The position numbers were made by a program, and so were the translations under genes. Positions 1 to 52,743 of a stretch of 52,743 bases of DNA are shown one piece after another. Positions within the stretch are counted from its first letter, which is position 1; the number at the start of each line of letters is the position of its first letter. Location of the stretch: positions 1 through 52,743 of the IMG/VR virus record IMGVR_UViG_3300031708_000013; one strand, 5' to 3'. The notes beneath the pieces were generated by a model that was not told the DNA's origin, did no database searches, and was given only the letters and a program-made list of their open reading frames with translations. The DNA comes from a virus.

Positions 1-114
1 ACACCATTTTATGGCCAAACCTAATTTCAATGAATAAAGTGTGTCTTCCGAACATTCAATTTCGGCCTCAATGAAAACTTCCCCGGTAAATCTATTTTTT
101 ATTTCAAATTTCAT
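1..114 (-). CDS. N-terminal domain typical of phage pentapeptide-repeat proteins (runs off left edge)
   Basis: The gene reads leftward and leaves the window. Its first residues (MKFEIKNRFTGEVFIEAEIE, then a CSEDTLYSLKLGLAIKWC stretch) match the N-terminal module I recall from phage pentapeptide-repeat proteins (form: IKNRxTGxVxFxAEI...VKLGLAVKW). No repeats are visible inside the window. An ATG at 120 is also in frame but sits only 2 nt after the AAAGGA ribosome site, so 114 (8 nt spacing) is preferred. If the window is circular, the frame continues CAA-TAG and ends at once, leaving a lone ~39-aa N-terminal domain. Confidence 0.6.
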   Translation of the reverse strand, partial: MKFEIKNRFTGEVFIEAEIECSEDTLYSLKLGLAIKWC

Positions 115-268
115 CTTCATTTTCCTTTGATATAGATTCTCTTAAAAAAATAGCTTCATGTATATGCTCGTCTATGACTACGTGAGTCTCGTATCGTCTA
201 TATAGACCTGTTTTGTGGATTGTGCTATCAACAACCTTTGCGGTTGGAAAAGGTGGTTTATCTGTCAT
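104..268 (-). CDS. Small hypothetical protein, 54 aa
   Basis: MTDKPPFPTAKVVDSTIHKT... ends SISKENEDEI. Its ATG overlaps the stop of the upstream antitoxin-like gene (TAATG) and its 3' end overlaps the next start, so it is translationally coupled in a leftward mini-operon. I do not recognise the family. The C-terminal SKENED is encoded by a 19-bp sequence repeated exactly at 52007-52025 in another leftward gene. Confidence 0.6.
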   Translation of the reverse strand: MTDKPPFPTAKVVDSTIHKTGLYRRYETHVVIDEHIHEAIFLRESISKENEDEI

Positions 269-432
269 TATTTCGCATCCTGACCTTCAACCAAAAAGTC
301 ATAATACTCCTTCGATATCAGAACCACGTAGGGGCGTCTATATTTCTCAATAAGGATAGGCTCCTTGATGGCCATATCGATATAGAGGCCAAATTTTAAC
401 TTTGCTTCAGATGCGTTAATTGCAAGCATCAT
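268..432 (-). CDS. Orphan Phd/YefM-family antitoxin-like protein
   Basis: 54 aa. The segment INASEAKLKFGLYIDMAIKE followed by PILIEKYRRPYVVLISKEYYD has the Phd/YefM pattern: xxASEAKxxFGxxxDxAxxEPxxIxKxxRPxVVLIS. Such proteins bind operator DNA through the N-terminal domain and neutralise a toxin through the C-terminal tail. Here the C-tail is very short and the next gene does not look like a toxin, so it may act as a solo regulator or decoy antitoxin. AAAGG lies 7 nt before the ATG, and a promoter is predicted at 471-500. Overlaps the next gene by TAATG. Confidence 0.65.
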   Translation of the reverse strand: MMLAINASEAKLKFGLYIDMAIKEPILIEKYRRPYVVLISKEYYDFLVEGQDAK

Positions 433-470
433 TCATGACCTTTCTATTAAGTTTGATGTATAATGATTTA

Positions 471-500
471 TATATAGACCAACTTGATCAACATAGTCAA
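471..500 (-). promoter_or_regulatory. Predicted sigma70-type promoter for the leftward antitoxin-like operon
   Basis: On the minus strand TTGACT (495-500), an 18-bp spacer and TATATA (471-476). The spacer contains the palindrome TTGATCAA, a possible operator. The predicted start near 464 is about 30 nt upstream of the ATG at 432. Confidence 0.5.
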
Positions 501-508
501 GATGATTA

Positions 509-632
509 AGATGTTAAACTCTGTTTTTGGAAATGTTAAATGTTTAAAAAGATTGATTGTTGCTAAATATTTGAATATTAAAATAAATTTGGTTGGAGAT
601 GTTAAACTTCAAAAGGGGTCGTGTTAAATGTT
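509..632. repeat. Iteron-like direct repeats with 22-bp phasing
   Basis: AGATGTTAAACT occurs at 509-520 and 597-608, and TGTTAAATGTT at 534-544 and 622-632. The TGTTAAA cores start at 512, 534, 600 and 622: spacings 22, 66 and 22, all multiples of 22. This is a two-part unit duplicated 88 bp apart in non-coding DNA. The layout resembles protein-binding iterons or operators, but the binding protein is unknown. Confidence 0.55.
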
Positions 633-745
633 GCTCATATGGGATTCCATACCCATGACTTCCGGCTAACTCACACCGATACTCTTCTTTATCCGAGATT
701 TTACGCTAATTAGAATTACGGATGGCGCCTGAGTTAATGAGCAAC
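630..745. other. Possible branched RNA/DNA fold in gene-free region
   Basis: GTTGCTCAT (630-638) pairs with ATGAGCAAC (737-745), and TAACTCA (667-673) pairs with TGAGTTA (730-736), so a continuous 16-nt 3' arm is fully paired. Side hairpins are ATGGG/CCCAT (639-643/652-656) and ATCCG/CGGAT (691-695/719-723). I recognise no RNA family. It is not a tRNA. Transcription in either direction is unproven. Confidence 0.3.
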
Positions 746-791
746 GATTAAAATATAAACAAGGAGTGCCATTATAGGCAATAAAAATATT

Positions 792-825
792 CTTATTTCC
801 ACTTGAGGCCCAAAACGGAAATAAG
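792..825. repeat. Inverted repeat, 9-bp arms
   Basis: CTTATTTCC (792-800) and GGAAATAAG (817-825) flank 16 nt. It lies just left of a much stronger hairpin and may be part of the same termination or binding region. Confidence 0.45.
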
Positions 826-867
826 GAAAAGCTAACTAACGAAAATGTCGATTTTTGTTAGTTAGCT
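821..867 (-). terminator. Strong 17-bp hairpin, candidate terminator of the leftward accessory operon
   Basis: The arms 830-846 and 851-867 are complementary over 17 positions with one G/T mismatch, around the loop GTCG. On the minus strand the stem is followed by TTTTCC. It lies downstream of the leftward gene ending at 1050. The short T-run makes termination uncertain; a replication or protein-binding hairpin is the alternative. Confidence 0.45.
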
Positions 868-953
868 ACAAATAAGTAACATTAATGAAAGTTTACCTAC
901 ATTAAATGGTACGTTTAGTTCAAATGGACAAAATAAGGGGTCATTTTGAGATT

Positions 954-986
954 TTTACTCAGTGCATTGAGTAAAATTACTCAGTA
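954..986. repeat. Inverted plus direct repeat, possible operator
   Basis: TTTACTCA (954-961) and TGAGTAAA (968-975) form an 8-bp inverted repeat. TTACTCAGT recurs directly at 978-986. The element is gene-free and close to the stop of the gene at 1050. Confidence 0.35.
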
Positions 987-1049
987 CACGGAGAAAAAGA
1001 AACAAAGTGCCGAGTTTATATACATTCGAAAAAAGATGTATAGAAAGTT

Positions 1050-1232
1050 CTAAAGAGGGTGGTGGATTTCTCTCAAATATCGGTTCATCCATTCAACCTT
1101 ATCTTTTCCCCTTAAACCCTTGGAATTAGCCAAACTATCTGCCTTCTGATTCCACCACCGTTCACGATCATCTAGATATCTAGATAGATTAGCGGGCTCA
1201 TAAACGGGGTTTGTAGCTTCATTGGTATTCAT
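1050..1232 (-). CDS. Small hypothetical protein, 60 aa
   Basis: MNTNEATNPVYEPANLSRYL..., basic and Trp-rich. The ATG at 1232 is preferred over a GTG at 1253: it makes an ATGA overlap with the upstream gene's stop and has AAAGGA 8 nt before it. Last gene of the leftward accessory operon. No family recognised. Confidence 0.6.
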   Translation of the reverse strand: MNTNEATNPVYEPANLSRYLDDRERWWNQKADSLANSKGLRGKDKVEWMNRYLREIHHPL

Positions 1233-1573
1233 CCAAATATCCTTTTCCACCACGGTTTTCCAATGGAATCAATTCTCTTTTTTATTAAAGTACTATCTTT
1301 ACGTCTCACATTAATAAAATCACTTTGAAACTCCTCAATATTTTTTTTTATATTTTCTTGAGAAGCTTCAAATTGTTGATCAGAAATAGAAATAGCATCC
1401 TCCAAAGGAAGTATAGGAGAATTATTTCTCCGTGTTGCCTCTAAAGATAAAAACGTAAAATCGAGATACTTTCCTAAAGATACCCTCTCTTCTTTTGCTC
1501 CATTCTTTATTTTATCGAATGTTTCACCCAAAACCTTACACTGTAACTGTTTGAATCCTTTATTCTTTTTCAT
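1229..1573 (-). CDS. Hypothetical protein, 114 aa, coiled-coil-like
   Basis: Starts MKKNKGFKQLQCKVLGETFD. It has a charged helical middle (QQFEASQENIKKNIEEFQSD) and a basic C-terminus KPWWKRIFG. Coupled by ATGA to the downstream gene. No family recognised; the N-terminal part is vaguely like a small DNA-binding or plasmid protein, without a firm motif. Confidence 0.55.
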   Translation of the reverse strand: MKKNKGFKQLQCKVLGETFDKIKNGAKEERVSLGKYLDFTFLSLEATRRNNSPILPLEDAISISDQQFEASQENIKKNIEEFQSDFINVRRKDSTLIKKRIDSIGKPWWKRIFG

Positions 1574-1612
1574 TTACTTTTTCCTTTTGATTTTTTAAAT
1601 AGTCTTCTAGAT

Positions 1613-1900
1613 CTAATTGATTTTTTTCTTCTTGCATCTATCTTCTATAATTTTAGGTAAAACCGTTTGACATCTAAATTCAAAATAATCTCTGAAATAT
1701 TGAAAATAAAACGCCTCATCTTCATCAGAAATAGTTTCGTCGAACCCACCTGGTAAACCACTTAACATAAGAATACAAATATCGGCATATAATTCAATTA
1801 TATCATTAGGAATTACCTTGGCTTCTTCAAAACCAGGCACTAATTCCTCAAGAACTAAATTTCCCTTTAAAACTCTCTCTGGCCATTCCATTTTACTCAT
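1613..1900 (-). CDS. Hypothetical acidic protein, 95 aa
   Basis: MSKMEWPERVLKGNLVLEEL..., ending in a lysine-rich tail CKKKKIN. The start overlaps the recombinase stop (ATGA), so it is co-transcribed and coupled to it; this could make it an accessory factor, but nothing in the sequence shows a function. Confidence 0.6.
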   Translation of the reverse strand: MSKMEWPERVLKGNLVLEELVPGFEEAKVIPNDIIELYADICILMLSGLPGGFDETISDEDEAFYFQYFRDYFEFRCQTVLPKIIEDRCKKKKIN

Positions 1901-2484
1901 GCAAATATCGACCCTTCGTTAATGTTCTTAAAAAACGGATTTTTGGCCATACGAGTATATATTTCAGTTGAAGACATGTGTTTGTGACCAAGGTAATCCC
2001 TGATTGTCTCCATGGAAACACCCTTTTCACGTAAGAAGACCCCTTTTCCATGTCTAAACCCTCTCACATCAAACCATGTGTCAATATTTAGGTGCTGGTT
2101 AATGGATTGTATTAAAAAGTAATAGGCATATCTATTAAATGGTTTCCCTCTCTCAGTGGAAAAAACGGGATCATTTTTATCCTTTCCTTCTCCATAGAAT
2201 TCTAGCAAGAGTTCTTTTTCTATGGGAAGAAGGTCATGAATAAAATTTACTCCATTTTTCAAACGGTTAGCTTGAATAGTATTTCTGCTAAAATCAATAT
2301 CTCCCCATTTTAGATTGCATGCTTCACTTGATCTAAACCCATGGTTGTAGGTTAGCATCATCAGTAGCTTATTGCGTAAAGGGTAACGAGTCTTTTCCGC
2401 TGCCTTTAGAATAAGTTCTATTTCATCTTCATAGAGACATGGACGTAGTTTTTCTTTTGTTTTTTTTAATTTTTTGTATGCCAT
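1897..2484 (-). CDS. Short tyrosine recombinase, FimB/FimE-like
   Basis: 195 aa, essentially the catalytic domain only, the size of the FimB/FimE invertases rather than of a full phage integrase (~300-400 aa). Visible active-site residues: R51 (HGFRSSEA), K76 (RLKNG), R144 (RGFRHGKG), H167 (YLGHKHM) and the nucleophile Y176 (IYTRM). The first His of the usual HxxR box is Arg (R141). It could integrate the phage, resolve multimers of a circular genome, or invert a segment. No core-binding domain is present. Shares an ATGA junction with the next gene. Confidence 0.8.
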   Translation of the reverse strand: MAYKKLKKTKEKLRPCLYEDEIELILKAAEKTRYPLRNKLLMMLTYNHGFRSSEACNLKWGDIDFSRNTIQANRLKNGVNFIHDLLPIEKELLLEFYGEGKDKNDPVFSTERGKPFNRYAYYFLIQSINQHLNIDTWFDVRGFRHGKGVFLREKGVSMETIRDYLGHKHMSSTEIYTRMAKNPFFKNINEGSIFA

Positions 2485-2541
2485 GTTATTGTTTTTATTC
2501 CTCTTTATGGCTAAATAATTAAATAGAGTATATTTGGGGGA

Positions 2542-2712
2542 TTAATCCCATCCTTCTAAAATTATATAATTAGTTTCTGTTGCGAGATCTAATGTAAGAT
2601 ATTTTTTTTCAAATACCTCAGCGATTGTATATGATATTCCCTTACATTGAAAATGAACATCCACTTCGGGATTACATTTCTGTAAAAGATGAATTAATTC
2701 ACTTGCTGTCAT
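2542..2712 (-). CDS. Small protein of a repeated 'xELIxxLxK' family
   Basis: 56 aa, MTASELIHLLQKCNPEVDVH... ending YIILEGWD. The N-terminal helix followed by a short beta strand is shared by 4352-4543, 50931-51110 and less clearly 43047-43238. Such proteins are common in phages and have no assigned role. A weak AGAAAGATAG ribosome site precedes the ATG. Confidence 0.6.
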   Translation of the reverse strand: MTASELIHLLQKCNPEVDVHFQCKGISYTIAEVFEKKYLTLDLATETNYIILEGWD

Positions 2713-2782
2713 TTTCTATCTTTCTCTTGTTTTCACCTATCAATATGAGGGGATTGATATGAGTCTACTACTTGCCAATATC

Positions 2783-3088
2783 TCATTCATAAAATTCTGC
2801 TAATTGATTTTTATACCCATAGGGAAGAACATGAACAAAGTGGCACAGTTTCCAATCATTAGTTTTATTTTCCATAATAACTTTTAGCATGTCTTTTATG
2901 GTTTCCTCTTCTTTGGAGTATATTGCATTATTTTCTATGTAATCTCTAATGTGTTCCCACTGAAGCAAGATCAGACGCATCAATTCGATAGGTTCGTTAT
3001 AAGATAGAGATTGAGATTTTACACATTCTTCCCTAAAATCATCAAAAGGTGTATAAATATCAATTTTAATTATTCTCTCAACCTTCAT
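2783..3088 (-). CDS. Hypothetical protein, 101 aa
   Basis: MKVERIIKIDIYTPFDDFRE... No motif recognised. Three nt separate it from the next gene upstream; the leftward operon spacing supports it as real. Confidence 0.55.
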   Translation of the reverse strand: MKVERIIKIDIYTPFDDFREECVKSQSLSYNEPIELMRLILLQWEHIRDYIENNAIYSKEEETIKDMLKVIMENKTNDWKLCHFVHVLPYGYKNQLAEFYE

Positions 3089-3091
3089 TCC

Positions 3092-3391
3092 CTATCTTTC
3101 CTCAGTTAGGATTATTTCTTGTAATTTTTCTCTCATTTGCACTCTAGATGAATCTGGTAAAAAAATATGATGGTTATGAGTTTCAATATAATGTAGTGTG
3201 TCCTCCCCAAAGGAGCCTCTTACTACAAAACTCATTTCAATTCTAACATGTCCCGTTTTGGTTTTTTCTAAAAAGTAAGAAACTTGCTCTTGAGGACATA
3301 AACACTTTAAAAAGCTTACCATATCACTTAACGAACAATAAGTAGCATCCCACATAGCCCTTGGTTGATCTTCTTCAAATATCTTCATCAT
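3092..3391 (-). CDS. Hypothetical protein, 99 aa
   Basis: MMKIFEEDQPRAMWDATYCS... Mixed alpha/beta composition and no recognised motif. Lies directly behind the YoeB-like toxin in the same direction, so it may be co-transcribed with the toxin-antitoxin pair. Confidence 0.55.
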   Translation of the reverse strand: MMKIFEEDQPRAMWDATYCSLSDMVSFLKCLCPQEQVSYFLEKTKTGHVRIEMSFVVRGSFGEDTLHYIETHNHHIFLPDSSRVQMREKLQEIILTEER

Positions 3392-3401
3392 TCCCTATCT
3401 T

Positions 3402-3662
3402 TCATTCATAATGTGTCCACATTCTTACAACCCTAACGATTTTTTCTTCCTTGAATATATTGTAAACCAACCTGTGTTGAATATTAATCCTTCTAGAGTA
3501 ATAATTCTCACTAGATGTTAGTTTTTCATATGGAGGTGGGTTTCTATAAGGATTGTCCTGTAACAAATTCAATAGATTAAAAACCTTCTTTCTATGGGGA
3601 GATTTATCTATCTTAATAGAATCTTTCTCCGCTTGAGATGAAAATATTATTTTCCAGGCCAA
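3402..3662 (-). CDS. yoeB: YoeB/Txe-family ribosome-dependent mRNA interferase toxin
   Basis: 86 aa, the usual size. The core YYSRRINIQHRLVYNI and the C-terminal MWTHYE match YoeB. The catalytic set E46, R64 and H84 corresponds to E46/R65/H83 of the E. coli toxin. It cleaves mRNA at the ribosomal A site unless bound by YefM. The only usable start is TTG at 3662, overlapping the antitoxin gene by 16 nt, which would keep toxin translation low and coupled. Confidence 0.85.
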   Translation of the reverse strand: MAWKIIFSSQAEKDSIKIDKSPHRKKVFNLLNLLQDNPYRNPPPYEKLTSSENYYSRRINIQHRLVYNIFKEEKIVRVVRMWTHYE

Positions 3663-3901
3663 AACGCAATACTCTCTACACAGTCTTCATGAGGTTCATT
3701 TCCTCCGGCAATAATAGATTCCATCATTCCAGGAATAGAAGCCAAATATAGTGTTTCCTGTATAGATCTCCAATCTTCATCAGACACAATCACTGCACTA
3801 TATTCTTTTCCCTTAATAAAGATAGGTTCGTGATTTTCAGAAACATTCTTAACGATGTTGTAAATGTCTGCTCTAGCGTTGCTTATATTAACTACGTGCA
3901 T
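3647..3901 (-). CDS. yefM: YefM-family antitoxin
   Basis: 84 aa. The N-terminal Phd/YefM DNA-binding fold (NISNARADIYNIVKNVSENH) is followed by VIVSDEDWRSIQETLYL, which is diagnostic, and an acidic toxin-binding tail. Precedes yoeB, as is usual, with AAGGAG upstream of the ATG. Expected to repress its own promoter with YoeB as co-repressor; a palindrome lies in the promoter spacer. Confidence 0.88.
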   Translation of the reverse strand: MHVVNISNARADIYNIVKNVSENHEPIFIKGKEYSAVIVSDEDWRSIQETLYLASIPGMMESIIAGGNEPHEDCVESIAFWPGK

Positions 3902-3923
3902 TTTTATTCTCCTTGTTTAGAGA

Positions 3924-3952
3924 TATATACCGTACTTATTTTAGTACGTCAA
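3924..3952 (-). promoter_or_regulatory. yefM-yoeB promoter with operator palindrome
   Basis: Minus strand: TTGACG (3947-3952), a 17-bp spacer and TATATA (3924-3929). The spacer overlaps the inverted repeat CGTACT/AGTACG (3931-3936/3943-3948), whose GTAC core resembles known YefM operators (TGTACA). This fits autorepression. Confidence 0.7.
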
Positions 3953-3982
3953 TCATTTTATATCTTTCTGGAGAGATTTCTA

Positions 3983-4348
3983 TCAATCCTCAATATTATC
4001 GAAATCTATTTTATTTAACTCTTCTAATAGAATGTCTCCTTTGGATTCTAACCATCCTGGAACGGAGCCACCGTGTTCCGTAATACCATATTTATCTAAC
4101 ATATAAAAAATGGTATATTTTAAGCCATCATCGTTATAAAAATATGAATCTAAAATAGCCATGTTCTCATCTGAGGCTTTAGAATATTCTTCATAAGATC
4201 CATAATCCTCCCTACGTATAGTAATATTCATATGATTAAGCAATTTTTTTAAGAACAAGAGACTATCCTGCGGTCTTCCACACCCACAATGCCCAAGCAG
4301 TTTAATTTGGATATAATCTAAAGGATCGTCATATTCTTCCTTTTGCAT
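3983..4348 (-). CDS. Hypothetical protein with HCGCGRP motif, 121 aa
   Basis: MQKEEYDDPLDYIQIKLLGH, then CGCGRPQDSLLFLKKLL. The His/Cys cluster near residues 20-25 could bind metal but is a single cluster. Mostly acidic helical. No family identified. Four nt from the next upstream gene. Confidence 0.55.
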   Translation of the reverse strand: MQKEEYDDPLDYIQIKLLGHCGCGRPQDSLLFLKKLLNHMNITIRREDYGSYEEYSKASDENMAILDSYFYNDDGLKYTIFYMLDKYGITEHGGSVPGWLESKGDILLEELNKIDFDNIED

Positions 4349-4351
4349 TAT

Positions 4352-4543
4352 TTAAGGAGCTCCGATTGTTGTTAAAACAATGTGATTCTGAGGATCTGAC
4401 GGCATCTTCTCTGTGCCAGGATTTTGGTAATAAATTGTCTGAAAAACATATTTAACCACCATTTCATAATTACCATACTTTATATATATCTCCTGATCCT
4501 GCGGACACTTCTGTAACACTTCAATCAACTCACTTACTTTCAT
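4352..4543 (-). CDS. Small 'xELIxxLxK' family protein, 63 aa
   Basis: MKVSELIEVLQKCPQDQEIY..., paralogous in layout to 2542-2712 and 50931-51110. An in-frame TTG at 4549 abuts the AAGGA ribosome site, so the ATG at 4543 (6 nt spacing) is the start. Function unknown. Confidence 0.6.
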   Translation of the reverse strand: MKVSELIEVLQKCPQDQEIYIKYGNYEMVVKYVFQTIYYQNPGTEKMPSDPQNHIVLTTIGAP

Positions 4544-4545
4544 TT

Positions 4546-4749
4546 TCAATCCTTAAACAAATCTATAATTTTTTGAAACATCTCACGATGAACTTGATTT
4601 CTCGCAAACATTGAGGAAATATCTTCAACAACAGGTTCAACCTTTATAACTCCCTTTAACATGAGGATTGCCTCTATTGTTTTTTTAGAATCCTCATCCT
4701 TAACAGATTTTTCAAGGGTAACTATATATCCGTTGTGCCTATCACTCAT
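4546..4749 (-). CDS. Conserved phage hypothetical protein (RHxGYIVTLE type), 67 aa
   Basis: MSDRHNGYIVTLEKSVKDED... contains the segment MLKGVIKVEPV. I recall this RHxGYxVTLE...KGVxxVEPV pattern from several phage genomes without a function. The ATG at 4749 has AAGGG 8 nt upstream; the longer version starting at 4797 would overlap the neighbour heavily. Confidence 0.6.
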   Translation of the reverse strand: MSDRHNGYIVTLEKSVKDEDSKKTIEAILMLKGVIKVEPVVEDISSMFARNQVHREMFQKIIDLFKD

Positions 4750-4750
4750 A

Positions 4751-4942
4751 TTATTTACCCTTAGATTTTTTATCCTGAACAAATAAAAATAAAGCAAATA
4801 GCCTTTCCCACTTATCGTCCATAGCTTTCAAATCTTCTCTATGAAATGTCTGCATTTGAAGCATATCTATTTTAATATCTCTGCGTATCATATAATAGCT
4901 TCCGGCTATTGTGGCTATGATTGTAAAAAACTGCCAATCCAT
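4751..4942 (-). CDS. Small membrane protein, N-terminal TM plus basic helix
   Basis: 63 aa. A hydrophobic segment (FFTIIATIAGSYYMI) is followed by a charged helix with HREDLKAMDDKWERLF. Tandem paralogue of 4952-5164 (HREDMKIMDEK...KWERLF). The topology suits a small inner-membrane protein; holin or spanin-like roles are possible but unproven. Confidence 0.55.
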   Translation of the reverse strand: MDWQFFTIIATIAGSYYMIRRDIKIDMLQMQTFHREDLKAMDDKWERLFALFLFVQDKKSKGK

Positions 4943-4951
4943 TTCTTTCTC

Positions 4952-5164
4952 CTATTTACTCTTAGATTGTTTATCCTGCACAAGAAGCCTCTCAAATAGC
5001 CGCTCCCATTTTTCGTCCATTTTAATAAACTTTTCATCCATGATTTTCATATCTTCTCTATGATGAGCATTCATCAATTTCCTATCGTCGCGGATAAATT
5101 TATAAATTGCCATAACACCCGCGATCATGGTTATCATAATAGTACTAAATTGTGCTACATCCAT
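4952..5164 (-). CDS. Small membrane protein, tandem paralogue of 4751-4942
   Basis: 70 aa: TM segment (FSTIMITMIAGVMAIYKFI), then HHREDMKIMDEKFIKMDEKW. Shares the HRED...MDxKWERLF helix and a lysine-rich tail with its neighbour, showing a local duplication. Good AGGAG site 6 nt before the ATG. Confidence 0.6.
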   Translation of the reverse strand: MDVAQFSTIMITMIAGVMAIYKFIRDDRKLMNAHHREDMKIMDEKFIKMDEKWERLFERLLVQDKQSKSK

Positions 5165-5166
5165 TT

Positions 5167-5295
5167 TTATCTCCTATTTCGTTCAATCATTTCAGGTTTA
5201 TCTATTTCTCTTATTATATCTTGTTCAGATTTAATGAAATTGAGACTATCTATCAAAAGACATCCAAAAAATATGAGAATAAAAACATATACCAA
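5167..5295 (-). CDS. Tiny membrane protein, 42 aa, TTG start
   Basis: (M)VYVFILIFFGCLLIDSLNF, then a charged tail ending ERNRR. Starts at TTG with AGGAG 6 nt upstream. The stop lies just before the next ATG, and its 3' end contains that gene's ribosome site. A Cys in FFGC is loosely lipobox-like, so an Rz1-like lipoprotein is one option. Confidence 0.4.
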   Translation of the reverse strand: MVYVFILIFFGCLLIDSLNFIKSEQDIIREIDKPEMIERNRR

Positions 5296-5304
5296 TTACG
5301 GCTC

Positions 5305-5466
5305 CTATTTTTTCTTATTGTCCTTAGCTTCCATTAAATCTTGAAGCTCCTTATAAACGGACTGCATTTTCTCCACACTATTCATATGGTGGTTGTTCTG
5401 CAATACGACGTTAATAAACTTGAGCTTCTGCATGATAGATTCATATAACTCTTGTTTGGTCGGCAT
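5305..5466 (-). CDS. Small helical hypothetical protein, 53 aa
   Basis: MPTKQELYESIMQKLKFINV..., ending EAKDNKKK. Its stop TAG is part of the AGGAG ribosome site for the TTG start at 5295, consistent with a tightly packed operon. Probably a single helical hairpin; function unknown. Confidence 0.5.
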   Translation of the reverse strand: MPTKQELYESIMQKLKFINVVLQNNHHMNSVEKMQSVYKELQDLMEAKDNKKK

Positions 5467-5474
5467 ATTAATCT

Positions 5475-5588
5475 CTATTTTGTAACGTCCCTATGGATCA
5501 ACCACCCAATATATCCCCCACAAACAATAATATATATTGCACAATAAAATGAGGTGGCTTCCGCATGAGCGAATTGTTCTGCATTCAT
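5475..5588 (-). CDS. Tiny membrane protein, 37 aa
   Basis: MNAEQFAHAEATSFYCAIYI, then IVCGGYIGWLIHRDVTK: one TM segment with a short N-terminal outside part and a basic end. AGGAG lies 6 nt before the ATG. Fits a pinholin- or small-holin-like size, but there is no direct evidence. Confidence 0.5.
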   Translation of the reverse strand: MNAEQFAHAEATSFYCAIYIIVCGGYIGWLIHRDVTK

Positions 5589-5634
5589 AATCATCTCCTA
5601 TTAATACAAGGGTACCAGCCTTGATATTTTAATA

Positions 5635-5829
5635 CTATTTCTTTTGTAAATACTTTCCCCAATTATTCTTTGACATCAAAGAGATGTTATGAGCGATTAT
5701 TCTTTCGCGGGATAAAGGATCTTCTTTAGTGTCTTTAACCACTATAGTATCCTGTTTTAATACAATATTAATAGGAATGTCAATATTTTGATGTTTTTTC
5801 ATTATTTTGCCCATAGGTGGTTCATCCAT
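5635..5829 (-). CDS. Hypothetical protein, 64 aa
   Basis: MDEPPMGKIMKKHQNIDIPI... Basic, no motif recognised. The ribosome site is weak at this ATG; an internal ATG at 5814 is an alternative. Confidence 0.45.
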   Translation of the reverse strand: MDEPPMGKIMKKHQNIDIPINIVLKQDTIVVKDTKEDPLSRERIIAHNISLMSKNNWGKYLQKK

Positions 5830-5946
5830 TCTTGGGGTTGACGCAATAATTACATAACATGCTATGCTAAATCAAATGGTTATGAGGAATAGATAATATG
5901 TGCCTATTTCGTTGGATAAGCTTTATGTGCAGAAGAAAGAAGAGAC

Positions 5947-5996
5947 GGTATGGAGTGATCTATAACGTTAACGCCAAATTTTCATCACTCCATACC
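5947..5996. repeat. 13-bp perfect inverted repeat downstream of the virion operon
   Basis: GGTATGGAGTGAT (5947-5959) and ATCACTCCATACC (5984-5996) enclose a 24-nt loop. It lies just past the stop of the last gene of the leftward structural operon (6014). There is no T-run on either side, so it is more likely a 3'-end stabiliser or binding site than a classic terminator. The rest of 5830-6013 shows no gene. Confidence 0.5.
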
Positions 5997-6013
5997 AATT
6001 CTAATAAGGTAAA

Positions 6014-6265
6014 TTAAACCCTTTTCCGATTGATACGGTTAAACCCCCGTAAAAGATGTGGAGGGTTGGGTGCTTTACCCCCTTGGCGCATATCCTGTGT
6101 GTCGGATGTAGTAGTCTCCTGACTATCAGAAACTCTCTGATTATCGTTCGTTTGTTGAGTTTCGCTTAAACTAATTCTCAAGCTATTCTCATTCTGAGGA
6201 CTAATACAACCTGATAACAAAAAAGAGTAAATAAAAAAAACTAAGACGAAATGAAAAAAAGTCAT
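6014..6265 (-). CDS. Small lipoprotein, candidate outer spanin
   Basis: 83 aa. A signal sequence (MTFFHFVLVFFIYSFLLSGC) ends in the lipobox LSGC with Cys20, then comes a polar Ser/Thr/Gln-rich chain with PNPP near the end. Expected to be exported and lipidated. Lies two genes after the ejection proteins, where podoviruses often place lysis genes, so an Rz1-like o-spanin is plausible. GGAAGGTGAG precedes the ATG. Confidence 0.65.
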   Translation of the reverse strand: MTFFHFVLVFFIYSFLLSGCISPQNENSLRISLSETQQTNDNQRVSDSQETTTSDTQDMRQGGKAPNPPHLLRGFNRINRKRV

Positions 6266-6340
6266 TACTCACCTTCCACCTAGACTGTCGAACCACCACC
6301 TTTAATGGTATCTGACATAATAGGTTATTTCAATACAATT

Positions 6341-6526
6341 TTATTTAGTTTTTCTTTTCTTACTTTTTGATTCTTTTTTGTAAGACTCAAAAGTAATGAT
6401 AGCCATGAACGCCATGAGGAGCTTTTCTGAATGATCATCGAGGAAAGGCATAAATGTAGTACATAGGAGAAGTACGAAGCTTTTCCACTTTTCCTTGAGA
6501 TAATGGAAGAGTTCTATTATTCTCAT
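6341..6526 (-). CDS. Small membrane protein, candidate holin
   Basis: 61 aa. Hydrophobic stretches (SFVLLLCTTFMPFL and LLMAFMAIITF) are separated by DDHSEK and followed by a strongly basic tail (KKESKSKKRKTK): class II holin-like architecture. Overlaps the ejection protein stop by 4 nt. Unverified. The 74 nt downstream (6266-6340) show no supported gene. Confidence 0.5.
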   Translation of the reverse strand: MRIIELFHYLKEKWKSFVLLLCTTFMPFLDDHSEKLLMAFMAIITFESYKKESKSKKRKTK

Positions 6527-8982
6527 TCCTTTTCCTCAAGCATTTCAGCCTTCCATTCTTTATCTTTCTGAGGCGTAATATGGAGAATTTTCTTTTTAGA
6601 TTTATTTTCCTCTTTCTCTTCCATCCTGTTGTAGAGATCGCGGACTTGTTGATTTATAACTTTGCTCCCCAAATCCATCTTCTTAAGCTTCTGAACATGG
6701 GCCCCCATCTTAACTTCTTCTTTTATAAGAGCACCTTTGCTCAACCAATTTAGAAACTTAGGGTTGGTGTAAAGTTTAATAAATGCTGCACTTCCGACTA
6801 AGCCGCCCCCAGATTTTATCGGATGACGAACAACGTCCCAAATTTTATTAATATATCCGGTGGGAGATTTTGCTGAATAAGTAGAACCTTCTTGTATATT
6901 CTCCATTCTCCTGGCTAAACGATCAATAGAATTTGATTCTTCTTCACTAAATAGCTTTTTAAACTGACCCTTTCCGTTCCCCTTGATGTTTTTGTAGTTT
7001 TTGGCGAATGTAAACATATCGAATGCATCATCTACATTCTTTTTACCCATTTCATTCATTAATGAATAACCAAGGAGTGGTTTTTCGTCTTTGGGTAACC
7101 CCTTTGCAACAACCTTAACTTGCCTCCCAGAGTTTTTAACATTATTAACTAGATTCTTTGTAACTGTATTGAGATCTCCCTTTTCAAGGGTATTTTGAAT
7201 ATCTTGCATGATAGGTTTATCATTCTCAAGAAAGTGATGCAAAACCTTATTTCTTTTGTTATATGCGTGTACAAGCTTAGGATCAGTATTTTCGAGGTAT
7301 GATTTAATATCTTTCTGTATAACATGACGAAATCTTTTAAGATCACCTTGAGAAACATTTCCATGCTGGCCCCATGTAGTAACAGCATCCTGAACATCAC
7401 TTATAATAGAATCTAAGCTTTTATATGGTACGGCTTTTCTATCATAAGTTTGCGACAAGTCATCTATCTTCTGAGTAAACGAATGGAGTTTAGAATTAAG
7501 TGCATCCTCTTGCGCTTGAGGCATATCGAACTTTTTTAGATTGGATTTAATAAAGTCCTTTACTCCATTTAGAGGAACGAGATTTTTTGGTCTTTTTTCT
7601 AAAGTATCCCCACTCTCTTCTGTAAAGTGCTCTATGAAATTACGCTTTTTCTGTGTTTTTTCATCTAAATAACGCTTGGGTTTTGATTTTCGAACCAGAT
7701 CGCCTTCTGGTGTTTTAATAAAAGGCTGCTCATAAGGTTTAGCGTGCTTTTCTAAACCCTCTTCAATCCTCTGTGATAATTTTTTATCTACCTTATTAAT
7801 TCTTCCTTGATATTTTTCTAAACCTTTAATTGCTAATTCTCCAGTTTCATCGGGAGATAATGCTTTTTCTAGCCCTATCTTATTAATATTTTTTTGTTCT
7901 GCATTTAATGCTGAATCTCTAGCATTTTTAACATATTTTTCTAAGAAAGGTGCTTTGCTCAAAGTATTTTGAAACATATTGATGTTATCTGAATCAGAAA
8001 TATCAGCAAGCGTAGAAGGTATAAATTTTCCTGGCCGCGCCTGATCTGGAAGTTGATTAGCTACTTTATTGGGATTAACACTAAATATCCTAGCTGCTCC
8101 CGCACTTGGATTTGAAAGAAGATCAATGTTTTTTCCAATCTTTCCACCAGCTAGAGAAGCCAATAATCCTATACCGAATGTATCTAATACATTCGCTTCG
8201 GGGTTCATATTTAAATATTGTTGTGTCCCCGCAGAACCAGCGGCAGTAGCAGCAACATTTGACGGAGTTAATGCATTAGAACTTTGCAAATATTTACCTG
8301 GTTTGTTTAGCCATTTTGAACCTTGACGAGCTAATAAATTACCAGCCTTACCCAACGCTCCCATGGGTAAAACAGATTGCGTAACTGCTTCCTTGACCTT
8401 TTCCATATTAGTTTCAGGCTTAGTGTATCCTTGTGTAGCCTTGTCTATTGCACTCCCAATCATTTGTGAAGGAACATAGGTTTGTTTGCCCATTAATGCT
8501 GCCGGCACATTATAAAGAAGCGCAGGTACATCGGCAACGGCTCCAGGAAGAGTAGCTAAATTACGTGCGCCCTTAGAAGAATCCTGGGACTGTTGAGCCA
8601 ATTCTTCGCCACTTGGATCAAAATACTCATAAGCTTTTCTGAGAGTAGGAGATATATTGTTAACTCTATCGAGTCTATCAGCTCTCTTTTTGTCATAGTT
8701 TTCTATTTCTTCGTTGGAAGTATCTAACCATGAATCTCCGCGTTTATATTTTTCGTCTTCTTTTGGTTCTAATCCCTCAAGCTTACTTATTCCGCGTTGA
8801 TAGTCTTCTTCTTGAATTAATCCTCTCTCAAGGGCTAAATCCAACATTTTACGTTTTGATAATGATGACTCTGGTTGGCTAGCTGATAATAGCTTAGATA
8901 TGCCTCTATTATATTGATCTTGTGTTATAAGACCCCTATCTAAGGCTTGTTGAAGCATTAATCCCTTATTACTCTCAGTCAT
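6523..8982 (-). CDS. Large internal virion / ejection protein, 819 aa
   Basis: The N-terminus has a duplicated ~20-aa unit (LQQALDRGLITQDQYNRGIS and LDLALERGLIQEEDYQRGIS), a short-helix repeat like SHOCT-type motifs. A hydrophobic stretch (NLATLPGAVADVPALLYNVP) follows, then a long helical charged body. The position next to two other large proteins behind the stabilisation gene matches the internal-protein cluster of podoviruses, which enter the cell with DNA. No lysozyme or transglycosylase motif was seen. Confidence 0.55.
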   Translation of the reverse strand: MTESNKGLMLQQALDRGLITQDQYNRGISKLLSASQPESSLSKRKMLDLALERGLIQEEDYQRGISKLEGLEPKEDEKYKRGDSWLDTSNEEIENYDKKRADRLDRVNNISPTLRKAYEYFDPSGEELAQQSQDSSKGARNLATLPGAVADVPALLYNVPAALMGKQTYVPSQMIGSAIDKATQGYTKPETNMEKVKEAVTQSVLPMGALGKAGNLLARQGSKWLNKPGKYLQSSNALTPSNVAATAAGSAGTQQYLNMNPEANVLDTFGIGLLASLAGGKIGKNIDLLSNPSAGAARIFSVNPNKVANQLPDQARPGKFIPSTLADISDSDNINMFQNTLSKAPFLEKYVKNARDSALNAEQKNINKIGLEKALSPDETGELAIKGLEKYQGRINKVDKKLSQRIEEGLEKHAKPYEQPFIKTPEGDLVRKSKPKRYLDEKTQKKRNFIEHFTEESGDTLEKRPKNLVPLNGVKDFIKSNLKKFDMPQAQEDALNSKLHSFTQKIDDLSQTYDRKAVPYKSLDSIISDVQDAVTTWGQHGNVSQGDLKRFRHVIQKDIKSYLENTDPKLVHAYNKRNKVLHHFLENDKPIMQDIQNTLEKGDLNTVTKNLVNNVKNSGRQVKVVAKGLPKDEKPLLGYSLMNEMGKKNVDDAFDMFTFAKNYKNIKGNGKGQFKKLFSEEESNSIDRLARRMENIQEGSTYSAKSPTGYINKIWDVVRHPIKSGGGLVGSAAFIKLYTNPKFLNWLSKGALIKEEVKMGAHVQKLKKMDLGSKVINQQVRDLYNRMEEKEENKSKKKILHITPQKDKEWKAEMLEEKE

Positions 8983-8987
8983 GATAA

Positions 8988-11108
8988 TTATCCTATCAAA
9001 TCAGATATGCCATTTAGTAGAGTATCATTGTCCAATTCAGGAGATTGAGGAGAGGAATCATCAGAATCTTTTTTACCTTCGACCTCCGATAATTCCAAAT
9101 AATCTTCCGGTTTGTGTTGTTTACCGTCCCTCTTCCAATTGTCATAGGCAGCAAAAATCTCCGGAGCACTATATTTATTTTTGTATTTATTAGAAGTTTC
9201 TAGAAAAAACTTTTGCTTTTCATATTCAGACTGAGATTCAGCCTTTTTCTCTTCAATGTTTTCTTTGTTAGCATCTTTTGTCCTGTATCTATTGATTTTT
9301 CCACCTAAAATAGTATTTAACAAAGCTACTGAACCTCTTCCTGGTTCTTCTCGAAACTCCTGGACAGCCAATTGATTCGTTCCTGTATGTATATTACCCA
9401 ATGCAGTTGGATCGGCTCCTCTTAAGAATTGGGAACTTGCTACTAAAGGTTCTCCAACAAGAGGAAGTTGACCTATCATTCCTTCCAGATTACCTGTTCC
9501 TAACTTTTCGTTTTCTTTCTCTAATTTATTAAGGGTTTTCAATTTGCCTTCATAACCATTCACAACCTTCAAAGCTTTCTTCTTTGCTTCCTCATTGACC
9601 TTTTTATTTTCGGCGATTTCTTGCTTTGTTTTTCCGCCCCTACCTTGATCTGCTTCTAGTTTAGAGCGTAATAATCCTAATTTATCCCTCTCGAACCCTA
9701 ATTTAGCATTATCAATTTTCTTATCATGCTCAAACTTAGATAAGTCTAGTTTATGAGAACGATCCCTGTCTTTCTGCCAGTTTAAGGTTTTACTCACCAT
9801 CTCATTGATCTTAGCAGAGTTCATCTGGCGTTCATCTTGAGTCTTCAATTGATTGTTGTATTCAGCAAGCCCTTCTTGCCCGGCTTGGCCAACTTGCCCC
9901 CAAACATTGCCCACTTGAGGATTTGCAGCTAAATTAAATCCAGCTTTTGAGATTGCAGCCCAAAAAGGATCAATCTGTGGTTGAGCAAATTTTGCCGCCT
10001 GATCTCTCAGAAGGTTGATCTCAGTCGTATCAAATGCATCATTAACCCCTAACTGAATGGGGTTAGTAGGAACGGCTCCCCCCTCCGCATAATGGCGAAT
10101 ATGTGACCTTTCTCTCCCAACATGACCGCCTTCTGCAAAACCTTGCCTTTGGTTAGCCGCACCTGTAAAACCAGCTAATAATCCCGCTCCTTGCTTCCAT
10201 GCACTTGGTGCAGGTGGAGTTGGATGATAGTTTCTCTCTGATCTAAACTCGTTAACAGGCAATCCTCTAACAAGTGCATTTTGTCTTGCAACCTGCTGGA
10301 ATGGAAAATCTCTTTCCTTTTCAAAATCTTCATAAGCCGTATTCAAGACATTTTGTCTCTGACCCTGTTGTTGACTTCCCACTTCGCCTAAGAATCCTAG
10401 TTGTCTTTGTCTAGCTTGCTGTTGAGATTCTCCCAGATTTTGTAGTTCTCTTCCCCCAACAATCCCACGTTCAATATCTCGACCAAGTGCTCCTCCCAAT
10501 AATTGACCACTTTGGATTTGTCTATCATTTGCTTGTCCTGCTGTATTTAATGCTTGGCCATACCCATGTTGTAAGGCTTCTGTTTGTTGCCTTCCTATTC
10601 CTTCTTGGGCATCTCTAATTGCTCTATTGGTGAAGTTTTGATGTCCTGTGCTTCCATATTGACCCGCTCTAATAAAATTATCCTGAACATTGGGAAGGAT
10701 GTTTTCTAATAGATTACGACTTCCAGCTCTACCTATGTTTTCCACGACCTGTTGAGTATATGGATTCAAATATTGCTGCGCTTGTTCAGCGGGATTGCTA
10801 TTCCCACGATCTAGATAAGGCTGTAACTGAGGTGCTATATTCTGACCCAATGCATTACGAATCGCTCCCTTAGATTCTCTGAACAAATTTCCATATTCAG
10901 GATTTTGGGATTCTTCTTGTGTTTGTCTAAAGGCTTCATTTTGTAAAGGAGTAAAGGGCGCAACTCTATTATCCGAATTATAATTAGGAGATAAGTTAAA
11001 AGGTTTAAAGGGTTCGCTGGTAACTTTAGTCCCTTGTTTTATCGTATTATGTAATACCGAATCTGCGCCACCATACCATTCGGGAAACCCTTGAAATGTA
11101 TCAGGCAT
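8988..11108 (-). CDS. Internal virion / ejection-type protein, 706 aa
   Basis: The Gln/Asn-rich N-terminal half is typical of phage internal proteins (QAQQYLNPYTQQVVENIGRA). The middle has two short glycine motifs, GFAEGGHVGRERS and HYAEGGAVP, like the FAxGGxV signatures of podophage internal proteins. The C-terminal half is coiled-coil-like. Virion location and DNA delivery are inferred from context. Confidence 0.6.
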   Translation of the reverse strand: MPDTFQGFPEWYGGADSVLHNTIKQGTKVTSEPFKPFNLSPNYNSDNRVAPFTPLQNEAFRQTQEESQNPEYGNLFRESKGAIRNALGQNIAPQLQPYLDRGNSNPAEQAQQYLNPYTQQVVENIGRAGSRNLLENILPNVQDNFIRAGQYGSTGHQNFTNRAIRDAQEGIGRQQTEALQHGYGQALNTAGQANDRQIQSGQLLGGALGRDIERGIVGGRELQNLGESQQQARQRQLGFLGEVGSQQQGQRQNVLNTAYEDFEKERDFPFQQVARQNALVRGLPVNEFRSERNYHPTPPAPSAWKQGAGLLAGFTGAANQRQGFAEGGHVGRERSHIRHYAEGGAVPTNPIQLGVNDAFDTTEINLLRDQAAKFAQPQIDPFWAAISKAGFNLAANPQVGNVWGQVGQAGQEGLAEYNNQLKTQDERQMNSAKINEMVSKTLNWQKDRDRSHKLDLSKFEHDKKIDNAKLGFERDKLGLLRSKLEADQGRGGKTKQEIAENKKVNEEAKKKALKVVNGYEGKLKTLNKLEKENEKLGTGNLEGMIGQLPLVGEPLVASSQFLRGADPTALGNIHTGTNQLAVQEFREEPGRGSVALLNTILGGKINRYRTKDANKENIEEKKAESQSEYEKQKFFLETSNKYKNKYSAPEIFAAYDNWKRDGKQHKPEDYLELSEVEGKKDSDDSSPQSPELDNDTLLNGISDLIG

Positions 11109-11120
11109 AATAAATCCTCC

Positions 11121-12794
11121 TTATGCAACCTTCAAATTACGTATATAGCCACCAATTGGTTTTGCCTTTGGAGGCAACCTGTCCCCAGAAGTTCTTTTGC
11201 TCTTTCGCAAATTCATAATCAAATTCTTGAGAATTTTAGCACCCTCTTCATTAGATCCACCTCCAAGTGCCGTAACCTCTTCAGGAGTAACCTCATACTC
11301 ATCAGGAGATAACATGGCATCAATGTAGCCCCCTTGTTTTTTATGCATAGGATTTTTTGGTAATCGACCAACGAACTGATCTAATTCTCTAATTCCTGCT
11401 TGGCTAGAACCATCTCCCAAATCAGAAACAGAAGAAGCATCGATAATGTAACTACCTTCTTTTAGATTCCTTGGAATGTTATCTTGCTGGCCTTTTCCTA
11501 GCCCACGAATAACACCACCCTCTTTCTTGTATTCTATTTTATTCATATCGTAAGGTTTAAAGAATGAATGAGGTTTACCTGCTTTTTGATCTTCTTCGGT
11601 ATAGTCATTTAATTCTCTGTCTAATGGTTTTGGTTCTTTCCATTTGACGTTAAACCCATATTTTTCTCGCAATGCTTCAATTTCCTGACGTTGTTTCGCA
11701 TCATAGTCAGCGAGGTTTCTCCTATCCTCTTGATCACCTTTGTGAGCCATAATTCCTGAGCCCACTAATGGAAGAATCTTACCGCCTATATTTCCGAGCA
11801 TACTCATTATGCCACCACCGCCTCCCCCAGCTTGAGAAGCTCCTCCAACGGCATTTTGACCAAAGGCTGAAGCGGGTAGCATTCTTCCCATTGTATTCGC
11901 TCCAACGACGCCTTGGGATGCTCCACCGCCACCGCCGCCAAAGAGACCTCCGAGCATACCACTTAGGCCGCCCCCGCTACCTGCGCCACCGCCGCCAAAC
12001 ATTCCCCCGAGACCCCCGCCGCCTCCAGATCCTCCACCAAAGCCACCAAGAAGGCTACTTAAACCACCACCTCCGCTAGCTCCCCCAGATCCCCCAAGCA
12101 GCCCTCCGATGCCACCAGCGCCGCCTAGGAATGACGCTCCCATGCCACCAGCCCCAGAAAACAAACCTTGTTTTAAGGAATCACCCCAGGATTTATTGGT
12201 AAGTTTATTGGCAACCGTAGAAGCAGCCGCAGCACCGATTGGGCCTCCATAGATCGCTCCAACAATCGGGGCAATAATTCTAAAGGCTTCGGTAAAGAAT
12301 CCAAATTCAGGGAATCCAGTTGTCGGATTGGTCGTAATTTTTCCAGGGAAAAGCTGATCAAAATACTCAATTATCTTAGGGGATAATATGACAAGTTCAG
12401 TATCACCGCGTCGACCTGCATTTCTCAATTCTTCTATTTCAGGAGCAATTGGGCGACCTTGTTCTGAAACGTGTCCACCTTGTGCCATCTTCCTGGATTT
12501 GTAAACTTGAGCCGCTGTCTCCATGGCTTGGCGGAATTCGGGAAGTTCAATTAAACCATCCATCATTCTATAATCACGAAGCTCAGTTTCAGGATCTATT
12601 ACTTCCTCACCACCTTGAATCTCATTAAGGAATGGGATTTCTTCAAGAGAAGTATGGGCAAGAATCGGCTCTGGATCAGGAATGTTTTCTTCCATACCTT
12701 GTTGTGGCATTTGCTCTGGCATAGACTGACCCATCATTTGAGGCTGTTGTCCTTGCATAGTATTCATCTGATTTAATGCGGGTGGTAACTGCAT
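11121..12794 (-). CDS. Glycine-rich internal virion protein, 557 aa
   Basis: Residues 1-130 are Met/Gln-rich and contain AQGGHV. A hydrophobic small-residue segment (FRIIAPIVGAIYGGPIGAAA, 171-190) resembles membrane-inserting ejection proteins. Residues ~213-291 are almost pure Gly with Ser/Leu/Met. The C-terminus has GGYIDAMLSPDEYEVTPEEV, a motif I recall from podophage internal proteins. Likely ejected with DNA; this is inference. Confidence 0.55.
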   Translation of the reverse strand: MQLPPALNQMNTMQGQQPQMMGQSMPEQMPQQGMEENIPDPEPILAHTSLEEIPFLNEIQGGEEVIDPETELRDYRMMDGLIELPEFRQAMETAAQVYKSRKMAQGGHVSEQGRPIAPEIEELRNAGRRGDTELVILSPKIIEYFDQLFPGKITTNPTTGFPEFGFFTEAFRIIAPIVGAIYGGPIGAAAASTVANKLTNKSWGDSLKQGLFSGAGGMGASFLGGAGGIGGLLGGSGGASGGGGLSSLLGGFGGGSGGGGGLGGMFGGGGAGSGGGLSGMLGGLFGGGGGGASQGVVGANTMGRMLPASAFGQNAVGGASQAGGGGGGIMSMLGNIGGKILPLVGSGIMAHKGDQEDRRNLADYDAKQRQEIEALREKYGFNVKWKEPKPLDRELNDYTEEDQKAGKPHSFFKPYDMNKIEYKKEGGVIRGLGKGQQDNIPRNLKEGSYIIDASSVSDLGDGSSQAGIRELDQFVGRLPKNPMHKKQGGYIDAMLSPDEYEVTPEEVTALGGGSNEEGAKILKNLIMNLRKSKRTSGDRLPPKAKPIGGYIRNLKVA

Positions 12795-12824
12795 GATTAA
12801 AATAAACTCCCTTTTATACTAAAA

Positions 12825-13043
12825 TTATGACACATTATTTACGAAATAATAAGCCCACTCTCTCCAGTTACTAAACGTTTCTGGGACGGGTATAGCTGAT
12901 AATTGATTGATGTTGATTAAGTCTCGAGCCCAACGTTTCCAATCATCTTCAGATGTTGCTTTTGGAATATCTAAATCGGGAAGATCAATAAAAAGGGAAT
13001 CTGCCCAGGGTATAAAAGCAATGGTATGAGGAATGACGATCAT
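12825..13043 (-). CDS. Small conserved phage protein, 72 aa
   Basis: MIVIPHTIAFIPWADSLFID..., with tryptophan-rich DDWKRWARDL and NWREWAYYFVNN. Coupled by ATGA to the stabilisation protein gene. Similar short FIPWAD proteins sit at this spot in other podoviruses as far as I recall. Function unknown. Confidence 0.55.
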   Translation of the reverse strand: MIVIPHTIAFIPWADSLFIDLPDLDIPKATSEDDWKRWARDLININQLSAIPVPETFSNWREWAYYFVNNVS

Positions 13044-15127
13044 GGTCTTACATCTCCTGGGGCGTAATCATAGAAGATTTTCCCCATCAAGTAATCTCCG
13101 CCGACCACATTGCTTTGGAAAGTAAAGCTCACAAGCCTTCCCATGTTCGTTGTATCTACCTTTGCCATCTCAATGGTTGTTTGACCTGGAACATAAGTGT
13201 AAGGCGTAGAGGATACTGTATCGCTTTGGGCAAAGGATTGGGTATTGATGACGACAGTCATATCACCGGATTGCACAAAGTCTGGCTCTATTCGACGAAT
13301 TCTGATTTGTCTGTCATCTTGAGGAAACTTTTCTATCCAAGAAATAAGATTGGTTTGGTAATAGGATTTTATAGCAAATGCATTCCCATAGGAAACATCG
13401 TCCAATCCTGTTTCTTCTTGCCAAAGCCCATAACATAAGTTGGGGACTATGATTGTATAGACAACAGCAGCGCCACCTCCATTAGCAACTCCAGTAGAAG
13501 CTGCATTTGCCGTATATTGAAAGGTCTGTGTAACGGTATTAACATTAAAGATAGTGGTTACAATATTAAGGTTAGCCGCGACAATGCCTCCTGTATCTAC
13601 GGCTCCGGCAATAGTAATTGAGTTGCCGTTTTGCAAAGTTTGCGTCGAAGGATAACTAACCGTAACGATTGCTGTGACACCATCTGTTGTTAAGGGATTG
13701 TTTGCCAGTTGAACGGTCATTGGGGTTGTGGGGTTATTAACATTAAGAAGCGTTTTGGAATCGCTTAAAAGGGGATAGCTATAGTTTGAGGCTATATACC
13801 CAGCACTTCTATTAGAAGGCGTATCAAACCAGAAATTTGTTTCAAGATTTAAGACTATTGCATGATTACACTCTGTCGAGGTTCCCATAGGGAAATGCCA
13901 CCAAATTTCATGATATTCAGATCTATATTCTCCCCAAATCTTATTTCGATAGGTATTATTAAGATTCTTGAAGAAAAACAAACGATTTTGATAATTTTCT
14001 AATTGTCTAACAACGCCGTCGTAAACCCAGAATTGGTCGTTCGATATCCAATAATAAGCATTCTCAGTCGTTACAACGCTATTTTGAGCCAAGATAGGGA
14101 CACCTTGTTGAATGGTATCGAATGTAAATACAGCAGCTCCCCCATTAAAGGTTGCCCTTATTAACGATCTCAGTGACCAAAACAATACACCTGGTGCATT
14201 GACACCAGCACGGGTTGGATACCCTTGGACAATCTTTGTGCTGGCTACTTTTGCTGGAACTGCATCTGACCAATCACCTCCTGGATTCAGTGTCCAACTG
14301 ACAACGCCATTATTCCCATATTTAAAGAAATAAGGATAAGAGACAACAATGCCTCCGGAGGTCGTTTGATGGGAAGTTGATATTTCCGTAAAGGCAGTCG
14401 CTGCATCTTTATTACCCCAATAGATCAATCTCTGAGTTTGATTATTGATATTTAATAGATTTGGAGCAGCCACACCAACGACGTAAGTAACAGGAAGGCC
14501 AAGATTATATGTAACTGCATTACCACCCCCAGAACCCGTAGCATTAGCAGTTCCATTTGAAATAAAGCTAAAATGAGTACCATCCACAATTGTAATGGGA
14601 GCCGTTATATTCAATTCAACCGCAGTGATATTATTTGTATCCGTTGCACCAGCAATAGTAACTTGTTGTTCATTCTGCAATCCTGCCGTCGTAGGAACCG
14701 TCACCGTTACAACACTGGAAAGATTTACTGTGGCCAAAGGATTGTTACCTAATGTTACATTCCCAGAGCCATTCAAAACCGTAAATTCATCAAACTTCCA
14801 CGTATTGAGTGGATCAACCGTAAAATTATTTGGAGTTCGTAATATCTCCGGTTGAGCTTGGTTGTTTATAACATTTGTGACATTCAGTGAGCTTGGACGC
14901 CCTAAATAAACATCTGTGGAATTATCTATTTTCTCGACAGCATAGAGGTTTCTGACTATTTCTGTCGTGCCTGGTTCCAATAGATATCGTCCCCCTATTT
15001 TTTTAGGGCGACCTCTATAGAAACGAACATGTTGACCATCTAGATAACAATCAGAATCAAGGGCAGTTCCATCTCGTTGGATGCCAGGCTTTGTCTTGAT
15101 GATATCGAGAAGATGATCAGAGGCCAT
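13040..15127 (-). CDS. Tail/DNA stabilisation protein, P22 gp10-like
   Basis: 695 aa. The N-terminus (KPGIQRDGTALDSDCYLDGQ, then HVRFYRGRPKKIGG) and the GYP...W...DQFWVYDG body match the packaged-DNA stabilisation family of P22-like tails, which closes the portal channel. Two ~80-aa inserted beta domains (residues ~127-208 and ~476-558) share a V-T-I-x-G pattern with proteins at 25382 and 26319 and resemble the E1 FCCH-like domain often found in phage structural proteins. Overlaps the upstream ORF by 88 nt (see findings). Confidence 0.7.
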   Translation of the reverse strand: MASDHLLDIIKTKPGIQRDGTALDSDCYLDGQHVRFYRGRPKKIGGRYLLEPGTTEIVRNLYAVEKIDNSTDVYLGRPSSLNVTNVINNQAQPEILRTPNNFTVDPLNTWKFDEFTVLNGSGNVTLGNNPLATVNLSSVVTVTVPTTAGLQNEQQVTIAGATDTNNITAVELNITAPITIVDGTHFSFISNGTANATGSGGGNAVTYNLGLPVTYVVGVAAPNLLNINNQTQRLIYWGNKDAATAFTEISTSHQTTSGGIVVSYPYFFKYGNNGVVSWTLNPGGDWSDAVPAKVASTKIVQGYPTRAGVNAPGVLFWSLRSLIRATFNGGAAVFTFDTIQQGVPILAQNSVVTTENAYYWISNDQFWVYDGVVRQLENYQNRLFFFKNLNNTYRNKIWGEYRSEYHEIWWHFPMGTSTECNHAIVLNLETNFWFDTPSNRSAGYIASNYSYPLLSDSKTLLNVNNPTTPMTVQLANNPLTTDGVTAIVTVSYPSTQTLQNGNSITIAGAVDTGGIVAANLNIVTTIFNVNTVTQTFQYTANAASTGVANGGGAAVVYTIIVPNLCYGLWQEETGLDDVSYGNAFAIKSYYQTNLISWIEKFPQDDRQIRIRRIEPDFVQSGDMTVVINTQSFAQSDTVSSTPYTYVPGQTTIEMAKVDTTNMGRLVSFTFQSNVVGGDYLMGKIFYDYAPGDVRP

Positions 15128-17271
15128 TTATTGTGTTCCATATCCAGTTGCATAACAATTGCAGGATCTCCAAGAATCGGGGCGTTTGATATAGTGACTG
15201 CATTGATTTGACAATTGTTGGTGGCAAGTGCGTTGTTATATATGGTTGCTGACGAAGCTCCAACCGTTCCGCAGGTTGCAATAACCACATAATTTGCAGT
15301 CGTGAAGGGTGTTGTAAAATTAATTTGATACTGACCTGCACCCAGCCTTGTAACAGATGCAACGTTATACCCAGCTAAAGGGGCGTTTGTACCCGCTGTA
15401 TTCCCATTAAAATAACACCAAAATTTAGCTGAACTGGGGTGAAACTGCTGGAAAAAAGGACTTGTATAAACTGCCGTCGAAGCAGCAGCAATTTGTTGTG
15501 GTTTATTCGCAGCAGGTAAAGATACATTGATACTTTGCCAACTTGGTAGAACACCCCCACCACCAGAAGTAAAAACTTGATTTGCAGCTCCGACACCTGC
15601 GTTTTGTAATGCTCCCGTCGCCGTAGTTCCCGCACAAACTACTCCATAAGCTGTCGTGAATGTTGCAAGGCCAGTTCCTCCAAAAGGAACCGTGATGCCT
15701 GTGCCGTTCCACACTCCTGTGGCTATCGTTCCAAGAGTGGTGATGTTTCCTTGAACCGCCGTTGGGAGAGTTGAACTTATTGAAGGGACGCCCCCTGCGC
15801 TCGTAATCAAAGTTCCATTGTTAGCCGTTGCTAGACCAGTTATTGTATTGTTAGCCGATGAATAAAGAATCTGATCGATTGTTGTAGCGGCAGGATATGC
15901 AGCAGTAGAAAATGACAATGCACCCGCAGCATTGGATTGTAGAATACCGCCTGCATTAGTAGCATCAGCAACAGGTAACGTCCATGTAACGGCAGCAGCC
16001 ATATTTCCGGCTATCAAGCTTGCATAATGTCCCGCATTGGTTCCAACAAGCTGCAATACATCTCCTGAAGCAATTCCTAAGCCCGTTTGTCCTCCACTTA
16101 TGGCTCCCAATGTAAGTGCATTTGTTCCAAGAGATGAATATCCCATTGATCCATTGCCAACTTTATAAAACCCAGATGTTCGATCTGTCGCAAAGGCTAT
16201 GGAAGGATTGGCAGCGTTTGCATCACTAAAAACAACGGAAGTTGCAACTGTAGGGGTATTGAACAAATTCGTTCCGTCACAATATAGAATTATTTGTTCA
16301 CCCTGTGGGATGTTAATGGTAGGGCCACCAGTAAGCTGAGCACTCAGGGTAAAAAGTCCTGAAGTAAAATTATATAGGTACCAAATCGAAACGACTGTAG
16401 GAAACACCACATTGATATTTCCAGTTAAGGCACCCTCAAATTTTATAATTTGCGAGGCAGCCTGTTGGGTGGATAACGTATAATTAACATTTCCCGCCAC
16501 ATTAACTGTGATTGCTGAAACAACGAATGTTGAAGGCTGCCCAAGTCCAAGCGTGTTCCAGTTTGCAGCAGATCCACCATCAATAATGACGGATTGTCCA
16601 GGCTTTAATTGTAGGCTTCCATTTCCATCAATTGTAGAACCGTCCCCATTTGGGTTTATTGTCAGAGTGCCTCCCCCTTGATTATTAAATGCCATATAAA
16701 AGCCATTACCTACAGTCGCTAGGGTAGGAAGTGTTATAGTACCGGCTCCCCCTGACCAAACATAAAGCTTACCTCTGTCATTTATGGTAGCTGGATAATT
16801 CGCATTAATGATTACGTTTGGCATATTGACCGCTATTTGGCCATTTATGTTTATCGTTCCACCATTTGGCGCAGCAAGAAGACTTGCTTGAGCTTGAGCT
16901 GTTCCAGCTCCATTTTGCGTTATCTGCCACGTTCCACCTTGAGTTGTATTATCCGTTAGATAAACGCTAAAGACTTGTGTGGGAGTTATATTAAATAGAT
17001 TTCCCCCCAAGAAATTATTAAATGCAATGGTTTGAGCCCCAACATTGTTTATCGTAAAGCTTTGGCCAGGAGATATAAGAGTTGCATCAGCTAATGTCAC
17101 CGTAAGACCACCCACTGAAGCGGTATAATCCATAATGGCCGCGGTTGAATTCACGGTGTTCGTAAACGAAGTCGCCCAATTTAATTGCTGATTGGCCGTG
17201 ATATTATAAGCAGCATAGGACGGAAAGGCGACATTGATCTGACTACCACCAAATATATTTGTATAACTCAT
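15040..17271 (-). CDS. Tail fibre/appendage protein, 743 aa, possibly frameshifted at its 3' end
   Basis: Ser/Thr/Asn/Gly-rich beta protein. One copy of the mobile fibre module ITTLGTIATGVWNG...FGGTG...VVCAGTTATGALQN...LPSWQ lies in the C-terminal half. The annotated end overlaps the next gene by 88 nt, giving an implausible tail (NKWPLIIFSISSRQS). Another frame near 15150 reads CYATGYGTQ and stops TAA directly before the next ATG, the spacing expected in this operon. A base change or programmed slip is likely. Confidence 0.6.
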   Translation of the reverse strand: MSYTNIFGGSQINVAFPSYAAYNITANQQLNWATSFTNTVNSTAAIMDYTASVGGLTVTLADATLISPGQSFTINNVGAQTIAFNNFLGGNLFNITPTQVFSVYLTDNTTQGGTWQITQNGAGTAQAQASLLAAPNGGTININGQIAVNMPNVIINANYPATINDRGKLYVWSGGAGTITLPTLATVGNGFYMAFNNQGGGTLTINPNGDGSTIDGNGSLQLKPGQSVIIDGGSAANWNTLGLGQPSTFVVSAITVNVAGNVNYTLSTQQAASQIIKFEGALTGNINVVFPTVVSIWYLYNFTSGLFTLSAQLTGGPTINIPQGEQIILYCDGTNLFNTPTVATSVVFSDANAANPSIAFATDRTSGFYKVGNGSMGYSSLGTNALTLGAISGGQTGLGIASGDVLQLVGTNAGHYASLIAGNMAAAVTWTLPVADATNAGGILQSNAAGALSFSTAAYPAATTIDQILYSSANNTITGLATANNGTLITSAGGVPSISSTLPTAVQGNITTLGTIATGVWNGTGITVPFGGTGLATFTTAYGVVCAGTTATGALQNAGVGAANQVFTSGGGGVLPSWQSINVSLPAANKPQQIAAASTAVYTSPFFQQFHPSSAKFWCYFNGNTAGTNAPLAGYNVASVTRLGAGQYQINFTTPFTTANYVVIATCGTVGASSATIYNNALATNNCQINAVTISNAPILGDPAIVMQLDMEHNKWPLIIFSISSRQSLASNEMELPLILIVI

Positions 17272-17273
17272 CC

Positions 17274-17912
17274 TTAATCAGCCTTTCTTGTATAGTAGCG
17301 GTCAGTTTTGCGAAGTTCGTTTTTGGCATTCCAGGAAGAGATCATCTTTACATATTCAGCCTCTACAACCTGAATGCGTTCGTCATTCTTAAGTTCAAGC
17401 ATGGCTTCCAAGAGCACAGCCTTAAAGAGAATTTCGGGCATATATTGAGTGAGATAGTTTGTTTGGTATGTCGAATCTATGACTTGAGGCACTTCCTCAT
17501 AAGCTAATTCAAATGGATAAGCTTGGTCAGGTGTTGGAGAGATCAACCAATTAGAATAGCCATAATCTGCATAATATTTAGGGGGAGCCGTTTGTGAGTC
17601 ATCCGGCCAATATAATCTATTAAATTCGTATGATCGTAATAATATTGGATTTACGGTGTTATTGTTCGTTCCTGTCCCATAATTGAAGGTAATGGTGTTC
17701 AACCATCTTGCAGGTTTTGCCATTACGGGAAGCCCAGGCGTAAAATTGCTACTTACATAAACTTCAAATATCTGAGTGTTTGAATCTCTCGCAATCCGGT
17801 CATGAGCAAACTTTATCCAAACATCTATGCCAGAGTTAATAATAGAATCATCACGCTCAAGATAGTTAATGATCTGCTGGGTAAGACTATTATATGTAAG
17901 GATAAACGACAT
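17274..17912 (-). CDS. Head-tail adaptor protein, 212 aa
   Basis: SFILTYNSLTQQIINYLERD, then a segment like WIKFAHDRIARD and YYADYGYSNWLISPTPDQAY. The helical N-terminus and the 'P-xx-Y' beta region match the phage adaptor family (gp6/T7 gp11-like) that forms the ring under the portal. Coupled by TAATG to the small gene upstream. Confidence 0.65.
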   Translation of the reverse strand: MSFILTYNSLTQQIINYLERDDSIINSGIDVWIKFAHDRIARDSNTQIFEVYVSSNFTPGLPVMAKPARWLNTITFNYGTGTNNNTVNPILLRSYEFNRLYWPDDSQTAPPKYYADYGYSNWLISPTPDQAYPFELAYEEVPQVIDSTYQTNYLTQYMPEILFKAVLLEAMLELKNDERIQVVEAEYVKMISSWNAKNELRKTDRYYTRKAD

Positions 17913-18250
17913 TATGTTTTAATTCCTTCAACTGAGCATGTATCACCTAACACCTTAATTTTTTCATCTAAGATATTAATTTTATTAATAATTTCTGTAA
18001 GTTTATCAGAATTGTTGTTAACAAATTTGTCCCATAATGCATTTAACTTTTCTGAATCAGATGGATATTGAATTTTGATTTCATCAATCTTGTATTGATG
18101 TTGAAGTTGGGTATCAGCCTGTTCTATTTCTTCCATGGTGATAATTCCCTTATCATCATGAATAACAATAGAATCATAATCTTCATCCGTTATTGTGAAT
18201 TGTCTTCCCTTAAATCCATTTGATAAAATGTAGGATATTGGATATTTCAT
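17912..18250 (-). CDS. Small protein behind the fibre genes, candidate fibre accessory/assembly protein
   Basis: 112 aa, MKYPISYILSNGFKGRQFTI... with a helical C-terminal half (KLTEIINKINILDEKIKVLG). Its ATG overlaps the fibre stop (ATGA) and its stop overlaps the adaptor start. The position suggests a tail fibre assembly or attachment role, but no family motif is clear. Confidence 0.45.
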   Translation of the reverse strand: MKYPISYILSNGFKGRQFTITDEDYDSIVIHDDKGIITMEEIEQADTQLQHQYKIDEIKIQYPSDSEKLNALWDKFVNNNSDKLTEIINKINILDEKIKVLGDTCSVEGIKT

Positions 18251-18918
18251 CCATGAATCTCCATCACTGTTATTGTGGATGTAGCAACGCCTTCATAGTT
18301 ATTGTTGGCATTATTGAATGTTCCATTAATGACTGCTGTGCCACCTCCGGTTGCTGCATATTGCAAACTATATGTAGTTGATGATGTGGTAGCCGGGCTA
18401 TCTAGATAGCAATATCCAACGGATGAAGAGTTATAGGCATTATTAGCCACATTCGTACATGTTGCATTGAACTGAACACCAGTTCCTCCTGAACCTTGAC
18501 AGATAGCAGTTGCACCTCTCATCAATTGTATAGGACTTCCTAAACCGGAAGAATTCCCTATCGTAACGTGTCCAAATATCAGAATTTTACTAGAGGAAGA
18601 TGCAGGGGTTATTGATACAGATAAACTAGGAATAGCTACAAGAGTACTGCTCGTCGTTGTAGAACGTGTGTTTATTGTTGTGCTGAGAACTTGTAGAACA
18701 AAACCTGTCCTTCCAGCAACGCCCCAGCTCGGCAATGCTGAAGCACCATTTGATACTAATACTTGGTTTGATGTTCCCACCCCTGAAACATTTTGTAATG
18801 CCCCAGTAGAAGTTGTACCCCCGCATAAAACGGAATAAGACGTGAATGATCCCACCCCTGATCCGCCATTGGAAACACTAAATGGTGTGGGTGCATTGAT
18901 TGCATTATTTGTCGTCAT
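18247..18918 (-). CDS. Short tail fibre, distal-tip type (copy 1)
   Basis: 223 aa. N-terminal module GGSGVGSFTSYSVLCGGTTS, then LPSWG, followed by a tip domain with SVSITPASSSSKILIFG, YLDSPATTSSTTYSLQY and the C-terminal ATSTITVMEIHG. This tip domain is widespread on phage fibres. Near-duplicate of 18934-19617, differing in the surface-loop region, as expected for receptor variation. Confidence 0.7.
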   Translation of the reverse strand: MTTNNAINAPTPFSVSNGGSGVGSFTSYSVLCGGTTSTGALQNVSGVGTSNQVLVSNGASALPSWGVAGRTGFVLQVLSTTINTRSTTTSSTLVAIPSLSVSITPASSSSKILIFGHVTIGNSSGLGSPIQLMRGATAICQGSGGTGVQFNATCTNVANNAYNSSSVGYCYLDSPATTSSTTYSLQYAATGGGTAVINGTFNNANNNYEGVATSTITVMEIHG

Positions 18919-18933
18919 TTTGAAATCCTTTAA

Positions 18934-19617
18934 TCATCCATGAATCTCCATAGCCATAATTGTAGAGGTAACGACACCTTCATAATTATTGTTGGCATTA
19001 TTAGCAGTTCCGTTAATGACTGCTGTCCCAGAATTGGTTGCTGCATATTGTAATTTGTAAGTAGTTGATGATGTGGTAGCCGGGCTATCTAGATAACTAA
19101 ATAGATAAGATCCAAAATTGTATGAATTGTTACCCATTACTGCCAAGGTTGCATTGTATTGATTACCAGTTCCTCCTGAACCTTGACATATTGAAGTAGA
19201 TCCTCTGACCAATTGTACAGGACAACCATTTGTTACCCCCGTAATGGCATTCCCCACAGTTACAAATCCAAAAATCAATATTTTGCTTGAGGATGCAGAT
19301 GGTGTAATTGAAACGGATAATCCTGAAACATCAACAAAAGTTAAACTCGATGTTGTTGTTCTGGTATTGGTTGTAGTGGTTAAGGTTTGTAATACATAAC
19401 CTGTTGCTGAAGGATAATTTCCCCAAGTCGGTAAACTGCTGGCACCACTTGAAAGTAGAGCTTGACCAGATGTACCCACCCCTGAAACGTTTTGTAATAC
19501 TCCCGTAGAAGTTGTACCCCCGCATAAAACGGAATAAGCCGTGAATGATCCCCCACCTGATCCGCCATTGGAAACACTAAATGGAATGGGTGTATTGATT
19601 TCATTATTTGTCGTCAT
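18934..19617 (-). CDS. Short tail fibre, distal-tip type (copy 2)
   Basis: 227 aa, tandem paralogue of 18247-18918 with the same start MTTNNEINTPIPFSVSNGGS and end TSTIMAMEIHG. DNA identity is high at the ends and lower in the tip loops. Has its own ribosome site. Two adjacent copies allow recombination between fibres. Confidence 0.7.
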   Translation of the reverse strand: MTTNNEINTPIPFSVSNGGSGGGSFTAYSVLCGGTTSTGVLQNVSGVGTSGQALLSSGASSLPTWGNYPSATGYVLQTLTTTTNTRTTTSSLTFVDVSGLSVSITPSASSSKILIFGFVTVGNAITGVTNGCPVQLVRGSTSICQGSGGTGNQYNATLAVMGNNSYNFGSYLFSYLDSPATTSSTTYKLQYAATNSGTAVINGTANNANNNYEGVVTSTIMAMEIHG

Positions 19618-19626
19618 GGAAATCTC

Positions 19627-22002
19627 TTAAACATAAGTTAGATTCCCTACAGAACTCAAAACAGAAAACTGAGTGTTTGCCGTAGTGCAAAGAAGATAGA
19701 CAACATCATATTGATTTGAAGAGGCTAACGAACCACCAGTTCCAGATGTGGTGGTAACATTACCAAAATTGATTTGTTGGCTGGCAGCTTGCCCAACTTT
19801 CCATCCTCCTGCCCCTACACCAGCAACAGCAAATACTGTACCCTGAGCGGCAGTAGCAGGGAGGGTTAAAGTTACGAGAGATCCGGAATTAGCAATATAG
19901 TATGTATTCACAGCCATTGTTGTAGATGAAGTCTGATTTGTCCACGTTGGACCAACAGATGTTGAAGCAATGGTTATGGACCCAGCAGAATTTGTAATGG
20001 TAATTCCGGTTCCTTGTGACAATGTAGCAGCAGTAGGAGTCCCAGAAGTAGATCCAATGATTAATTGACCATTAGTCATCGTTCCAGAAAAAACAGGAAC
20101 ACCAGCACTACTCGTTACCAGAACCGCACTATTAGCCGTAGTTAGACCGCCCACAGTATTGGTTGTTGAGGAATATAATAATTGACTCGCTGTGGTTGTT
20201 GCAGGATAAGTTGCCGTTGACCAAGCTGGAGTCGTAGAAGCCCCAGATAGAAGAACTTGATTTGCTGTTGATGTTCCTGCGAGAATTGCCCCTGCACTTG
20301 CGGTGCTATAAAAGATACCTCCGTTAGAAGCGGTAAGGTTGGCGTTCGTTCCTCCATGTGCGAGGGCGATTAGGGTTCCGTTCCAAACTCCCGTGGTTAT
20401 AGTTCCCAAGGTGGTTATGGAAGTCTGACCAACGTAACCAGTGTCAATAGATATAACGGGTGTCGTCGTACCAGTTGCCACATCGATTTGAAGTGCTGTG
20501 CCGGATACACTTGTTACCGTACCTGTTGAAGAAGGCTGCCAAGTGGGAAGGGCTGAGGCACCATTTGAGGTAAGAACCTGACCAGAACTTCCAACCCCAG
20601 ATACGTTTTGGAATGTACCTGTCGCTGTGGTACCTGCACAAATGAGAGAATAAGAGGTAAAGGTCGTATTACCAGTCCCTCCATTGGGAACCGTTATGGA
20701 TGTGCCATTCCAAACTCCACTGGTTATTGTTCCCAAAGTTGTAATAGAAGCTTGTCCGACATATGATGCTGAAATATCAATAACAGGAGCTGTTCCCCCC
20801 GTAGAGGTAATCCTATTTGTGGTACCACTTACGGAAAGGACATTGGAAGCTCCAAACTGAGTAAAGTTTATGGCATCTGTTCCAATTACTGTTACCGTCG
20901 CGGTTTGAATCCAAGCCGTATATTGTAGCGTTGATCCGTTGTCTAATAATATAAAGTCACCAGGGGTTATTTCTGTGGTGTTATTGTAGTTCGTGGCCCG
21001 TGTTAAAAGCCAATTCGTTGAACCCGTTCCAACAGTCGTAAGAGTGTATATACCGTTCTGGAATGAAGAGGATTGGTTCTTTACCAATACTCTTGAATTT
21101 ATAGGTGGCGAAACACCATCCGTAGAGAAAGCAACTTGCGTTCCACTATTCGTTAATGTCGCCCCAACGCCTGACACACCATTTGAATAGGTAGCTGTAA
21201 GGTTAGCTGTTGTTCCTGCATAGCAGGAAGGCTGAACTTGTAAACCAGCAGCTATATTATCCACATATTGCTTTGTTGCAGCTTGTAGAGATGTTGTTGG
21301 ATCAGCATTCAGGGTGACTGTTCCTGGAAAAATCACCGCATTTGGAATGGAAGCTGTAATAGATCCGGTTGCACTTGTTACAGTTATTTGATTGGCCGTT
21401 CCTGCAATTGCCGCAGCAGTAGGGTCACTTGAAGTCGTTCCTATTAAAACTTGACCAGCCCCTAAAACAATGGAGGTAAAAGGGCTTGTTCCTTCAGCTA
21501 TAAGAACTCCATGAATAGTCGGATTGGCGACCCCCGATCCTCCATACGTTGAAGAAATAACACTTCCATTCCAGACACCTGTTGCAATGGTTCCAAGGGT
21601 GGTTATGGAAGTCTGACCAACGTAACCCGCATCAATGGATATAACAGGGGTGGTAGTTCCAGTGGCCACATCAATTTGCAAAGCCGTTCCAGTAACGCTC
21701 GTAACTGTACCAGTGGTAGGGGTTGCCCAAGAAGGCAACATGGCCGCACCATTAGAGGTCAATACTTGTCCAGAGGTTCCAACCGTTGGGACATTTTCAA
21801 GAATACCTGACGATGTAGCTCCACCACATATTACTGTATAAGGCGTAAAGCTAGTGGCCCCCGTTCCGCCCCATTGCACATCTACGGGTGACGCTTCCCA
21901 AGCACCTGTGATGATAGGTACGCCAACTCCAAGCTCTACGAATCCACCAGGATAAGACCCATCTTCAAGAACTGTTAGAGCACTAAATGCACTATTTCCC
22001 AT
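19627..22002 (-). CDS. Long modular tail fibre, 791 aa
   Basis: Contains three copies of the ITTLGTI(A/T)(T/S)GVWNG module, two copies of the ALQIDVATGTTTPVISID linker and two SNGAxxLPxW stretches. One ~125-aa domain (RVLVKNQSSSFQNGIYTLTT, then ITPGDFILLDNG) is shared with 22012-23775. Ser/Thr/Gly-rich trimeric-fibre-like composition. The C-terminal part resembles a particle-binding or foot domain. GAGGATCT lies just before the ATG. Confidence 0.65.
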   Translation of the reverse strand: MGNSAFSALTVLEDGSYPGGFVELGVGVPIITGAWEASPVDVQWGGTGATSFTPYTVICGGATSSGILENVPTVGTSGQVLTSNGAAMLPSWATPTTGTVTSVTGTALQIDVATGTTTPVISIDAGYVGQTSITTLGTIATGVWNGSVISSTYGGSGVANPTIHGVLIAEGTSPFTSIVLGAGQVLIGTTSSDPTAAAIAGTANQITVTSATGSITASIPNAVIFPGTVTLNADPTTSLQAATKQYVDNIAAGLQVQPSCYAGTTANLTATYSNGVSGVGATLTNSGTQVAFSTDGVSPPINSRVLVKNQSSSFQNGIYTLTTVGTGSTNWLLTRATNYNNTTEITPGDFILLDNGSTLQYTAWIQTATVTVIGTDAINFTQFGASNVLSVSGTTNRITSTGGTAPVIDISASYVGQASITTLGTITSGVWNGTSITVPNGGTGNTTFTSYSLICAGTTATGTFQNVSGVGSSGQVLTSNGASALPTWQPSSTGTVTSVSGTALQIDVATGTTTPVISIDTGYVGQTSITTLGTITTGVWNGTLIALAHGGTNANLTASNGGIFYSTASAGAILAGTSTANQVLLSGASTTPAWSTATYPATTTASQLLYSSTTNTVGGLTTANSAVLVTSSAGVPVFSGTMTNGQLIIGSTSGTPTAATLSQGTGITITNSAGSITIASTSVGPTWTNQTSSTTMAVNTYYIANSGSLVTLTLPATAAQGTVFAVAGVGAGGWKVGQAASQQINFGNVTTTSGTGGSLASSNQYDVVYLLCTTANTQFSVLSSVGNLTYV

Positions 22003-22011
22003 AGATCCTCC

Positions 22012-23775
22012 TCATAGGACTTGTCCTCTTTGATTGAGCCAAACAGCTGTAGTTGCGGTATAAGCTAGAAATAATGGTTTGGAGACTTGACCAGCGACGT
22101 CGGGGGCAGTAGCTGTATAACCTCCAGCGACGGCGGGATCTAGAAAATATACGGTTGCAGATGTTAAACCAGCTAAAGCGGTTATTTGACCACCAAATTG
22201 GTAAGTGAATGTATTTGAAAATGCAGTTGCTACAACAATTCCTATTACTTCTGCATCGGCCACATTATCTGCTTGAGCAAGTGCATAAGTGTTCGATCCA
22301 GTACATTTTATTATATTTCCCACAACAAATCCATGATCTACCTGAAAAACAAAAATTTGGAATGTGGCAGACCCAGGGTTTTGCCATTCAGGCAAAGAAG
22401 CTGCGCCATTACTTGTTAAAACAAAGCCAACTGTTCCCGAACCTGCGTTTTGTAATGCTCCTGTAGCCGTCGTCCCCGCACAGACAACGCCATATGCCGT
22501 CGTTAACGTTGCAAGACCCGTTCCCCCAAATGGAACTGTGATGACTGTCCCGTTCCATACGCCTGTCGTAATGGTTCCCAAAGTTGTAATAGAAGCTTGA
22601 CCAACATATCCAGCATCGATAGAAATAACGGGCGTTGTTGTGGGGTTTGCCACATCAATCTGACCTGCCGTTCCGTTTACGCTTGTAACGGTTCCTGAGA
22701 ATCCAAATGATGCCCATACGATAGGATCAGTACCCACGGTAATAACAAGATTTTCTTGAATCCAAGTTGTATTTGCATTCACTGTACCATTTACGATAGT
22801 CGTGAAGTCACCGGGTTGAATGGTTGCAGGAGAGTTAAAATCAAGGGCTCTCGTAAGAACCCATGCAACAGCACCACTGCCTGCGTTTGTTACGCTATAA
22901 ATACCGTTTTGAGATTGTGCGGCTTGGTTTTTAACCAGAATTCGGTCTCCAACATTTGCAGCATATCCATCTACAACAAGAGCCGCTAATGCCCCATTAT
23001 TTGTTAATGTGGCTCCTACCCCTGAATCCCCGTTATTGTAAACGGCATTCAATGCACCCGTGGTGGCAGCCTGACAAGGAGCTTTAAAGAAGAATGTATT
23101 AATAGCCGATGCGGTGATCGTAATATCTGTTCTGTTTTGACCAGCATTATCAATGATCGAAATACCTGTGTTCGCACCAGGGATAAAATTTAATTGTGAT
23201 TTAGAGCTTTGAAATACGCCATTGGATTGAGAATTAACTCTTTGGACATTCGTATCACTAATAACACTTAATGTTGGGTTTCCAGCCACCCCAGATCCAT
23301 TCGTTAATAGAATTGTCGCATCCGTATTCAGAGTAACAGTAGAATAATTTCCTACGCCGCCTCTTACCATAATTCCAAGTGAATTTAAGGATTGGATGCC
23401 TGCCAGTTCAGAACCAGCAGTAGGTTGAACGGTTACGGAATTTGCACCAGAAATTAAGGTAAGACCATTTGCGGCACCAAGTACGGAAGCATTAGGAAGC
23501 TGAGCATTGGGTATAATAAGGACATATTCTGCAACAGCGACATTTGATAAGCTGTTTAATGTTGTTGCACTTGCTGTTAATGCTATTCCATCTAATTGAA
23601 AGGCCCCGACGTTCCTATCAAAGTTAATAGACGTGGTAGCCAAAGACATTAAAGTAGAATTACCCAACCCGTCTTGAATAATCTGGGGGACTGTAGATAT
23701 GCCTTGTCCGTTTGATCCTGCAAGAAGCAAGTTGGCATAAGTGGCTGCGGGTGAGAGTGTGGAGATATTAGACAT
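22012..23775 (-). CDS. Modular tail fibre, 587 aa
   Basis: Shares the LVKNQAAQSQNGIYSVTN domain and one ITTLGTITTGVWNG...VVCAGTTATGALQN module with the neighbouring fibres. The C-terminus (FVVGNIIKCTGSNTYALAQA...GGQITALAGLTSATVYFLDP) is a common phage fibre end. The ATG at 23775 overlaps the upstream stop (TAATG) and is preferred to a TTG at 23793. Confidence 0.65.
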   Translation of the reverse strand: MSNISTLSPAATYANLLLAGSNGQGISTVPQIIQDGLGNSTLMSLATTSINFDRNVGAFQLDGIALTASATTLNSLSNVAVAEYVLIIPNAQLPNASVLGAANGLTLISGANSVTVQPTAGSELAGIQSLNSLGIMVRGGVGNYSTVTLNTDATILLTNGSGVAGNPTLSVISDTNVQRVNSQSNGVFQSSKSQLNFIPGANTGISIIDNAGQNRTDITITASAINTFFFKAPCQAATTGALNAVYNNGDSGVGATLTNNGALAALVVDGYAANVGDRILVKNQAAQSQNGIYSVTNAGSGAVAWVLTRALDFNSPATIQPGDFTTIVNGTVNANTTWIQENLVITVGTDPIVWASFGFSGTVTSVNGTAGQIDVANPTTTPVISIDAGYVGQASITTLGTITTGVWNGTVITVPFGGTGLATLTTAYGVVCAGTTATGALQNAGSGTVGFVLTSNGAASLPEWQNPGSATFQIFVFQVDHGFVVGNIIKCTGSNTYALAQADNVADAEVIGIVVATAFSNTFTYQFGGQITALAGLTSATVYFLDPAVAGGYTATAPDVAGQVSKPLFLAYTATTAVWLNQRGQVL

Positions 23776-24122
23776 TAGACTTGGTTCTCCCAATCACCCC
23801 AGTTGGCCCAAATTGTGTCGTTGATGTTATCCCATTGAACGGTATCATATGGCCATGTTTCATTAGGGGGCGTATACCATGGACGCGGATGTTCAACAGG
23901 CACAGGATCAGGCTTTAAGACAGGGTTTAATCCTTGTGGGTTTGGTTTATCCACAAAGGCTTTATTGACATAAAGACCCGTCCAAATAAGGCCAGACCCT
24001 CTATAGTCCATTTGCTTTACGAGATCACCATAATTTCCAACAAGACCAGATCTATCACACCTTGCGACTGCATCTGGATTGTCAGGATTAATCTTTATGT
24101 ATTTACCTTTTACAAACATCAT
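23775..24122 (-). CDS. Conserved small virion-module protein, 115 aa
   Basis: MMFVKGKYIKINPDNPDAVARC, then DRSGLVG and SGLIWTGLYVNKAFVDKPNPQ. It matches in outline a phage family with a zinc-ribbon start (CDRCGF...LRxEWTGLxVC...PRHPQ), but here only one Cys of the ribbon remains, so metal binding is probably lost. Tryptophan-rich C-terminus. Overlaps its neighbours at both ends. Confidence 0.55.
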   Translation of the reverse strand: MMFVKGKYIKINPDNPDAVARCDRSGLVGNYGDLVKQMDYRGSGLIWTGLYVNKAFVDKPNPQGLNPVLKPDPVPVEHPRPWYTPPNETWPYDTVQWDNINDTIWANWGDWENQV

Positions 24123-25174
24123 GACCCTCCTGAGTAATAGAGGTTTGGCATAATACGCAAAGGAACCATTTCAACGTCTTGTTCTCTAGCTATCGAATAG
24201 GCTCTATCTGCAAGACCTTGAAGTCTATCGTATCGTGGGAGTTCCATTTTTGAGGCTAATGCCGCAGCCAAGCCGGAAGCGACAGATTCATAAAACATTT
24301 GAGGAATGGCTAAATTTTGATTCATAGCCGTCACATCTTGAATCTGTTGGGTTCTATTATAAATGAGTGTCTGATAAGAATTATCAGGTGTAGGCCACAG
24401 AGTGATAATAGGAGATATCTGACGATCTATATAATAGCTCGAAGGTGTGGCTTGATTCTGTTTATCTGGATACGATGTCCACTCAGCACGGGAAATCGGC
24501 GTTAATAGACGATTATAGCTTGGAACGCTAAAGTAGATTTGTTGAACATCAAGGAATGAGCCGCCTGTCTCTCTTATACGAACAGCCATGGCATTTGTGG
24601 GAGATGGAACAACGGACCAAATGATTTGACCAATGGGGTAATATTGAGAACCAATTGTCTGCCCGGTAAGCCAAGTATTTCCTTCAAAAGAATATTCAAA
24701 AACCAGATTGTAGGTTATTGAGTCATTGGATTGGATACCCACATAATAGATAGATGGGGTATTTCCTATAGGATATGTGTAGGATATATAGCCATTTGGA
24801 GCTGTTTGAGTACAAGCTGTTCCTGTGGTTCCGGAAAAGGCATTTGCCGCCGTTCCCCCCGCACTGGAAAATGCTACTCCGCCAAGTGCTCTATTATTAT
24901 TACCTGCTGTACATTCAGTAACTTCTAATACATAAGCGGGGAGTTGATAAGAAGGTTGACCGACGTTAATTTGAAACATGGCCTTTTCAACGGTAAAGAG
25001 GTTGAATCCATCACTTACCCATTGAGAGAACATAAAATTTAAGGATCGAATGGCTGTTCTTATTTGATGACCATCTAATGCGTCTGCGGATATACCGCAA
25101 CGGTCATAAGATTCTTCGATGAACTCAGAGACAAGCGTCGTGGTCCCGAAATTATATGTTTGACTATAAGCCAC
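24119..25174 (-). CDS. Tail adaptor / tubular protein, P22 gp4-like class, 351 aa
   Basis: The N-terminal helix (LVSEFIEESYDRCGISADAL, LNFMFSQWVSDGFNLFTVEK) resembles adaptors seen in environmental podoviruses. A central beta domain (YPIGQIIWSVVPSPTNAMAV) follows, then a helical end (SGLAAALASKMELPRYDRLQ). Starts at GTG with AAGGG 6 nt upstream. The role in the portal-tail junction is inferred. Confidence 0.6.
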   Translation of the reverse strand: MAYSQTYNFGTTTLVSEFIEESYDRCGISADALDGHQIRTAIRSLNFMFSQWVSDGFNLFTVEKAMFQINVGQPSYQLPAYVLEVTECTAGNNNRALGGVAFSSAGGTAANAFSGTTGTACTQTAPNGYISYTYPIGNTPSIYYVGIQSNDSITYNLVFEYSFEGNTWLTGQTIGSQYYPIGQIIWSVVPSPTNAMAVRIRETGGSFLDVQQIYFSVPSYNRLLTPISRAEWTSYPDKQNQATPSSYYIDRQISPIITLWPTPDNSYQTLIYNRTQQIQDVTAMNQNLAIPQMFYESVASGLAAALASKMELPRYDRLQGLADRAYSIAREQDVEMVPLRIMPNLYYSGGS

Positions 25175-25183
25175 TTCATACCC

Positions 25184-25381
25184 TTATTTCTTTTTTGCGC
25201 CGCCATATTTTCTACCAATTTTTGCCAAGTTAGCTTCTTTACGAAGTGTTGGACTTTTGCTATTTGAAGCTTTTTCAAGCTTTTTCTCAGGAATTTTCTT
25301 CCCCATCGCTATACCCAGCTTCTTGTGTAGCTTTCCAGGATTTTTAGAAAATGCTTCTTGCATCCACATATCTTTAGCCAT
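25184..25381 (-). CDS. Small basic conserved phage protein, 65 aa
   Basis: NPGKLHKKLGIAMGKKIPEK, then SKSPTLRKEANLAK. It matches a well-spread phage pattern (HPGALHxxLxxPxGKKIPxxKLxKAxxSKNPxxxKxAxLA). Strongly basic, possibly DNA-associated in the virion. Function unknown. Confidence 0.65.
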   Translation of the reverse strand: MAKDMWMQEAFSKNPGKLHKKLGIAMGKKIPEKKLEKASNSKSPTLRKEANLAKIGRKYGGAKKK

Positions 25382-26305
25382 TTAGTCAACTCCCTGTTGA
25401 AGATAGGTTAATGTCAGAGATCCCCCTGTCGATGTCGTTACTGAACCTTGCAAAGCGGTCGTAGGAGTTGTGAGGGTATAAATCTGACTTGTTGTTGCGC
25501 CAGTTAATCCTGCAACCACAGCGAAAGGCACAGGTAAAGCAGGAGAATAATAATAGACATTCGCGCCACCTCCAGCAACTCCGTTGCCATTCGCTCCAGC
25601 GGTATAGGTAAACGTCGTGGCAGAAGCAACCGTGATAATTGCGGTTAGGTTCAGTTGCGCAGCAGTAATGCCAGATCCATTCGTTGAACCTTGAATCGTT
25701 ACGCTTTGACCTGTCACCAACCCTGCTGTGGAAGGAACTGTAACGGTCGCAACCGCAGTACCATTGGCAACAGTAATTGGGTTAGCTCCTAACTGAACAG
25801 ATTTAGGGTAAGTGTAGGAAACTGTTCCACCGGGATATGTGTAATAATCCAAGGGATCAGTTGTTTGATTGACTGAATAAGTGATAGTTCCAAGGACATC
25901 TCCTTGAATGGTGATGCTGGGAAATTTAGAAAAAGTATTTTGTTTAGACCAAGTAAATGTCCCTGTTGCCCCAGTGCCGATGCTGAAGTTTGTCAAATCC
26001 GCACTTGCGGCAATATTAGTAATCGTTCGATATTGTTTTGCAGAAGTGACAGTCGCAGCGGCAGTAGGCCCAACCAGAACCTCACTTTGCACATTCCCCC
26101 AAAGATCTGTTCCCGTAATCGTAATATTTACAGCGGAAAGGTCGTCTGAGGAAGTAACGGTAATAGATCTTGCCAATTTATCAAAAACAAAAGGATAAGG
26201 ATTGGCAAGATTTACAGATGTTATGACGCCTCCAGTCGTAGCTGTCGTTCCTAAGAGCGCAGTCGTACTTGTGGGTGCAAATATAAATCTCTGTAATCTT
26301 GCCAT
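25382..26305 (-). CDS. Structural protein with E1-FCCH-like beta domain, 307 aa
   Basis: The first half has beta pattern TSSDDLSAVNITITGTDLWG. Residues ~174-252 form the inserted ~80-aa domain (VPSTAGLVTGQSVTIQGSTN...TFTYTAGANGNGVAGGGA) also found in 26319-27752 and 13040-15127. The position between capsid and adaptor suggests a head or tail surface protein. Confidence 0.55.
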   Translation of the reverse strand: MARLQRFIFAPTSTTALLGTTATTGGVITSVNLANPYPFVFDKLARSITVTSSDDLSAVNITITGTDLWGNVQSEVLVGPTAAATVTSAKQYRTITNIAASADLTNFSIGTGATGTFTWSKQNTFSKFPSITIQGDVLGTITYSVNQTTDPLDYYTYPGGTVSYTYPKSVQLGANPITVANGTAVATVTVPSTAGLVTGQSVTIQGSTNGSGITAAQLNLTAIITVASATTFTYTAGANGNGVAGGGANVYYYSPALPVPFAVVAGLTGATTSQIYTLTTPTTALQGSVTTSTGGSLTLTYLQQGVD

Positions 26306-26318
26306 ATCCTAAACTCCT

Positions 26319-27752
26319 TTATGGGAACGTTGCTGGTGTATATTGCGGATATCCAAACCGTGACGTTACTGTCTGATATAGGTTGCCCTTACCAGGAGTA
26401 ATCGTAACTGCCGCTCCACCACCTGTTGCCCCAGCTGCACCTGTTGATGCTGCCGTAAAGGTAAAGGTGTTTTGATCAACAACCGTGACTGCCCATGTTC
26501 CATTAATCGTAATCGTATCAACCACACCTGCCGCAGATACGCCAGTAATCGTCACGCTTTCACCAGTCGTAAAGTCATGGTTAGGTGCGTTTACGGAAAC
26601 AACCGCAGATGCCATTGTGGTTGTGATTGGATTGTTTGGCAAAATGGCTGAGGCAGATATTGCACCATTGAACTTACGGGTATCACCACTTGCGCTATAC
26701 ATATTAATAGTAAGACGCTTGATTCCATCCGCATTGCTTGTTGGAGTATAAGTACCTCTTACATCACCAGTTGAAGCCGTCGTAGGTGACGTTTCATCCG
26801 CAACAACAACTGTTCCACCAACGCCAATAGTATTAGCTGTATAAGTTACAGCCGCACCACCTGTTGCACCTGCTCCTGTAGCCAATCCCATTGTTACATA
26901 TGTAAAATGAGTGGCATCCACAACAGCTATGGGAGCTGTGATGTTAAATTGAGCAGCAGTAATACCGTTTCCAGTAGTTGCGCCCGCTATTGTAACAAAC
27001 TGACCATTAGTTAGACCAGCAGTCGAAGTGACTGTCACCGTAACAACGCTTGAACCATTTACAGTCGTGATAGGATTGTTTACCAATGCAGCACTTGTCA
27101 CACCAGCAACTAAACCAAGATCAGCCGTGTTGTTCCACATCGGTACAGAAATATAGTTGGCATTCTTCAAAAAGAAGGGGAGACCAAATGTATTTCCTAC
27201 ACCAATGCTGACATTCTGACCGTTTGTGGTTTGGTTAGAATAAATACCTTGAAGAACCATAAAAGCCTTCTTGGTATAAACAGTTGTGGTATTTGGCGCA
27301 TTGATCTGTTCTGCAATGGGGATACCATATTGATCCCAACCATAGAATGTAATGACGGCATTAGTACCAAAAGCATTACCCGCACTTGTCAAAGAGAAAT
27401 TGCGCGGACTATCTAATTGCAATAATGGGCCAGCATTTCGTCCGGTTGTCAGACCAGCATATGATGTCAAAACTGTCAAACCATTGACGCTGACTGTTGC
27501 TAAAGCAAAATATCCAGCAGCAGCTAGTGTTTGAGCAGCGGCAATCAATGTTGTGCTGACAGGGGTCGGTTGGATATCAAGCAACGAACTTGGTGTCATA
27601 TAGATACCAGGAGGTGTTGAATCCGCAGGCGTTGCAGTCTGAACAGGCGGGGAGAGCACGTTAGTGCTCACCGTGTAAACTGACCCGAAATACGGGCCAG
27701 ATCTTACGCCATCTTCAAAATGCGACCCTTGTGGGGGTAATGTTACAGACAT
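26319..27752 (-). CDS. Structural protein with two E1-FCCH-like domains, 477 aa
   Basis: Thr/Ala/Asn-rich beta protein. Two related inserts lie at residues ~224-305 (TSTAGLTNGQFVTIAGATTG) and ~372-452 (DFTTGESVTITGVSAAG...TFTFTAAS). Starts 3 nt after the capsid stop region. Likely a head decoration or tail-surface protein; no enzymatic motif. Confidence 0.55.
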   Translation of the reverse strand: MSVTLPPQGSHFEDGVRSGPYFGSVYTVSTNVLSPPVQTATPADSTPPGIYMTPSSLLDIQPTPVSTTLIAAAQTLAAAGYFALATVSVNGLTVLTSYAGLTTGRNAGPLLQLDSPRNFSLTSAGNAFGTNAVITFYGWDQYGIPIAEQINAPNTTTVYTKKAFMVLQGIYSNQTTNGQNVSIGVGNTFGLPFFLKNANYISVPMWNNTADLGLVAGVTSAALVNNPITTVNGSSVVTVTVTSTAGLTNGQFVTIAGATTGNGITAAQFNITAPIAVVDATHFTYVTMGLATGAGATGGAAVTYTANTIGVGGTVVVADETSPTTASTGDVRGTYTPTSNADGIKRLTINMYSASGDTRKFNGAISASAILPNNPITTTMASAVVSVNAPNHDFTTGESVTITGVSAAGVVDTITINGTWAVTVVDQNTFTFTAASTGAAGATGGGAAVTITPGKGNLYQTVTSRFGYPQYTPATFP

Positions 27753-27755
27753 ATG

Positions 27756-28667
27756 TTATGCTCCTTGTGAACCGAAAGCCGCACGCCAGTTAGAACAACC
27801 AAAGGAATAACGTTCAACGAAGTTTACATTGAGGTTACGAGTGGTAGTGTCCGTAAACATGTCAATCGTCAATGGATCGCGTTCATAATATTTGAACCCA
27901 TTCTGTTCGTTACATGTTGTGAGGAGAGTCCATTGGTTAGGATTGGTTAAGAACAAGTTCACAGAGTAACCACCAGGAACGCCACTCATATTATAAAGAG
28001 CGTTGATATCGTTATCTGCTGTAGATGTTCTGAACTTAGATTCTAATAGTCTTTCACAAGTGAATTGTAACTGTGGAGGAACAATCAACTTTGTCGGACG
28101 ATAAGAAATCCGAAGAGCAGCAGCACTCAAGAACTGTTGGATACCAACATAAGCATCTTGCAATGACGTCTCGTTTAATTGAGTCGGCAGAGAAAATGAG
28201 TTTGAAGATATGTTACCAACCACTGGGTGAGCAGTTGAGAACAATGCTTGACCGTCTGAAACTGGGAAGTTTGCAGAGTAACCATTGTTAATAATGCTGG
28301 CACCTTGAATGTTCTTAGCTTGACGCATAGAGTCCTTGCCAGCTTCAGAAGCTTTTGGCCACTGATCCTTGTAAAGGTTATCGCGAATGGAATTTGCAGA
28401 AATAATAAAGCCAATGCCAAAGTTCTTATGGGTATAAGAGGTTTGGTAGATCTGTGCCATATCACCATAAGCAACTGCTCCGCCATCTGGCTTGTATTGA
28501 GCAACTGGTAATAGTCTCATTTCTTCTTCAAGCTCGAATGCTTTATCAGAAACGTGTTGTGTAAAGATATCCTTCCATTGGTCAGGATATGTATTGTAGT
28601 CACCAAAAACGGCCGCAAGTCCTGGACGTAAAAGGTTTTGCATAGATTGCAATGTAATAATAGACAT
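27756..28667 (-). CDS. Major capsid protein, Mu gpT / HK97-fold type
   Basis: 303 aa. A segment like FELEEEMRLLPVAQYKPDGGAV, FIISANSIRDNLY, DGQALFSTAHPVVGN and RPTKLIVPPQLQFTCERLLES are characteristic of the Mu-like head subunit gpT group. Expected substrate of the scaffold and of the phage GroEL/ES-like pair encoded upstream in the same direction. C-terminal FGCSNWRAAFGSQGA. Confidence 0.8.
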   Translation of the reverse strand: MSIITLQSMQNLLRPGLAAVFGDYNTYPDQWKDIFTQHVSDKAFELEEEMRLLPVAQYKPDGGAVAYGDMAQIYQTSYTHKNFGIGFIISANSIRDNLYKDQWPKASEAGKDSMRQAKNIQGASIINNGYSANFPVSDGQALFSTAHPVVGNISSNSFSLPTQLNETSLQDAYVGIQQFLSAAALRISYRPTKLIVPPQLQFTCERLLESKFRTSTADNDINALYNMSGVPGGYSVNLFLTNPNQWTLLTTCNEQNGFKYYERDPLTIDMFTDTTTRNLNVNFVERYSFGCSNWRAAFGSQGA

Positions 28668-28672
28668 AGCGA

Positions 28673-29281
28673 TTATACTCCTGTTGCGCCAGCATTGATG
28701 CTTGTGTTGTTTAACTTGACCAAAACGTTATTATAAGTAACGCCAGACACGTTTCCGGGTACTGGTGTGAAACCTAAAATATGGAGAGGGAAAGTTGCGG
28801 TTGCTGCTGGGGCGTGTGTCGCTGTATCAAGTGTCATACCTGATAAACCAGTTGCGGTGTTACCAGCCTCATTTGGGTGAGCGGGAAGCACAACTTCAGC
28901 ATTCAAGTTAATTTGAGCTGTTGTAATAGTTCCGCTAGCTTGAATATCATAAACCGTATTTGGGTCGGCAGATATAATAGCTATTGCACTTGTACCAGGG
29001 GCTATAGATGTATTTGCTGGCCAATAAGGGCTAAAGGTTGAAATACCTTGTGCATTTACATAGTTGATGCCTGTGAAAACACCTATGGGAGGAGCAGCCG
29101 CGCCGCCGTTTGGTGTGTAAATTACGATAAGACCAGATTCGAATCGCACGAGGTCGCCTCTAAATAGTGAAGTTCCATAAGATGCGGTCAAGGGGATTTC
29201 TGTAATGAGTCCCGACCAAGGCGCACCTATAACTGTATTATATGGAACTAAGCCTAGAGGCGCATTGACGCCATAAGTCAT
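28673..29281 (-). CDS. Capsid-associated structural protein, 202 aa
   Basis: MTYGVNAPLGLVPYNTVIGA..., with YGTSLFRGDLVRFESGLIVI and a Gly/Ala/Pro-rich C-terminus. Lies immediately upstream of the major capsid gene, the usual place of decoration or capsid-stabilising proteins. The ATG at 29281 has AGGAG 7 nt upstream; an upstream start at 29335 is less likely. Confidence 0.6.
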   Translation of the reverse strand: MTYGVNAPLGLVPYNTVIGAPWSGLITEIPLTASYGTSLFRGDLVRFESGLIVIYTPNGGAAAPPIGVFTGINYVNAQGISTFSPYWPANTSIAPGTSAIAIISADPNTVYDIQASGTITTAQINLNAEVVLPAHPNEAGNTATGLSGMTLDTATHAPAATATFPLHILGFTPVPGNVSGVTYNNVLVKLNNTSINAGATGV

Positions 29282-29374
29282 AGTAAAACTCCTAATAAAA
29301 TTAATATATTCAATTGTAATGAAGGATTTGCGCACGAAGCGGGAAGAGTACTAGGAGCCTTTGAAACCTAATAT

Positions 29375-29435
29375 CTTATAGCGACCAGCCCGAAGGGATC
29401 GAAGGAATAATGAAATTATCCCTGGTTAGCTATAG
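29375..29435. other. Compact three-way-junction fold between capsid and mazEF genes
   Basis: Basal stem: TATAGC+ACCAG (29377-29388) against CTGGT+GCTATA (29422-29434), with a small bulge. Hairpin two is CCC-GAA-GGG (29389-29397), which reads CC-UUCG-GG on the minus strand. Hairpin three is GGAATAAT-GAA-ATTATCC (29404-29421). The helices abut with one 6-nt linker. On the minus strand it lies ~95 nt before the capsid-module start at 29281. I recognise no known ribozyme or riboswitch core. Confidence 0.4.
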
Positions 29436-29480
29436 TGTAACAGAGAATAAAGAGAGATGATAGATACAATTTTAGGATAA

Positions 29481-29520
29481 TTGATTGTACTTATTCTATT
29501 TGTAATAACTTCGTAATTAC
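29481..29520 (+). promoter_or_regulatory. Predicted mazEF promoter with inverted repeat
   Basis: TTGATT (29481-29486), a 16-bp spacer and TAATAA (29503-29508). GTAAT/ATTAC (29502-29506/29516-29520) overlaps the -10 region and could bind the AbrB-type antitoxin. AAGGAG lies before the mazE ATG. Confidence 0.5.
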
Positions 29521-29549
29521 TATATGGTTGTTTTATTAAGGAGACAAAA

Positions 29550-29801
29550 ATGCAACTAAATCTTATAAAAATAGGAAACTCAAAAGGGTTTGTATTATCT
29601 CAAACCCTTATTAATCAATGCGGCTTCAAAAATGTTGTTGAAGTCGAATTAAAAGACCATTGTCTGATTTTAAAAGCGTCAGATCAGCCTAGACAAGGTT
29701 GGGATAAACTATTTCAATCAGAAGAAAAACCGGAAGATGATGAATTTAAAGATTTTCTTTGTCTTCAAAATAAATGGGATGAAGAAGAATGGGTGTGGTA
29801 A
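29550..29801 (+). CDS. mazE: MazE-like AbrB-fold antitoxin
   Basis: 83 aa. IKIGNSKGFVLSQTLINQCG, then VEVELKDHCLILKA is the swapped-hairpin (AbrB/MazE) DNA-binding domain. The acidic tail (EEKPEDDEFKDF...WDEEEWVW) binds the toxin. Overlaps mazF by 13 nt. Confidence 0.82.
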   Translation: MQLNLIKIGNSKGFVLSQTLINQCGFKNVVEVELKDHCLILKASDQPRQGWDKLFQSEEKPEDDEFKDFLCLQNKWDEEEWVW

Positions 29802-30121
29802 AACCGGAAAGATTTGACATATTTCTCACGACCCTTGATCCTACAAAAGGAGCAGAAATCAATAAGATTAGACCCTGTGTTGTTATTTCATCCAACGAGA
29901 TAAACTTTAATTTATCTACCATAATTATCGCTCCTATGACAACATCAATAAGAAAATATCCCTGTCGGGTAAATCTAAAATTTGATTCTAAAGAGGGACA
30001 GGTTGCTTTTGATCAAATGAGATCTGTTGACAAATCCAGACTTTTAAAAAAGTTGGGTTGCCTGGATAAAAAAACTCAACAACTTCTTACAGATAAATTG
30101 ATTGAAATGTTTAAAGGATAA
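29789..30121 (+). CDS. mazF: MazF/PemK-family endoribonuclease toxin
   Basis: 110 aa, full length. Conserved KIRPCVVISSNEIN (R28), IIIAPMTTSIRKYPCRV (T51/T52 area) and FDQMRSVDKSRLLKKLG. Ribosome-independent RNase blocked by MazE. Runs against the surrounding leftward late genes and converges with GroEL, so mazEF looks like a self-contained inserted unit. Confidence 0.85.
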   Translation: MGVVKPERFDIFLTTLDPTKGAEINKIRPCVVISSNEINFNLSTIIIAPMTTSIRKYPCRVNLKFDSKEGQVAFDQMRSVDKSRLLKKLGCLDKKTQQLLTDKLIEMFKG

Positions 30122-30149
30122 TGAAGTCGTGAATAGAGATACATAATTC

Positions 30150-31838
30150 CTATGTTCGTATTTTAAGGGGATTAGACGGGCTTTGAAGTGCATTGAGGGT
30201 AATCTCGTTTTCTTCAATCAATACGGCCTCAGTGGTCAGGAATAGCCCAGCAATCGACGCGGCATCTTCCAATGCCGTGATAACAACCTTGGTAGGGTCA
30301 ATAATACCCCAATCAATCATATCTACGATATAGCCCTTTTGAGCATCATAACCGATACTGAATTCACTCCCTTCAAGATCTTTCTCGCAGATATCTTGTA
30401 TTTTTTCATAAAGTAACCCCGAATTTAACAATATTTGTACAAATGGTCGGACTAAAGATCTCAATAAAATACACTCTCCTTCTATTAAATTAAGACCAGG
30501 CAATTTTATTCCACCCATCCCATTATCCTTAATATTCTTTTTATACTGTGTATCAATATCAAAATCCATCCTAGCTCTATAAAGAGCAATACCGCCCCCA
30601 GGTAAGATTCCATCTTGTAAAGCGGCTCTAGTCGCATGGACGGCATCCTCAACACGATCTTTACGCTCTTTCATCTCGAACTCTGTGGTTCCCCCTATTT
30701 TAATAATGGCAATCCCATTAGTGAGACGTGCATAGCGTTCTTCATATCTCTTCTTCAACTCTTCATGTTCAGCCTTGGCAATCTCATCTTTCAGGTAAGA
30801 ACACCTATTATCGAAATCCGCCTTTTCTCCCTGACCGTCTATTATCGTCGTCTTGTCTTGAGAGATGATGACCTTTTTAGCTCTTCCTAATGTGCCTCGC
30901 GCAACATTCTGAAGCTTAATTCCACCGTCTTCTCCTATAATCTTGGTTCCTGTAACAACGGCAATGTCATCTAATATTTCTTTACGAAACTCGCCGAAGG
31001 AAGGGGATTTAACTGCACACACTTTAAGCCCACGTTTAATTTTATTAAGAATAAGGGTTTGAAGGGATTCTGACTCTACATCTTCGGCTATTATAAGGAG
31101 AGATTCATTTTCTCTCATGGTAGCTTCTACCAGAGAAAGAATCATGGCCATACCAGCAATCTTGTTGTCATAAATAAGGATATAAGGGTTTTCTAGCTCA
31201 CAGATCATTTTGTTAGGATTGGTTACAAAATAGGGGGATATATATCCTCTATCGAGTTCTAGACCTTCAACGTATCTTACTTCTGTCTTTCCATTGGGGG
31301 AATCTTCAAGAGAGATGACGCCTTCTTTGCCTATCTTCTGGAATGTTTCAGAAATAAGTTTTCCAATTTCAGCATCTCCATTGGCAGAAATAGTAGCTAT
31401 TTGTTCAATTTCAATTGGATTAGAGATGACCCTAGATTTTGATTTTAGGTATTCTATAGCATAACTGGTTCCCCTATCTATTCCTCTTTTAAGGTCAATA
31501 GGGTTTTCCCCGTCATCAATGGCTTTCATTCCCTCATTAATGATATGTTGGGCTAAGACGGTTGCGGTGGTTGTCCCATCACCTGCAATATCACAAGTCT
31601 TCATGGCAACTTGCCGGATAAGTTCAGCCCCTACGCTTTCAAACTCATCATAAAGCTCTACTTCCTTCGCAACGGAAACACCGTCCTTTGTAATGCGGAT
31701 TGGGTAATGCGTATTCTTAATGATAACATTTCTGCCTTTTGGCCCTAACGTTACTTTAACGGCGTCAGCTATTTTATTGACACCAATAAGAATCTTTTCC
31801 CGTCCTTCTTTTCCAAAGGCCAGATGTTTAGGAAGCAT
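30150..31838 (-). CDS. groEL: Phage-encoded GroEL (Hsp60) chaperonin
   Basis: 562 aa, all three GroEL domains. Key residues fall on E. coli numbering: D52 (KDGVSVAKE), D87 in GDGTTTATVLA and D398 in VEDAVHATRAA for ATP binding/hydrolysis; Y199, Y203 and F204 in RGYISPYF and L234, V237, L259 and I263 for substrate and co-chaperonin binding. Differences: an insertion after ~421 (equatorial domain) and no GGM-repeat tail, ending NPLKIRT. Good GAGG site. Lies in the assembly operon with scaffold and a GroES-like gene; the likely client is the capsid protein. Confidence 0.93.
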   Translation of the reverse strand: MLPKHLAFGKEGREKILIGVNKIADAVKVTLGPKGRNVIIKNTHYPIRITKDGVSVAKEVELYDEFESVGAELIRQVAMKTCDIAGDGTTTATVLAQHIINEGMKAIDDGENPIDLKRGIDRGTSYAIEYLKSKSRVISNPIEIEQIATISANGDAEIGKLISETFQKIGKEGVISLEDSPNGKTEVRYVEGLELDRGYISPYFVTNPNKMICELENPYILIYDNKIAGMAMILSLVEATMRENESLLIIAEDVESESLQTLILNKIKRGLKVCAVKSPSFGEFRKEILDDIAVVTGTKIIGEDGGIKLQNVARGTLGRAKKVIISQDKTTIIDGQGEKADFDNRCSYLKDEIAKAEHEELKKRYEERYARLTNGIAIIKIGGTTEFEMKERKDRVEDAVHATRAALQDGILPGGGIALYRARMDFDIDTQYKKNIKDNGMGGIKLPGLNLIEGECILLRSLVRPFVQILLNSGLLYEKIQDICEKDLEGSEFSIGYDAQKGYIVDMIDWGIIDPTKVVITALEDAASIAGLFLTTEAVLIEENEITLNALQSPSNPLKIRT

Positions 31839-31840
31839 GT

Positions 31841-32401
31841 TTAACCTCGTGTTCTTCTAGTAAACTTTGTATCATTTTCGACAACACGAGCATTAAAGGC
31901 ATTGTTGTCTGCGAATTGCGTTAAGGCTTCAGATGCTTCTTGATTTTGCAAAGCTTCATCTCGATAGTAAGCATCTTGCTCTAAATACATATCTTTTGGC
32001 TTTTTCATGAGCATCATGCCGCCTTTGCGGATGGAACCAGGGAACCGTTCGCTGATACGGTCATTGAAGATATCGATCACATTTAATTCTGGATGATCTG
32101 TGGCCGCAACAGGAGCCCATCCATCATCCAAAGCATTGGTGAAATTATCAATATCGTCCTGATTATCAAGGCGTGTCCGTATATATCCATATTGCAAATG
32201 GGCTGGAATCTTGGATTTATCAAAGTAGAGTCTTCCCTTATGGGCTGTTGTCGCTTTAATAGAATGACGAACATCATTACGGGATCTAGAGGCGACTATA
32301 TCTTGTACACTTCCTCTATCGTCTTGAGGTTCATAGTCCCATGCGCCAACACCTTTTCCATCAGAATCCATTTCTGAAACATCAGATTTGTTTCTAGCCA
32401 T
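31841..32401 (-). CDS. Conserved phage head-module protein, 186 aa
   Basis: The central segment FDKSKIPAHLQYGYIRTRLD, then DDGWAPVAATDHPEL, is a pattern I recall from proteins encoded near the scaffold and capsid in podoviruses (GYxRTxxx...GWxPVPAxxHPE). Charged ends. Function unknown; it could be a minor head or scaffold-associated protein. Three nt before groEL. Confidence 0.55.
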   Translation of the reverse strand: MARNKSDVSEMDSDGKGVGAWDYEPQDDRGSVQDIVASRSRNDVRHSIKATTAHKGRLYFDKSKIPAHLQYGYIRTRLDNQDDIDNFTNALDDGWAPVAATDHPELNVIDIFNDRISERFPGSIRKGGMMLMKKPKDMYLEQDAYYRDEALQNQEASEALTQFADNNAFNARVVENDTKFTRRTRG

Positions 32402-32414
32402 TTAATATACCTTC

Positions 32415-33551
32415 CTATTTTTGTTGAAGTTTCATTTTTTGATAAACAACTTCACATTGTTTAAAATCTCTAATTATGCGCCCCTTATCGTCCCTTATCT
32501 TCCCCCAGAGACCATGAGCATATTGCTTTTCAAGGTCTGACAACGGAGGGGGAGATGATTTCCTGGGGTTATTTGAGGGAATGTTTGTACGTGTAACAGG
32601 GGTTACAGTTGAATTTTGAGGATTCATCGTTAACCTTTCCTGCTTAGGTTGTGTTTTTTGAGGCAAAGGCACGGAGAATTCTTCATGAACGTGATTGGTG
32701 ATTTGATTCCAGAAATCCTCCGTTCCTATTTCATCTCCCTTCCCTTGGAGTTTATAGGTTTTGGCAAGTCTGACTTCATAGTCTGCTGCCTCGTCAAGCA
32801 TTTCATTATCAAAATTAGAAGAATTACGATCTGCCCAAGAGTTTCTCTTGACCCAATCCATAGCATTTGCACGATAGGTTTCATCGATTTCATCATTTTG
32901 ATGATGATTTTGGGGGTCTGGTCTTTGAGGTGTTGGTTGACGGGATATATTTTGATAGCGTTGCTTTTCCTGTGATACGCGCAGCTTCTCTGCGCTATAT
33001 TGAGCTAAGAGATCTGAAGCTTCGACTTCCGTGTTATAATCGCCTTCCTCTTTGGCAGATATAAGGGCTCTTTTGATATTGTCTATATTAGCTGAAAGAG
33101 TTCTTTCATAGTTTTCTAAGCTTTGCTGCTCTGTAAGGTGCAATCGATGTTCTAGATTCTTCTTTTCATAAAGAGTATCTTCATATAAGGATTTGAACTG
33201 GTTCTTTTCCTTTGTAATGGAAGAGATTCTTTTATCTCTTGGCACATTACGGGATCGCTTCTTTACCTCTTCTTCCTGCTTGTCATTATCTGACTCTTCC
33301 TCTTTTTCTTCTTGTTCTTGCTCTTGAGGGAATGTGTCTTCTTCTTGCTCTTCCTCTTGTTCAGGTTTATCGTCGTTTTCCGTACGGATAACAACATCTT
33401 TTTGCTTTTCATTAATTAGGAGATTTTTATCATCTTCCGTGAAAATGCCGTCTGCGATTTCCCATGTAATGCTTTTGGCTTTTTCATCATCTACAAGATT
33501 AATAATAGGTTCCGACGTGGTTCGAGTCTTTGATTGAGAGGATTCTGTCAT
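32415..33551 (-). CDS. Capsid scaffolding protein
   Basis: 378 aa. A very acidic Glu/Gln-rich segment (EEEQEEDTFPQEQEQEEKEE) precedes a long coiled coil (residues ~115-210) and a Pro/Gln-rich C-terminal part with LSDLEKQYAHGLWGKIRDDK. Composition and position between GroES-like, GroEL and capsid genes fit a scaffold, which would be the second partner in assembly of the head shell. Confidence 0.65.
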   Translation of the reverse strand: MTESSQSKTRTTSEPIINLVDDEKAKSITWEIADGIFTEDDKNLLINEKQKDVVIRTENDDKPEQEEEQEEDTFPQEQEQEEKEEESDNDKQEEEVKKRSRNVPRDKRISSITKEKNQFKSLYEDTLYEKKNLEHRLHLTEQQSLENYERTLSANIDNIKRALISAKEEGDYNTEVEASDLLAQYSAEKLRVSQEKQRYQNISRQPTPQRPDPQNHHQNDEIDETYRANAMDWVKRNSWADRNSSNFDNEMLDEAADYEVRLAKTYKLQGKGDEIGTEDFWNQITNHVHEEFSVPLPQKTQPKQERLTMNPQNSTVTPVTRTNIPSNNPRKSSPPPLSDLEKQYAHGLWGKIRDDKGRIIRDFKQCEVVYQKMKLQQK

Positions 33552-33554
33552 ATA

Positions 33555-33965
33555 TTAGTTTCCGACTGATTTGTTGTAGTTACAGATGGATGGATCAGGA
33601 ATGATCCCAATGATGTGAGCGTCCTGAAGCCATTGGCATTTGACGCCATTCAGAACATCGAACGTGCCTTCGTATTTGTAGAAACGAACAAAGTCCCCAA
33701 TTTCAGGCTTAATATCCCAATCTAGAAACTTATGTCCTTGAAATGCCGCACTCCCTATGGCAAGAATCTGCCCGACAGCTAATTGATATTCGTCGCGCTC
33801 TTTGGAGATATCAGGTCGCTCTAATAGAGTTGCCTGACCATCTGAGGTAAGGAAGTTATCTCCAAAATTATGAGTTCTTATTAAAATCTGCCACCCAAGG
33901 GCTATTGGATGCTTTTCACCTATTACTTCTCGAATTAATTCATTGGTTGGAAACTCTCTGGTCAT
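33555..33965 (-). CDS. GroES-like (Cpn10 fold) co-chaperonin
   Basis: 136 aa. After a short N-terminal extension: LGWQILIR, a loop TSDGQATLLERPD, then LAVGQILAIGSAAFQGHKF, KPEIGDFVRFYKYEG and the final strand HIIGIIPDP. This follows GroES order (xVLVRxxxxxxxxxGxxL...GxVLAVG...VxVGDxVxFxxYxG...DILAIV). The TLL/FLT part may be the hydrophobic mobile-loop contact to GroEL. T4 gp31 is the precedent for a diverged phage version. No other GroES candidate is present. Confidence 0.72.
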   Translation of the reverse strand: MTREFPTNELIREVIGEKHPIALGWQILIRTHNFGDNFLTSDGQATLLERPDISKERDEYQLAVGQILAIGSAAFQGHKFLDWDIKPEIGDFVRFYKYEGTFDVLNGVKCQWLQDAHIIGIIPDPSICNYNKSVGN

Positions 33966-33975
33966 TCAGTTTCCT

Positions 33976-34242
33976 TTAATTCATTGCTTGAAATGGTTCT
34001 GCTTCTACGACTTCGCCTTCTGTAACTTGAGGACTAATTACAGATGGTTGATTAAGAGAGTTCTCGAACTTTTCACGTTCAATTTTGAAAGTAGAAAGAC
34101 AGGCTTTTACACCTTCCGTAATTGCACTATGTTCAAGAAGCTCTATTTTAGTGGCAAAAGCTGCTAAGGTAGCTTGATTTCGTGATGTAATGGTGTCTTC
34201 CATGAGCTTTTGAAAAGATTCTACGAGAGCCTTGTAATCCAT
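33976..34242 (-). CDS. Hypothetical helical protein, 88 aa, first gene of the assembly operon
   Basis: MDYKALVESFQKLMEDTITS..., one or two long helices and an acidic Pro/Val-rich tail. First gene behind the promoter at 34285-34314. Unrecognised; it could be a small head-assembly factor. Confidence 0.55.
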   Translation of the reverse strand: MDYKALVESFQKLMEDTITSRNQATLAAFATKIELLEHSAITEGVKACLSTFKIEREKFENSLNQPSVISPQVTEGEVVEAEPFQAMN

Positions 34243-34284
34243 TTTTCTTCCCTTTGTTCTAATTTTAATATAATTGTAGATATA

Positions 34285-34314
34285 ATCTTAGATAAGCCCA
34301 TTGGATAATGTCAA
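34285..34314 (-). promoter_or_regulatory. Predicted promoter of the chaperonin/scaffold/capsid operon
   Basis: Minus strand TTGACA (34309-34314, consensus), an 18-bp spacer and TAAGAT (34285-34290). The predicted start near 34278 gives a ~36-nt leader before the ATG at 34242. A terminator at 34861-34892 isolates this operon from the genes upstream. Confidence 0.6.
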
Positions 34315-34383
34315 TTGGTTTTATTTTAGTATTAAAGTATTGTTAAAATGAGTTTAAATATATATTAAAAGGAGTTAATGTGA

Positions 34384-34773
34384 ATGGCATTAGTGTTAAT
34401 TAAATCTAACAAATTTGGTGGTGGATATAAATCAAAGCACATAGCCGTTACATTTATGAAGCTTAAAAGAAAGATATTGAATACCTATACAGTTGACCTA
34501 AAACTTCCTGAGATGGTCTTGCAATATTTGAAGATCAAAGAGGGTGACAGATTGAGTGTCTATATGGATGATGAAGATAAATATCTAATGTGTCTAAAAA
34601 AAGCAGAGACGAGAGAAAATTCCCATAAGGCTTACTTCTATGCAGGGTATACAGCATCAATAAAGTTCACATGGAGATTTTATGTACCAGAACCTCATCA
34701 AATGAAGATGAGAAGGGTAAAGTTTGAAATGAAGGATGACTCAGTTTTTGTTGATGTCTCAAAGGCAATTTGA
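34384..34773 (+). CDS. Hypothetical protein, possibly AbrB-like, 129 aa
   Basis: The region VDLKLPEMVLQYLKIKEGDR, then LSVYMDDEDKYLMCLKK, resembles an AbrB/SpoVT swapped-hairpin (LPxxVxxxLxIKEGDxLxVYxDD). The rest is basic and unrecognised. Divergent from the assembly operon, so it could regulate it. AAGGAG lies 8 nt before the ATG. Confidence 0.5.
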   Translation: MALVLIKSNKFGGGYKSKHIAVTFMKLKRKILNTYTVDLKLPEMVLQYLKIKEGDRLSVYMDDEDKYLMCLKKAETRENSHKAYFYAGYTASIKFTWRFYVPEPHQMKMRRVKFEMKDDSVFVDVSKAI

Positions 34774-34828
34774 GGATAAAGACACTCCCAAGAGGAAACA
34801 CTGCTAATTAATAATATCTTTATCCTCA
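34771..34828. repeat. 12-bp inverted repeat starting at a stop codon
   Basis: TGAGGATAAAGA (34771-34782, includes the TGA stop) and TCTTTATCCTCA (34817-34828) enclose 34 nt. Like 5947-5996 and 36271-36334, it sits directly downstream of an operon-terminal gene. Confidence 0.45.
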
Positions 34829-34860
34829 TAAAAATATTATCAATGAGAAATAAAATGGTC

Positions 34861-34892
34861 AAATAAAAAGAGATCCTTTTTTAAGGGATCTC
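34861..34892 (-). terminator. Rho-independent terminator after the outer-membrane protein gene
   Basis: On the minus strand GAGATCC...GGATCTC (34886-34892/34870-34876) with a 9-nt loop, followed by TTTTTATTT. Lies ~90 nt past the stop of 34978-35682. Confidence 0.75.
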
Positions 34893-34977
34893 AGTTTATG
34901 ATATAGTGTAAAGAGAACTGATAATCTTATGCATTATCATCTATAATTATCAATTTAATAATTTATCAAGTCAATAA

Positions 34978-35682
34978 CTATATTTTAAGATGCAAGCCAA
35001 CATTAATAGAATGAATGGCTGACTTGGTCTTCAAATTAGTTTTTGATCCAAGCTTTCCAGCTTCAGCATGGTTTTTAACTGGATGAATAGAATACTTGTA
35101 TTCTGTTCTCATGGTTACGTTTTTGTCTACTTCCGTCTCAATACCAAAGCCAGGAACAAAAGCTGTGCTATAATAGGACTTTTCTAAGCTTGTGATGTTG
35201 TCAGCGACTCTGTTCTTTCCATCAAAGTTATTTCTGAACTTTCTCATTTCAACGCCTAGCTTGATATAAGCTTTCGTCGTTGGGTTCATCTGCCTCCCTA
35301 CGTGAAATGCCATTCCTGTATTATGACTTGAGCGAATCGTAAGGGTTTGAGGAAAGTTCACATCTGCGAGAGAAAGAAGAGACTTTGTCTCTAGGGAGCT
35401 TAAACCAAAATGAACTTCACCAGCTAACCAGAAGTTTTCAACGAATTGTCCATAACCAACAAACAGTTCACCGTGAAAGTTTGAAGCACTATGGTTTACG
35501 TTGTTGTTCTGAAGAGCACGTACGCCAGCATTTGTTCTATCTGCACGAACTGTCGAGTTGCCTGATAGATGAGAATGCCCTAGAGCAAGACCATAATAGA
35601 ACCCTGTATCCGATTTTGTGCTTTGCGAAAACAGGAGTACCAATGATAATAGTTTTAATGTTTGAATAAATAGCTTTTGCAT
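34978..35682 (-). CDS. Outer-membrane beta-barrel protein (opacity/Omp25-like) carried by the phage
   Basis: 234 aa. Signal peptide MQKLFIQTLKLLSLVLLFSQ with likely cleavage after STKS. Then alternating beta strands: GFYYGLALGHSHLSG, GELFVGYGQFVENFWLAGEV, GMAFHVGRQMNPTTKAYIKL, MRTEYKYSIHPV and a terminal strand HSINVGLHLKI. Size and pattern fit an 8-stranded barrel. It is flanked by terminators on both sides inside the late region, so it is a moron-type gene: surface change of the lysogen, phage exclusion or host-cell interaction are candidate roles. Confidence 0.75.
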   Translation of the reverse strand: MQKLFIQTLKLLSLVLLFSQSTKSDTGFYYGLALGHSHLSGNSTVRADRTNAGVRALQNNNVNHSASNFHGELFVGYGQFVENFWLAGEVHFGLSSLETKSLLSLADVNFPQTLTIRSSHNTGMAFHVGRQMNPTTKAYIKLGVEMRKFRNNFDGKNRVADNITSLEKSYYSTAFVPGFGIETEVDKNVTMRTEYKYSIHPVKNHAEAGKLGSKTNLKTKSAIHSINVGLHLKI

Positions 35683-35706
35683 GTTTAAATCCTTTTAAAA
35701 AATAGT

Positions 35707-35737
35707 AATAAAAAAGGGGATAGAATAATCTACCCCC
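35707..35737 (-). terminator. Rho-independent terminator/attenuator upstream of the outer-membrane protein
   Basis: Minus strand: GGGGGTAGA-TTAT-TCTATCCCC followed by TTTTTTATT. Ends the transcript of 35748-36119 and separates it from the barrel gene, which would need readthrough or its own promoter. Confidence 0.7.
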
Positions 35738-35747
35738 CAACGTTTAA

Positions 35748-36119
35748 TTAGTCGTATTGACCTTTGCGCATTTTGCCTACGCCTCCAGCAGCCATTTTCT
35801 TACAGCCACCCATCTTCATTTTCATCTTTGGCATCGCTCTACCGCCTTTTGCCATAACGTCCATATTCATAGGTGATTTGCCATGCATGGCTTTCACTGT
35901 AGAAATATGGGTAATCGGCGCATTATCATGACCGAGAACTCTATCGATCTCAGGAAATGACTGACTGTCTCCTACGGTAGACTTCTTCATTTCTCCAACA
36001 TAAGAACTATGTGCGTAATTCTTCGCAACATTACCACCTGTGCTCATTTTCTTGCCTTCGCGATGACGGCCCATTCGTTTGCCCATCATGTCTCCTTCAT
36101 CCCTATTATGCTTATTCAT
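35748..36119 (-). CDS. Low-complexity basic Met/Gly/Lys-rich protein, 123 aa
   Basis: GKRMGRHREGKKMSTGGNVA, then KAMHGKSPMNMDVMAKGGRA, a segment like MPKMKMKMGGCKKMAAGGVG and the end KGQYD. Short KGG(R/K)xMPK motifs recall small podophage virion proteins encoded next to the portal. Function unknown. Confidence 0.5.
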   Translation of the reverse strand: MNKHNRDEGDMMGKRMGRHREGKKMSTGGNVAKNYAHSSYVGEMKKSTVGDSQSFPEIDRVLGHDNAPITHISTVKAMHGKSPMNMDVMAKGGRAMPKMKMKMGGCKKMAAGGVGKMRKGQYD

Positions 36120-36270
36120 TGTCTTGACCTTTCAAAGTTTAAAGTTATCATCCCTTATCCTCCAAGGAATGCAGCAGATGAAACCATCCACCTCTTAAAT
36201 ATTATCATAGAACAAGAGGATAGGATAAAAAAAGAGATACATTTTAATTAAATTGTAATAATATGTGACA

Positions 36271-36334
36271 TGATAGGAATACATTAGCCCGGTAGCTGGT
36301 TTTCTTTCAGTTCCCATCTATTCTATTCCTATCA
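36271..36334. repeat. 11-bp inverted repeat after the portal gene
   Basis: TGATAGGAATA (36271-36281) and TATTCCTATCA (36324-36334) enclose ~42 nt. It begins 2 nt past the portal stop (36336). The remaining 36120-36270 shows no gene. Confidence 0.5.
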
Positions 36335-36335
36335 C

Positions 36336-38708
36336 TTAGATCTTGCCGGATTGTATCTTTGCTTCTATTTCTATCTTTTGTAATTCCAACTTCTCCCTCT
36401 CCAATTTGCGATCTTCTTCTTTTGATTGGAAATCAAGTTGGGCTTCGAACGCTTTTTCACGTGTATTAAGTTCTGTATCCTTGCCTCTTTGAATAACGGC
36501 TTGTTCTTCAACCTTAACTTTCTCCATAAGAACAAGAGAAGGATCAAGAGGAGGAGGTGGAGATGGATTATTTTGTTGTTGTTCCGCTTTAAACTTCTGA
36601 ATAGCCATAGCTGACATTTGAGATAGTTGATTCTGTTGCTCTAGAGGAATTTTTGATCTATCGTCTGGCAATATAATACCACCCATCATAGATTGCATCT
36701 GTATTTGATATTGCATTGACATATGTTCAAAATAATGAGCTTGGGCTTGAGCTATCATTTCAGGTGTTGCATTAGGCATAGATAAAATTTGTTCATGGGT
36801 TATCATATGAGAAGGGTGGTCTTGATCTATAAATGCTTTTACAGGAACTCCTAACATAATATTTTGATTTTCCGACATCGCATCCAGTTCATTTATCTTT
36901 TTCTTATCGGGTAAGAAAAGCTCAATTTGATATTCTGAAAGATTGTGAGCATGAAGAAAATTCTTTTCAACTTCATAAATATCATACAATTGTGGGGATT
37001 GTAGAGCTGCTTCTCTAATTGTCTGGGCTCTAATAAGCCTTTGCATCTTTGTTGTAACGTGGGGATCAGCTAAGGGTTCAATTGAGATAAGATTATCAAA
37101 ATCGTTCCGGTTGATCTGAAACTTTCCCTTGGATCTATAAAATGTAAAGTCTTCCTCTGACATCCACTCAGAGAACCTTTTGTACATCAACTTGAACTCA
37201 CGCGTCATGGAGTTACGCAGTCCACGTGTAATCGTGCTCTGAATGAGCAAAATATTGTCAAGGAGGGCGTATGTCGTCCCTACTGGTGCATTAGGGTTAA
37301 AATCTGACATTTGGGTCGTAGCGGTGCCCATAATGAGAGAACCAGATCCCTCAAGATCTTTCCTCAAGTCATTAATCATCGGATTGGCATCTTTGTAAGG
37401 CATTGGCATAACAACATCACGAAGGGGTAATCCGCCTGTTTCAACTTCTTTGTATTCAGTTGGGCCAATTCTTAAGTTATTATCTGGGTTCTTGGTGCCA
37501 TTAATGCCTTTGGCACACAAACCGCCAGGAAAGTTAGAAAGGGTGTTTGCGTCCATTGTCTGGCGCAAGAGCTGGGTAGAGGTTTGGGATAATCCACCGA
37601 TGAGGTGAGCCGCTCCAAGCTTATAGAAACCAAAACCTGGGATGAATCCATAATCGATATAGAATGTCTTTTCTTCATCTGGATTGTCTTTTTCCCAGTT
37701 AGTATGAATAGCCACAACCTTTTTTGAGTCTCTATGGATTTTAACGATGTAGGGACGGAACTTGCTCTCAGCTAATGGTTCTTCCTCTTCATTCTCGTTT
37801 TCTTGCATGTCGTCTGATTCTTGAAGTTCTTCTTCATTCAGATAAACGTGACATTCGTAGAAATCTTGGAGGATCTTCTTATCATAATGGGGATCTGTTA
37901 CCCCCTCTGACTTTTCTACAGCCATTTTAACGGGAGACTTGGCATCATCTTCATCATTGGAATCTAGATCAACTTCTATAAACTCGCCCGTTTGCATACA
38001 GTTTGCTATTTGTCGTCTGTCTAACTGGAATATCTCTGTTTTGCGCCAACAAGTGTTGATATCGGAGGTATCATAGTTAACAACAAAGTTATAAGGAGAT
38101 ACGAATTTCGAGTTTAGTTTCTTGAGCATAGGGTCAAAATAGACTTTTCTTACCACCGTTCCGCTAAAATCAACCCACATGACCATTTTCTCAAAGTCCG
38201 GGTAATAAGGGATTTCATTCAAGAGATAATGATTGAAGAAGCTTTCAATCTTATTGGCTTGTTCTTCCAGCTCTTCTGTTTCTTCTCCAATGATGACAAA
38301 CTTGCAAGGGCCATCTTGAGGCAATAGCTCTGAAATGGTCATTGCATAGGATTTGATAAGCTCTTGCATGAGGAGAGGAGAATAGGCACCGGAAGCACCA
38401 TCAAAGGGGAATGACTTGTATTCTATCTTGAGCCCGATTTGTTCGAACTTTTCCTTGATGTTGGTTTCCCAATCTGTGCGTGAATCAAGGTCTTGTTCTA
38501 TTTCTTCACATAGCTTTGCACCAAGTTTAGTCAGGAAGTGAGGTGCTGTTTCGGATAATCGTTCCGCAAGGTTTTCATCTTCACGGCCAGAAAAGTCCGG
38601 CATTCCTTGAAATATTTCCTCTTCACCCATCATATTTTGTATTAATGAGGGAACCTGAAACATGTGCTCTTCAATGTCAATTTCTTGGGGTTGTGTTTCC
38701 ATATTCAT
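36336..38708 (-). CDS. Portal protein, 790 aa
   Basis: Large podovirus-type portal. IEYKSFPFDGASGAYSPLLM, then VMWVDFSGTVVRKVYFDPML, LSQTSTQLLRQTMDANTLSN and VGTTYALLDNILLIQSTITR are typical. The C-terminal ~110 residues form a charged helical barrel (VEEQAVIQRGKDTELNTREK...). Forms the dodecameric DNA channel and docks the terminase. Acidic insert around residues 300-330. Confidence 0.82.
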   Translation of the reverse strand: MNMETQPQEIDIEEHMFQVPSLIQNMMGEEEIFQGMPDFSGREDENLAERLSETAPHFLTKLGAKLCEEIEQDLDSRTDWETNIKEKFEQIGLKIEYKSFPFDGASGAYSPLLMQELIKSYAMTISELLPQDGPCKFVIIGEETEELEEQANKIESFFNHYLLNEIPYYPDFEKMVMWVDFSGTVVRKVYFDPMLKKLNSKFVSPYNFVVNYDTSDINTCWRKTEIFQLDRRQIANCMQTGEFIEVDLDSNDEDDAKSPVKMAVEKSEGVTDPHYDKKILQDFYECHVYLNEEELQESDDMQENENEEEEPLAESKFRPYIVKIHRDSKKVVAIHTNWEKDNPDEEKTFYIDYGFIPGFGFYKLGAAHLIGGLSQTSTQLLRQTMDANTLSNFPGGLCAKGINGTKNPDNNLRIGPTEYKEVETGGLPLRDVVMPMPYKDANPMINDLRKDLEGSGSLIMGTATTQMSDFNPNAPVGTTYALLDNILLIQSTITRGLRNSMTREFKLMYKRFSEWMSEEDFTFYRSKGKFQINRNDFDNLISIEPLADPHVTTKMQRLIRAQTIREAALQSPQLYDIYEVEKNFLHAHNLSEYQIELFLPDKKKINELDAMSENQNIMLGVPVKAFIDQDHPSHMITHEQILSMPNATPEMIAQAQAHYFEHMSMQYQIQMQSMMGGIILPDDRSKIPLEQQNQLSQMSAMAIQKFKAEQQQNNPSPPPPLDPSLVLMEKVKVEEQAVIQRGKDTELNTREKAFEAQLDFQSKEEDRKLEREKLELQKIEIEAKIQSGKI

Positions 38709-38786
38709 TCATCAATAATAAAGTACGTATCTATAATTTTAGACGAATTTTAGGAATATACAACCTCTATTACAAGCAAGGTATAA

Positions 38787-39404
38787 ATGAACGTAGACAT
38801 TTCCGAGATATTAAAGAGAAAAGCCGCATTAGAGGAAGAAAAGATATTATTTGGAGGGGAGGTTTATCTTAATCGTCATATTCTGCCTCCTATCACGATA
38901 GATATGGATAATAACGAAGACTATAGGGGTTACGTATCCTCTATTAAGCATATAGCAGAACAGTTCGGTGCAGATTGCTGTCATCTGTTTGCAGAGCTTT
39001 GTTACTTGTATAAAATCATGGATGAAGAAGATTTAAAGCATCCTCTAAAACTCCCGATCCAACAGATAGGCTCACATATCCTTGGCAAGATATCCCTAGC
39101 TATCCTTCAAACAAACAAGATACAAGAAATTCTCCTAGAGAATGAGGAATATGAGCTTTCAGGCGAAGATTATTGTTTCATCATCATTATGTTGCAAGAC
39201 CTATTCAACACCTATTGCTATATGGTTGCGTTCCTACAACGCAAACAATACCTCAATGATGCTTTGCGAGAATCCATTAGAGAGCGATTGATGTTCTTGA
39301 TCTCTGGGTCGTTTGAAGAGCTACGTGAAATGTTCTTGGTAGCTCAATCCTATGATATCATTGAAAAGCGCATGGAAGAAGGAAAGATGAATACGATTCA
39401 TTAA
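38787..39404 (+). CDS. Hypothetical helical protein, 205 aa, against the late operon
   Basis: MNVDISEILKRKAALEEEKI..., almost wholly helical with ELCYLYKIMDEEDLKHPLKL and ERLMFLISGSFEELREMFLV. Lies between portal and terminase but on the other strand, so it is independently expressed, perhaps as a moron. No family recognised. Confidence 0.55.
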   Translation: MNVDISEILKRKAALEEEKILFGGEVYLNRHILPPITIDMDNNEDYRGYVSSIKHIAEQFGADCCHLFAELCYLYKIMDEEDLKHPLKLPIQQIGSHILGKISLAILQTNKIQEILLENEEYELSGEDYCFIIIMLQDLFNTYCYMVAFLQRKQYLNDALRESIRERLMFLISGSFEELREMFLVAQSYDIIEKRMEEGKMNTIH

Positions 39405-39434
39405 CAGTTGTCTAATGTTTTGAATATCCTTATT

Positions 39435-39767
39435 TTAAACAGTATTATAGGATTCCTCTAGCTTTTCATGAGCTTTTTTCAAGACTTCATTAAGTTTGAT
39501 TAAAAATATGTCTCGGATTCTTTTCATAGGAGTTTTAGGAGCCTTCCCATGCAGTTCGTTCATATTATAAACATCATAAATTGTCTCCATAAACTCATAA
39601 TCAGGAAATTTTGTTGATTTAAATACTACATACAATCCGCAGGTATTTCTATTAATGGCAACAAATGCCTCCAGCTCAACATATACTTCCATATCTCTAA
39701 ATGTTCGACAAAATCTACGGTAATAATGAGATTCATGCATGATCATTGAAAAAAGAGGTTTTAACAT
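39435..39767 (-). CDS. Hypothetical protein, 110 aa
   Basis: MLKPLFSMIMHESHYYRRFC..., a basic alpha/beta protein with a helical C-terminus (IFLIKLNEVLKKAHEKLEES). Directly downstream of the terminase gene in the same direction. Unrecognised. Confidence 0.5.
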   Translation of the reverse strand: MLKPLFSMIMHESHYYRRFCRTFRDMEVYVELEAFVAINRNTCGLYVVFKSTKFPDYEFMETIYDVYNMNELHGKAPKTPMKRIRDIFLIKLNEVLKKAHEKLEESYNTV

Positions 39768-39789
39768 TCTATGAACGGAATATATTTTA

Positions 39790-41433
39790 CTAATAGAACT
39801 TCTCCCCTTGCAAATTATCGAAGTTATTTACGATATAGTCATCGTCTGGGTGATCGATCCACCCTCCAAGCCTAAGCTTAAATAAAGCTTGGCTCATGCT
39901 ATCTATAACGTCAAGAGAATCTGAATCATTAGGATAGGTGGCACACGCATTGAGGAATGTATCCGCAAATGGCCGTAATTGTGTATAGCTTGGAGCCTTA
40001 GCGGGTAGCCATATCTTACCAGCTTCAATGATGTGAGAGAACTTACGAAGTCGATCTATCTTCTTGCCACCAACTTCGTTTCTTGGGTCAAACTTAGTGA
40101 AGATAATACCCGCTCTGCTTAATTCCTGAATCAATGGCCCACCGTTAGCTTTGTTTTCAACCAATATCATATCGGGCCTCAAGATAAAGTCTTCCGGGAC
40201 TGGATCATCTCGTCTGGTATCAAGATAGTTCTTAGCAAGCCTTATCATCATACGCCTAACGTCCGGATGCTCTAATCTCCCTCTCCACATACTCAAGAGA
40301 ATGATTTGATTAGCATCGTATTGATCTTTAAAGACTCCCCATGTCGTACAGGCACTATAAGAAGCTGTTGCAGAATTGCTATAGGCTGTATCCCATGATT
40401 GAAGGATGTATTCACATCTAGGAGGGTTAGGATACTTCCACCACTTAAACCATGCTTTCTTAAGAATACCACCCTCGGCAGGGGCAGGACGTTGTTGTAA
40501 CTGTCCAGCTTGGATGTATTCTGTGCGCATTTTAGCTTTAAGTTTGGCAAGTTCCAAATGACCTATTCGCTCAGGCCATAATAGATATCCCTCTTCCTTT
40601 CTTGGATCAATCCATACCTTACCTTTCAGAGAAGGCAGAATAACAGTTGAACAACGTCTACCCTCTTCAAATTCCATAGGTAGGCAAAGATGAACGAGGT
40701 CAGGGATCTCTTGAGAAAGGATGTGTCCTGAGTAGTCTTGTGCATGAAGTCTTTGTTGAACAGCTATAAAACACCCAGTCTTAAGATCGTTTAGACGTGA
40801 GGAAAGAACGAAGTCACACCAATCGTTTGTGCTTTCACGAACTGTATCCGACTCTGTATCACCCGCATTGTTGGGGTCGTCCAGAACAATGATGTCACCA
40901 CCTTCACCCGTTGCCGTACCTCCAACAGATGAAGAAATGCGATACCCGGTCTTATCATTATCGAACCTAAGCTTTGTATTAACATCTCCGGCTAGATGAA
41001 ACAAATGCCCCCAACGATCCTTATACCACTTAGAATTGATGATGCGCCTACACTTGACGCTATCTTTCATGGCTAAGCGTTCAGCATAGGAAAGGTAAAG
41101 GAATTGGAGTTGAGGTTCGTCTATCCACCCCCACGCAGGAAACATCACAGAGACCGTTGTGGACTTCATACAGCGTGGAGGCATGTTTATAAGAAGGTTC
41201 TTGATGTGTCCCTTCTTGACGGCCTCTAGATGCTCACAGATGGCCTGAATATGCCACCCATCTACAAACTCTCTTCCTCCTTCGACAATATGCCACGCAC
41301 CTTGTATAAAGTTATGGAGGGTAGATCCGTAATGATTAGCTTCGTCTATGAATTGTTGATTGATAACGGGCTCAAAGGAATGAAGGCGTTCTTTCCAATC
41401 GGTAAGGAATTTGAGGCTGGAGGAAATACGCAA
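39790..41433 (-). CDS. Terminase large subunit
   Basis: 547 aa. ATPase: Walker A-like MPPRCMKST (84-92) and Walker B DIIVLDDP (180-187). Nuclease: SWDTAYS, LVENKANG and SDSLDVIDSMSQAL supply the acidic triad. Drives DNA packaging through the portal. The start is weak: the reading frame opens at TTG 41433 with no good ribosome site, so the true N-terminus may differ slightly. Confidence 0.9.
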   Translation of the reverse strand: MRISSSLKFLTDWKERLHSFEPVINQQFIDEANHYGSTLHNFIQGAWHIVEGGREFVDGWHIQAICEHLEAVKKGHIKNLLINMPPRCMKSTTVSVMFPAWGWIDEPQLQFLYLSYAERLAMKDSVKCRRIINSKWYKDRWGHLFHLAGDVNTKLRFDNDKTGYRISSSVGGTATGEGGDIIVLDDPNNAGDTESDTVRESTNDWCDFVLSSRLNDLKTGCFIAVQQRLHAQDYSGHILSQEIPDLVHLCLPMEFEEGRRCSTVILPSLKGKVWIDPRKEEGYLLWPERIGHLELAKLKAKMRTEYIQAGQLQQRPAPAEGGILKKAWFKWWKYPNPPRCEYILQSWDTAYSNSATASYSACTTWGVFKDQYDANQIILLSMWRGRLEHPDVRRMMIRLAKNYLDTRRDDPVPEDFILRPDMILVENKANGGPLIQELSRAGIIFTKFDPRNEVGGKKIDRLRKFSHIIEAGKIWLPAKAPSYTQLRPFADTFLNACATYPNDSDSLDVIDSMSQALFKLRLGGWIDHPDDDYIVNNFDNLQGEKFY

Positions 41434-41570
41434 ATAAAATCAATCTCATTGTGAATAACATGAGATATATTGTTACGGGAATTGATTAGAGGCGCAAGAT
41501 ATTTAAAATTTTATCTTTTAACTCATAAATAAACTACATTTCCTCATTTACATCATTAAGTCTTCAATGG

Positions 41571-41798
41571 TCATTTCACTTCCCCCTCCAGCCTATCCAA
41601 AGCTCTTTGCTCTGCTCGGTATTCTATGTAGAGTTGCTCTGCACGATCTTTGATCTTTTGGTCAATTGATAAAGTTTCATTGGGCAACCTGTTATAATGC
41701 CATCCATACAATGTACCTAAAGCTATCCCAACTGCAAAAATAATACATACCCAAAGAATAAACTTATTTACAAGCCAGTTTGCCAAAGCGTCACCCAT
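41571..41798 (-). CDS. Small membrane protein, TM plus charged helix (i-spanin-like)
   Basis: 75 aa: MGDALANWLVNKFILWVCII, then FAVGIALGTLYGW and a long charged helix (DQKIKDRAEQLYIEYRAEQR). N-terminal anchor plus periplasmic helix resembles an Rz-type inner spanin. Third of four consecutive leftward genes for tiny proteins, behind two double-TM proteins. Confidence 0.5.
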   Translation of the reverse strand: MGDALANWLVNKFILWVCIIFAVGIALGTLYGWHYNRLPNETLSIDQKIKDRAEQLYIEYRAEQRALDRLEGEVK

Positions 41799-41800
41799 CG

Positions 41801-41941
41801 TTAAGTCCTGTAGTAAATTGTGTAAACTAAAGATATGTTCAGCAAACAGAATAAAATAGCTGAAGAGCCGTATTGTTGCCACTCGATCAATAGTCCAATG
41901 AGTCCTGCAAGCAAGATTTGGAGATAAAAAAAGAAATACAT
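41801..41941 (-). CDS. Tiny membrane protein, 46 aa, two TM segments
   Basis: MYFFFYLQILLAGLIGLLIE, then SSAILFCLLNISLVYTIYYR. Two hydrophobic helices in a compact chain; holin-like. The stop is directly followed by the ATG at 41798. Spacing supports translation, although no strong ribosome site is visible. Confidence 0.45.
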   Translation of the reverse strand: MYFFFYLQILLAGLIGLLIEWQQYGSSAILFCLLNISLVYTIYYRT

Positions 41942-41946
41942 ACCCG

Positions 41947-42117
41947 TCACCCTCTATCCCATGGATTATCTTCTAACATACCCTTTATATCAGACAGAAG
42001 ACCTGCGACCATAAATGCAAAGATTCCCATTGCAGTCTTATAACAATCAAATCCCAAACAACCCCAAATGGCAATAGTGGAATATATCGGCCAAATATCA
42101 AAATTATTCTTTTTCAT
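41947..42117 (-). CDS. Small two-TM membrane protein, candidate holin, 56 aa
   Basis: FDIWPIYSTIAIWGCLGFD, then MGIFAFMVAGLLSDIKGML, ending NPWDRG. Two TM helices with a short loop and charged ends. Overlaps the upstream gene by 14 nt. A phage holin is the most economical reading next to a spanin-like gene. Confidence 0.5.
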   Translation of the reverse strand: MKKNNFDIWPIYSTIAIWGCLGFDCYKTAMGIFAFMVAGLLSDIKGMLEDNPWDRG

Positions 42118-42292
42118 CGTTCTTTTCTCTATTTGATTCTACTATATCACGTACGACCGTTATAAGTGATTCCGTGTCCTGATCTGTGTCGTATACATCC
42201 AAAGCAACAGTTAAATATGCTATAGCGTATTTAGGCTTAGATATACCTCTCAAAAGATCATCTCTAAATGTTCTTAGTTCTCTCATCATCAT
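42104..42292 (-). CDS. Addiction-module antidote-like N-terminal fragment, 62 aa
   Basis: MRELRTFRDDLLRGISKPKY, then AIAYLTVALDVYDTDQDTES. It resembles the N-terminal half of 'addiction module antidote' proteins (AxYLxxALxxxDxxxLLxxLxDI), which normally continue into a helix-turn-helix missing here. So it is either a truncated antitoxin or an unrelated helical protein. Confidence 0.45.
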   Translation of the reverse strand: MMMRELRTFRDDLLRGISKPKYAIAYLTVALDVYDTDQDTESLITVVRDIVESNREKNDEKE

Positions 42293-42358
42293 TCTCCTAT
42301 TGTTAATAACTACTTCCTCATCTTTATCAACCCAAAAACACTATGTCAACAATTTTTA

Positions 42359-42387
42359 TTGACAATGGCTTGCCATTGGCCTATGTT
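42359..42387 (+). promoter_or_regulatory. Promoter with palindromic operator for the RelB-like gene
   Basis: TTGACA (42359-42364), a 17-bp spacer and TATGTT (42382-42387). The spacer is covered by the perfect inverted repeat CAATGGC-TT-GCCATTG (42363-42378), as expected for a self-repressing RelB/DinJ-type antitoxin. Confidence 0.7.
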
Positions 42388-42411
42388 AATACGTGAAAGG
42401 AGTTCATAAGT

Positions 42412-42627
42412 ATGTCCAAAAGATCAGAAACTAGTAAAAAACTAATATTGTGGATAGACAAAGAGATCAAGGAAAAAGGGGATGAAATCATCTATAACTT
42501 AGGATTAAAGCCAGCAACGGTTATAAACCTCATGTATAGGCAGATCATCAATCAGAGGGAGATACCTTTTAAGATAACGATGCCGGATATCCTACTTTCG
42601 CCAAATCCCAATATCACAAGACGGTAG
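42412..42627 (+). CDS. RelB/DinJ-family antitoxin-like protein without a toxin
   Basis: 71 aa. IIYNLGLKPATVINLMYRQI, then EIPFKITMP matches the RelB/DinJ ribbon-helix-helix pattern (LGLxxxxAIxxxxxxxxxxxxIPFxIxxP). The following gene is not RelE/YafQ-like, so it is orphan. The promoter spacer palindrome supports DNA binding. AAGGAG lies upstream. Confidence 0.72.
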   Translation: MSKRSETSKKLILWIDKEIKEKGDEIIYNLGLKPATVINLMYRQIINQREIPFKITMPDILLSPNPNITRR

Positions 42628-42654
42628 ATTAAGAATAATTAAAGGAGATGAAAA

Positions 42655-42867
42655 ATGAGTGAAAACAAACAAGAATATTACATTATTGACCCAGAAACCG
42701 GGGATACAATTGATATGAGAGGGACAGATCCCGATATCTTGGAGGGAATTATGTATTCTTATGAAGGCAACTCAGAAGATGCAGATCGTATTGGAGTCTT
42801 TCTCTACCAGAACTATATGTATTCTAAGAGAGAAGGAACTTATACGGCATTTGGGGCATATGATTAA
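42655..42867 (+). CDS. Acidic hypothetical protein, 70 aa
   Basis: SENKQEYYIIDPETGDTIDM, then YSYEGNSEDADRIG. Very acidic and Tyr-rich, follows the RelB-like gene with AAAGGAGAT before its ATG. Could be a small inhibitor or DNA mimic from its charge, but no family is known to me. Confidence 0.5.
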   Translation: MSENKQEYYIIDPETGDTIDMRGTDPDILEGIMYSYEGNSEDADRIGVFLYQNYMYSKREGTYTAFGAYD

Positions 42868-42880
42868 CAGGAGAAAATAA

Positions 42881-43138
42881 ATGAATAAGGAACTTGAAGA
42901 TAAACTTATGTCAGTGGTTAAAGACTACACCAAACCAGTGGCTATAGAATCACTCGTGAGATGTATATGTAATTCTGCCTCGCAAGAGTGGGACGGGTCG
43001 CCACCTTCCAATCAAATCTATCAACTAGGATATCTTATAAATAACATTACCAACCAGATGCATCAGTATTTTGCCCCTCTTTTTCATCACGTTTCGTTGA
43101 TGACTGCTCCAGGGGTTGAAAAGAAAGATATGCATTGA
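42881..43138 (+). CDS. Hypothetical protein, 85 aa
   Basis: MNKELEDKLMSVVKDYTKPV..., third gene of the rightward block, with AGGAG upstream. Its 3' end overlaps the convergent gene 43047-43238 by ~90 nt, so one C-terminus may be longer than real. Confidence 0.45.
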   Translation: MNKELEDKLMSVVKDYTKPVAIESLVRCICNSASQEWDGSPPSNQIYQLGYLINNITNQMHQYFAPLFHHVSLMTAPGVEKKDMH

Positions 43139-43238
43139 CCTGTATCTTCCCTGATGATTCATCTATTACCTCATATACTTGAACATGGAGATTGTCAGGG
43201 AATTCTTTAAGACGTTTGATGTAATCCTTCAAGACCAT
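43047..43238 (-). CDS. Small protein related to the 'xELIxxLxK' family, 63 aa
   Basis: MVLKDYIKRLKEFPDNLHVQ..., helix then strand as in 2542-2712. Overlaps the 10 nt at the end of 43229-43342, as in a tight leftward operon, and converges with 42881-43138. Confidence 0.5.
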   Translation of the reverse strand: MVLKDYIKRLKEFPDNLHVQVYEVIDESSGKIQVNAYLSFQPLEQSSTKRDEKEGQNTDASGW

Positions 43239-43342
43239 ATAACAAATGATCCAAAAACATATACGAACACAGCTACCATGATACCAAGATAAAGCCCTAA
43301 TAGGAAAGATCGTGGGCTAAAGCCAATTTCTTCGTCTGTCAT
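43229..43342 (-). CDS. Tiny single-TM protein, 37 aa
   Basis: MTDEEIGFSPRSFLLGLYLG, then IMVAVFVYVFGSFVIWS. Its ATG directly follows the stop of the small-terminase candidate (TAAATG). One TM helix reaching the C-terminus. Role unknown. Confidence 0.5.
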   Translation of the reverse strand: MTDEEIGFSPRSFLLGLYLGIMVAVFVYVFGSFVIWS

Positions 43343-43777
43343 TTAAATTCCTGCCTTTTTCATACGTTCGTTAATATCGCTTATCATTTCAGCTATGGTC
43401 GTTGTCTCAATCGTCTTTTGACGGGAATTTATCATAGAGAAGAGCTTCTCACCCTCATCAATGGTAATATGACCATCTGCGACTTCTTTAAAAATGATGG
43501 TCTGATTCTTTGTAATATCTTCAAGAGTATTAAGCCTTCCAACATCAATCTTGATAGCTCTAGCACCTTTGGCATTAGGCAATACTTTATTAACGAGAAA
43601 CATTGCTACGTCTTTATCGCCTTCAGTGGCTAACTTATCTAACATATCGTAATGACTCCTGACTCTTTCTTCACCAATTCTATGTAGTTCTAGTAGGGCT
43701 TTGTTCTTGCTGCCATTCTGTCTTCCATTTTGGATTTTGTTTCCATTGTTTAAAGTCGAATTTCCTGTAGAAGTCAT
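43343..43777 (-). CDS. Terminase small-subunit candidate
   Basis: 144 aa. Basic N-terminus (NGNKIQNGRQNGSKNKALLE), then a segment like LATEGDKDVAMFLVNKVLPN, RAIKIDVGRLNTLEDI and ADGHITIDEGEKLFSMI. This order matches a family often encoded beside phage terminases (GRPxGxxNKATL...EGDxxALxLxLxRxLPPxRxRPIxxDLPxL...VAxGExTPxEAxxL). Would recognise the packaging start. Separated from the large subunit by 1.9 kb, which is unusual. Confidence 0.5.
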   Translation of the reverse strand: MTSTGNSTLNNGNKIQNGRQNGSKNKALLELHRIGEERVRSHYDMLDKLATEGDKDVAMFLVNKVLPNAKGARAIKIDVGRLNTLEDITKNQTIIFKEVADGHITIDEGEKLFSMINSRQKTIETTTIAEMISDINERMKKAGI

Positions 43778-44193
43778 TGATTACTTACAACCTTTTCATA
43801 TAAATCGTTAATATCAAAACCTTTTAAATATATTATGCCTCTTTTTTCTAATGATTTCTTTTTTTCTTCATAATCTTTATCTGACTTTATTTTATTATCT
43901 TTTTCTATAATATCAATTAAATAAACTAGACAGAAAGTTTCCTCTTTTTTTATTTCGTGGGGATTAAACAACCCTCCAATCGTCTTAAGGGTGGTTTTTG
44001 TAAAAGGGAAAAGGACTATCAAATCAGCGTGATGATGACGTAATACGGATATTCTGGCATCAGGATAAGAATCAAACATATCCAAAAGCTTAATTATTTT
44101 ATTCTTCTTGAGCTCTTCATCTGATAGACGAGGGATGAATTTCTTCTCAGCAGCCTTAACTTCTTTGGTGGGAGTGGTTTTAGTCTTTTTCAT
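43774..44193 (-). CDS. Hypothetical protein, 139 aa
   Basis: MKKTKTTPTKEVKAAEKKFI..., a lysine-rich start, then DARISVLRHHHADLIVLFPF and a helical end. The ATG at 44193 has GAGG 6 nt before it and is preferred to a TTG at 44205. Unrecognised. Confidence 0.55.
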   Translation of the reverse strand: MKKTKTTPTKEVKAAEKKFIPRLSDEELKKNKIIKLLDMFDSYPDARISVLRHHHADLIVLFPFTKTTLKTIGGLFNPHEIKKEETFCLVYLIDIIEKDNKIKSDKDYEEKKKSLEKRGIIYLKGFDINDLYEKVVSNQ

Positions 44194-44905
44194 TTGGTGC
44201 CTCAATGTTAATTCCTAATGACTTGATACAATCTTCTCGTGAGATCATCTCAAAGGTTCTTTCAATGTGAATGATATCTTCAAGGAGAAAACAGGTGTTG
44301 GGATCAGAAAGCATATTCTGGCCGTCTGATGTATAATACCAAAGCTCTTTGTTTGGGATTGTAGTTCCCCCTATCTTGGTTCGGTAGTAAGCAAAGTCAT
44401 TGACCTCTTTGTCATAGAATCTCAACATACCGTTCTTGGCCCCAAGCTCCAGGGATGGGTAATTGGAGTATATTTCATTATCGACTCTATCCCATTGGCG
44501 CCAGCAACGATCAACACCCAATTGTTGAATAGTTACTAACCTCATAGAAGGAATGAGCTCAAACGCTTCTACCCAATCCTTAACATAAAATTTAATTGTT
44601 GGATCAATCGGCCAAACGATATCAATTTGGAAAAAATATGAACTAGTGATCTCTTTTTCATGTTCACAATCTCTGTAATTAGAGCACCCTTCTACACAAC
44701 CCCAAATCATTCTTTTGACATTTAGAGGGATGTCACTCTGATAGGGAATTAATTTTGCTATACTTTGATCGGGAAGCCAGTTTTTTGATGCGCTCCAATA
44801 GTTCCTGATTATCCAGTATTTAAGCTCTTCATGTGTACACTTATACTTTTCGTGCAAGATTCGATAAACTTCTGGATATCTAATAAATTCTGGAAGAGTG
44901 GTCAT
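44180..44905 (-). CDS. Hypothetical protein, 241 aa
   Basis: MTTLPEFIRYPEVYRILHEK..., with a His/Cys cluster WGCVEGCSNYRDCEHEKE (residues ~68-85) that could bind zinc, and many aromatic residues. First gene of the leftward terminase-side operon. Its function is not evident. Confidence 0.55.
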   Translation of the reverse strand: MTTLPEFIRYPEVYRILHEKYKCTHEELKYWIIRNYWSASKNWLPDQSIAKLIPYQSDIPLNVKRMIWGCVEGCSNYRDCEHEKEITSSYFFQIDIVWPIDPTIKFYVKDWVEAFELIPSMRLVTIQQLGVDRCWRQWDRVDNEIYSNYPSLELGAKNGMLRFYDKEVNDFAYYRTKIGGTTIPNKELWYYTSDGQNMLSDPNTCFLLEDIIHIERTFEMISREDCIKSLGINIEAPNEKD

Positions 44906-44913
44906 GAATATTC

Positions 44914-45012
44914 CTATATGTAATATCTAATGATGTATTCAAAGAGAATGATTGAACAAAATATGAGCAAGAAGCATAAATAGAGAAATAAGATAAACTC
45001 CATGGGATTCAT
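44914..45012 (-). CDS. Possible tiny membrane peptide, 32 aa (weak)
   Basis: MNPMEFILFLYLCFLLIFCS... is hydrophobic to the end. A second frame (ATG at 45022, 27 aa) has the better ribosome site GGGAAAGAG, so which frame is used, if any, is unclear. Nothing else is seen in 44906-45110. Confidence 0.25.
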   Translation of the reverse strand: MNPMEFILFLYLCFLLIFCSIILFEYIIRYYI

Positions 45013-45110
45013 AGTTGTTCATCTCTTTCCCTGTTATCAGACACATATCACCTAATAAATAAAATTTTATCTATTTTATGATAATACTACCTTTTAAAAA
45101 AATTCCACAA

Positions 45111-45389
45111 TTAAATTTCTCCTGCATCTACATAATCTGCAATATCAAGAAGTTTTCGTTTAAATGATTCAAGAGCCCCAACCATTGGAAAACATTTAAT
45201 TTTATCGGTATTTATTGAGTATTGAGTAAGAATAAGATCATCTTCAATCCAAGCCAGGGCAACAAAGCCCTGGCACTTTTTTTCTTTACAAGATTTTAAA
45301 AATGTTTCTATTCCATCAATAGATCCTTTGTGATATTTTTTCTTTTTAAAGCGTTGCTTCTTAAAAGGTATCACATTGATTTCATTCAT
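45111..45389 (-). CDS. Hypothetical basic protein, 92 aa
   Basis: MNEINVIPFKKQRFKKKKYH, then GFVALAWIEDDLILTQYSIN. The hydrophobic strand pattern and basic start suggest a small alpha/beta protein. The start overlaps the upstream stop (ATGA). Confidence 0.5.
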   Translation of the reverse strand: MNEINVIPFKKQRFKKKKYHKGSIDGIETFLKSCKEKKCQGFVALAWIEDDLILTQYSINTDKIKCFPMVGALESFKRKLLDIADYVDAGEI

Positions 45390-46204
45390 TTAATAATGAT
45401 ACATCCCGCAGGCAAATATCCACCATTATTTCCACATTCAGGAGTTTCAGGGTCATCATGCTTATAGGTAAGCTCTTTCCGGTAAAAATCCTTCTTTAAC
45501 AGTTCTGGCTCTTTTGAGATCTTTAAAGTAAGGCCATAGGTTATTTTAATGGTGGTGTGATAAACATCTACGGCAGAATAGACATGTCGAGCGTGACGCG
45601 TCTTTCTCTGCCACTGTGACGTGATAACCCATTCTTTGAAACAAACGGCTACATCGGAAGCTCCAACTCTTTCTTCTCTCATTTCCAAATCAAAGAGAGC
45701 TTCACCCTTTTCTCTGAATATTGAGCCATCTTCACGTTTGTATTCCTTGATTAAATAGGTGGTGACCCTTCCCCCAAGAGTTAGAACCCCTGAGTTTTCC
45801 TCTAATTCTCTCATATAGACATAAGGGTATTCTTGTTCTTTCAGAAAGACCTTGTCGAGTTTACGATGTCCACAGATTACTGAAGTGTTGATTTGGCACT
45901 GCGAGGATTTGTGGTGATCGTCGTGTAGCCATGTCTTAGTGAAAAAAGGCTGTATAGACAGGGTCTTGGTCTTTTCATTGGTTGTTGCGTCTACAATGGC
46001 CATTATGATCGTGTCGTGAGGCACCAGCTCGCGGATGGATACAATTGTATGTTGATCCTTAAAGAATTCGTCTTCAATGACTCCTATGCCTTCAGCCCCT
46101 TTAGCATTTGGGGAAAGAAGGGCAAATAACATGCCAAAAATGAAGGTTATGAGAATTGTTGAAAGGACAAGGGGAAGGATAAGATGTTTTGATTTGTTTT
46201 CCAT
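45386..46204 (-). CDS. Exported or membrane-anchored hypothetical protein, 272 aa
   Basis: N-terminal hydrophobic signal (LILPLVLSTILITFIFGMLF) with possible cleavage near NAKGAEG, then a polar beta-rich domain with six Cys/His-containing spots (QINTSVICGHRK, ETPECGNNGGYLPAGCIIIK). Disulfides are possible in the periplasm. No enzyme motif was recognised; it could be a moron product. Confidence 0.5.
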   Translation of the reverse strand: MENKSKHLILPLVLSTILITFIFGMLFALLSPNAKGAEGIGVIEDEFFKDQHTIVSIRELVPHDTIIMAIVDATTNEKTKTLSIQPFFTKTWLHDDHHKSSQCQINTSVICGHRKLDKVFLKEQEYPYVYMRELEENSGVLTLGGRVTTYLIKEYKREDGSIFREKGEALFDLEMREERVGASDVAVCFKEWVITSQWQRKTRHARHVYSAVDVYHTTIKITYGLTLKISKEPELLKKDFYRKELTYKHDDPETPECGNNGGYLPAGCIIIK

Positions 46205-46209
46205 GATGT

Positions 46210-46650
46210 TTACTCCTCAAGATCTAATGAGTCTAGATACTCTTTAAATTTAGCAAACTTTATACATTTTGAACAAGGCTTCATCCATATTTTCCATAAT
46301 CCCCATTTTAAAGGAGGCCCCGCAATAATTTCAAAGTTTTTTATTTGATTGTCGTTGATGATTAATCCTGATTTTTCCATGCAATCAAAAACAATCTTAA
46401 GCCCATTGTCTCTATCTCTTTTTCTGTTATCTGGGGGAAATTGGATGATTTTAACAGAGACATCATCATCGCCAAAGGTAAAGGCTCTTGTTGTGTAAAA
46501 GATAGTTGAGACAGCGACCTTCTTATAGCTACGTGCATCTTTGGTAAGATATCTTCCCCTTTTATTGTTTGGAGAGGATTCTAAGGCATTTACGTACATT
46601 TTGTTGACAGAGGGTGGCCAAGCAAGGTCAAATTGAATTTCTTGAGTCAT
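46210..46650 (-). CDS. rusA: RusA-family Holliday junction resolvase
   Basis: 146 aa. WPPSVNKMYV near the start, then NRKRDRDNGLKIVFDCMEKS with D79, D81 and D89 and GLIINDNQI with D100 reproduce the RusA motif (RxDxDNxxKxxxDxLxxxGxxxDDxQI). Resolves branched DNA in phage recombination before packaging and pairs with the RecA-like ATPase at 49552. The C-terminus adds a CSKC motif. Confidence 0.85.
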   Translation of the reverse strand: MTQEIQFDLAWPPSVNKMYVNALESSPNNKRGRYLTKDARSYKKVAVSTIFYTTRAFTFGDDDVSVKIIQFPPDNRKRDRDNGLKIVFDCMEKSGLIINDNQIKNFEIIAGPPLKWGLWKIWMKPCSKCIKFAKFKEYLDSLDLEE

Positions 46651-46715
46651 GGCTTATCCCCCAAATCCATAAAATTTTAGGGATTGCCCCCAAAATTAAA
46701 GTTGCGTAATATATT

Positions 46716-46750
46716 TTTATAAATCTACTCCTATTGATTTATAAGTCTAC
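46716..46750. repeat. 13-bp imperfect direct repeat, 22-bp spacing
   Basis: TTTATAAATCTAC (46716-46728) and TTTATAAGTCTAC (46738-46750) start exactly 22 bp apart in the 115-bp gap upstream of rusA. Possible regulator-binding tandem site. No other gene seen in 46651-46765. Confidence 0.4.
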
Positions 46751-46765
46751 TTTACCATAGACTAA

Positions 46766-47038
46766 CTACTGGGGTGGGTCATCTTTGTTTAGTTTCACTA
46801 AGGGGGGATGATCTAGCTCCGGCATTTCATTTATTAGATTCATTGGTATAGAATCAGCTAAGAAATTAAGAAAGTCTAACTCCCTTACCGCTGATTGCTT
46901 AACACCATTAAAAAACCCCACTCCACCATGGTCATTGTTAATTTCAATTATGAGGTTCTCTAAATTTTTACACCTCTTTTTCAAGAGATCGTGTTGATTT
47001 ATTAATATAAATCTTAAAAAATCTATTTCATTCATCAT
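46766..47038 (-). CDS. Hypothetical protein, 90 aa
   Basis: MMNEIDFLRFILINQHDLLK..., helical with a Pro-rich acidic end (LDHPPLVKLNKDDPPQ). Overlaps the end of the helix-turn-helix gene by 11 nt, so likely coupled to it. Unrecognised. Confidence 0.5.
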   Translation of the reverse strand: MMNEIDFLRFILINQHDLLKKRCKNLENLIIEINNDHGGVGFFNGVKQSAVRELDFLNFLADSIPMNLINEMPELDHPPLVKLNKDDPPQ

Positions 47039-47228
47039 GGTTTACCCTTTTGAAAGAATTCTCAAAATATTCTACAACATCCTTTCGGCGGAAAAAGTAC
47101 TTAAATCCTGGGCGACTAAAGGGCAAATCAATGTGTCCCTCCATAAGCTCCTTCATAAACCGACGATACCCAATGTGCATTATTTTTGAAGCTTCGTGAG
47201 CACCAATGTATTCTTTTTTCTTTTTCAT
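47028..47228 (-). CDS. Small excisionase/MerR-like helix-turn-helix protein, 66 aa
   Basis: EYIGAHEASKIMHIGYRRFM, then LPFSRPGFKYFFRRKDVVEY is a winged-helix 'helix_turn_helix_17' pattern (xxxAxxLxIxxRTVxRxxxxGxLPxxRxGxxxRFRxxDVxxY). Such proteins act as excisionases or small repressors. Lies just behind the initiator gene. Confidence 0.65.
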   Translation of the reverse strand: MKKKKEYIGAHEASKIMHIGYRRFMKELMEGHIDLPFSRPGFKYFFRRKDVVEYFENSFKRVNHDE

Positions 47229-47356
47229 CTAAAAATCAATCTCTGCAAATCATTGTTATCTGTTATTAGCATCTTAATTTTTCTTCCACAATATGGAATT
47301 TGAGTTAATCCCGTGATTTATCAACAAACACCACACTGCTAAGCAATGTATTTGGT

Positions 47357-48118
47357 TCATGCGGCCATACGAGATGGTTGGAGACTATCCAGGTATCTTG
47401 TGGCAGCTATAAACGATGGTTCGCCCTCCTTTCCAGCTAGAACGGTTTTCAAAGCATCAAGAATCAGATCGTTAGGTTCTGAAGGTAGATCGATTGTGTC
47501 GCATGGCTTTTCAACAATGGGGATGGTATGCTCTTGGGCTACCCCTCTTTCCACAAAGTTATCCACAATTTTAGAAATATTCTCTCTAACTTCATGTCGA
47601 TAAGGTCGGCGTAAGGTGTTTGGTTTCCGATATATCGGTTTCTTGGGAGGGTAATCTCTAGGCGAGTTATCCACAGATTTTGAAATCCCAACTGTATTAA
47701 TACAAGGTAATGGGTAGGTAATGGGTAGGTTGGGTGCAGATTTTTCACCCCTGGGGTGCAGATTTTTCACCTCTAGGGATGCAGATTTTTCACCCCCCAA
47801 ATGGTTTTCAGATAGGTTATCCACACATTGTTGTTGTTCAAGGATTGCCTCAAGAAGCTCTATATTTATTCTATAGTGAGCAGGTGATCGAGGAGTATCA
47901 GCTTGGGTACAAATCATGTAGTTACCCGCCAACGTCTCATTACGCATGTTAATTATGGTGCGTACTGAAAGATCAAATTTTTCTGCTAATGTGGCATTGG
48001 AAACCCGAATGCCCGTTCCATCTGAGTTAGCGTATTTCAGCATATAAAAAAGAAATGTCTTTTGGGTATTGTTGAGAGATTTGTTGTCTACGATCAGGTT
48101 CATGAGTTTAAAGCACAT
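47357..48118 (-). CDS. Replication initiator-like protein (lambda O type layout), 253 aa
   Basis: The N-terminus is a winged helix-turn-helix (LNNTQKTFLFYMLKYANSDG, then VSNATLAEKFDLSVRTIINM) as in phage replication O / DnaD-like proteins. The middle and C-terminus are low-complexity. Within the middle, DNA-level repeats and three DnaA boxes are embedded (see origin feature), the same arrangement as lambda O with its internal ori. VDN recurs three times because TGTGGATAA boxes are read in the same frame. Confidence 0.65.
   Translation of the reverse strand: MCFKLMNLIVDNKSLNNTQKTFLFYMLKYANSDGTGIRVSNATLAEKFDLSVRTIINMRNETLAGNYMICTQADTPRSPAHYRINIELLEAILEQQQCVDNLSENHLGGEKSASLEVKNLHPRGEKSAPNLPITYPLPCINTVGISKSVDNSPRDYPPKKPIYRKPNTLRRPYRHEVRENISKIVDNFVERGVAQEHTIPIVEKPCDTIDLPSEPNDLILDALKTVLAGKEGEPSFIAATRYLDSLQPSRMAA
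47559..47825. other. Candidate replication origin: DnaA boxes and iterons inside the initiator gene
   Basis: Perfect TTATCCACA boxes at 47559-47567, 47667-47675 and 47817-47825, all in one orientation. Between boxes two and three, TGCAGATTTTTCACC is repeated at 47735-47749, 47757-47771 and 47780-47794 (22- and 23-bp spacing). Next to these, TAATGGGTAGG is repeated twice (47708-47729). The middle iteron is read in another codon frame (VKNLH) than the outer two (GEKSA), so selection acts on DNA. Confidence 0.75.
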
Positions 48119-48157
48119 TGATTTTCCTAAAATTAAAAAAAGTTTAAATTATATGGA

Positions 48158-48270
48158 AAAAGTACTTGAAAAATATCTTCGGCTAAGATATAACCCTATA
48201 TATAGTTAGAGGGTGATTTGTTTTTGTTTCAAGCTTTGTTTCAAGCACTTTTCTGTTTCAAGCACTTTTC
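48158..48270. repeat. TTTCAAGCACTTTT repeats, possible operator sites
   Basis: Two perfect 16-bp copies (48238-48253, 48255-48270), one partial (48226-48234) and one inverted near-copy AAAAGTACTTGAAA (48158-48171), which overlaps the -35 box of the small-RNA promoter. Could also be repressor-binding sites in the early control region. Confidence 0.5.
48166..48194 (+). promoter_or_regulatory. Predicted promoter of the small antisense RNA
   Basis: TTGAAA (48166-48171), a 17-bp spacer and TATAAC (48189-48194, 5 of 6 consensus). The predicted start near 48201. No protein gene follows before the terminator at ~48283-48313. Confidence 0.6.
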
Positions 48271-48313
48271 ACCATTTCGATTAAAAGCGCCTTTTACCGG
48301 GCGCTTTTTTTTG
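48201..48313 (+). ncRNA. Putative ~110-nt small RNA antisense to the initiator leader
   Basis: Bounded by the promoter at 48166-48194 and a strong intrinsic terminator. Contains GTTTCAAGC at 48226, 48238 and 48255; the last two extend to GTTTCAAGCACTTTTC (48238-48253, 48255-48270). The leftward transcript predicted from 48398-48375 towards the initiator (ATG 48118) would include its full complement. This is the geometry of plasmid copy-control countertranscript RNAs. Prediction only. Confidence 0.5.
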
Positions 48314-48327
48314 CCTGATGATTTCAT
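48241..48327 (-). CDS. Possible basic leader peptide, 28 aa
   Basis: MKSSGKKKRPVKGAFNRNGE, then KCLKQKSA. A full AGGAGG site (48342-48347) lies 14 nt upstream, farther than ideal. It lies in the initiator leader, overlapping the small RNA antisense, comparable in place to the leader peptides of antisense-controlled plasmid rep genes. Translation unproven. Confidence 0.3.
   Translation of the reverse strand: MKSSGKKKRPVKGAFNRNGEKCLKQKSA
48283..48313 (+). terminator. Rho-independent terminator of the small RNA
   Basis: AAGCGCC-TTTTACCG-GGCGCTT followed by eight T residues. Near-perfect GC-rich stem on the plus strand; the minus strand has only a weak T-run. Confidence 0.85.
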
Positions 48328-48374
48328 TTATCTGAAGGAAGCCTCCTAAAAATTAAATTTTTATCTAGTAGCAG

Positions 48375-48403
48375 ATAATAGGGGGGCTGTCCAAAATATT
48401 CAA
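48375..48403 (-). promoter_or_regulatory. Predicted leftward promoter for the initiator gene
   Basis: Minus strand TTGAAT (48398-48403), a 17-bp C-rich spacer and TATTAT (48375-48380). The predicted start near 48368 gives a ~250-nt leader to the ATG at 48118. Confidence 0.55.
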
Positions 48404-48447
48404 TCTCTTTTTTCTTGCCTTTTTTCCAACCTTATGACATATATGGC

Positions 48448-48475
48448 CTTGAAAGTTAAGCATTCGGACTTTCAA
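48448..48475. repeat. 8-bp inverted repeat in the early intergenic region
   Basis: TTGAAAGT and ACTTTCAA flank 11 nt. Possible operator or hairpin. The span 48404-48556 otherwise shows only a weak 31-codon frame (ATG near 48434) without a ribosome site. Confidence 0.35.
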
Positions 48476-48556
48476 TCATGTGGTAATGATAGTGGTTTTG
48501 TTGTTTCCTTGGGGTGTGTTTATTGCTGAACACGTCACCTAAATAACAAACAAAGA

Positions 48557-48587
48557 CCCTGGGGCCCTTACGCTCCGGGGTTTTTTG
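48557..48587 (+). terminator. Second rightward intrinsic terminator before the early operon
   Basis: CCCTGGGGC-CCTTAC-GCTCCGGGG (9 pairs with two G-U) followed by TTTTTT. Insulates the early operon at 48712 from rightward transcription started near 48200 or ends another unrecognised short RNA. Confidence 0.8.
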
Positions 48588-48638
48588 TTAATATTCTCTT
48601 AATCTTTAAGAAATATTGTTAATTGTCATTTTTATTGT

Positions 48639-48667
48639 TGACTGTCATAAAAAGATATGTTTTACTG
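48639..48667 (+). promoter_or_regulatory. Weak predicted promoter for the rightward early genes
   Basis: TTGACT, a 17-bp spacer and TTTACT, just after the terminator and ~45 nt before the ATG at 48712. TGTCAT occurs twice nearby. The -10 is only 4 of 6, so an activator may be needed. Confidence 0.4.
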
Positions 48668-48711
48668 AGATTGTTAGTGAATAATAACTTTTTGTTTGTA
48701 AGGAGACAAAA

Positions 48712-48957
48712 ATGGCAGAATACGATTTTAACCATGATAAAGCATACTGTGTTGAACAGTGCTTGTTTAAAACATCTCAAGGTCAAGTTCCAGCACCTAG
48801 AATTATCCTAAAGCCTTCATCGTTTATAGAGAGCCTTATAAATGGCCTAAGCTTTGAATGTGTGCAGATCAAGACCGAAAAATTTCATTTCACATTCTTT
48901 AAGACTGAGCAAGAAGCATCCGATTATCTGGATGCCCTAAGCCTACCTTTGCAATAA
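48712..48957 (+). CDS. Hypothetical early protein, 81 aa
   Basis: MAEYDFNHDKAYCVEQCLFK..., a small alpha/beta chain ending SDYLDALSLPLQ. AAGGAG lies 6 nt before the ATG. First gene of the rightward early operon. Unrecognised. Confidence 0.6.
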   Translation: MAEYDFNHDKAYCVEQCLFKTSQGQVPAPRIILKPSSFIESLINGLSFECVQIKTEKFHFTFFKTEQEASDYLDALSLPLQ

Positions 48958-49024
48958 GGGGCTCTTGTATCATCAAAACATCAGTGCAACACTTTTAGGT
49001 AGAAAAGATTAGGAGGATATTAAT

Positions 49025-49555
49025 ATGACAGCAAAACTAAACACGATAGAGAACACTTGGGAATCAATTAAAAAAGGTAACTTTGTTAATGATTATGCTA
49101 GCGAACAACGCACAGCTCTACAGAAGGCCATAGACAGGAATGCGGACACTATAAGGGTAGAACGCAAGAAAGAGGTCGAAGACGGCGACCTACGCATGTT
49201 TGACGGCAAGGGATGGGTTCAGTTCTGTATCCATAAGGCACGAAAGCTTATCAATGAAGATCGGATATTTGTGGCTACTCAGGAAAGAATGTCTGGATTG
49301 TGGATCAATCACAGCAATGAACACGTCAGGATTTTAAATGAAAGCCTTGATGGTAACAAAAATATAAATGATTTGAGGGATGTTTATCATGAGCATCTGA
49401 CAAACAATGGTAAGGGAATTGATTTTGAAGAGATAAAGAATCACGTTATCCATGGATACGAAAGTCCCAGCCAATGGGAAAAGAAGATGCATGAACAAGA
49501 TGAAATATTACACAAAGAAGAAGATTTGGTACAACGTACGGGGTATTTTATATGA
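49025..49555 (+). CDS. Hypothetical early protein, 176 aa
   Basis: MTAKLNTIENTWESIKKGNF..., charged and helical, with DLRMFDGKGWVQFCIHKARK. ATGA overlap with the RecA-like ATPase gene suggests a shared recombination or replication task. No motif known to me. Confidence 0.55.
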   Translation: MTAKLNTIENTWESIKKGNFVNDYASEQRTALQKAIDRNADTIRVERKKEVEDGDLRMFDGKGWVQFCIHKARKLINEDRIFVATQERMSGLWINHSNEHVRILNESLDGNKNINDLRDVYHEHLTNNGKGIDFEEIKNHVIHGYESPSQWEKKMHEQDEILHKEEDLVQRTGYFI

Positions 49556-50841
49556 AAATGTTAAAAAAAGCTGAAAATCAAACTGCATTCGGAAAAGTTG
49601 GGTTATACGGGGATGCGGGAAGCGGAAAAACGTTTACTGCCTCTTGTATAGCCATAGGATTACACAAATTTGCTAAGTGTGAAAAACCTATTGCATTCTT
49701 TGATACGGAGCCATCATTAAGCTATGTTCTCCCCTTATTTAAAGAAGCAGGTATAGAGGTGTTTTCTTATGAATCAAGGGCCCTCTCTGACCTAATGGCA
49801 TTTATGGAAGAGGCTGAAAAGGAATGCTCTGTTGTTATCATTGACTCTATTACACACGTTTGGAGAGATGTTCAGAAATCCTATATCGACAAGCTTAATG
49901 AAATGAGGAGGAAAAAAAATCAAACACCCCTACAAAAGCTGGAATTCCATCATTGGGGAGCTATTAAGGATGTTTGGGCAAAATTCACCGACAAGTTTCT
50001 TTCGTCGAAAGTTCACATCATTTTATGTGGGCGTGCATCATCAATATATGAATATCAAACAAACGATAATGGAAAGAAGGAATTGATAACCAATGGTACC
50101 AAGATGGCTACTGAAAAGGAACTTGGTTATGAGCCATCCCTTCTTATTGAGATGATTAAGCACAGAGAGCATGGAAAAATTATAAATAGAGCCCTCATTG
50201 AAAAGGATAGGTTCAATTTCATAAATGGGGATGAAATAGACTTTATACCTCATAAAGGGGTGAGCCTAGATAACATCATGAATGTTTTTGATAGAGTAAA
50301 GCCACACTTTGATTCTCTAAATCTTCAGGGAAGCCACTTTGGGTCTCTTAATGAGAGAAATTCAAAAGATCTCTATCCTGATCTTGACGAAGATGAATGG
50401 CCAACAGAAATGAGACAACGCACAAGATGGTCTGAAGAAATTCAAGGAATAATGGTAAAATATTACCCCGGTCAAACAGCTGAAGATAAAAAAAACAAGT
50501 CAGAATTGATAGATATGTTTTTTAATACAAGGAGCTGGACAAAAGTTTCTGAGCAAACCTCTAGTACTATTTTGAAACAAAAATTCTTTGAGTTGAAAAG
50601 CTACCTTGAACCTAAAGATGAAACTATTACAAAATCAGAGAAGATAGATAAAAATCACCTAGATGATTTAATCTCTTTAATCAACAATGATATGCCTCTT
50701 TTAGCATATTTGAAATCAAAATACAAAATTAAGGATATTGATGATTGTAATGAAGAACAATATCTCAAAATCAAGGATGAATTGCGCATAATGAAATCTA
50801 CCTCTGAGGATTCAAATTTTCTCAATAATAAGGTAGCATAG
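49552..50841 (+). CDS. RecA-like ATPase, Sak4 / AAA_24 type recombination protein
   Basis: 429 aa. Walker A GDAGSGKT (20-27), IAFFDTEPSLSYVLPLFKEA and Walker B CSVVIIDSITHVW (VVIID 94-98), then FTDKFLSSKVHIILCGRASS, the normal core of phage AAA_24/Sak4 proteins that promote single-strand annealing with a partner SSB. The ~200-aa C-terminal extension is variable. Works plausibly with RusA. No SSB gene was recognised in the window. Confidence 0.78.
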   Translation: MKMLKKAENQTAFGKVGLYGDAGSGKTFTASCIAIGLHKFAKCEKPIAFFDTEPSLSYVLPLFKEAGIEVFSYESRALSDLMAFMEEAEKECSVVIIDSITHVWRDVQKSYIDKLNEMRRKKNQTPLQKLEFHHWGAIKDVWAKFTDKFLSSKVHIILCGRASSIYEYQTNDNGKKELITNGTKMATEKELGYEPSLLIEMIKHREHGKIINRALIEKDRFNFINGDEIDFIPHKGVSLDNIMNVFDRVKPHFDSLNLQGSHFGSLNERNSKDLYPDLDEDEWPTEMRQRTRWSEEIQGIMVKYYPGQTAEDKKNKSELIDMFFNTRSWTKVSEQTSSTILKQKFFELKSYLEPKDETITKSEKIDKNHLDDLISLINNDMPLLAYLKSKYKIKDIDDCNEEQYLKIKDELRIMKSTSEDSNFLNNKVA

Positions 50842-50845
50842 TAAA

Positions 50846-50929
50846 ATGTTATCCTTTATTTTTTGGACGATTGTTGGTGTTTTGGTTTTTCTGAAGATAT
50901 GTGATTTAGTTAATTCGATAGGAGAATAA
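50846..50929 (+). CDS. Tiny single-TM peptide, 27 aa
   Basis: MLSFIFWTIVGVLVFLKICD, then LVNSIGE. Begins 2 nt after the ATPase stop and ends in the GGAG ribosome site of the next gene. Reality uncertain, but the spacing is operon-like. Confidence 0.35.
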   Translation: MLSFIFWTIVGVLVFLKICDLVNSIGE

Positions 50930-50930
50930 G

Positions 50931-51110
50931 ATGAATGTTGAAGACTTGATTGATGAACTTATGAAATGTGATCCAAAGTCTAAAGTTTTTTGTGATATGT
51001 ATTGTAATGACCCTCGCCTCATGGTTGTTGAAGTCTGTCCAGATAAAAGAGGATCTATGGTTGTGCTTGTAGTAAGAGCTAATTGTGTAAATGAACCTTC
51101 TTCTCTTTAG
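50931..51110 (+). CDS. Small 'xELIxxLxK' family protein, 59 aa
   Basis: MNVEDLIDELMKCDPKSKVF..., same N-terminal pattern as 2542-2712 and 4352-4543. GGAG before the ATG. Its 3' end overlaps the next gene by 20 nt. Confidence 0.6.
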   Translation: MNVEDLIDELMKCDPKSKVFCDMYCNDPRLMVVEVCPDKRGSMVVLVVRANCVNEPSSL

Positions 51111-51270
51111 CATCCTTATCGTTCTTATAGTGGGATTGGGAATAATCCTTAAGAAGCTCACGGATATTAAAAACATCCGTGAGTTATCTTCCTACGATAT
51201 AAAACACATGAAGGAAATAATACAATACCTGGGCCGTATAAATGATTACGAATCTAACAAAGATAAATAA
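51091..51270 (+). CDS. Small membrane protein, 59 aa
   Basis: N-terminal TM (MNLLLFSILIVLIVGLGIIL), then a charged helix with KKLTDIKNIRELSSYDIKHM. The N-in anchor plus helix is similar in layout to 4751-5164. Function unknown. Confidence 0.5.
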   Translation: MNLLLFSILIVLIVGLGIILKKLTDIKNIRELSSYDIKHMKEIIQYLGRINDYESNKDK

Positions 51271-51289
51271 TTAATCCTAAAATTTTCTA

Positions 51290-51318
51290 TTGATTTACAA
51301 TTCCTTGTCTGGTATAAG
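51290..51318 (+). promoter_or_regulatory. Predicted promoter for 51376-51681
   Basis: TTGATT (51290-51295), a 17-bp spacer and TATAAG (51313-51318), ~50 nt upstream of the ATG. Confidence 0.55.
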
Positions 51319-51375
51319 TCCGACAGAGATTGCGATAGCACTCGTTAATTCTCCAATAAAAAAAAGAAATAGAAT

Positions 51376-51681
51376 ATGACAGCAGAAGAATTCTTAGCAT
51401 TTTTGCGTAAAACAAAGTTTCTAATAGACGATGCTATCCCATGTCAGGGTGAGGTAGGTATCGGAACTTTTTTAACCTATTACGATAAGTATAAGCATAT
51501 TATTTTTAAAGGTTATACGCAAGAATGCTTAGAATCCAAGAGTTTCAAAGATTACGTCTGGCATATGATGTGTATGACTGTTCGCCTTGATAAAGAAAAT
51601 AAAGTTGAAGAAATTCCCCTTGAAGCATCAAATGTGGTCGATTTCTATGACTATCAAACCAAAAGAGCTATGAACTTCTAA
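51376..51681 (+). CDS. Hypothetical protein, 101 aa
   Basis: MTAEEFLAFLRKTKFLIDDA..., an alpha/beta chain with WHMMCMTVRLDKENKVEEIP. The ribosome site is weak (AAAAGAAATAGA). Unrecognised; its own promoter is predicted. Confidence 0.5.
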   Translation: MTAEEFLAFLRKTKFLIDDAIPCQGEVGIGTFLTYYDKYKHIIFKGYTQECLESKSFKDYVWHMMCMTVRLDKENKVEEIPLEASNVVDFYDYQTKRAMNF

Positions 51682-51745
51682 TTTCCCTTTAAATCATCCT
51701 ACTCCTATGAAACAATATAATTGTGTTCAATTAAAGGAGAGTCTT

Positions 51746-51883
51746 ATGAAAAATTTTGAACTTGTAGAAATGATAAGCAAATACCTAGGAGATTACACGA
51801 TTCTTATTGATGGTTCTTCTGAATTTGTCATTGAAGAATCAGGTGATGTAGATAATCGGACGCTTAATTTTCTAAAGCGTTAA
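51746..51883 (+). CDS. Small acidic protein, 45 aa
   Basis: MKNFELVEMISKYLGDYTIL, then IEESGDVDNRTLNFLKR. AAAGGAGA lies 5 nt before the ATG, a strong site, and the next ATG follows 1 nt after its stop. Confidence 0.5.
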   Translation: MKNFELVEMISKYLGDYTILIDGSSEFVIEESGDVDNRTLNFLKR

Positions 51884-51884
51884 T

Positions 51885-51992
51885 ATGTTAATAGGAATTT
51901 GGATCTTGCTCATGATGGGTGTCGCTGTTTACAACGAGACTCATGAAGAGCCATGTGTTAATGTGGAAGGGGAGCAGGGAACGAGGCAGTGA
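51885..51992 (+). CDS. Tiny membrane peptide, 35 aa
   Basis: MLIGIWILLMMGVAVYNETH, then EEPCVNVEGEQGTRQ. One TM. The 3' half overlaps the convergent gene 51941-52231, so its reality is uncertain. Confidence 0.35.
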   Translation: MLIGIWILLMMGVAVYNETHEEPCVNVEGEQGTRQ

Positions 51993-52231
51993 CCTCCCTG
52001 AGGATTATCTTCATTTTCCTTTGATGTGTGATATAAATCCTTTGCGTCATCTCTAATATATTCTAAAATCTCCTCAATAGTCATTGTATCAAAATTGTCT
52101 CTTATTTGATTATCTCCGAAACCGAGGGACTTAGGATAATTAGCCCTTAAAATTTCAATAGCCGCCAAAGTTCTATTGGAAAAAGACCATATATCATGAA
52201 TAAGTTCGCGTTCAAAGTCAGTCATCTTCAT
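51941..52231 (-). CDS. Hypothetical protein, 96 aa
   Basis: MKMTDFERELIHDIWSFSNR..., helical, then SKENEDNPQGGHCLVPCSPS at the end, a Cys/Ser/Pro-rich tail unlike the rest. The SKENED codons lie in a 19-bp sequence also present at 113-131. Start at 52231 or 52225. Confidence 0.5.
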   Translation of the reverse strand: MKMTDFERELIHDIWSFSNRTLAAIEILRANYPKSLGFGDNQIRDNFDTMTIEEILEYIRDDAKDLYHTSKENEDNPQGGHCLVPCSPSTLTHGSS

Positions 52232-52343
52232 TTTCCATAATGCAGGTTATGCAATTAACAATTTAAAACTACTGCCTTAATTTTACCTCTATAATGGCTT
52301 TCATAAAATCTATCTTTTGGTAATTTGACGGGATTAAGCTCAA

Positions 52344-52634
52344 TTATGATATCGAACTAGCAACGTTCTTAGCATCTTCGGCAGCATATTCACTAAAAGT
52401 TTTATATTCTCCAAGAGCAGGGGAAAGATATATTGTTCTAATTCCCATATTTTTATGGCCTTCATGTTTTATATCTTGTTTTCTTTTTAATATATCTTCG
52501 TCAGCTAATTTCCAATCTGCATAAAGAATTGGATTTATTAATTCGTTCCCAAAATCTATATATGTATAGACAAGATAAACAATTCTATCCTGATTAATCA
52601 GATCCTCGACCGTCCTGGGGTTGTTTTCAGTCAT
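52344..52634 (-). CDS. Hypothetical protein, 96 aa
   Basis: MTENNPRTVEDLINQDRIVY..., with DFGNELINPILYADWKLADE. Mixed alpha/beta. Its ATG overlaps the upstream stop (TAATG). The 112 nt on its left (52232-52343) hold no gene. Unrecognised. Confidence 0.55.
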   Translation of the reverse strand: MTENNPRTVEDLINQDRIVYLVYTYIDFGNELINPILYADWKLADEDILKRKQDIKHEGHKNMGIRTIYLSPALGEYKTFSEYAAEDAKNVASSIS

Positions 52635-52726
52635 TATTTAGATAGCTCCAAAAATTCTTCAATCCACTCTAGGCTCTTTTTGGATGCAAAACTATTATCA
52701 GGTGTCATTTTTGGTTTAATCATCAT
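52634..52726 (-). CDS. Tiny hypothetical protein, 30 aa
   Basis: MMIKPKMTPDNSFASKKSLE, then WIEEFLELSK. Coupled by TAATG to the next gene. AGAAAG lies upstream at the window edge. If the ends join, it directly follows the gene at 1-114 in one leftward operon. Confidence 0.45.
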   Translation of the reverse strand: MMIKPKMTPDNSFASKKSLEWIEEFLELSK

Positions 52727-52743
52727 AAACCATCTTTCTATTG

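Follow-up and report, generated by a model that had tools for sequence, protein, structure and literature searches.

An initiator gene with repeats in its linker

The window, i.e., the whole 52.7-kb stretch of viral DNA that was analysed, carries a minus-strand gene for a predicted replication initiator, in which three iterons are encoded between a winged-helix domain and a set of C-terminal helices, with exact DnaA boxes on either side of them. The features of this locus are the following:

47357-48118, minus strand: initiator gene, 253 aa (profile matches and AlphaFold)
Residues 1-100 of the initiator: winged-helix DNA-binding domain (AlphaFold, pLDDT 84-97)
Residues about 105-172: linker, predicted to be disordered (pLDDT about 45-65), in which the iterons are encoded
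Residues 174-250: C-terminal helices (AlphaFold)
47559-47567, plus strand: exact DnaA box TTATCCACA, at a VDNF position orthologous to one in the relative L325
47667-47675, plus strand: exact DnaA box TTATCCACA
47705-47726, no strand assigned: 11-bp tandem repeat AGGTAATGGGT, two copies of one helical turn each, abutting the iterons
47732-47753, minus strand: iteron, third on the coding strand; core 47735-47749, frame 0, reads GEKSAP
47754-47775, minus strand: middle iteron; core 47757-47771, shifted frame, reads VKNLH
47777-47798, minus strand: iteron, first on the coding strand; core 47780-47794, frame 0, reads GEKSAS
47817-47825, plus strand: exact DnaA box TTATCCACA, on the opposite side of the iterons from the other two
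48127-48176, no strand assigned: 50-bp segment of lowest stability in the 46.5-49 kb interval, just upstream of the initiator gene

The N-terminus of the protein matches the PHROG 678 profile, "replication initiation O-like" (E 1.8e-6), and its sole Pfam match is HTH_36, also N-terminal, with an E value (1.3e-4) that falls below the curated cutoff; Phage_rep_O, the Pfam family of lambda O, is not matched. AlphaFold predicts a winged-helix fold; among viral structures this fold matches phage proteins with an HTH domain, and a search of PDB folds returned only generic winged-helix regulators with E above 0.001. No close homologue was found in viral contigs, plasmid records, or 50,697 phage records. 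The blastn hits H2-H6 (Listeria, Lactococcus, and Salmonella records; E 0.6-7) were discarded as chance matches, the inspected ones lying outside replication genes. Overall identity to members of the HTH_36/PHROG O-like family is 10-24%, and the protein is, by its profile match and predicted fold, a remote member of these phage initiators, the HTH_36 part of this assignment being sub-cutoff.

The three iteron cores are copies of an identical 15-mer, GGTGAAAAATCTGCA (coding strand), set at steps of 22 and 23 bp within one coding region, just as the sequence-only reading had described them, and no further copy is present elsewhere in the 52.7-kb record, even with one mismatch allowed. They lie in frames 0, 2, and 0, and since the middle copy reads VKNLH and both its neighbours GEKSA, it is the DNA and not the peptide that is conserved. 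When the protein was held fixed and its codons were redrawn from phage usage, three copies of any 15-mer arose in 0 of 20,000 trials; the repeat pattern is not due to chance, and this result, together with the differing peptides encoded by the same DNA, shows that the repeats are under selection at the DNA level, as had been proposed. The full unit on the coding strand, GGGGTGAAAAATCTGCACCCC, is a hyphenated dyad, GGGGTG-N9-CACCCC, so that the gene contains within its own coding sequence multiple inverted-repeat iterons about two helical turns apart, as expected of a lambda-type origin. The adjoining 11-bp repeat AGGTAATGGGT is possibly part of the same origin.

The three DnaA boxes, also correctly noted earlier as exact and in one orientation, are separated by gaps of 108 and 150 and share a single codon frame, each encoding Val-Asp-Asn; the earlier claim that the repeats ignore the codon frame hence holds for the iterons, but not for these boxes. 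Only two other exact copies of TTATCCACA occur in the whole window, at 21257 and 23947.

With a large terminase, a portal, SU10-type adaptors, a phage integrase, RusA, and a chaperonin encoded in the record, the element is an integrase-bearing tailed phage and not evidently a plasmid. Among the ORFs scanned, a set that falls short of all small ORFs, neither a plasmid Rep_3/RepA or partition family nor a phage helicase, loader, or polymerase was recognised, and terminal repeats of the record were not found. The suggestion that the repeats look like a plasmid origin finds no support in this gene content or in the placement of the initiator in phage O-like families. Several other genes of the record can be mentioned. 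The chaperonin (30150-31838, minus strand) is of the GroEL type (Cpn60, E 5e-61), and in Roseobacter phage CRP-901 a GroES is annotated amid comparable head genes; the terminase of this phage is 42% identical and its replication gene set is different. Two overlapping ORFs at 29550-30121 (plus strand), within the minus-strand structural block, resemble by eye a MazE/MazF-type antitoxin-toxin pair, and a RelE-like toxin (PHROG 1213, E 2.5e-10) is encoded at 3402-3901 (minus strand) with an antitoxin-like ORF adjacent. The integrase ORF (1897-2484, minus strand), of 195 aa only, spans the catalytic domain and could represent either a truncated gene or a recombinase of short form.

Repeats in related initiator genes

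A blind search of 2.9 million viral contigs for the exact 17-mer GGTGAAAAATCTGCACC returned 18 loci, most of them inside winged-helix O-like genes and immediately behind the HTH. Tandem forms of the word are found across phages and genome contigs labelled Gammaproteobacteria and Gemmatales. In two of these loci, tandem copies occupy all three frames of one gene, reading GAKSA/CKNCT/VQNLH in L048 and CKICT/GAKSA/VQNLH in L057, and a saliva phage, with 83% DNA identity over 66 bp of the array, is frame-alternating too. Four loci (L010, L021, L054, and L058) in which the word or the arrays lie outside any winged-helix gene were left out of the counts; in two of them, L054 and L058, which are Chloroflexi MAGs, arrays of GTGCAAAATTTGCAC-like units recur at 24 bp where no winged-helix gene is recognisable.

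To avoid the bias of selecting by the word, 160 loci were chosen by their N-terminal domain alone, giving 104 genes at 80% identity, 99 of which were long enough, and near-identical 14-mers 17-27 bp apart were sought just behind this domain. Such repeats were present in 81 of the 99 genes, against 14.2 expected from synonymous shuffling, with a mode of 22 bp; the controls gave 0 of 99 inside the domain and 2 of 100 in downstream DNA. Distances that are not multiples of 3 made up 101 of 175 (about 2 expected), a frame-breaking share of 58% compared with about 11% under the synonymous null. Frame-independent iterons behind the winged-helix domain are thus a general property of this family, of which 34 of 36 members match a PHROG "replication initiation protein" profile. 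The words themselves vary from phage to phage; hyphenated dyads such as GTGACACAGTGTCAC, GTGTAAAAATTACAC, and TATCAACAAAGTTGATA were detected in 31 of the 81 genes at p<0.05, and many relatives show little dyad symmetry. The word of the window falls into a GTG(A/C)A-N5-T(G/T)CAC class of iterons. Separately, the winged-helix genes of L034, L045, L046, and L052 contain 15-bp repeats GTGCAGAATTTGCAC in codon register, joined to an iteron-like pair, which looks like a different repeat regime.

The nearest relative is L325, a 54.7-kb phage whose terminase and AAA protein are 76% and 79% identical to those of the window and in which gene order around the initiator is kept. Identity between the two initiators is 28% over the winged-helix part and 38% over the C-terminal part. 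The word GAAAAATCTGCA is gone in L325 and GAGCATGGTGCAAA is present instead, as three units spaced 22/22 bp apart, of which the third has partly diverged, and which lie in frames 1, 2, and 0; only half-sites, not full dyads, are evident in them. Two exact DnaA boxes of the same orientation flank this array (P = 0.008), one being orthologous to the box at 47559 (87% DNA identity over 45 bp), and all three exact DnaA boxes of the L325 genome lie within 1.5 kb. The binding domain and the word have thus changed together with the architecture kept; this comparison of two syntenic phages shows co-turnover of DNA-binding domain and iterons, and retention of DnaA boxes in this one relative.

A candidate origin inside the initiator gene

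We propose that the gene at 47357-48118 (minus strand) contains its own lambda-type candidate origin, probably aided by host DnaA, and assign this reading a probability of roughly 0.82. The winged-helix N-terminal domain would bind the three dyad-symmetric iterons as dimers which, because the iterons are phased about two helical turns apart, would be stacked on one face of the DNA, much like the O-some of lambda. The array sits in a linker-coding stretch where nearly any peptide is presumably tolerated, so that the DNA word could be preserved even as the codon frame drifts. At the flanking boxes, bound host DnaA would probably aid DNA opening and recruitment of the host helicase, as at iteron plasmids.

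Participation of host DnaA is the least certain step of this mechanism, and we judge it to be moderately favoured. The iterons could form the origin and the DnaA boxes be coincidental Val-Asp-Asn codons, or host-regulatory sites, with no role in initiation. All the boxes do read VDN in one frame, and permuting only the codons of the gene itself, a stricter null, leaves P = 0.011 for three of them. In addition, a family-wide role for such boxes had to be rejected, as exact ones were found in 0 of the 104 genes of the broad initiator family and relaxed ones were below expectation; the boxes are therefore an add-on of the phage group of the window and not a plasmid signature. Against coincidence, three boxes were obtained in only 3 of 20,000 synonymous redraws with phage codon usage, and dinucleotide shuffling of the gene did not give two in any of 20,000 trials; the flanking pair in L325 argues in the same direction, as do the boxes inside the arrays of L005 and L030, two unrelated initiators that are the scattered cases in which boxes occur otherwise. 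A purely coincidental or host-regulatory nature of the boxes is the less likely reading, though a sizeable one, and their suggested membership of the origin gains from the comparison with L325.

The array could also be an autoregulatory or silencing site, bound by the initiator to repress its own operon or for incompatibility or copy control, with the true origin elsewhere. Plasmid iterons are known to act as control sites too, and the AT-rich divergent intergenic region just upstream contains, at 48221-48270, a 17-bp tandem repeat TGTTTCAAGCACTTTTC in two copies and a partial third, which could be an operator or a second binding site. Such a role is nonetheless improbable, given that about 320 bp of coding sequence precede the array, which is distant from any promoter, that its position relative to the winged-helix domain is that of the lambda origin, and that DnaA boxes occur on both of its flanks.

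GC skew, suggested earlier as a check, gave a raw cumulative G-C minimum at 47,336, adjoining the initiator gene, but the detrended minimum lies elsewhere, at 12.6 kb, and therefore skew supports an origin weakly; the raw minimum could be explained by divergent transcription at 48.1-48.7 kb alone. The segment at 48127-48176 is a weak candidate for an unwinding element, lying >300 bp from the iterons, and the iteron stretch itself is more stable than average.

Still less probable than an autoregulatory role is a repeat selected at the protein level, with GEKSAP/VKNLH as a linker peptide and DNA identity left by recent tandem duplication. In-frame copies do exist in many relatives (steps 21, 24, and 45, yielding SEKSAPPPSEKSAP), and the varying array length (L047) indicates that tandem duplication occurs. 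However, in the window, L022, L048, L057, L325, and others, translation of the same DNA gives unrelated peptides, the excess of frame-breaking distances is large, the linker is predicted to be disordered, and L325 has replaced the word and kept spacing and frame-independence. Finally, functional DNA elements can reside inside prophage genes for DNA-binding proteins, as does the self-immunity element aba in bstA (PMC8585504), but another in-gene element of this kind has next to no chance here, since aba is one element of 63 bp, located where bstA begins and bearing short CCCGCC repeats at its ends, and not an iteron array (PMC8585504), and the array of the window is internal to a gene whose family profiles are those of replication initiators.

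Extended beyond the window, the proposal of an in-gene origin would be that winged-helix phage initiators broadly use their disordered linker as protected ground for an origin, with a private word in any frame and with domain and word exchanged as lock and key, and that the phage group of the window is a hybrid that adds host DnaA, combining lambda-type and plasmid-type initiation in one gene; to this wider model we would give even odds. Phage origins and initiator specificities could then be read from sequence alone, from a repeat that recurs at about 22 bp, whatever the codon frame, behind a winged-helix domain. The pattern is also a clear example from nature of bases that serve both a DNA signal and a protein, the signal sitting where the protein is disordered, and the differing words provide a direct test of the co-evolution of initiator and origin specificity and of phage replication compatibility. 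The DnaA boxes suggest a phage without a recognisable helicase loader that possibly borrows the host initiator.

Comparison with known origins

The principle of an origin within the initiator gene is already established, for lambda (PMC7466680) and for SPP1 (PMC6316719). Two things are new, namely how general frame-independent iterons are and the addition of DnaA boxes, and priority is claimed for neither: no literature on either this generality or an in-gene iteron/DnaA hybrid was found in a search that covered few subscription journals, and a search for the iteron word itself returned no relevant paper.

In lambda, the origin consists of inverted-repeat iterons in the middle of the initiator gene O (PMC7466680), and the four annotated iterons, taken as a control, lie at steps of 20, 24, and 23 and in frames 0, 2, 2, and 1. 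As they fall in three frames, frame-blindness is a property of lambda too, and the parallel with lambda O drawn by the sequence-only reading is borne out: both systems have inverted-repeat iterons mid-gene, at 20-24-bp steps and in varied codon frames. The window differs in its protein, which is outside Phage_rep_O, in its iteron word, in having no clear adjacent AT-rich tract and no recognised neighbouring P-like loader, and in its three in-gene DnaA boxes, of which lambda O has none. In SPP1, direct repeats bound by the replisome organizer lie within its own gene, gene 38, at oriL (PMC6316719), an arrangement like that of the window; unlike the window, SPP1 is described as encoding a helicase and a loader of its own and as having both a second origin and a noted AT-rich element, and the sections of that source used here make no mention of DnaA boxes (PMC6316719).

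The HTH_36/PHROG O-like initiators (L011, L022, L048, L057, L088, and others) likewise have a winged helix with a frame-independent array of 20-24-bp steps behind it; the window protein is remote from them and comes with DnaA boxes that nearly all of the others lack. Iteron plasmids, in turn, combine iterons and DnaA boxes and rely on DnaA-assisted helicase delivery (PMC4980987). RK2 oriV, P1, F, and pSC101 resemble the window in having iterons for a winged-helix Rep together with DnaA boxes (PMC4980987), a combination found in both the window and L325. In contrast to the RK2/P1 type, plasmid Rep and partition/maintenance families were not found among the window ORFs scanned, and, in contrast to plasmid origins, iterons and DnaA boxes of the window both lie in the coding sequence of the initiator, in a tailed phage with an integrase.

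Follow-up and report, generated by a model that had tools for sequence, protein, structure and literature searches.

A predicted antisense RNA opposite the initiator leader probably limits replication in a phage by closing the ribosome site

Introduction

The replication of phages is usually viewed as being controlled at the level of transcription, by repressors and antitermination. In pIP501, a countertranscript on the initiator leader changes the folding of that leader and attenuates transcription. In pT181, the countertranscript on the initiator leader likewise alters leader folding and attenuates transcription (PMC5703833). Among the closest described systems is that of pSK41, in which RNAI, a countertranscript of about 83 nt with two stem-loops, has its complement in the rep leader, about 100 nt upstream of the start. 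RNAI has been proposed to refold the rep leader on binding and to occlude the ribosome site, and the origin lies inside rep (PMC5703833). In pPR9, a plasmid related to pSK41, the same control region is combined with an initiator whose HTH_36 domain is of the phage type (PMC5703833).

In phage lambda, the promoter pO lies at the start of O and makes the short oop RNA; the origin is inside O, and oop has been reported to be without effect on the O-P mRNA (PMC3985674). The target of lambda OOP is cII, to which it is antisense, rather than O (PMC3985674). For the lytic replicon of P1, which has its origin in repL, control by an antisense RNA was reported by Heinrich et al (1995, NAR 23:1468), as far as the citation in PMC9948254 conveys it. 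In the present study, we analysed a stretch of 52,743 nucleotides that is an IMG/VR virus record (the window). An earlier note on this DNA had proposed an antisense RNA across the leader of the replication initiator, and we compared the locus with the systems above and with its counterparts in two related phages, L004 and L008.

Results

Two facing promoters lie upstream of the initiator gene of the window (47357-48118, - strand). The rightward promoter, TTGAAA-17-TATAAC (48166-48194, + strand), was read directly from the sequence; its -35 box TTGAAA (48166-48171) starts 48 bp from the initiator ATG and is followed by a 17-bp spacer and the -10 box TATAAC (48189-48194), with agreement at 10 of 12 consensus positions. 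The promoter scanner passed over it only since a T was required at the final -10 position. From the position of this promoter, transcription is expected to start at about 48201, and it would end at an intrinsic terminator recovered by the terminator scan (48283-48312, + strand), in which AAAAGCGCCTTTTACCGGGCGCTTTT at 48283-48308 gives a 10-bp stem with 5 GC pairs and 8 T stand at 48305-48312. The predicted antisense RNA (RNA1; 48201-48312, + strand) is about 112 nt long and is predicted to fold into two stem-loops in all three phages, the second being the terminator and the 5' one being weak in the window. The facing leftward promoter for the initiator transcript, TTGAAT-17-TATTAT (48375-48403, - strand), was found by the scan and agrees with the consensus at 9 of 12 positions, with TTGAAT at 48403-48398, 17 bp, and TATTAT at 48380-48375. 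Its predicted start at about 48368 gives a putative untranslated initiator leader of 250 nt (48119-48368, - strand), ahead of the ATG at 48118, which folds better than its shuffles (z -3.3). The promoters and the terminator claimed earlier are therefore present when the sequence is read directly, and the gene-free stretch of about 110 nt and the leader of about 250 nt proposed with them agree with the lengths found here.

No gene lies between the RNA1 promoter and its terminator. The sole ORF of at least 8 codons in this segment is a 23-codon GTG ORF, found in the window only and with no counterpart in L004 or L008, and a coding role of RNA1 was ruled out as no ORF is conserved across the three phages. 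A leader peptide (28 codons from 48327; 16 codons in L008, ending within the leader segment arm2' described below) was also dropped, as L004 has just a 4-codon ORF there. A second strong rightward terminator (48552-48590, + strand), common to the window, L004 and L008, may be the end of a second short RNA. This terminator precedes the p81 gene promoter in all three phages (window 48449-48590, + strand; L004 3986-4082; L008 5292-5411), and candidate promoters upstream of it would give a second short non-coding RNA of about 60-110 nt. In L004, a 12-bp perfect inverted repeat (ACTATTGATACA at 4038-4049 and TGTATCAATAGT at 4157-4168) flanks the second terminator and the p81 promoter, and in a similar place the window shows TATTGTTRAYTGTCAT twice in direct orientation, at 48614 and 48633 (48614-48648); both are possible operators.

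The initiator is a lambda-O-like protein of 253 aa with weak matches to phrog_678 (E 1.8e-6) among the lambda-O-like PHROGs and to HTH_36 (PF13730, E 1.3e-4, below Pfam's cut-off). RepA_N (PF06970) was not returned for it, Pfam and PHROGs giving HTH_36 and O-like families only. Inside the gene there are three 22-bp iterons (GGGTGCAGATTTTTCACC; 47732-47798), and around them three DnaA-box-like GTTATCCACA sites at 47558, 47666 and 47816 (47558-47829). Because the iterons and the DnaA-box-like sites are there, the origin is probably inside the initiator gene, as in lambda. Between 48119 and 48711 no cII-like ORF was found.

No close GenBank relatives of the window were found, and the initiator protein used as bait gave no relative among viral contigs or GenBank phages. 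Relatives were located by searching with two proteins encoded nearby, AAA/Sak4-like and p176. The AAA, p272 and p176 proteins were searched against viral contigs, and AAA and p272 also against genomes; among the matches to these baits, L004 and L008 alone keep the locus. None of the remaining 50-odd AAA relatives gave an initiator, p81 or p176 match in its searched DNA, and p176 had no match when searched against plasmids. A search with the exact terminator pattern was rejected as a source of relatives, its two hits being chance matches in unrelated phages. L004 (54.7 kb; AAA 79-81% identical, initiator 27%) and L008 (53.0 kb; AAA 67-68% identical, initiator 25%) have the gene order of the window, and intergenic DNA is mostly diverged between the three. 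The evidence from conservation covers these three phages only.

The distance from the rightward -35 to the ATG of the first gene of the leftward operon is 48 bp in the window, 50 bp in L004 and 49 bp in L008, where TTGAAA-17-TATAAC of the window is replaced by TTGTAA-17-TATAAC (L004) and TTGACT-17-TATAAA (L008). In both relatives a rightward terminator follows 70-120 bp beyond the promoter (L004 3832-3857, L008 5169-5192), and a facing leftward promoter lies 82-90 bp to the right of the RNA1 terminator, namely TTGCGT-17-CATTAT in L004 and TTGTAA-17-CATAGT in L008, both weak but with their position kept. L004 has in addition an extra 105-aa ORF between the leader and the initiator (3393-3710, - strand), which is absent from the window and L008.

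Taken on its own, the window has promoter matches that are no better than chance. Over 4 kb, 10 promoter-like sites were observed versus 12.9 in shuffles, which is no excess, and a site as good as the rightward promoter turns up somewhere in 26% of shuffled intergenic regions; terminator-like sites are in excess (10 observed versus 3.1). Within ±3 bp of the observed distance from the ATG, a rightward promoter of at least equal score was seen in 0.3% (window), 2.6% (L004) and 0.07% (L008) of shuffles. For the leftward promoter at the same position (±5) the values were 0.7%, 10% and 3%, respectively, which are individually weak, and on the sequence this promoter is weaker evidence than the rightward one. 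The arrangement is more than chance because it is kept in the two relatives.

The window also has an inverted repeat, arm1 (48158-48171) versus arm2 inside RNA1, just ahead of the terminator. On the leader strand these are arm1' (TTTCAAGTACTTTT; 48158-48171, - strand), which overlies the -35 of the RNA1 promoter, and arm2' (AAAAGTGCTTGAAA; 48256-48269, - strand), which is within the stretch complementary to RNA1. L008 has an inverted repeat of different sequence in the same place (5059-5072/5150-5163, 13/14), and that of L004 is bulged (3745-3763/3799-3812). Ungapped 14-nt repeats this good occurred in 4 of 150 shuffles for the window and in none of 150 for L008; the L004 repeat is not picked up by this ungapped test. 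A long-range stem between arm1' and arm2' is predicted in all three leaders, with 9.4 of 14 expected pairs in the window and 11.9 and 12.4 in the relatives, and in each phage shuffles of the stem region are less stable than the real one (z -4.2, -3.3 and -3.9). From the terminator to the ATG of the window, z was -3.6 on the leader strand and -1.1 on the other one, so that the leader strand is favoured. The repeats of L004 and L008 show no such preference: the + strand folds equally well, which leaves some room for a DNA operator. As the -35 and an A-tract put some constraint on the sequence of arm1, true covariation can be counted to a small extent only; an alignment of the leaders of all three phages with MAFFT put arm2' in the wrong place and was left out of pair counting. 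This leader structure would be meaningful only in a transcribed leader. A covariance-model search of all 4227 Rfam families at the gathering score gave no match. In the window phage only, a perfect 17-bp tandem duplication (48237-48270) contains arm2 (TGTTTCAAGCACTTTTC) and provides a second arm2' copy (48239-48252, - strand), giving two alternative partners for arm1' in the leader; it is absent from L004 and L008.

Arm1' ends in UUUUUCC, an overlapping anti-Shine-Dalgarno segment (48155-48161, - strand) complementary to the initiator Shine-Dalgarno region AGGAAAA (48122-48128, - strand), both read from the sequence. Binding of RNA1 was modelled by barring the leader stretch complementary to RNA1 from pairing, as it would be in a duplex. 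In the window, the predicted cost of opening the Shine-Dalgarno region rose from 3.0 kcal/mol in the free leader to 6.8 kcal/mol with RNA1 bound, a change reached in 3 of 250 shuffles; in L008 it rose from 1.4 to 9.1 kcal/mol (0 of 250 shuffled leaders as large). In L004, whose leader precedes the extra 105-aa ORF, the change from 5.2 to 6.0 kcal/mol was not significant (34 of 250 shuffles). When the RNA1-covered part and the 5' end were shuffled and the rest was left intact, 13/400 (window), 0/400 (L008) and 182/400 (L004) of the resulting leaders had a site no less open than the real one. Moving the predicted leader start by 40 nt in either direction left the effect in the window unchanged, and a start 120 nt further right halved it. 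The folding model predicts a ribosome-site switch in two of the three phages, the window and L008, and leaves it unsupported in L004; like the arrangement, its conservation and the leader stem, this is a result of computation.

Discussion

The best explanation, which we consider reasonably probable, is that a countertranscript blocks initiator translation by freeing an anti-Shine-Dalgarno segment. In such a mechanism, RNA1, of about 112 nt and running rightward from 48201 to 48312, would be the countertranscript to the 250-nt leader of an initiator mRNA that starts at about 48368 and is made leftward. As long as the leader is free, arm2' of the RNA1-complementary stretch would hold arm1', immediately before the ribosome site, in a stem that leaves the site open; with RNA1 bound, arm2' would be occupied and arm1' freed, UUUUUCC would pair with AGGAAAA, and initiator translation would stop. 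Convergent transcription could contribute to the repression. If every genome copy makes RNA1, initiator synthesis per genome would drop with rising copies. We infer that these RNAs exist, pair in the cell and affect replication, so that an antisense RNA opposite the initiator leader probably limits replication by shutting the ribosome site. Such a brake is known chiefly from plasmids. The proposal of an antisense RNA across the initiator leader thus gains support from the arrangement kept in three phages and from the leader structure, the transcript itself being a prediction; the likeness to plasmid countertranscript control drawn in the earlier note also gains support, in the narrower form of a pSK41-like occlusion of the ribosome site (PMC5703833) that is predicted in the window and L008.

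Like pSK41, a staphylococcal RepA_N plasmid, this locus places opposite the initiator leader a short untranslated RNA that has a promoter and a terminator of its own, predicted and conserved in three phages; like RNAI, RNA1 has two predicted stem-loops, and the probable origin is in the initiator gene. Unlike pSK41, it belongs to a phage and not to a plasmid, its initiator is O-like/HTH_36 and not RepA_N, and its switch is predicted to work via a long-range leader stem; the likeness of the leader switch was drawn from the published description. As with lambda OOP, the promoter is just upstream of an O-like gene and transcribes away from it, with a terminator within about 120 nt. Unlike OOP, RNA1 is not antisense to the 3' end of cII, no cII-like gene lying between, and it covers the initiator's own leader. 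The P1 replicon, so far as the citing source describes it, is alike in having an antisense RNA for a phage replicon with its origin in the initiator gene, and unlike in its initiator.

It seems unlikely that the rightward promoter acts only by convergence, damping leftward transcription into the in-gene origin and making the RNA as a by-product. The lambda promoter pO, at the start of O and pointing away, does lower transcription from pR towards the origin, with an oop RNA that leaves the O-P mRNA unaffected (PMC3985674). Here too, the promoter is just upstream of an O-like gene with internal iterons; however, convergence leaves unexplained the leader stem in all three phages and the switch predicted in the window and L008. 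Transcriptional attenuation, in which RNA1 binding would decide a leader terminator before the initiator as in pT181 and pIP501, is quite unlikely. Arm1' has a U-run in all three phages (UUUUUCC; U7 in L004) after the long-range stem, which gives terminator-like ends, but a scan of the three leaders found no leftward intrinsic terminator, a difference from pT181 and pIP501, and binding of RNA1 would abolish the arm2'-arm1' pairing and lead to read-through, not termination.

That the inverted repeats are operators of a DNA-binding protein, a repressor or the initiator, on the rightward promoter, with no antisense regulation, we regard as decidedly improbable. Arm1 overlaps the -35 and the arm2 repeats are downstream; in two phages the + strand gives the inverted repeat an equal score, and the window has tandem copies. 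Against this, the window has no further copy of the motif at 0-1 mismatch, and this restriction to one locus ruled out genome-wide operators. The repeats also differ among the phages and from the iterons, and operators would not predict occlusion of the ribosome site. Pure chance, with spurious promoters and terminators that merely end other transcripts, is hardly credible: promoter matches in a single genome are at chance level, but the positions are conserved across three diverged phages.

If an RNA1 countertranscript does block initiator translation, a lambda-O-type initiator would be under an antisense brake that senses dosage. This would link the control of replication in phages with that in plasmids and open replicative incompatibility between such phages to testing, and the locus would offer a compact RNA switch suited to reporter assays. 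More tentatively, and as a possibility rather than an expectation, this lineage of three GroEL-carrying phages of about 53 kb may use a plasmid-style RNA switch on a lambda-O-type initiator, its countertranscript freeing an anti-Shine-Dalgarno element from a long-range leader stem, for a dosage-dependent restraint of replication, possibly in a plasmid-like prophage. That RNA1 sets the copy number of a plasmid-like prophage is no more than a possibility: ParA was not found in the window, L004 or L008, and a tyrosine recombinase is present in all three. By analogy with the antisense RNA reported in P1, RNA1 could just as well restrain lytic replication. From the P1 work as cited, antisense control of a phage replicon is of an already known kind; our literature search found no description of its combination with a lambda-O-type initiator in this lineage, nor of this particular leader switch.

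The p81 (48712-48957, + strand), p176 (49025-49555, + strand) and p272 (45386-46204, - strand) proteins are conserved in the lineage and have no Pfam or PHROGs match. The tyrosine recombinase of the window (1897-2484, - strand) is short, its 195 aa reaching barely beyond the catalytic domain, and may be an integrase or a dimer resolvase. Furthermore, the window has a complete GroEL-like chaperonin gene (30150-31838, - strand), which is found in all three phages with 72-76% identity.
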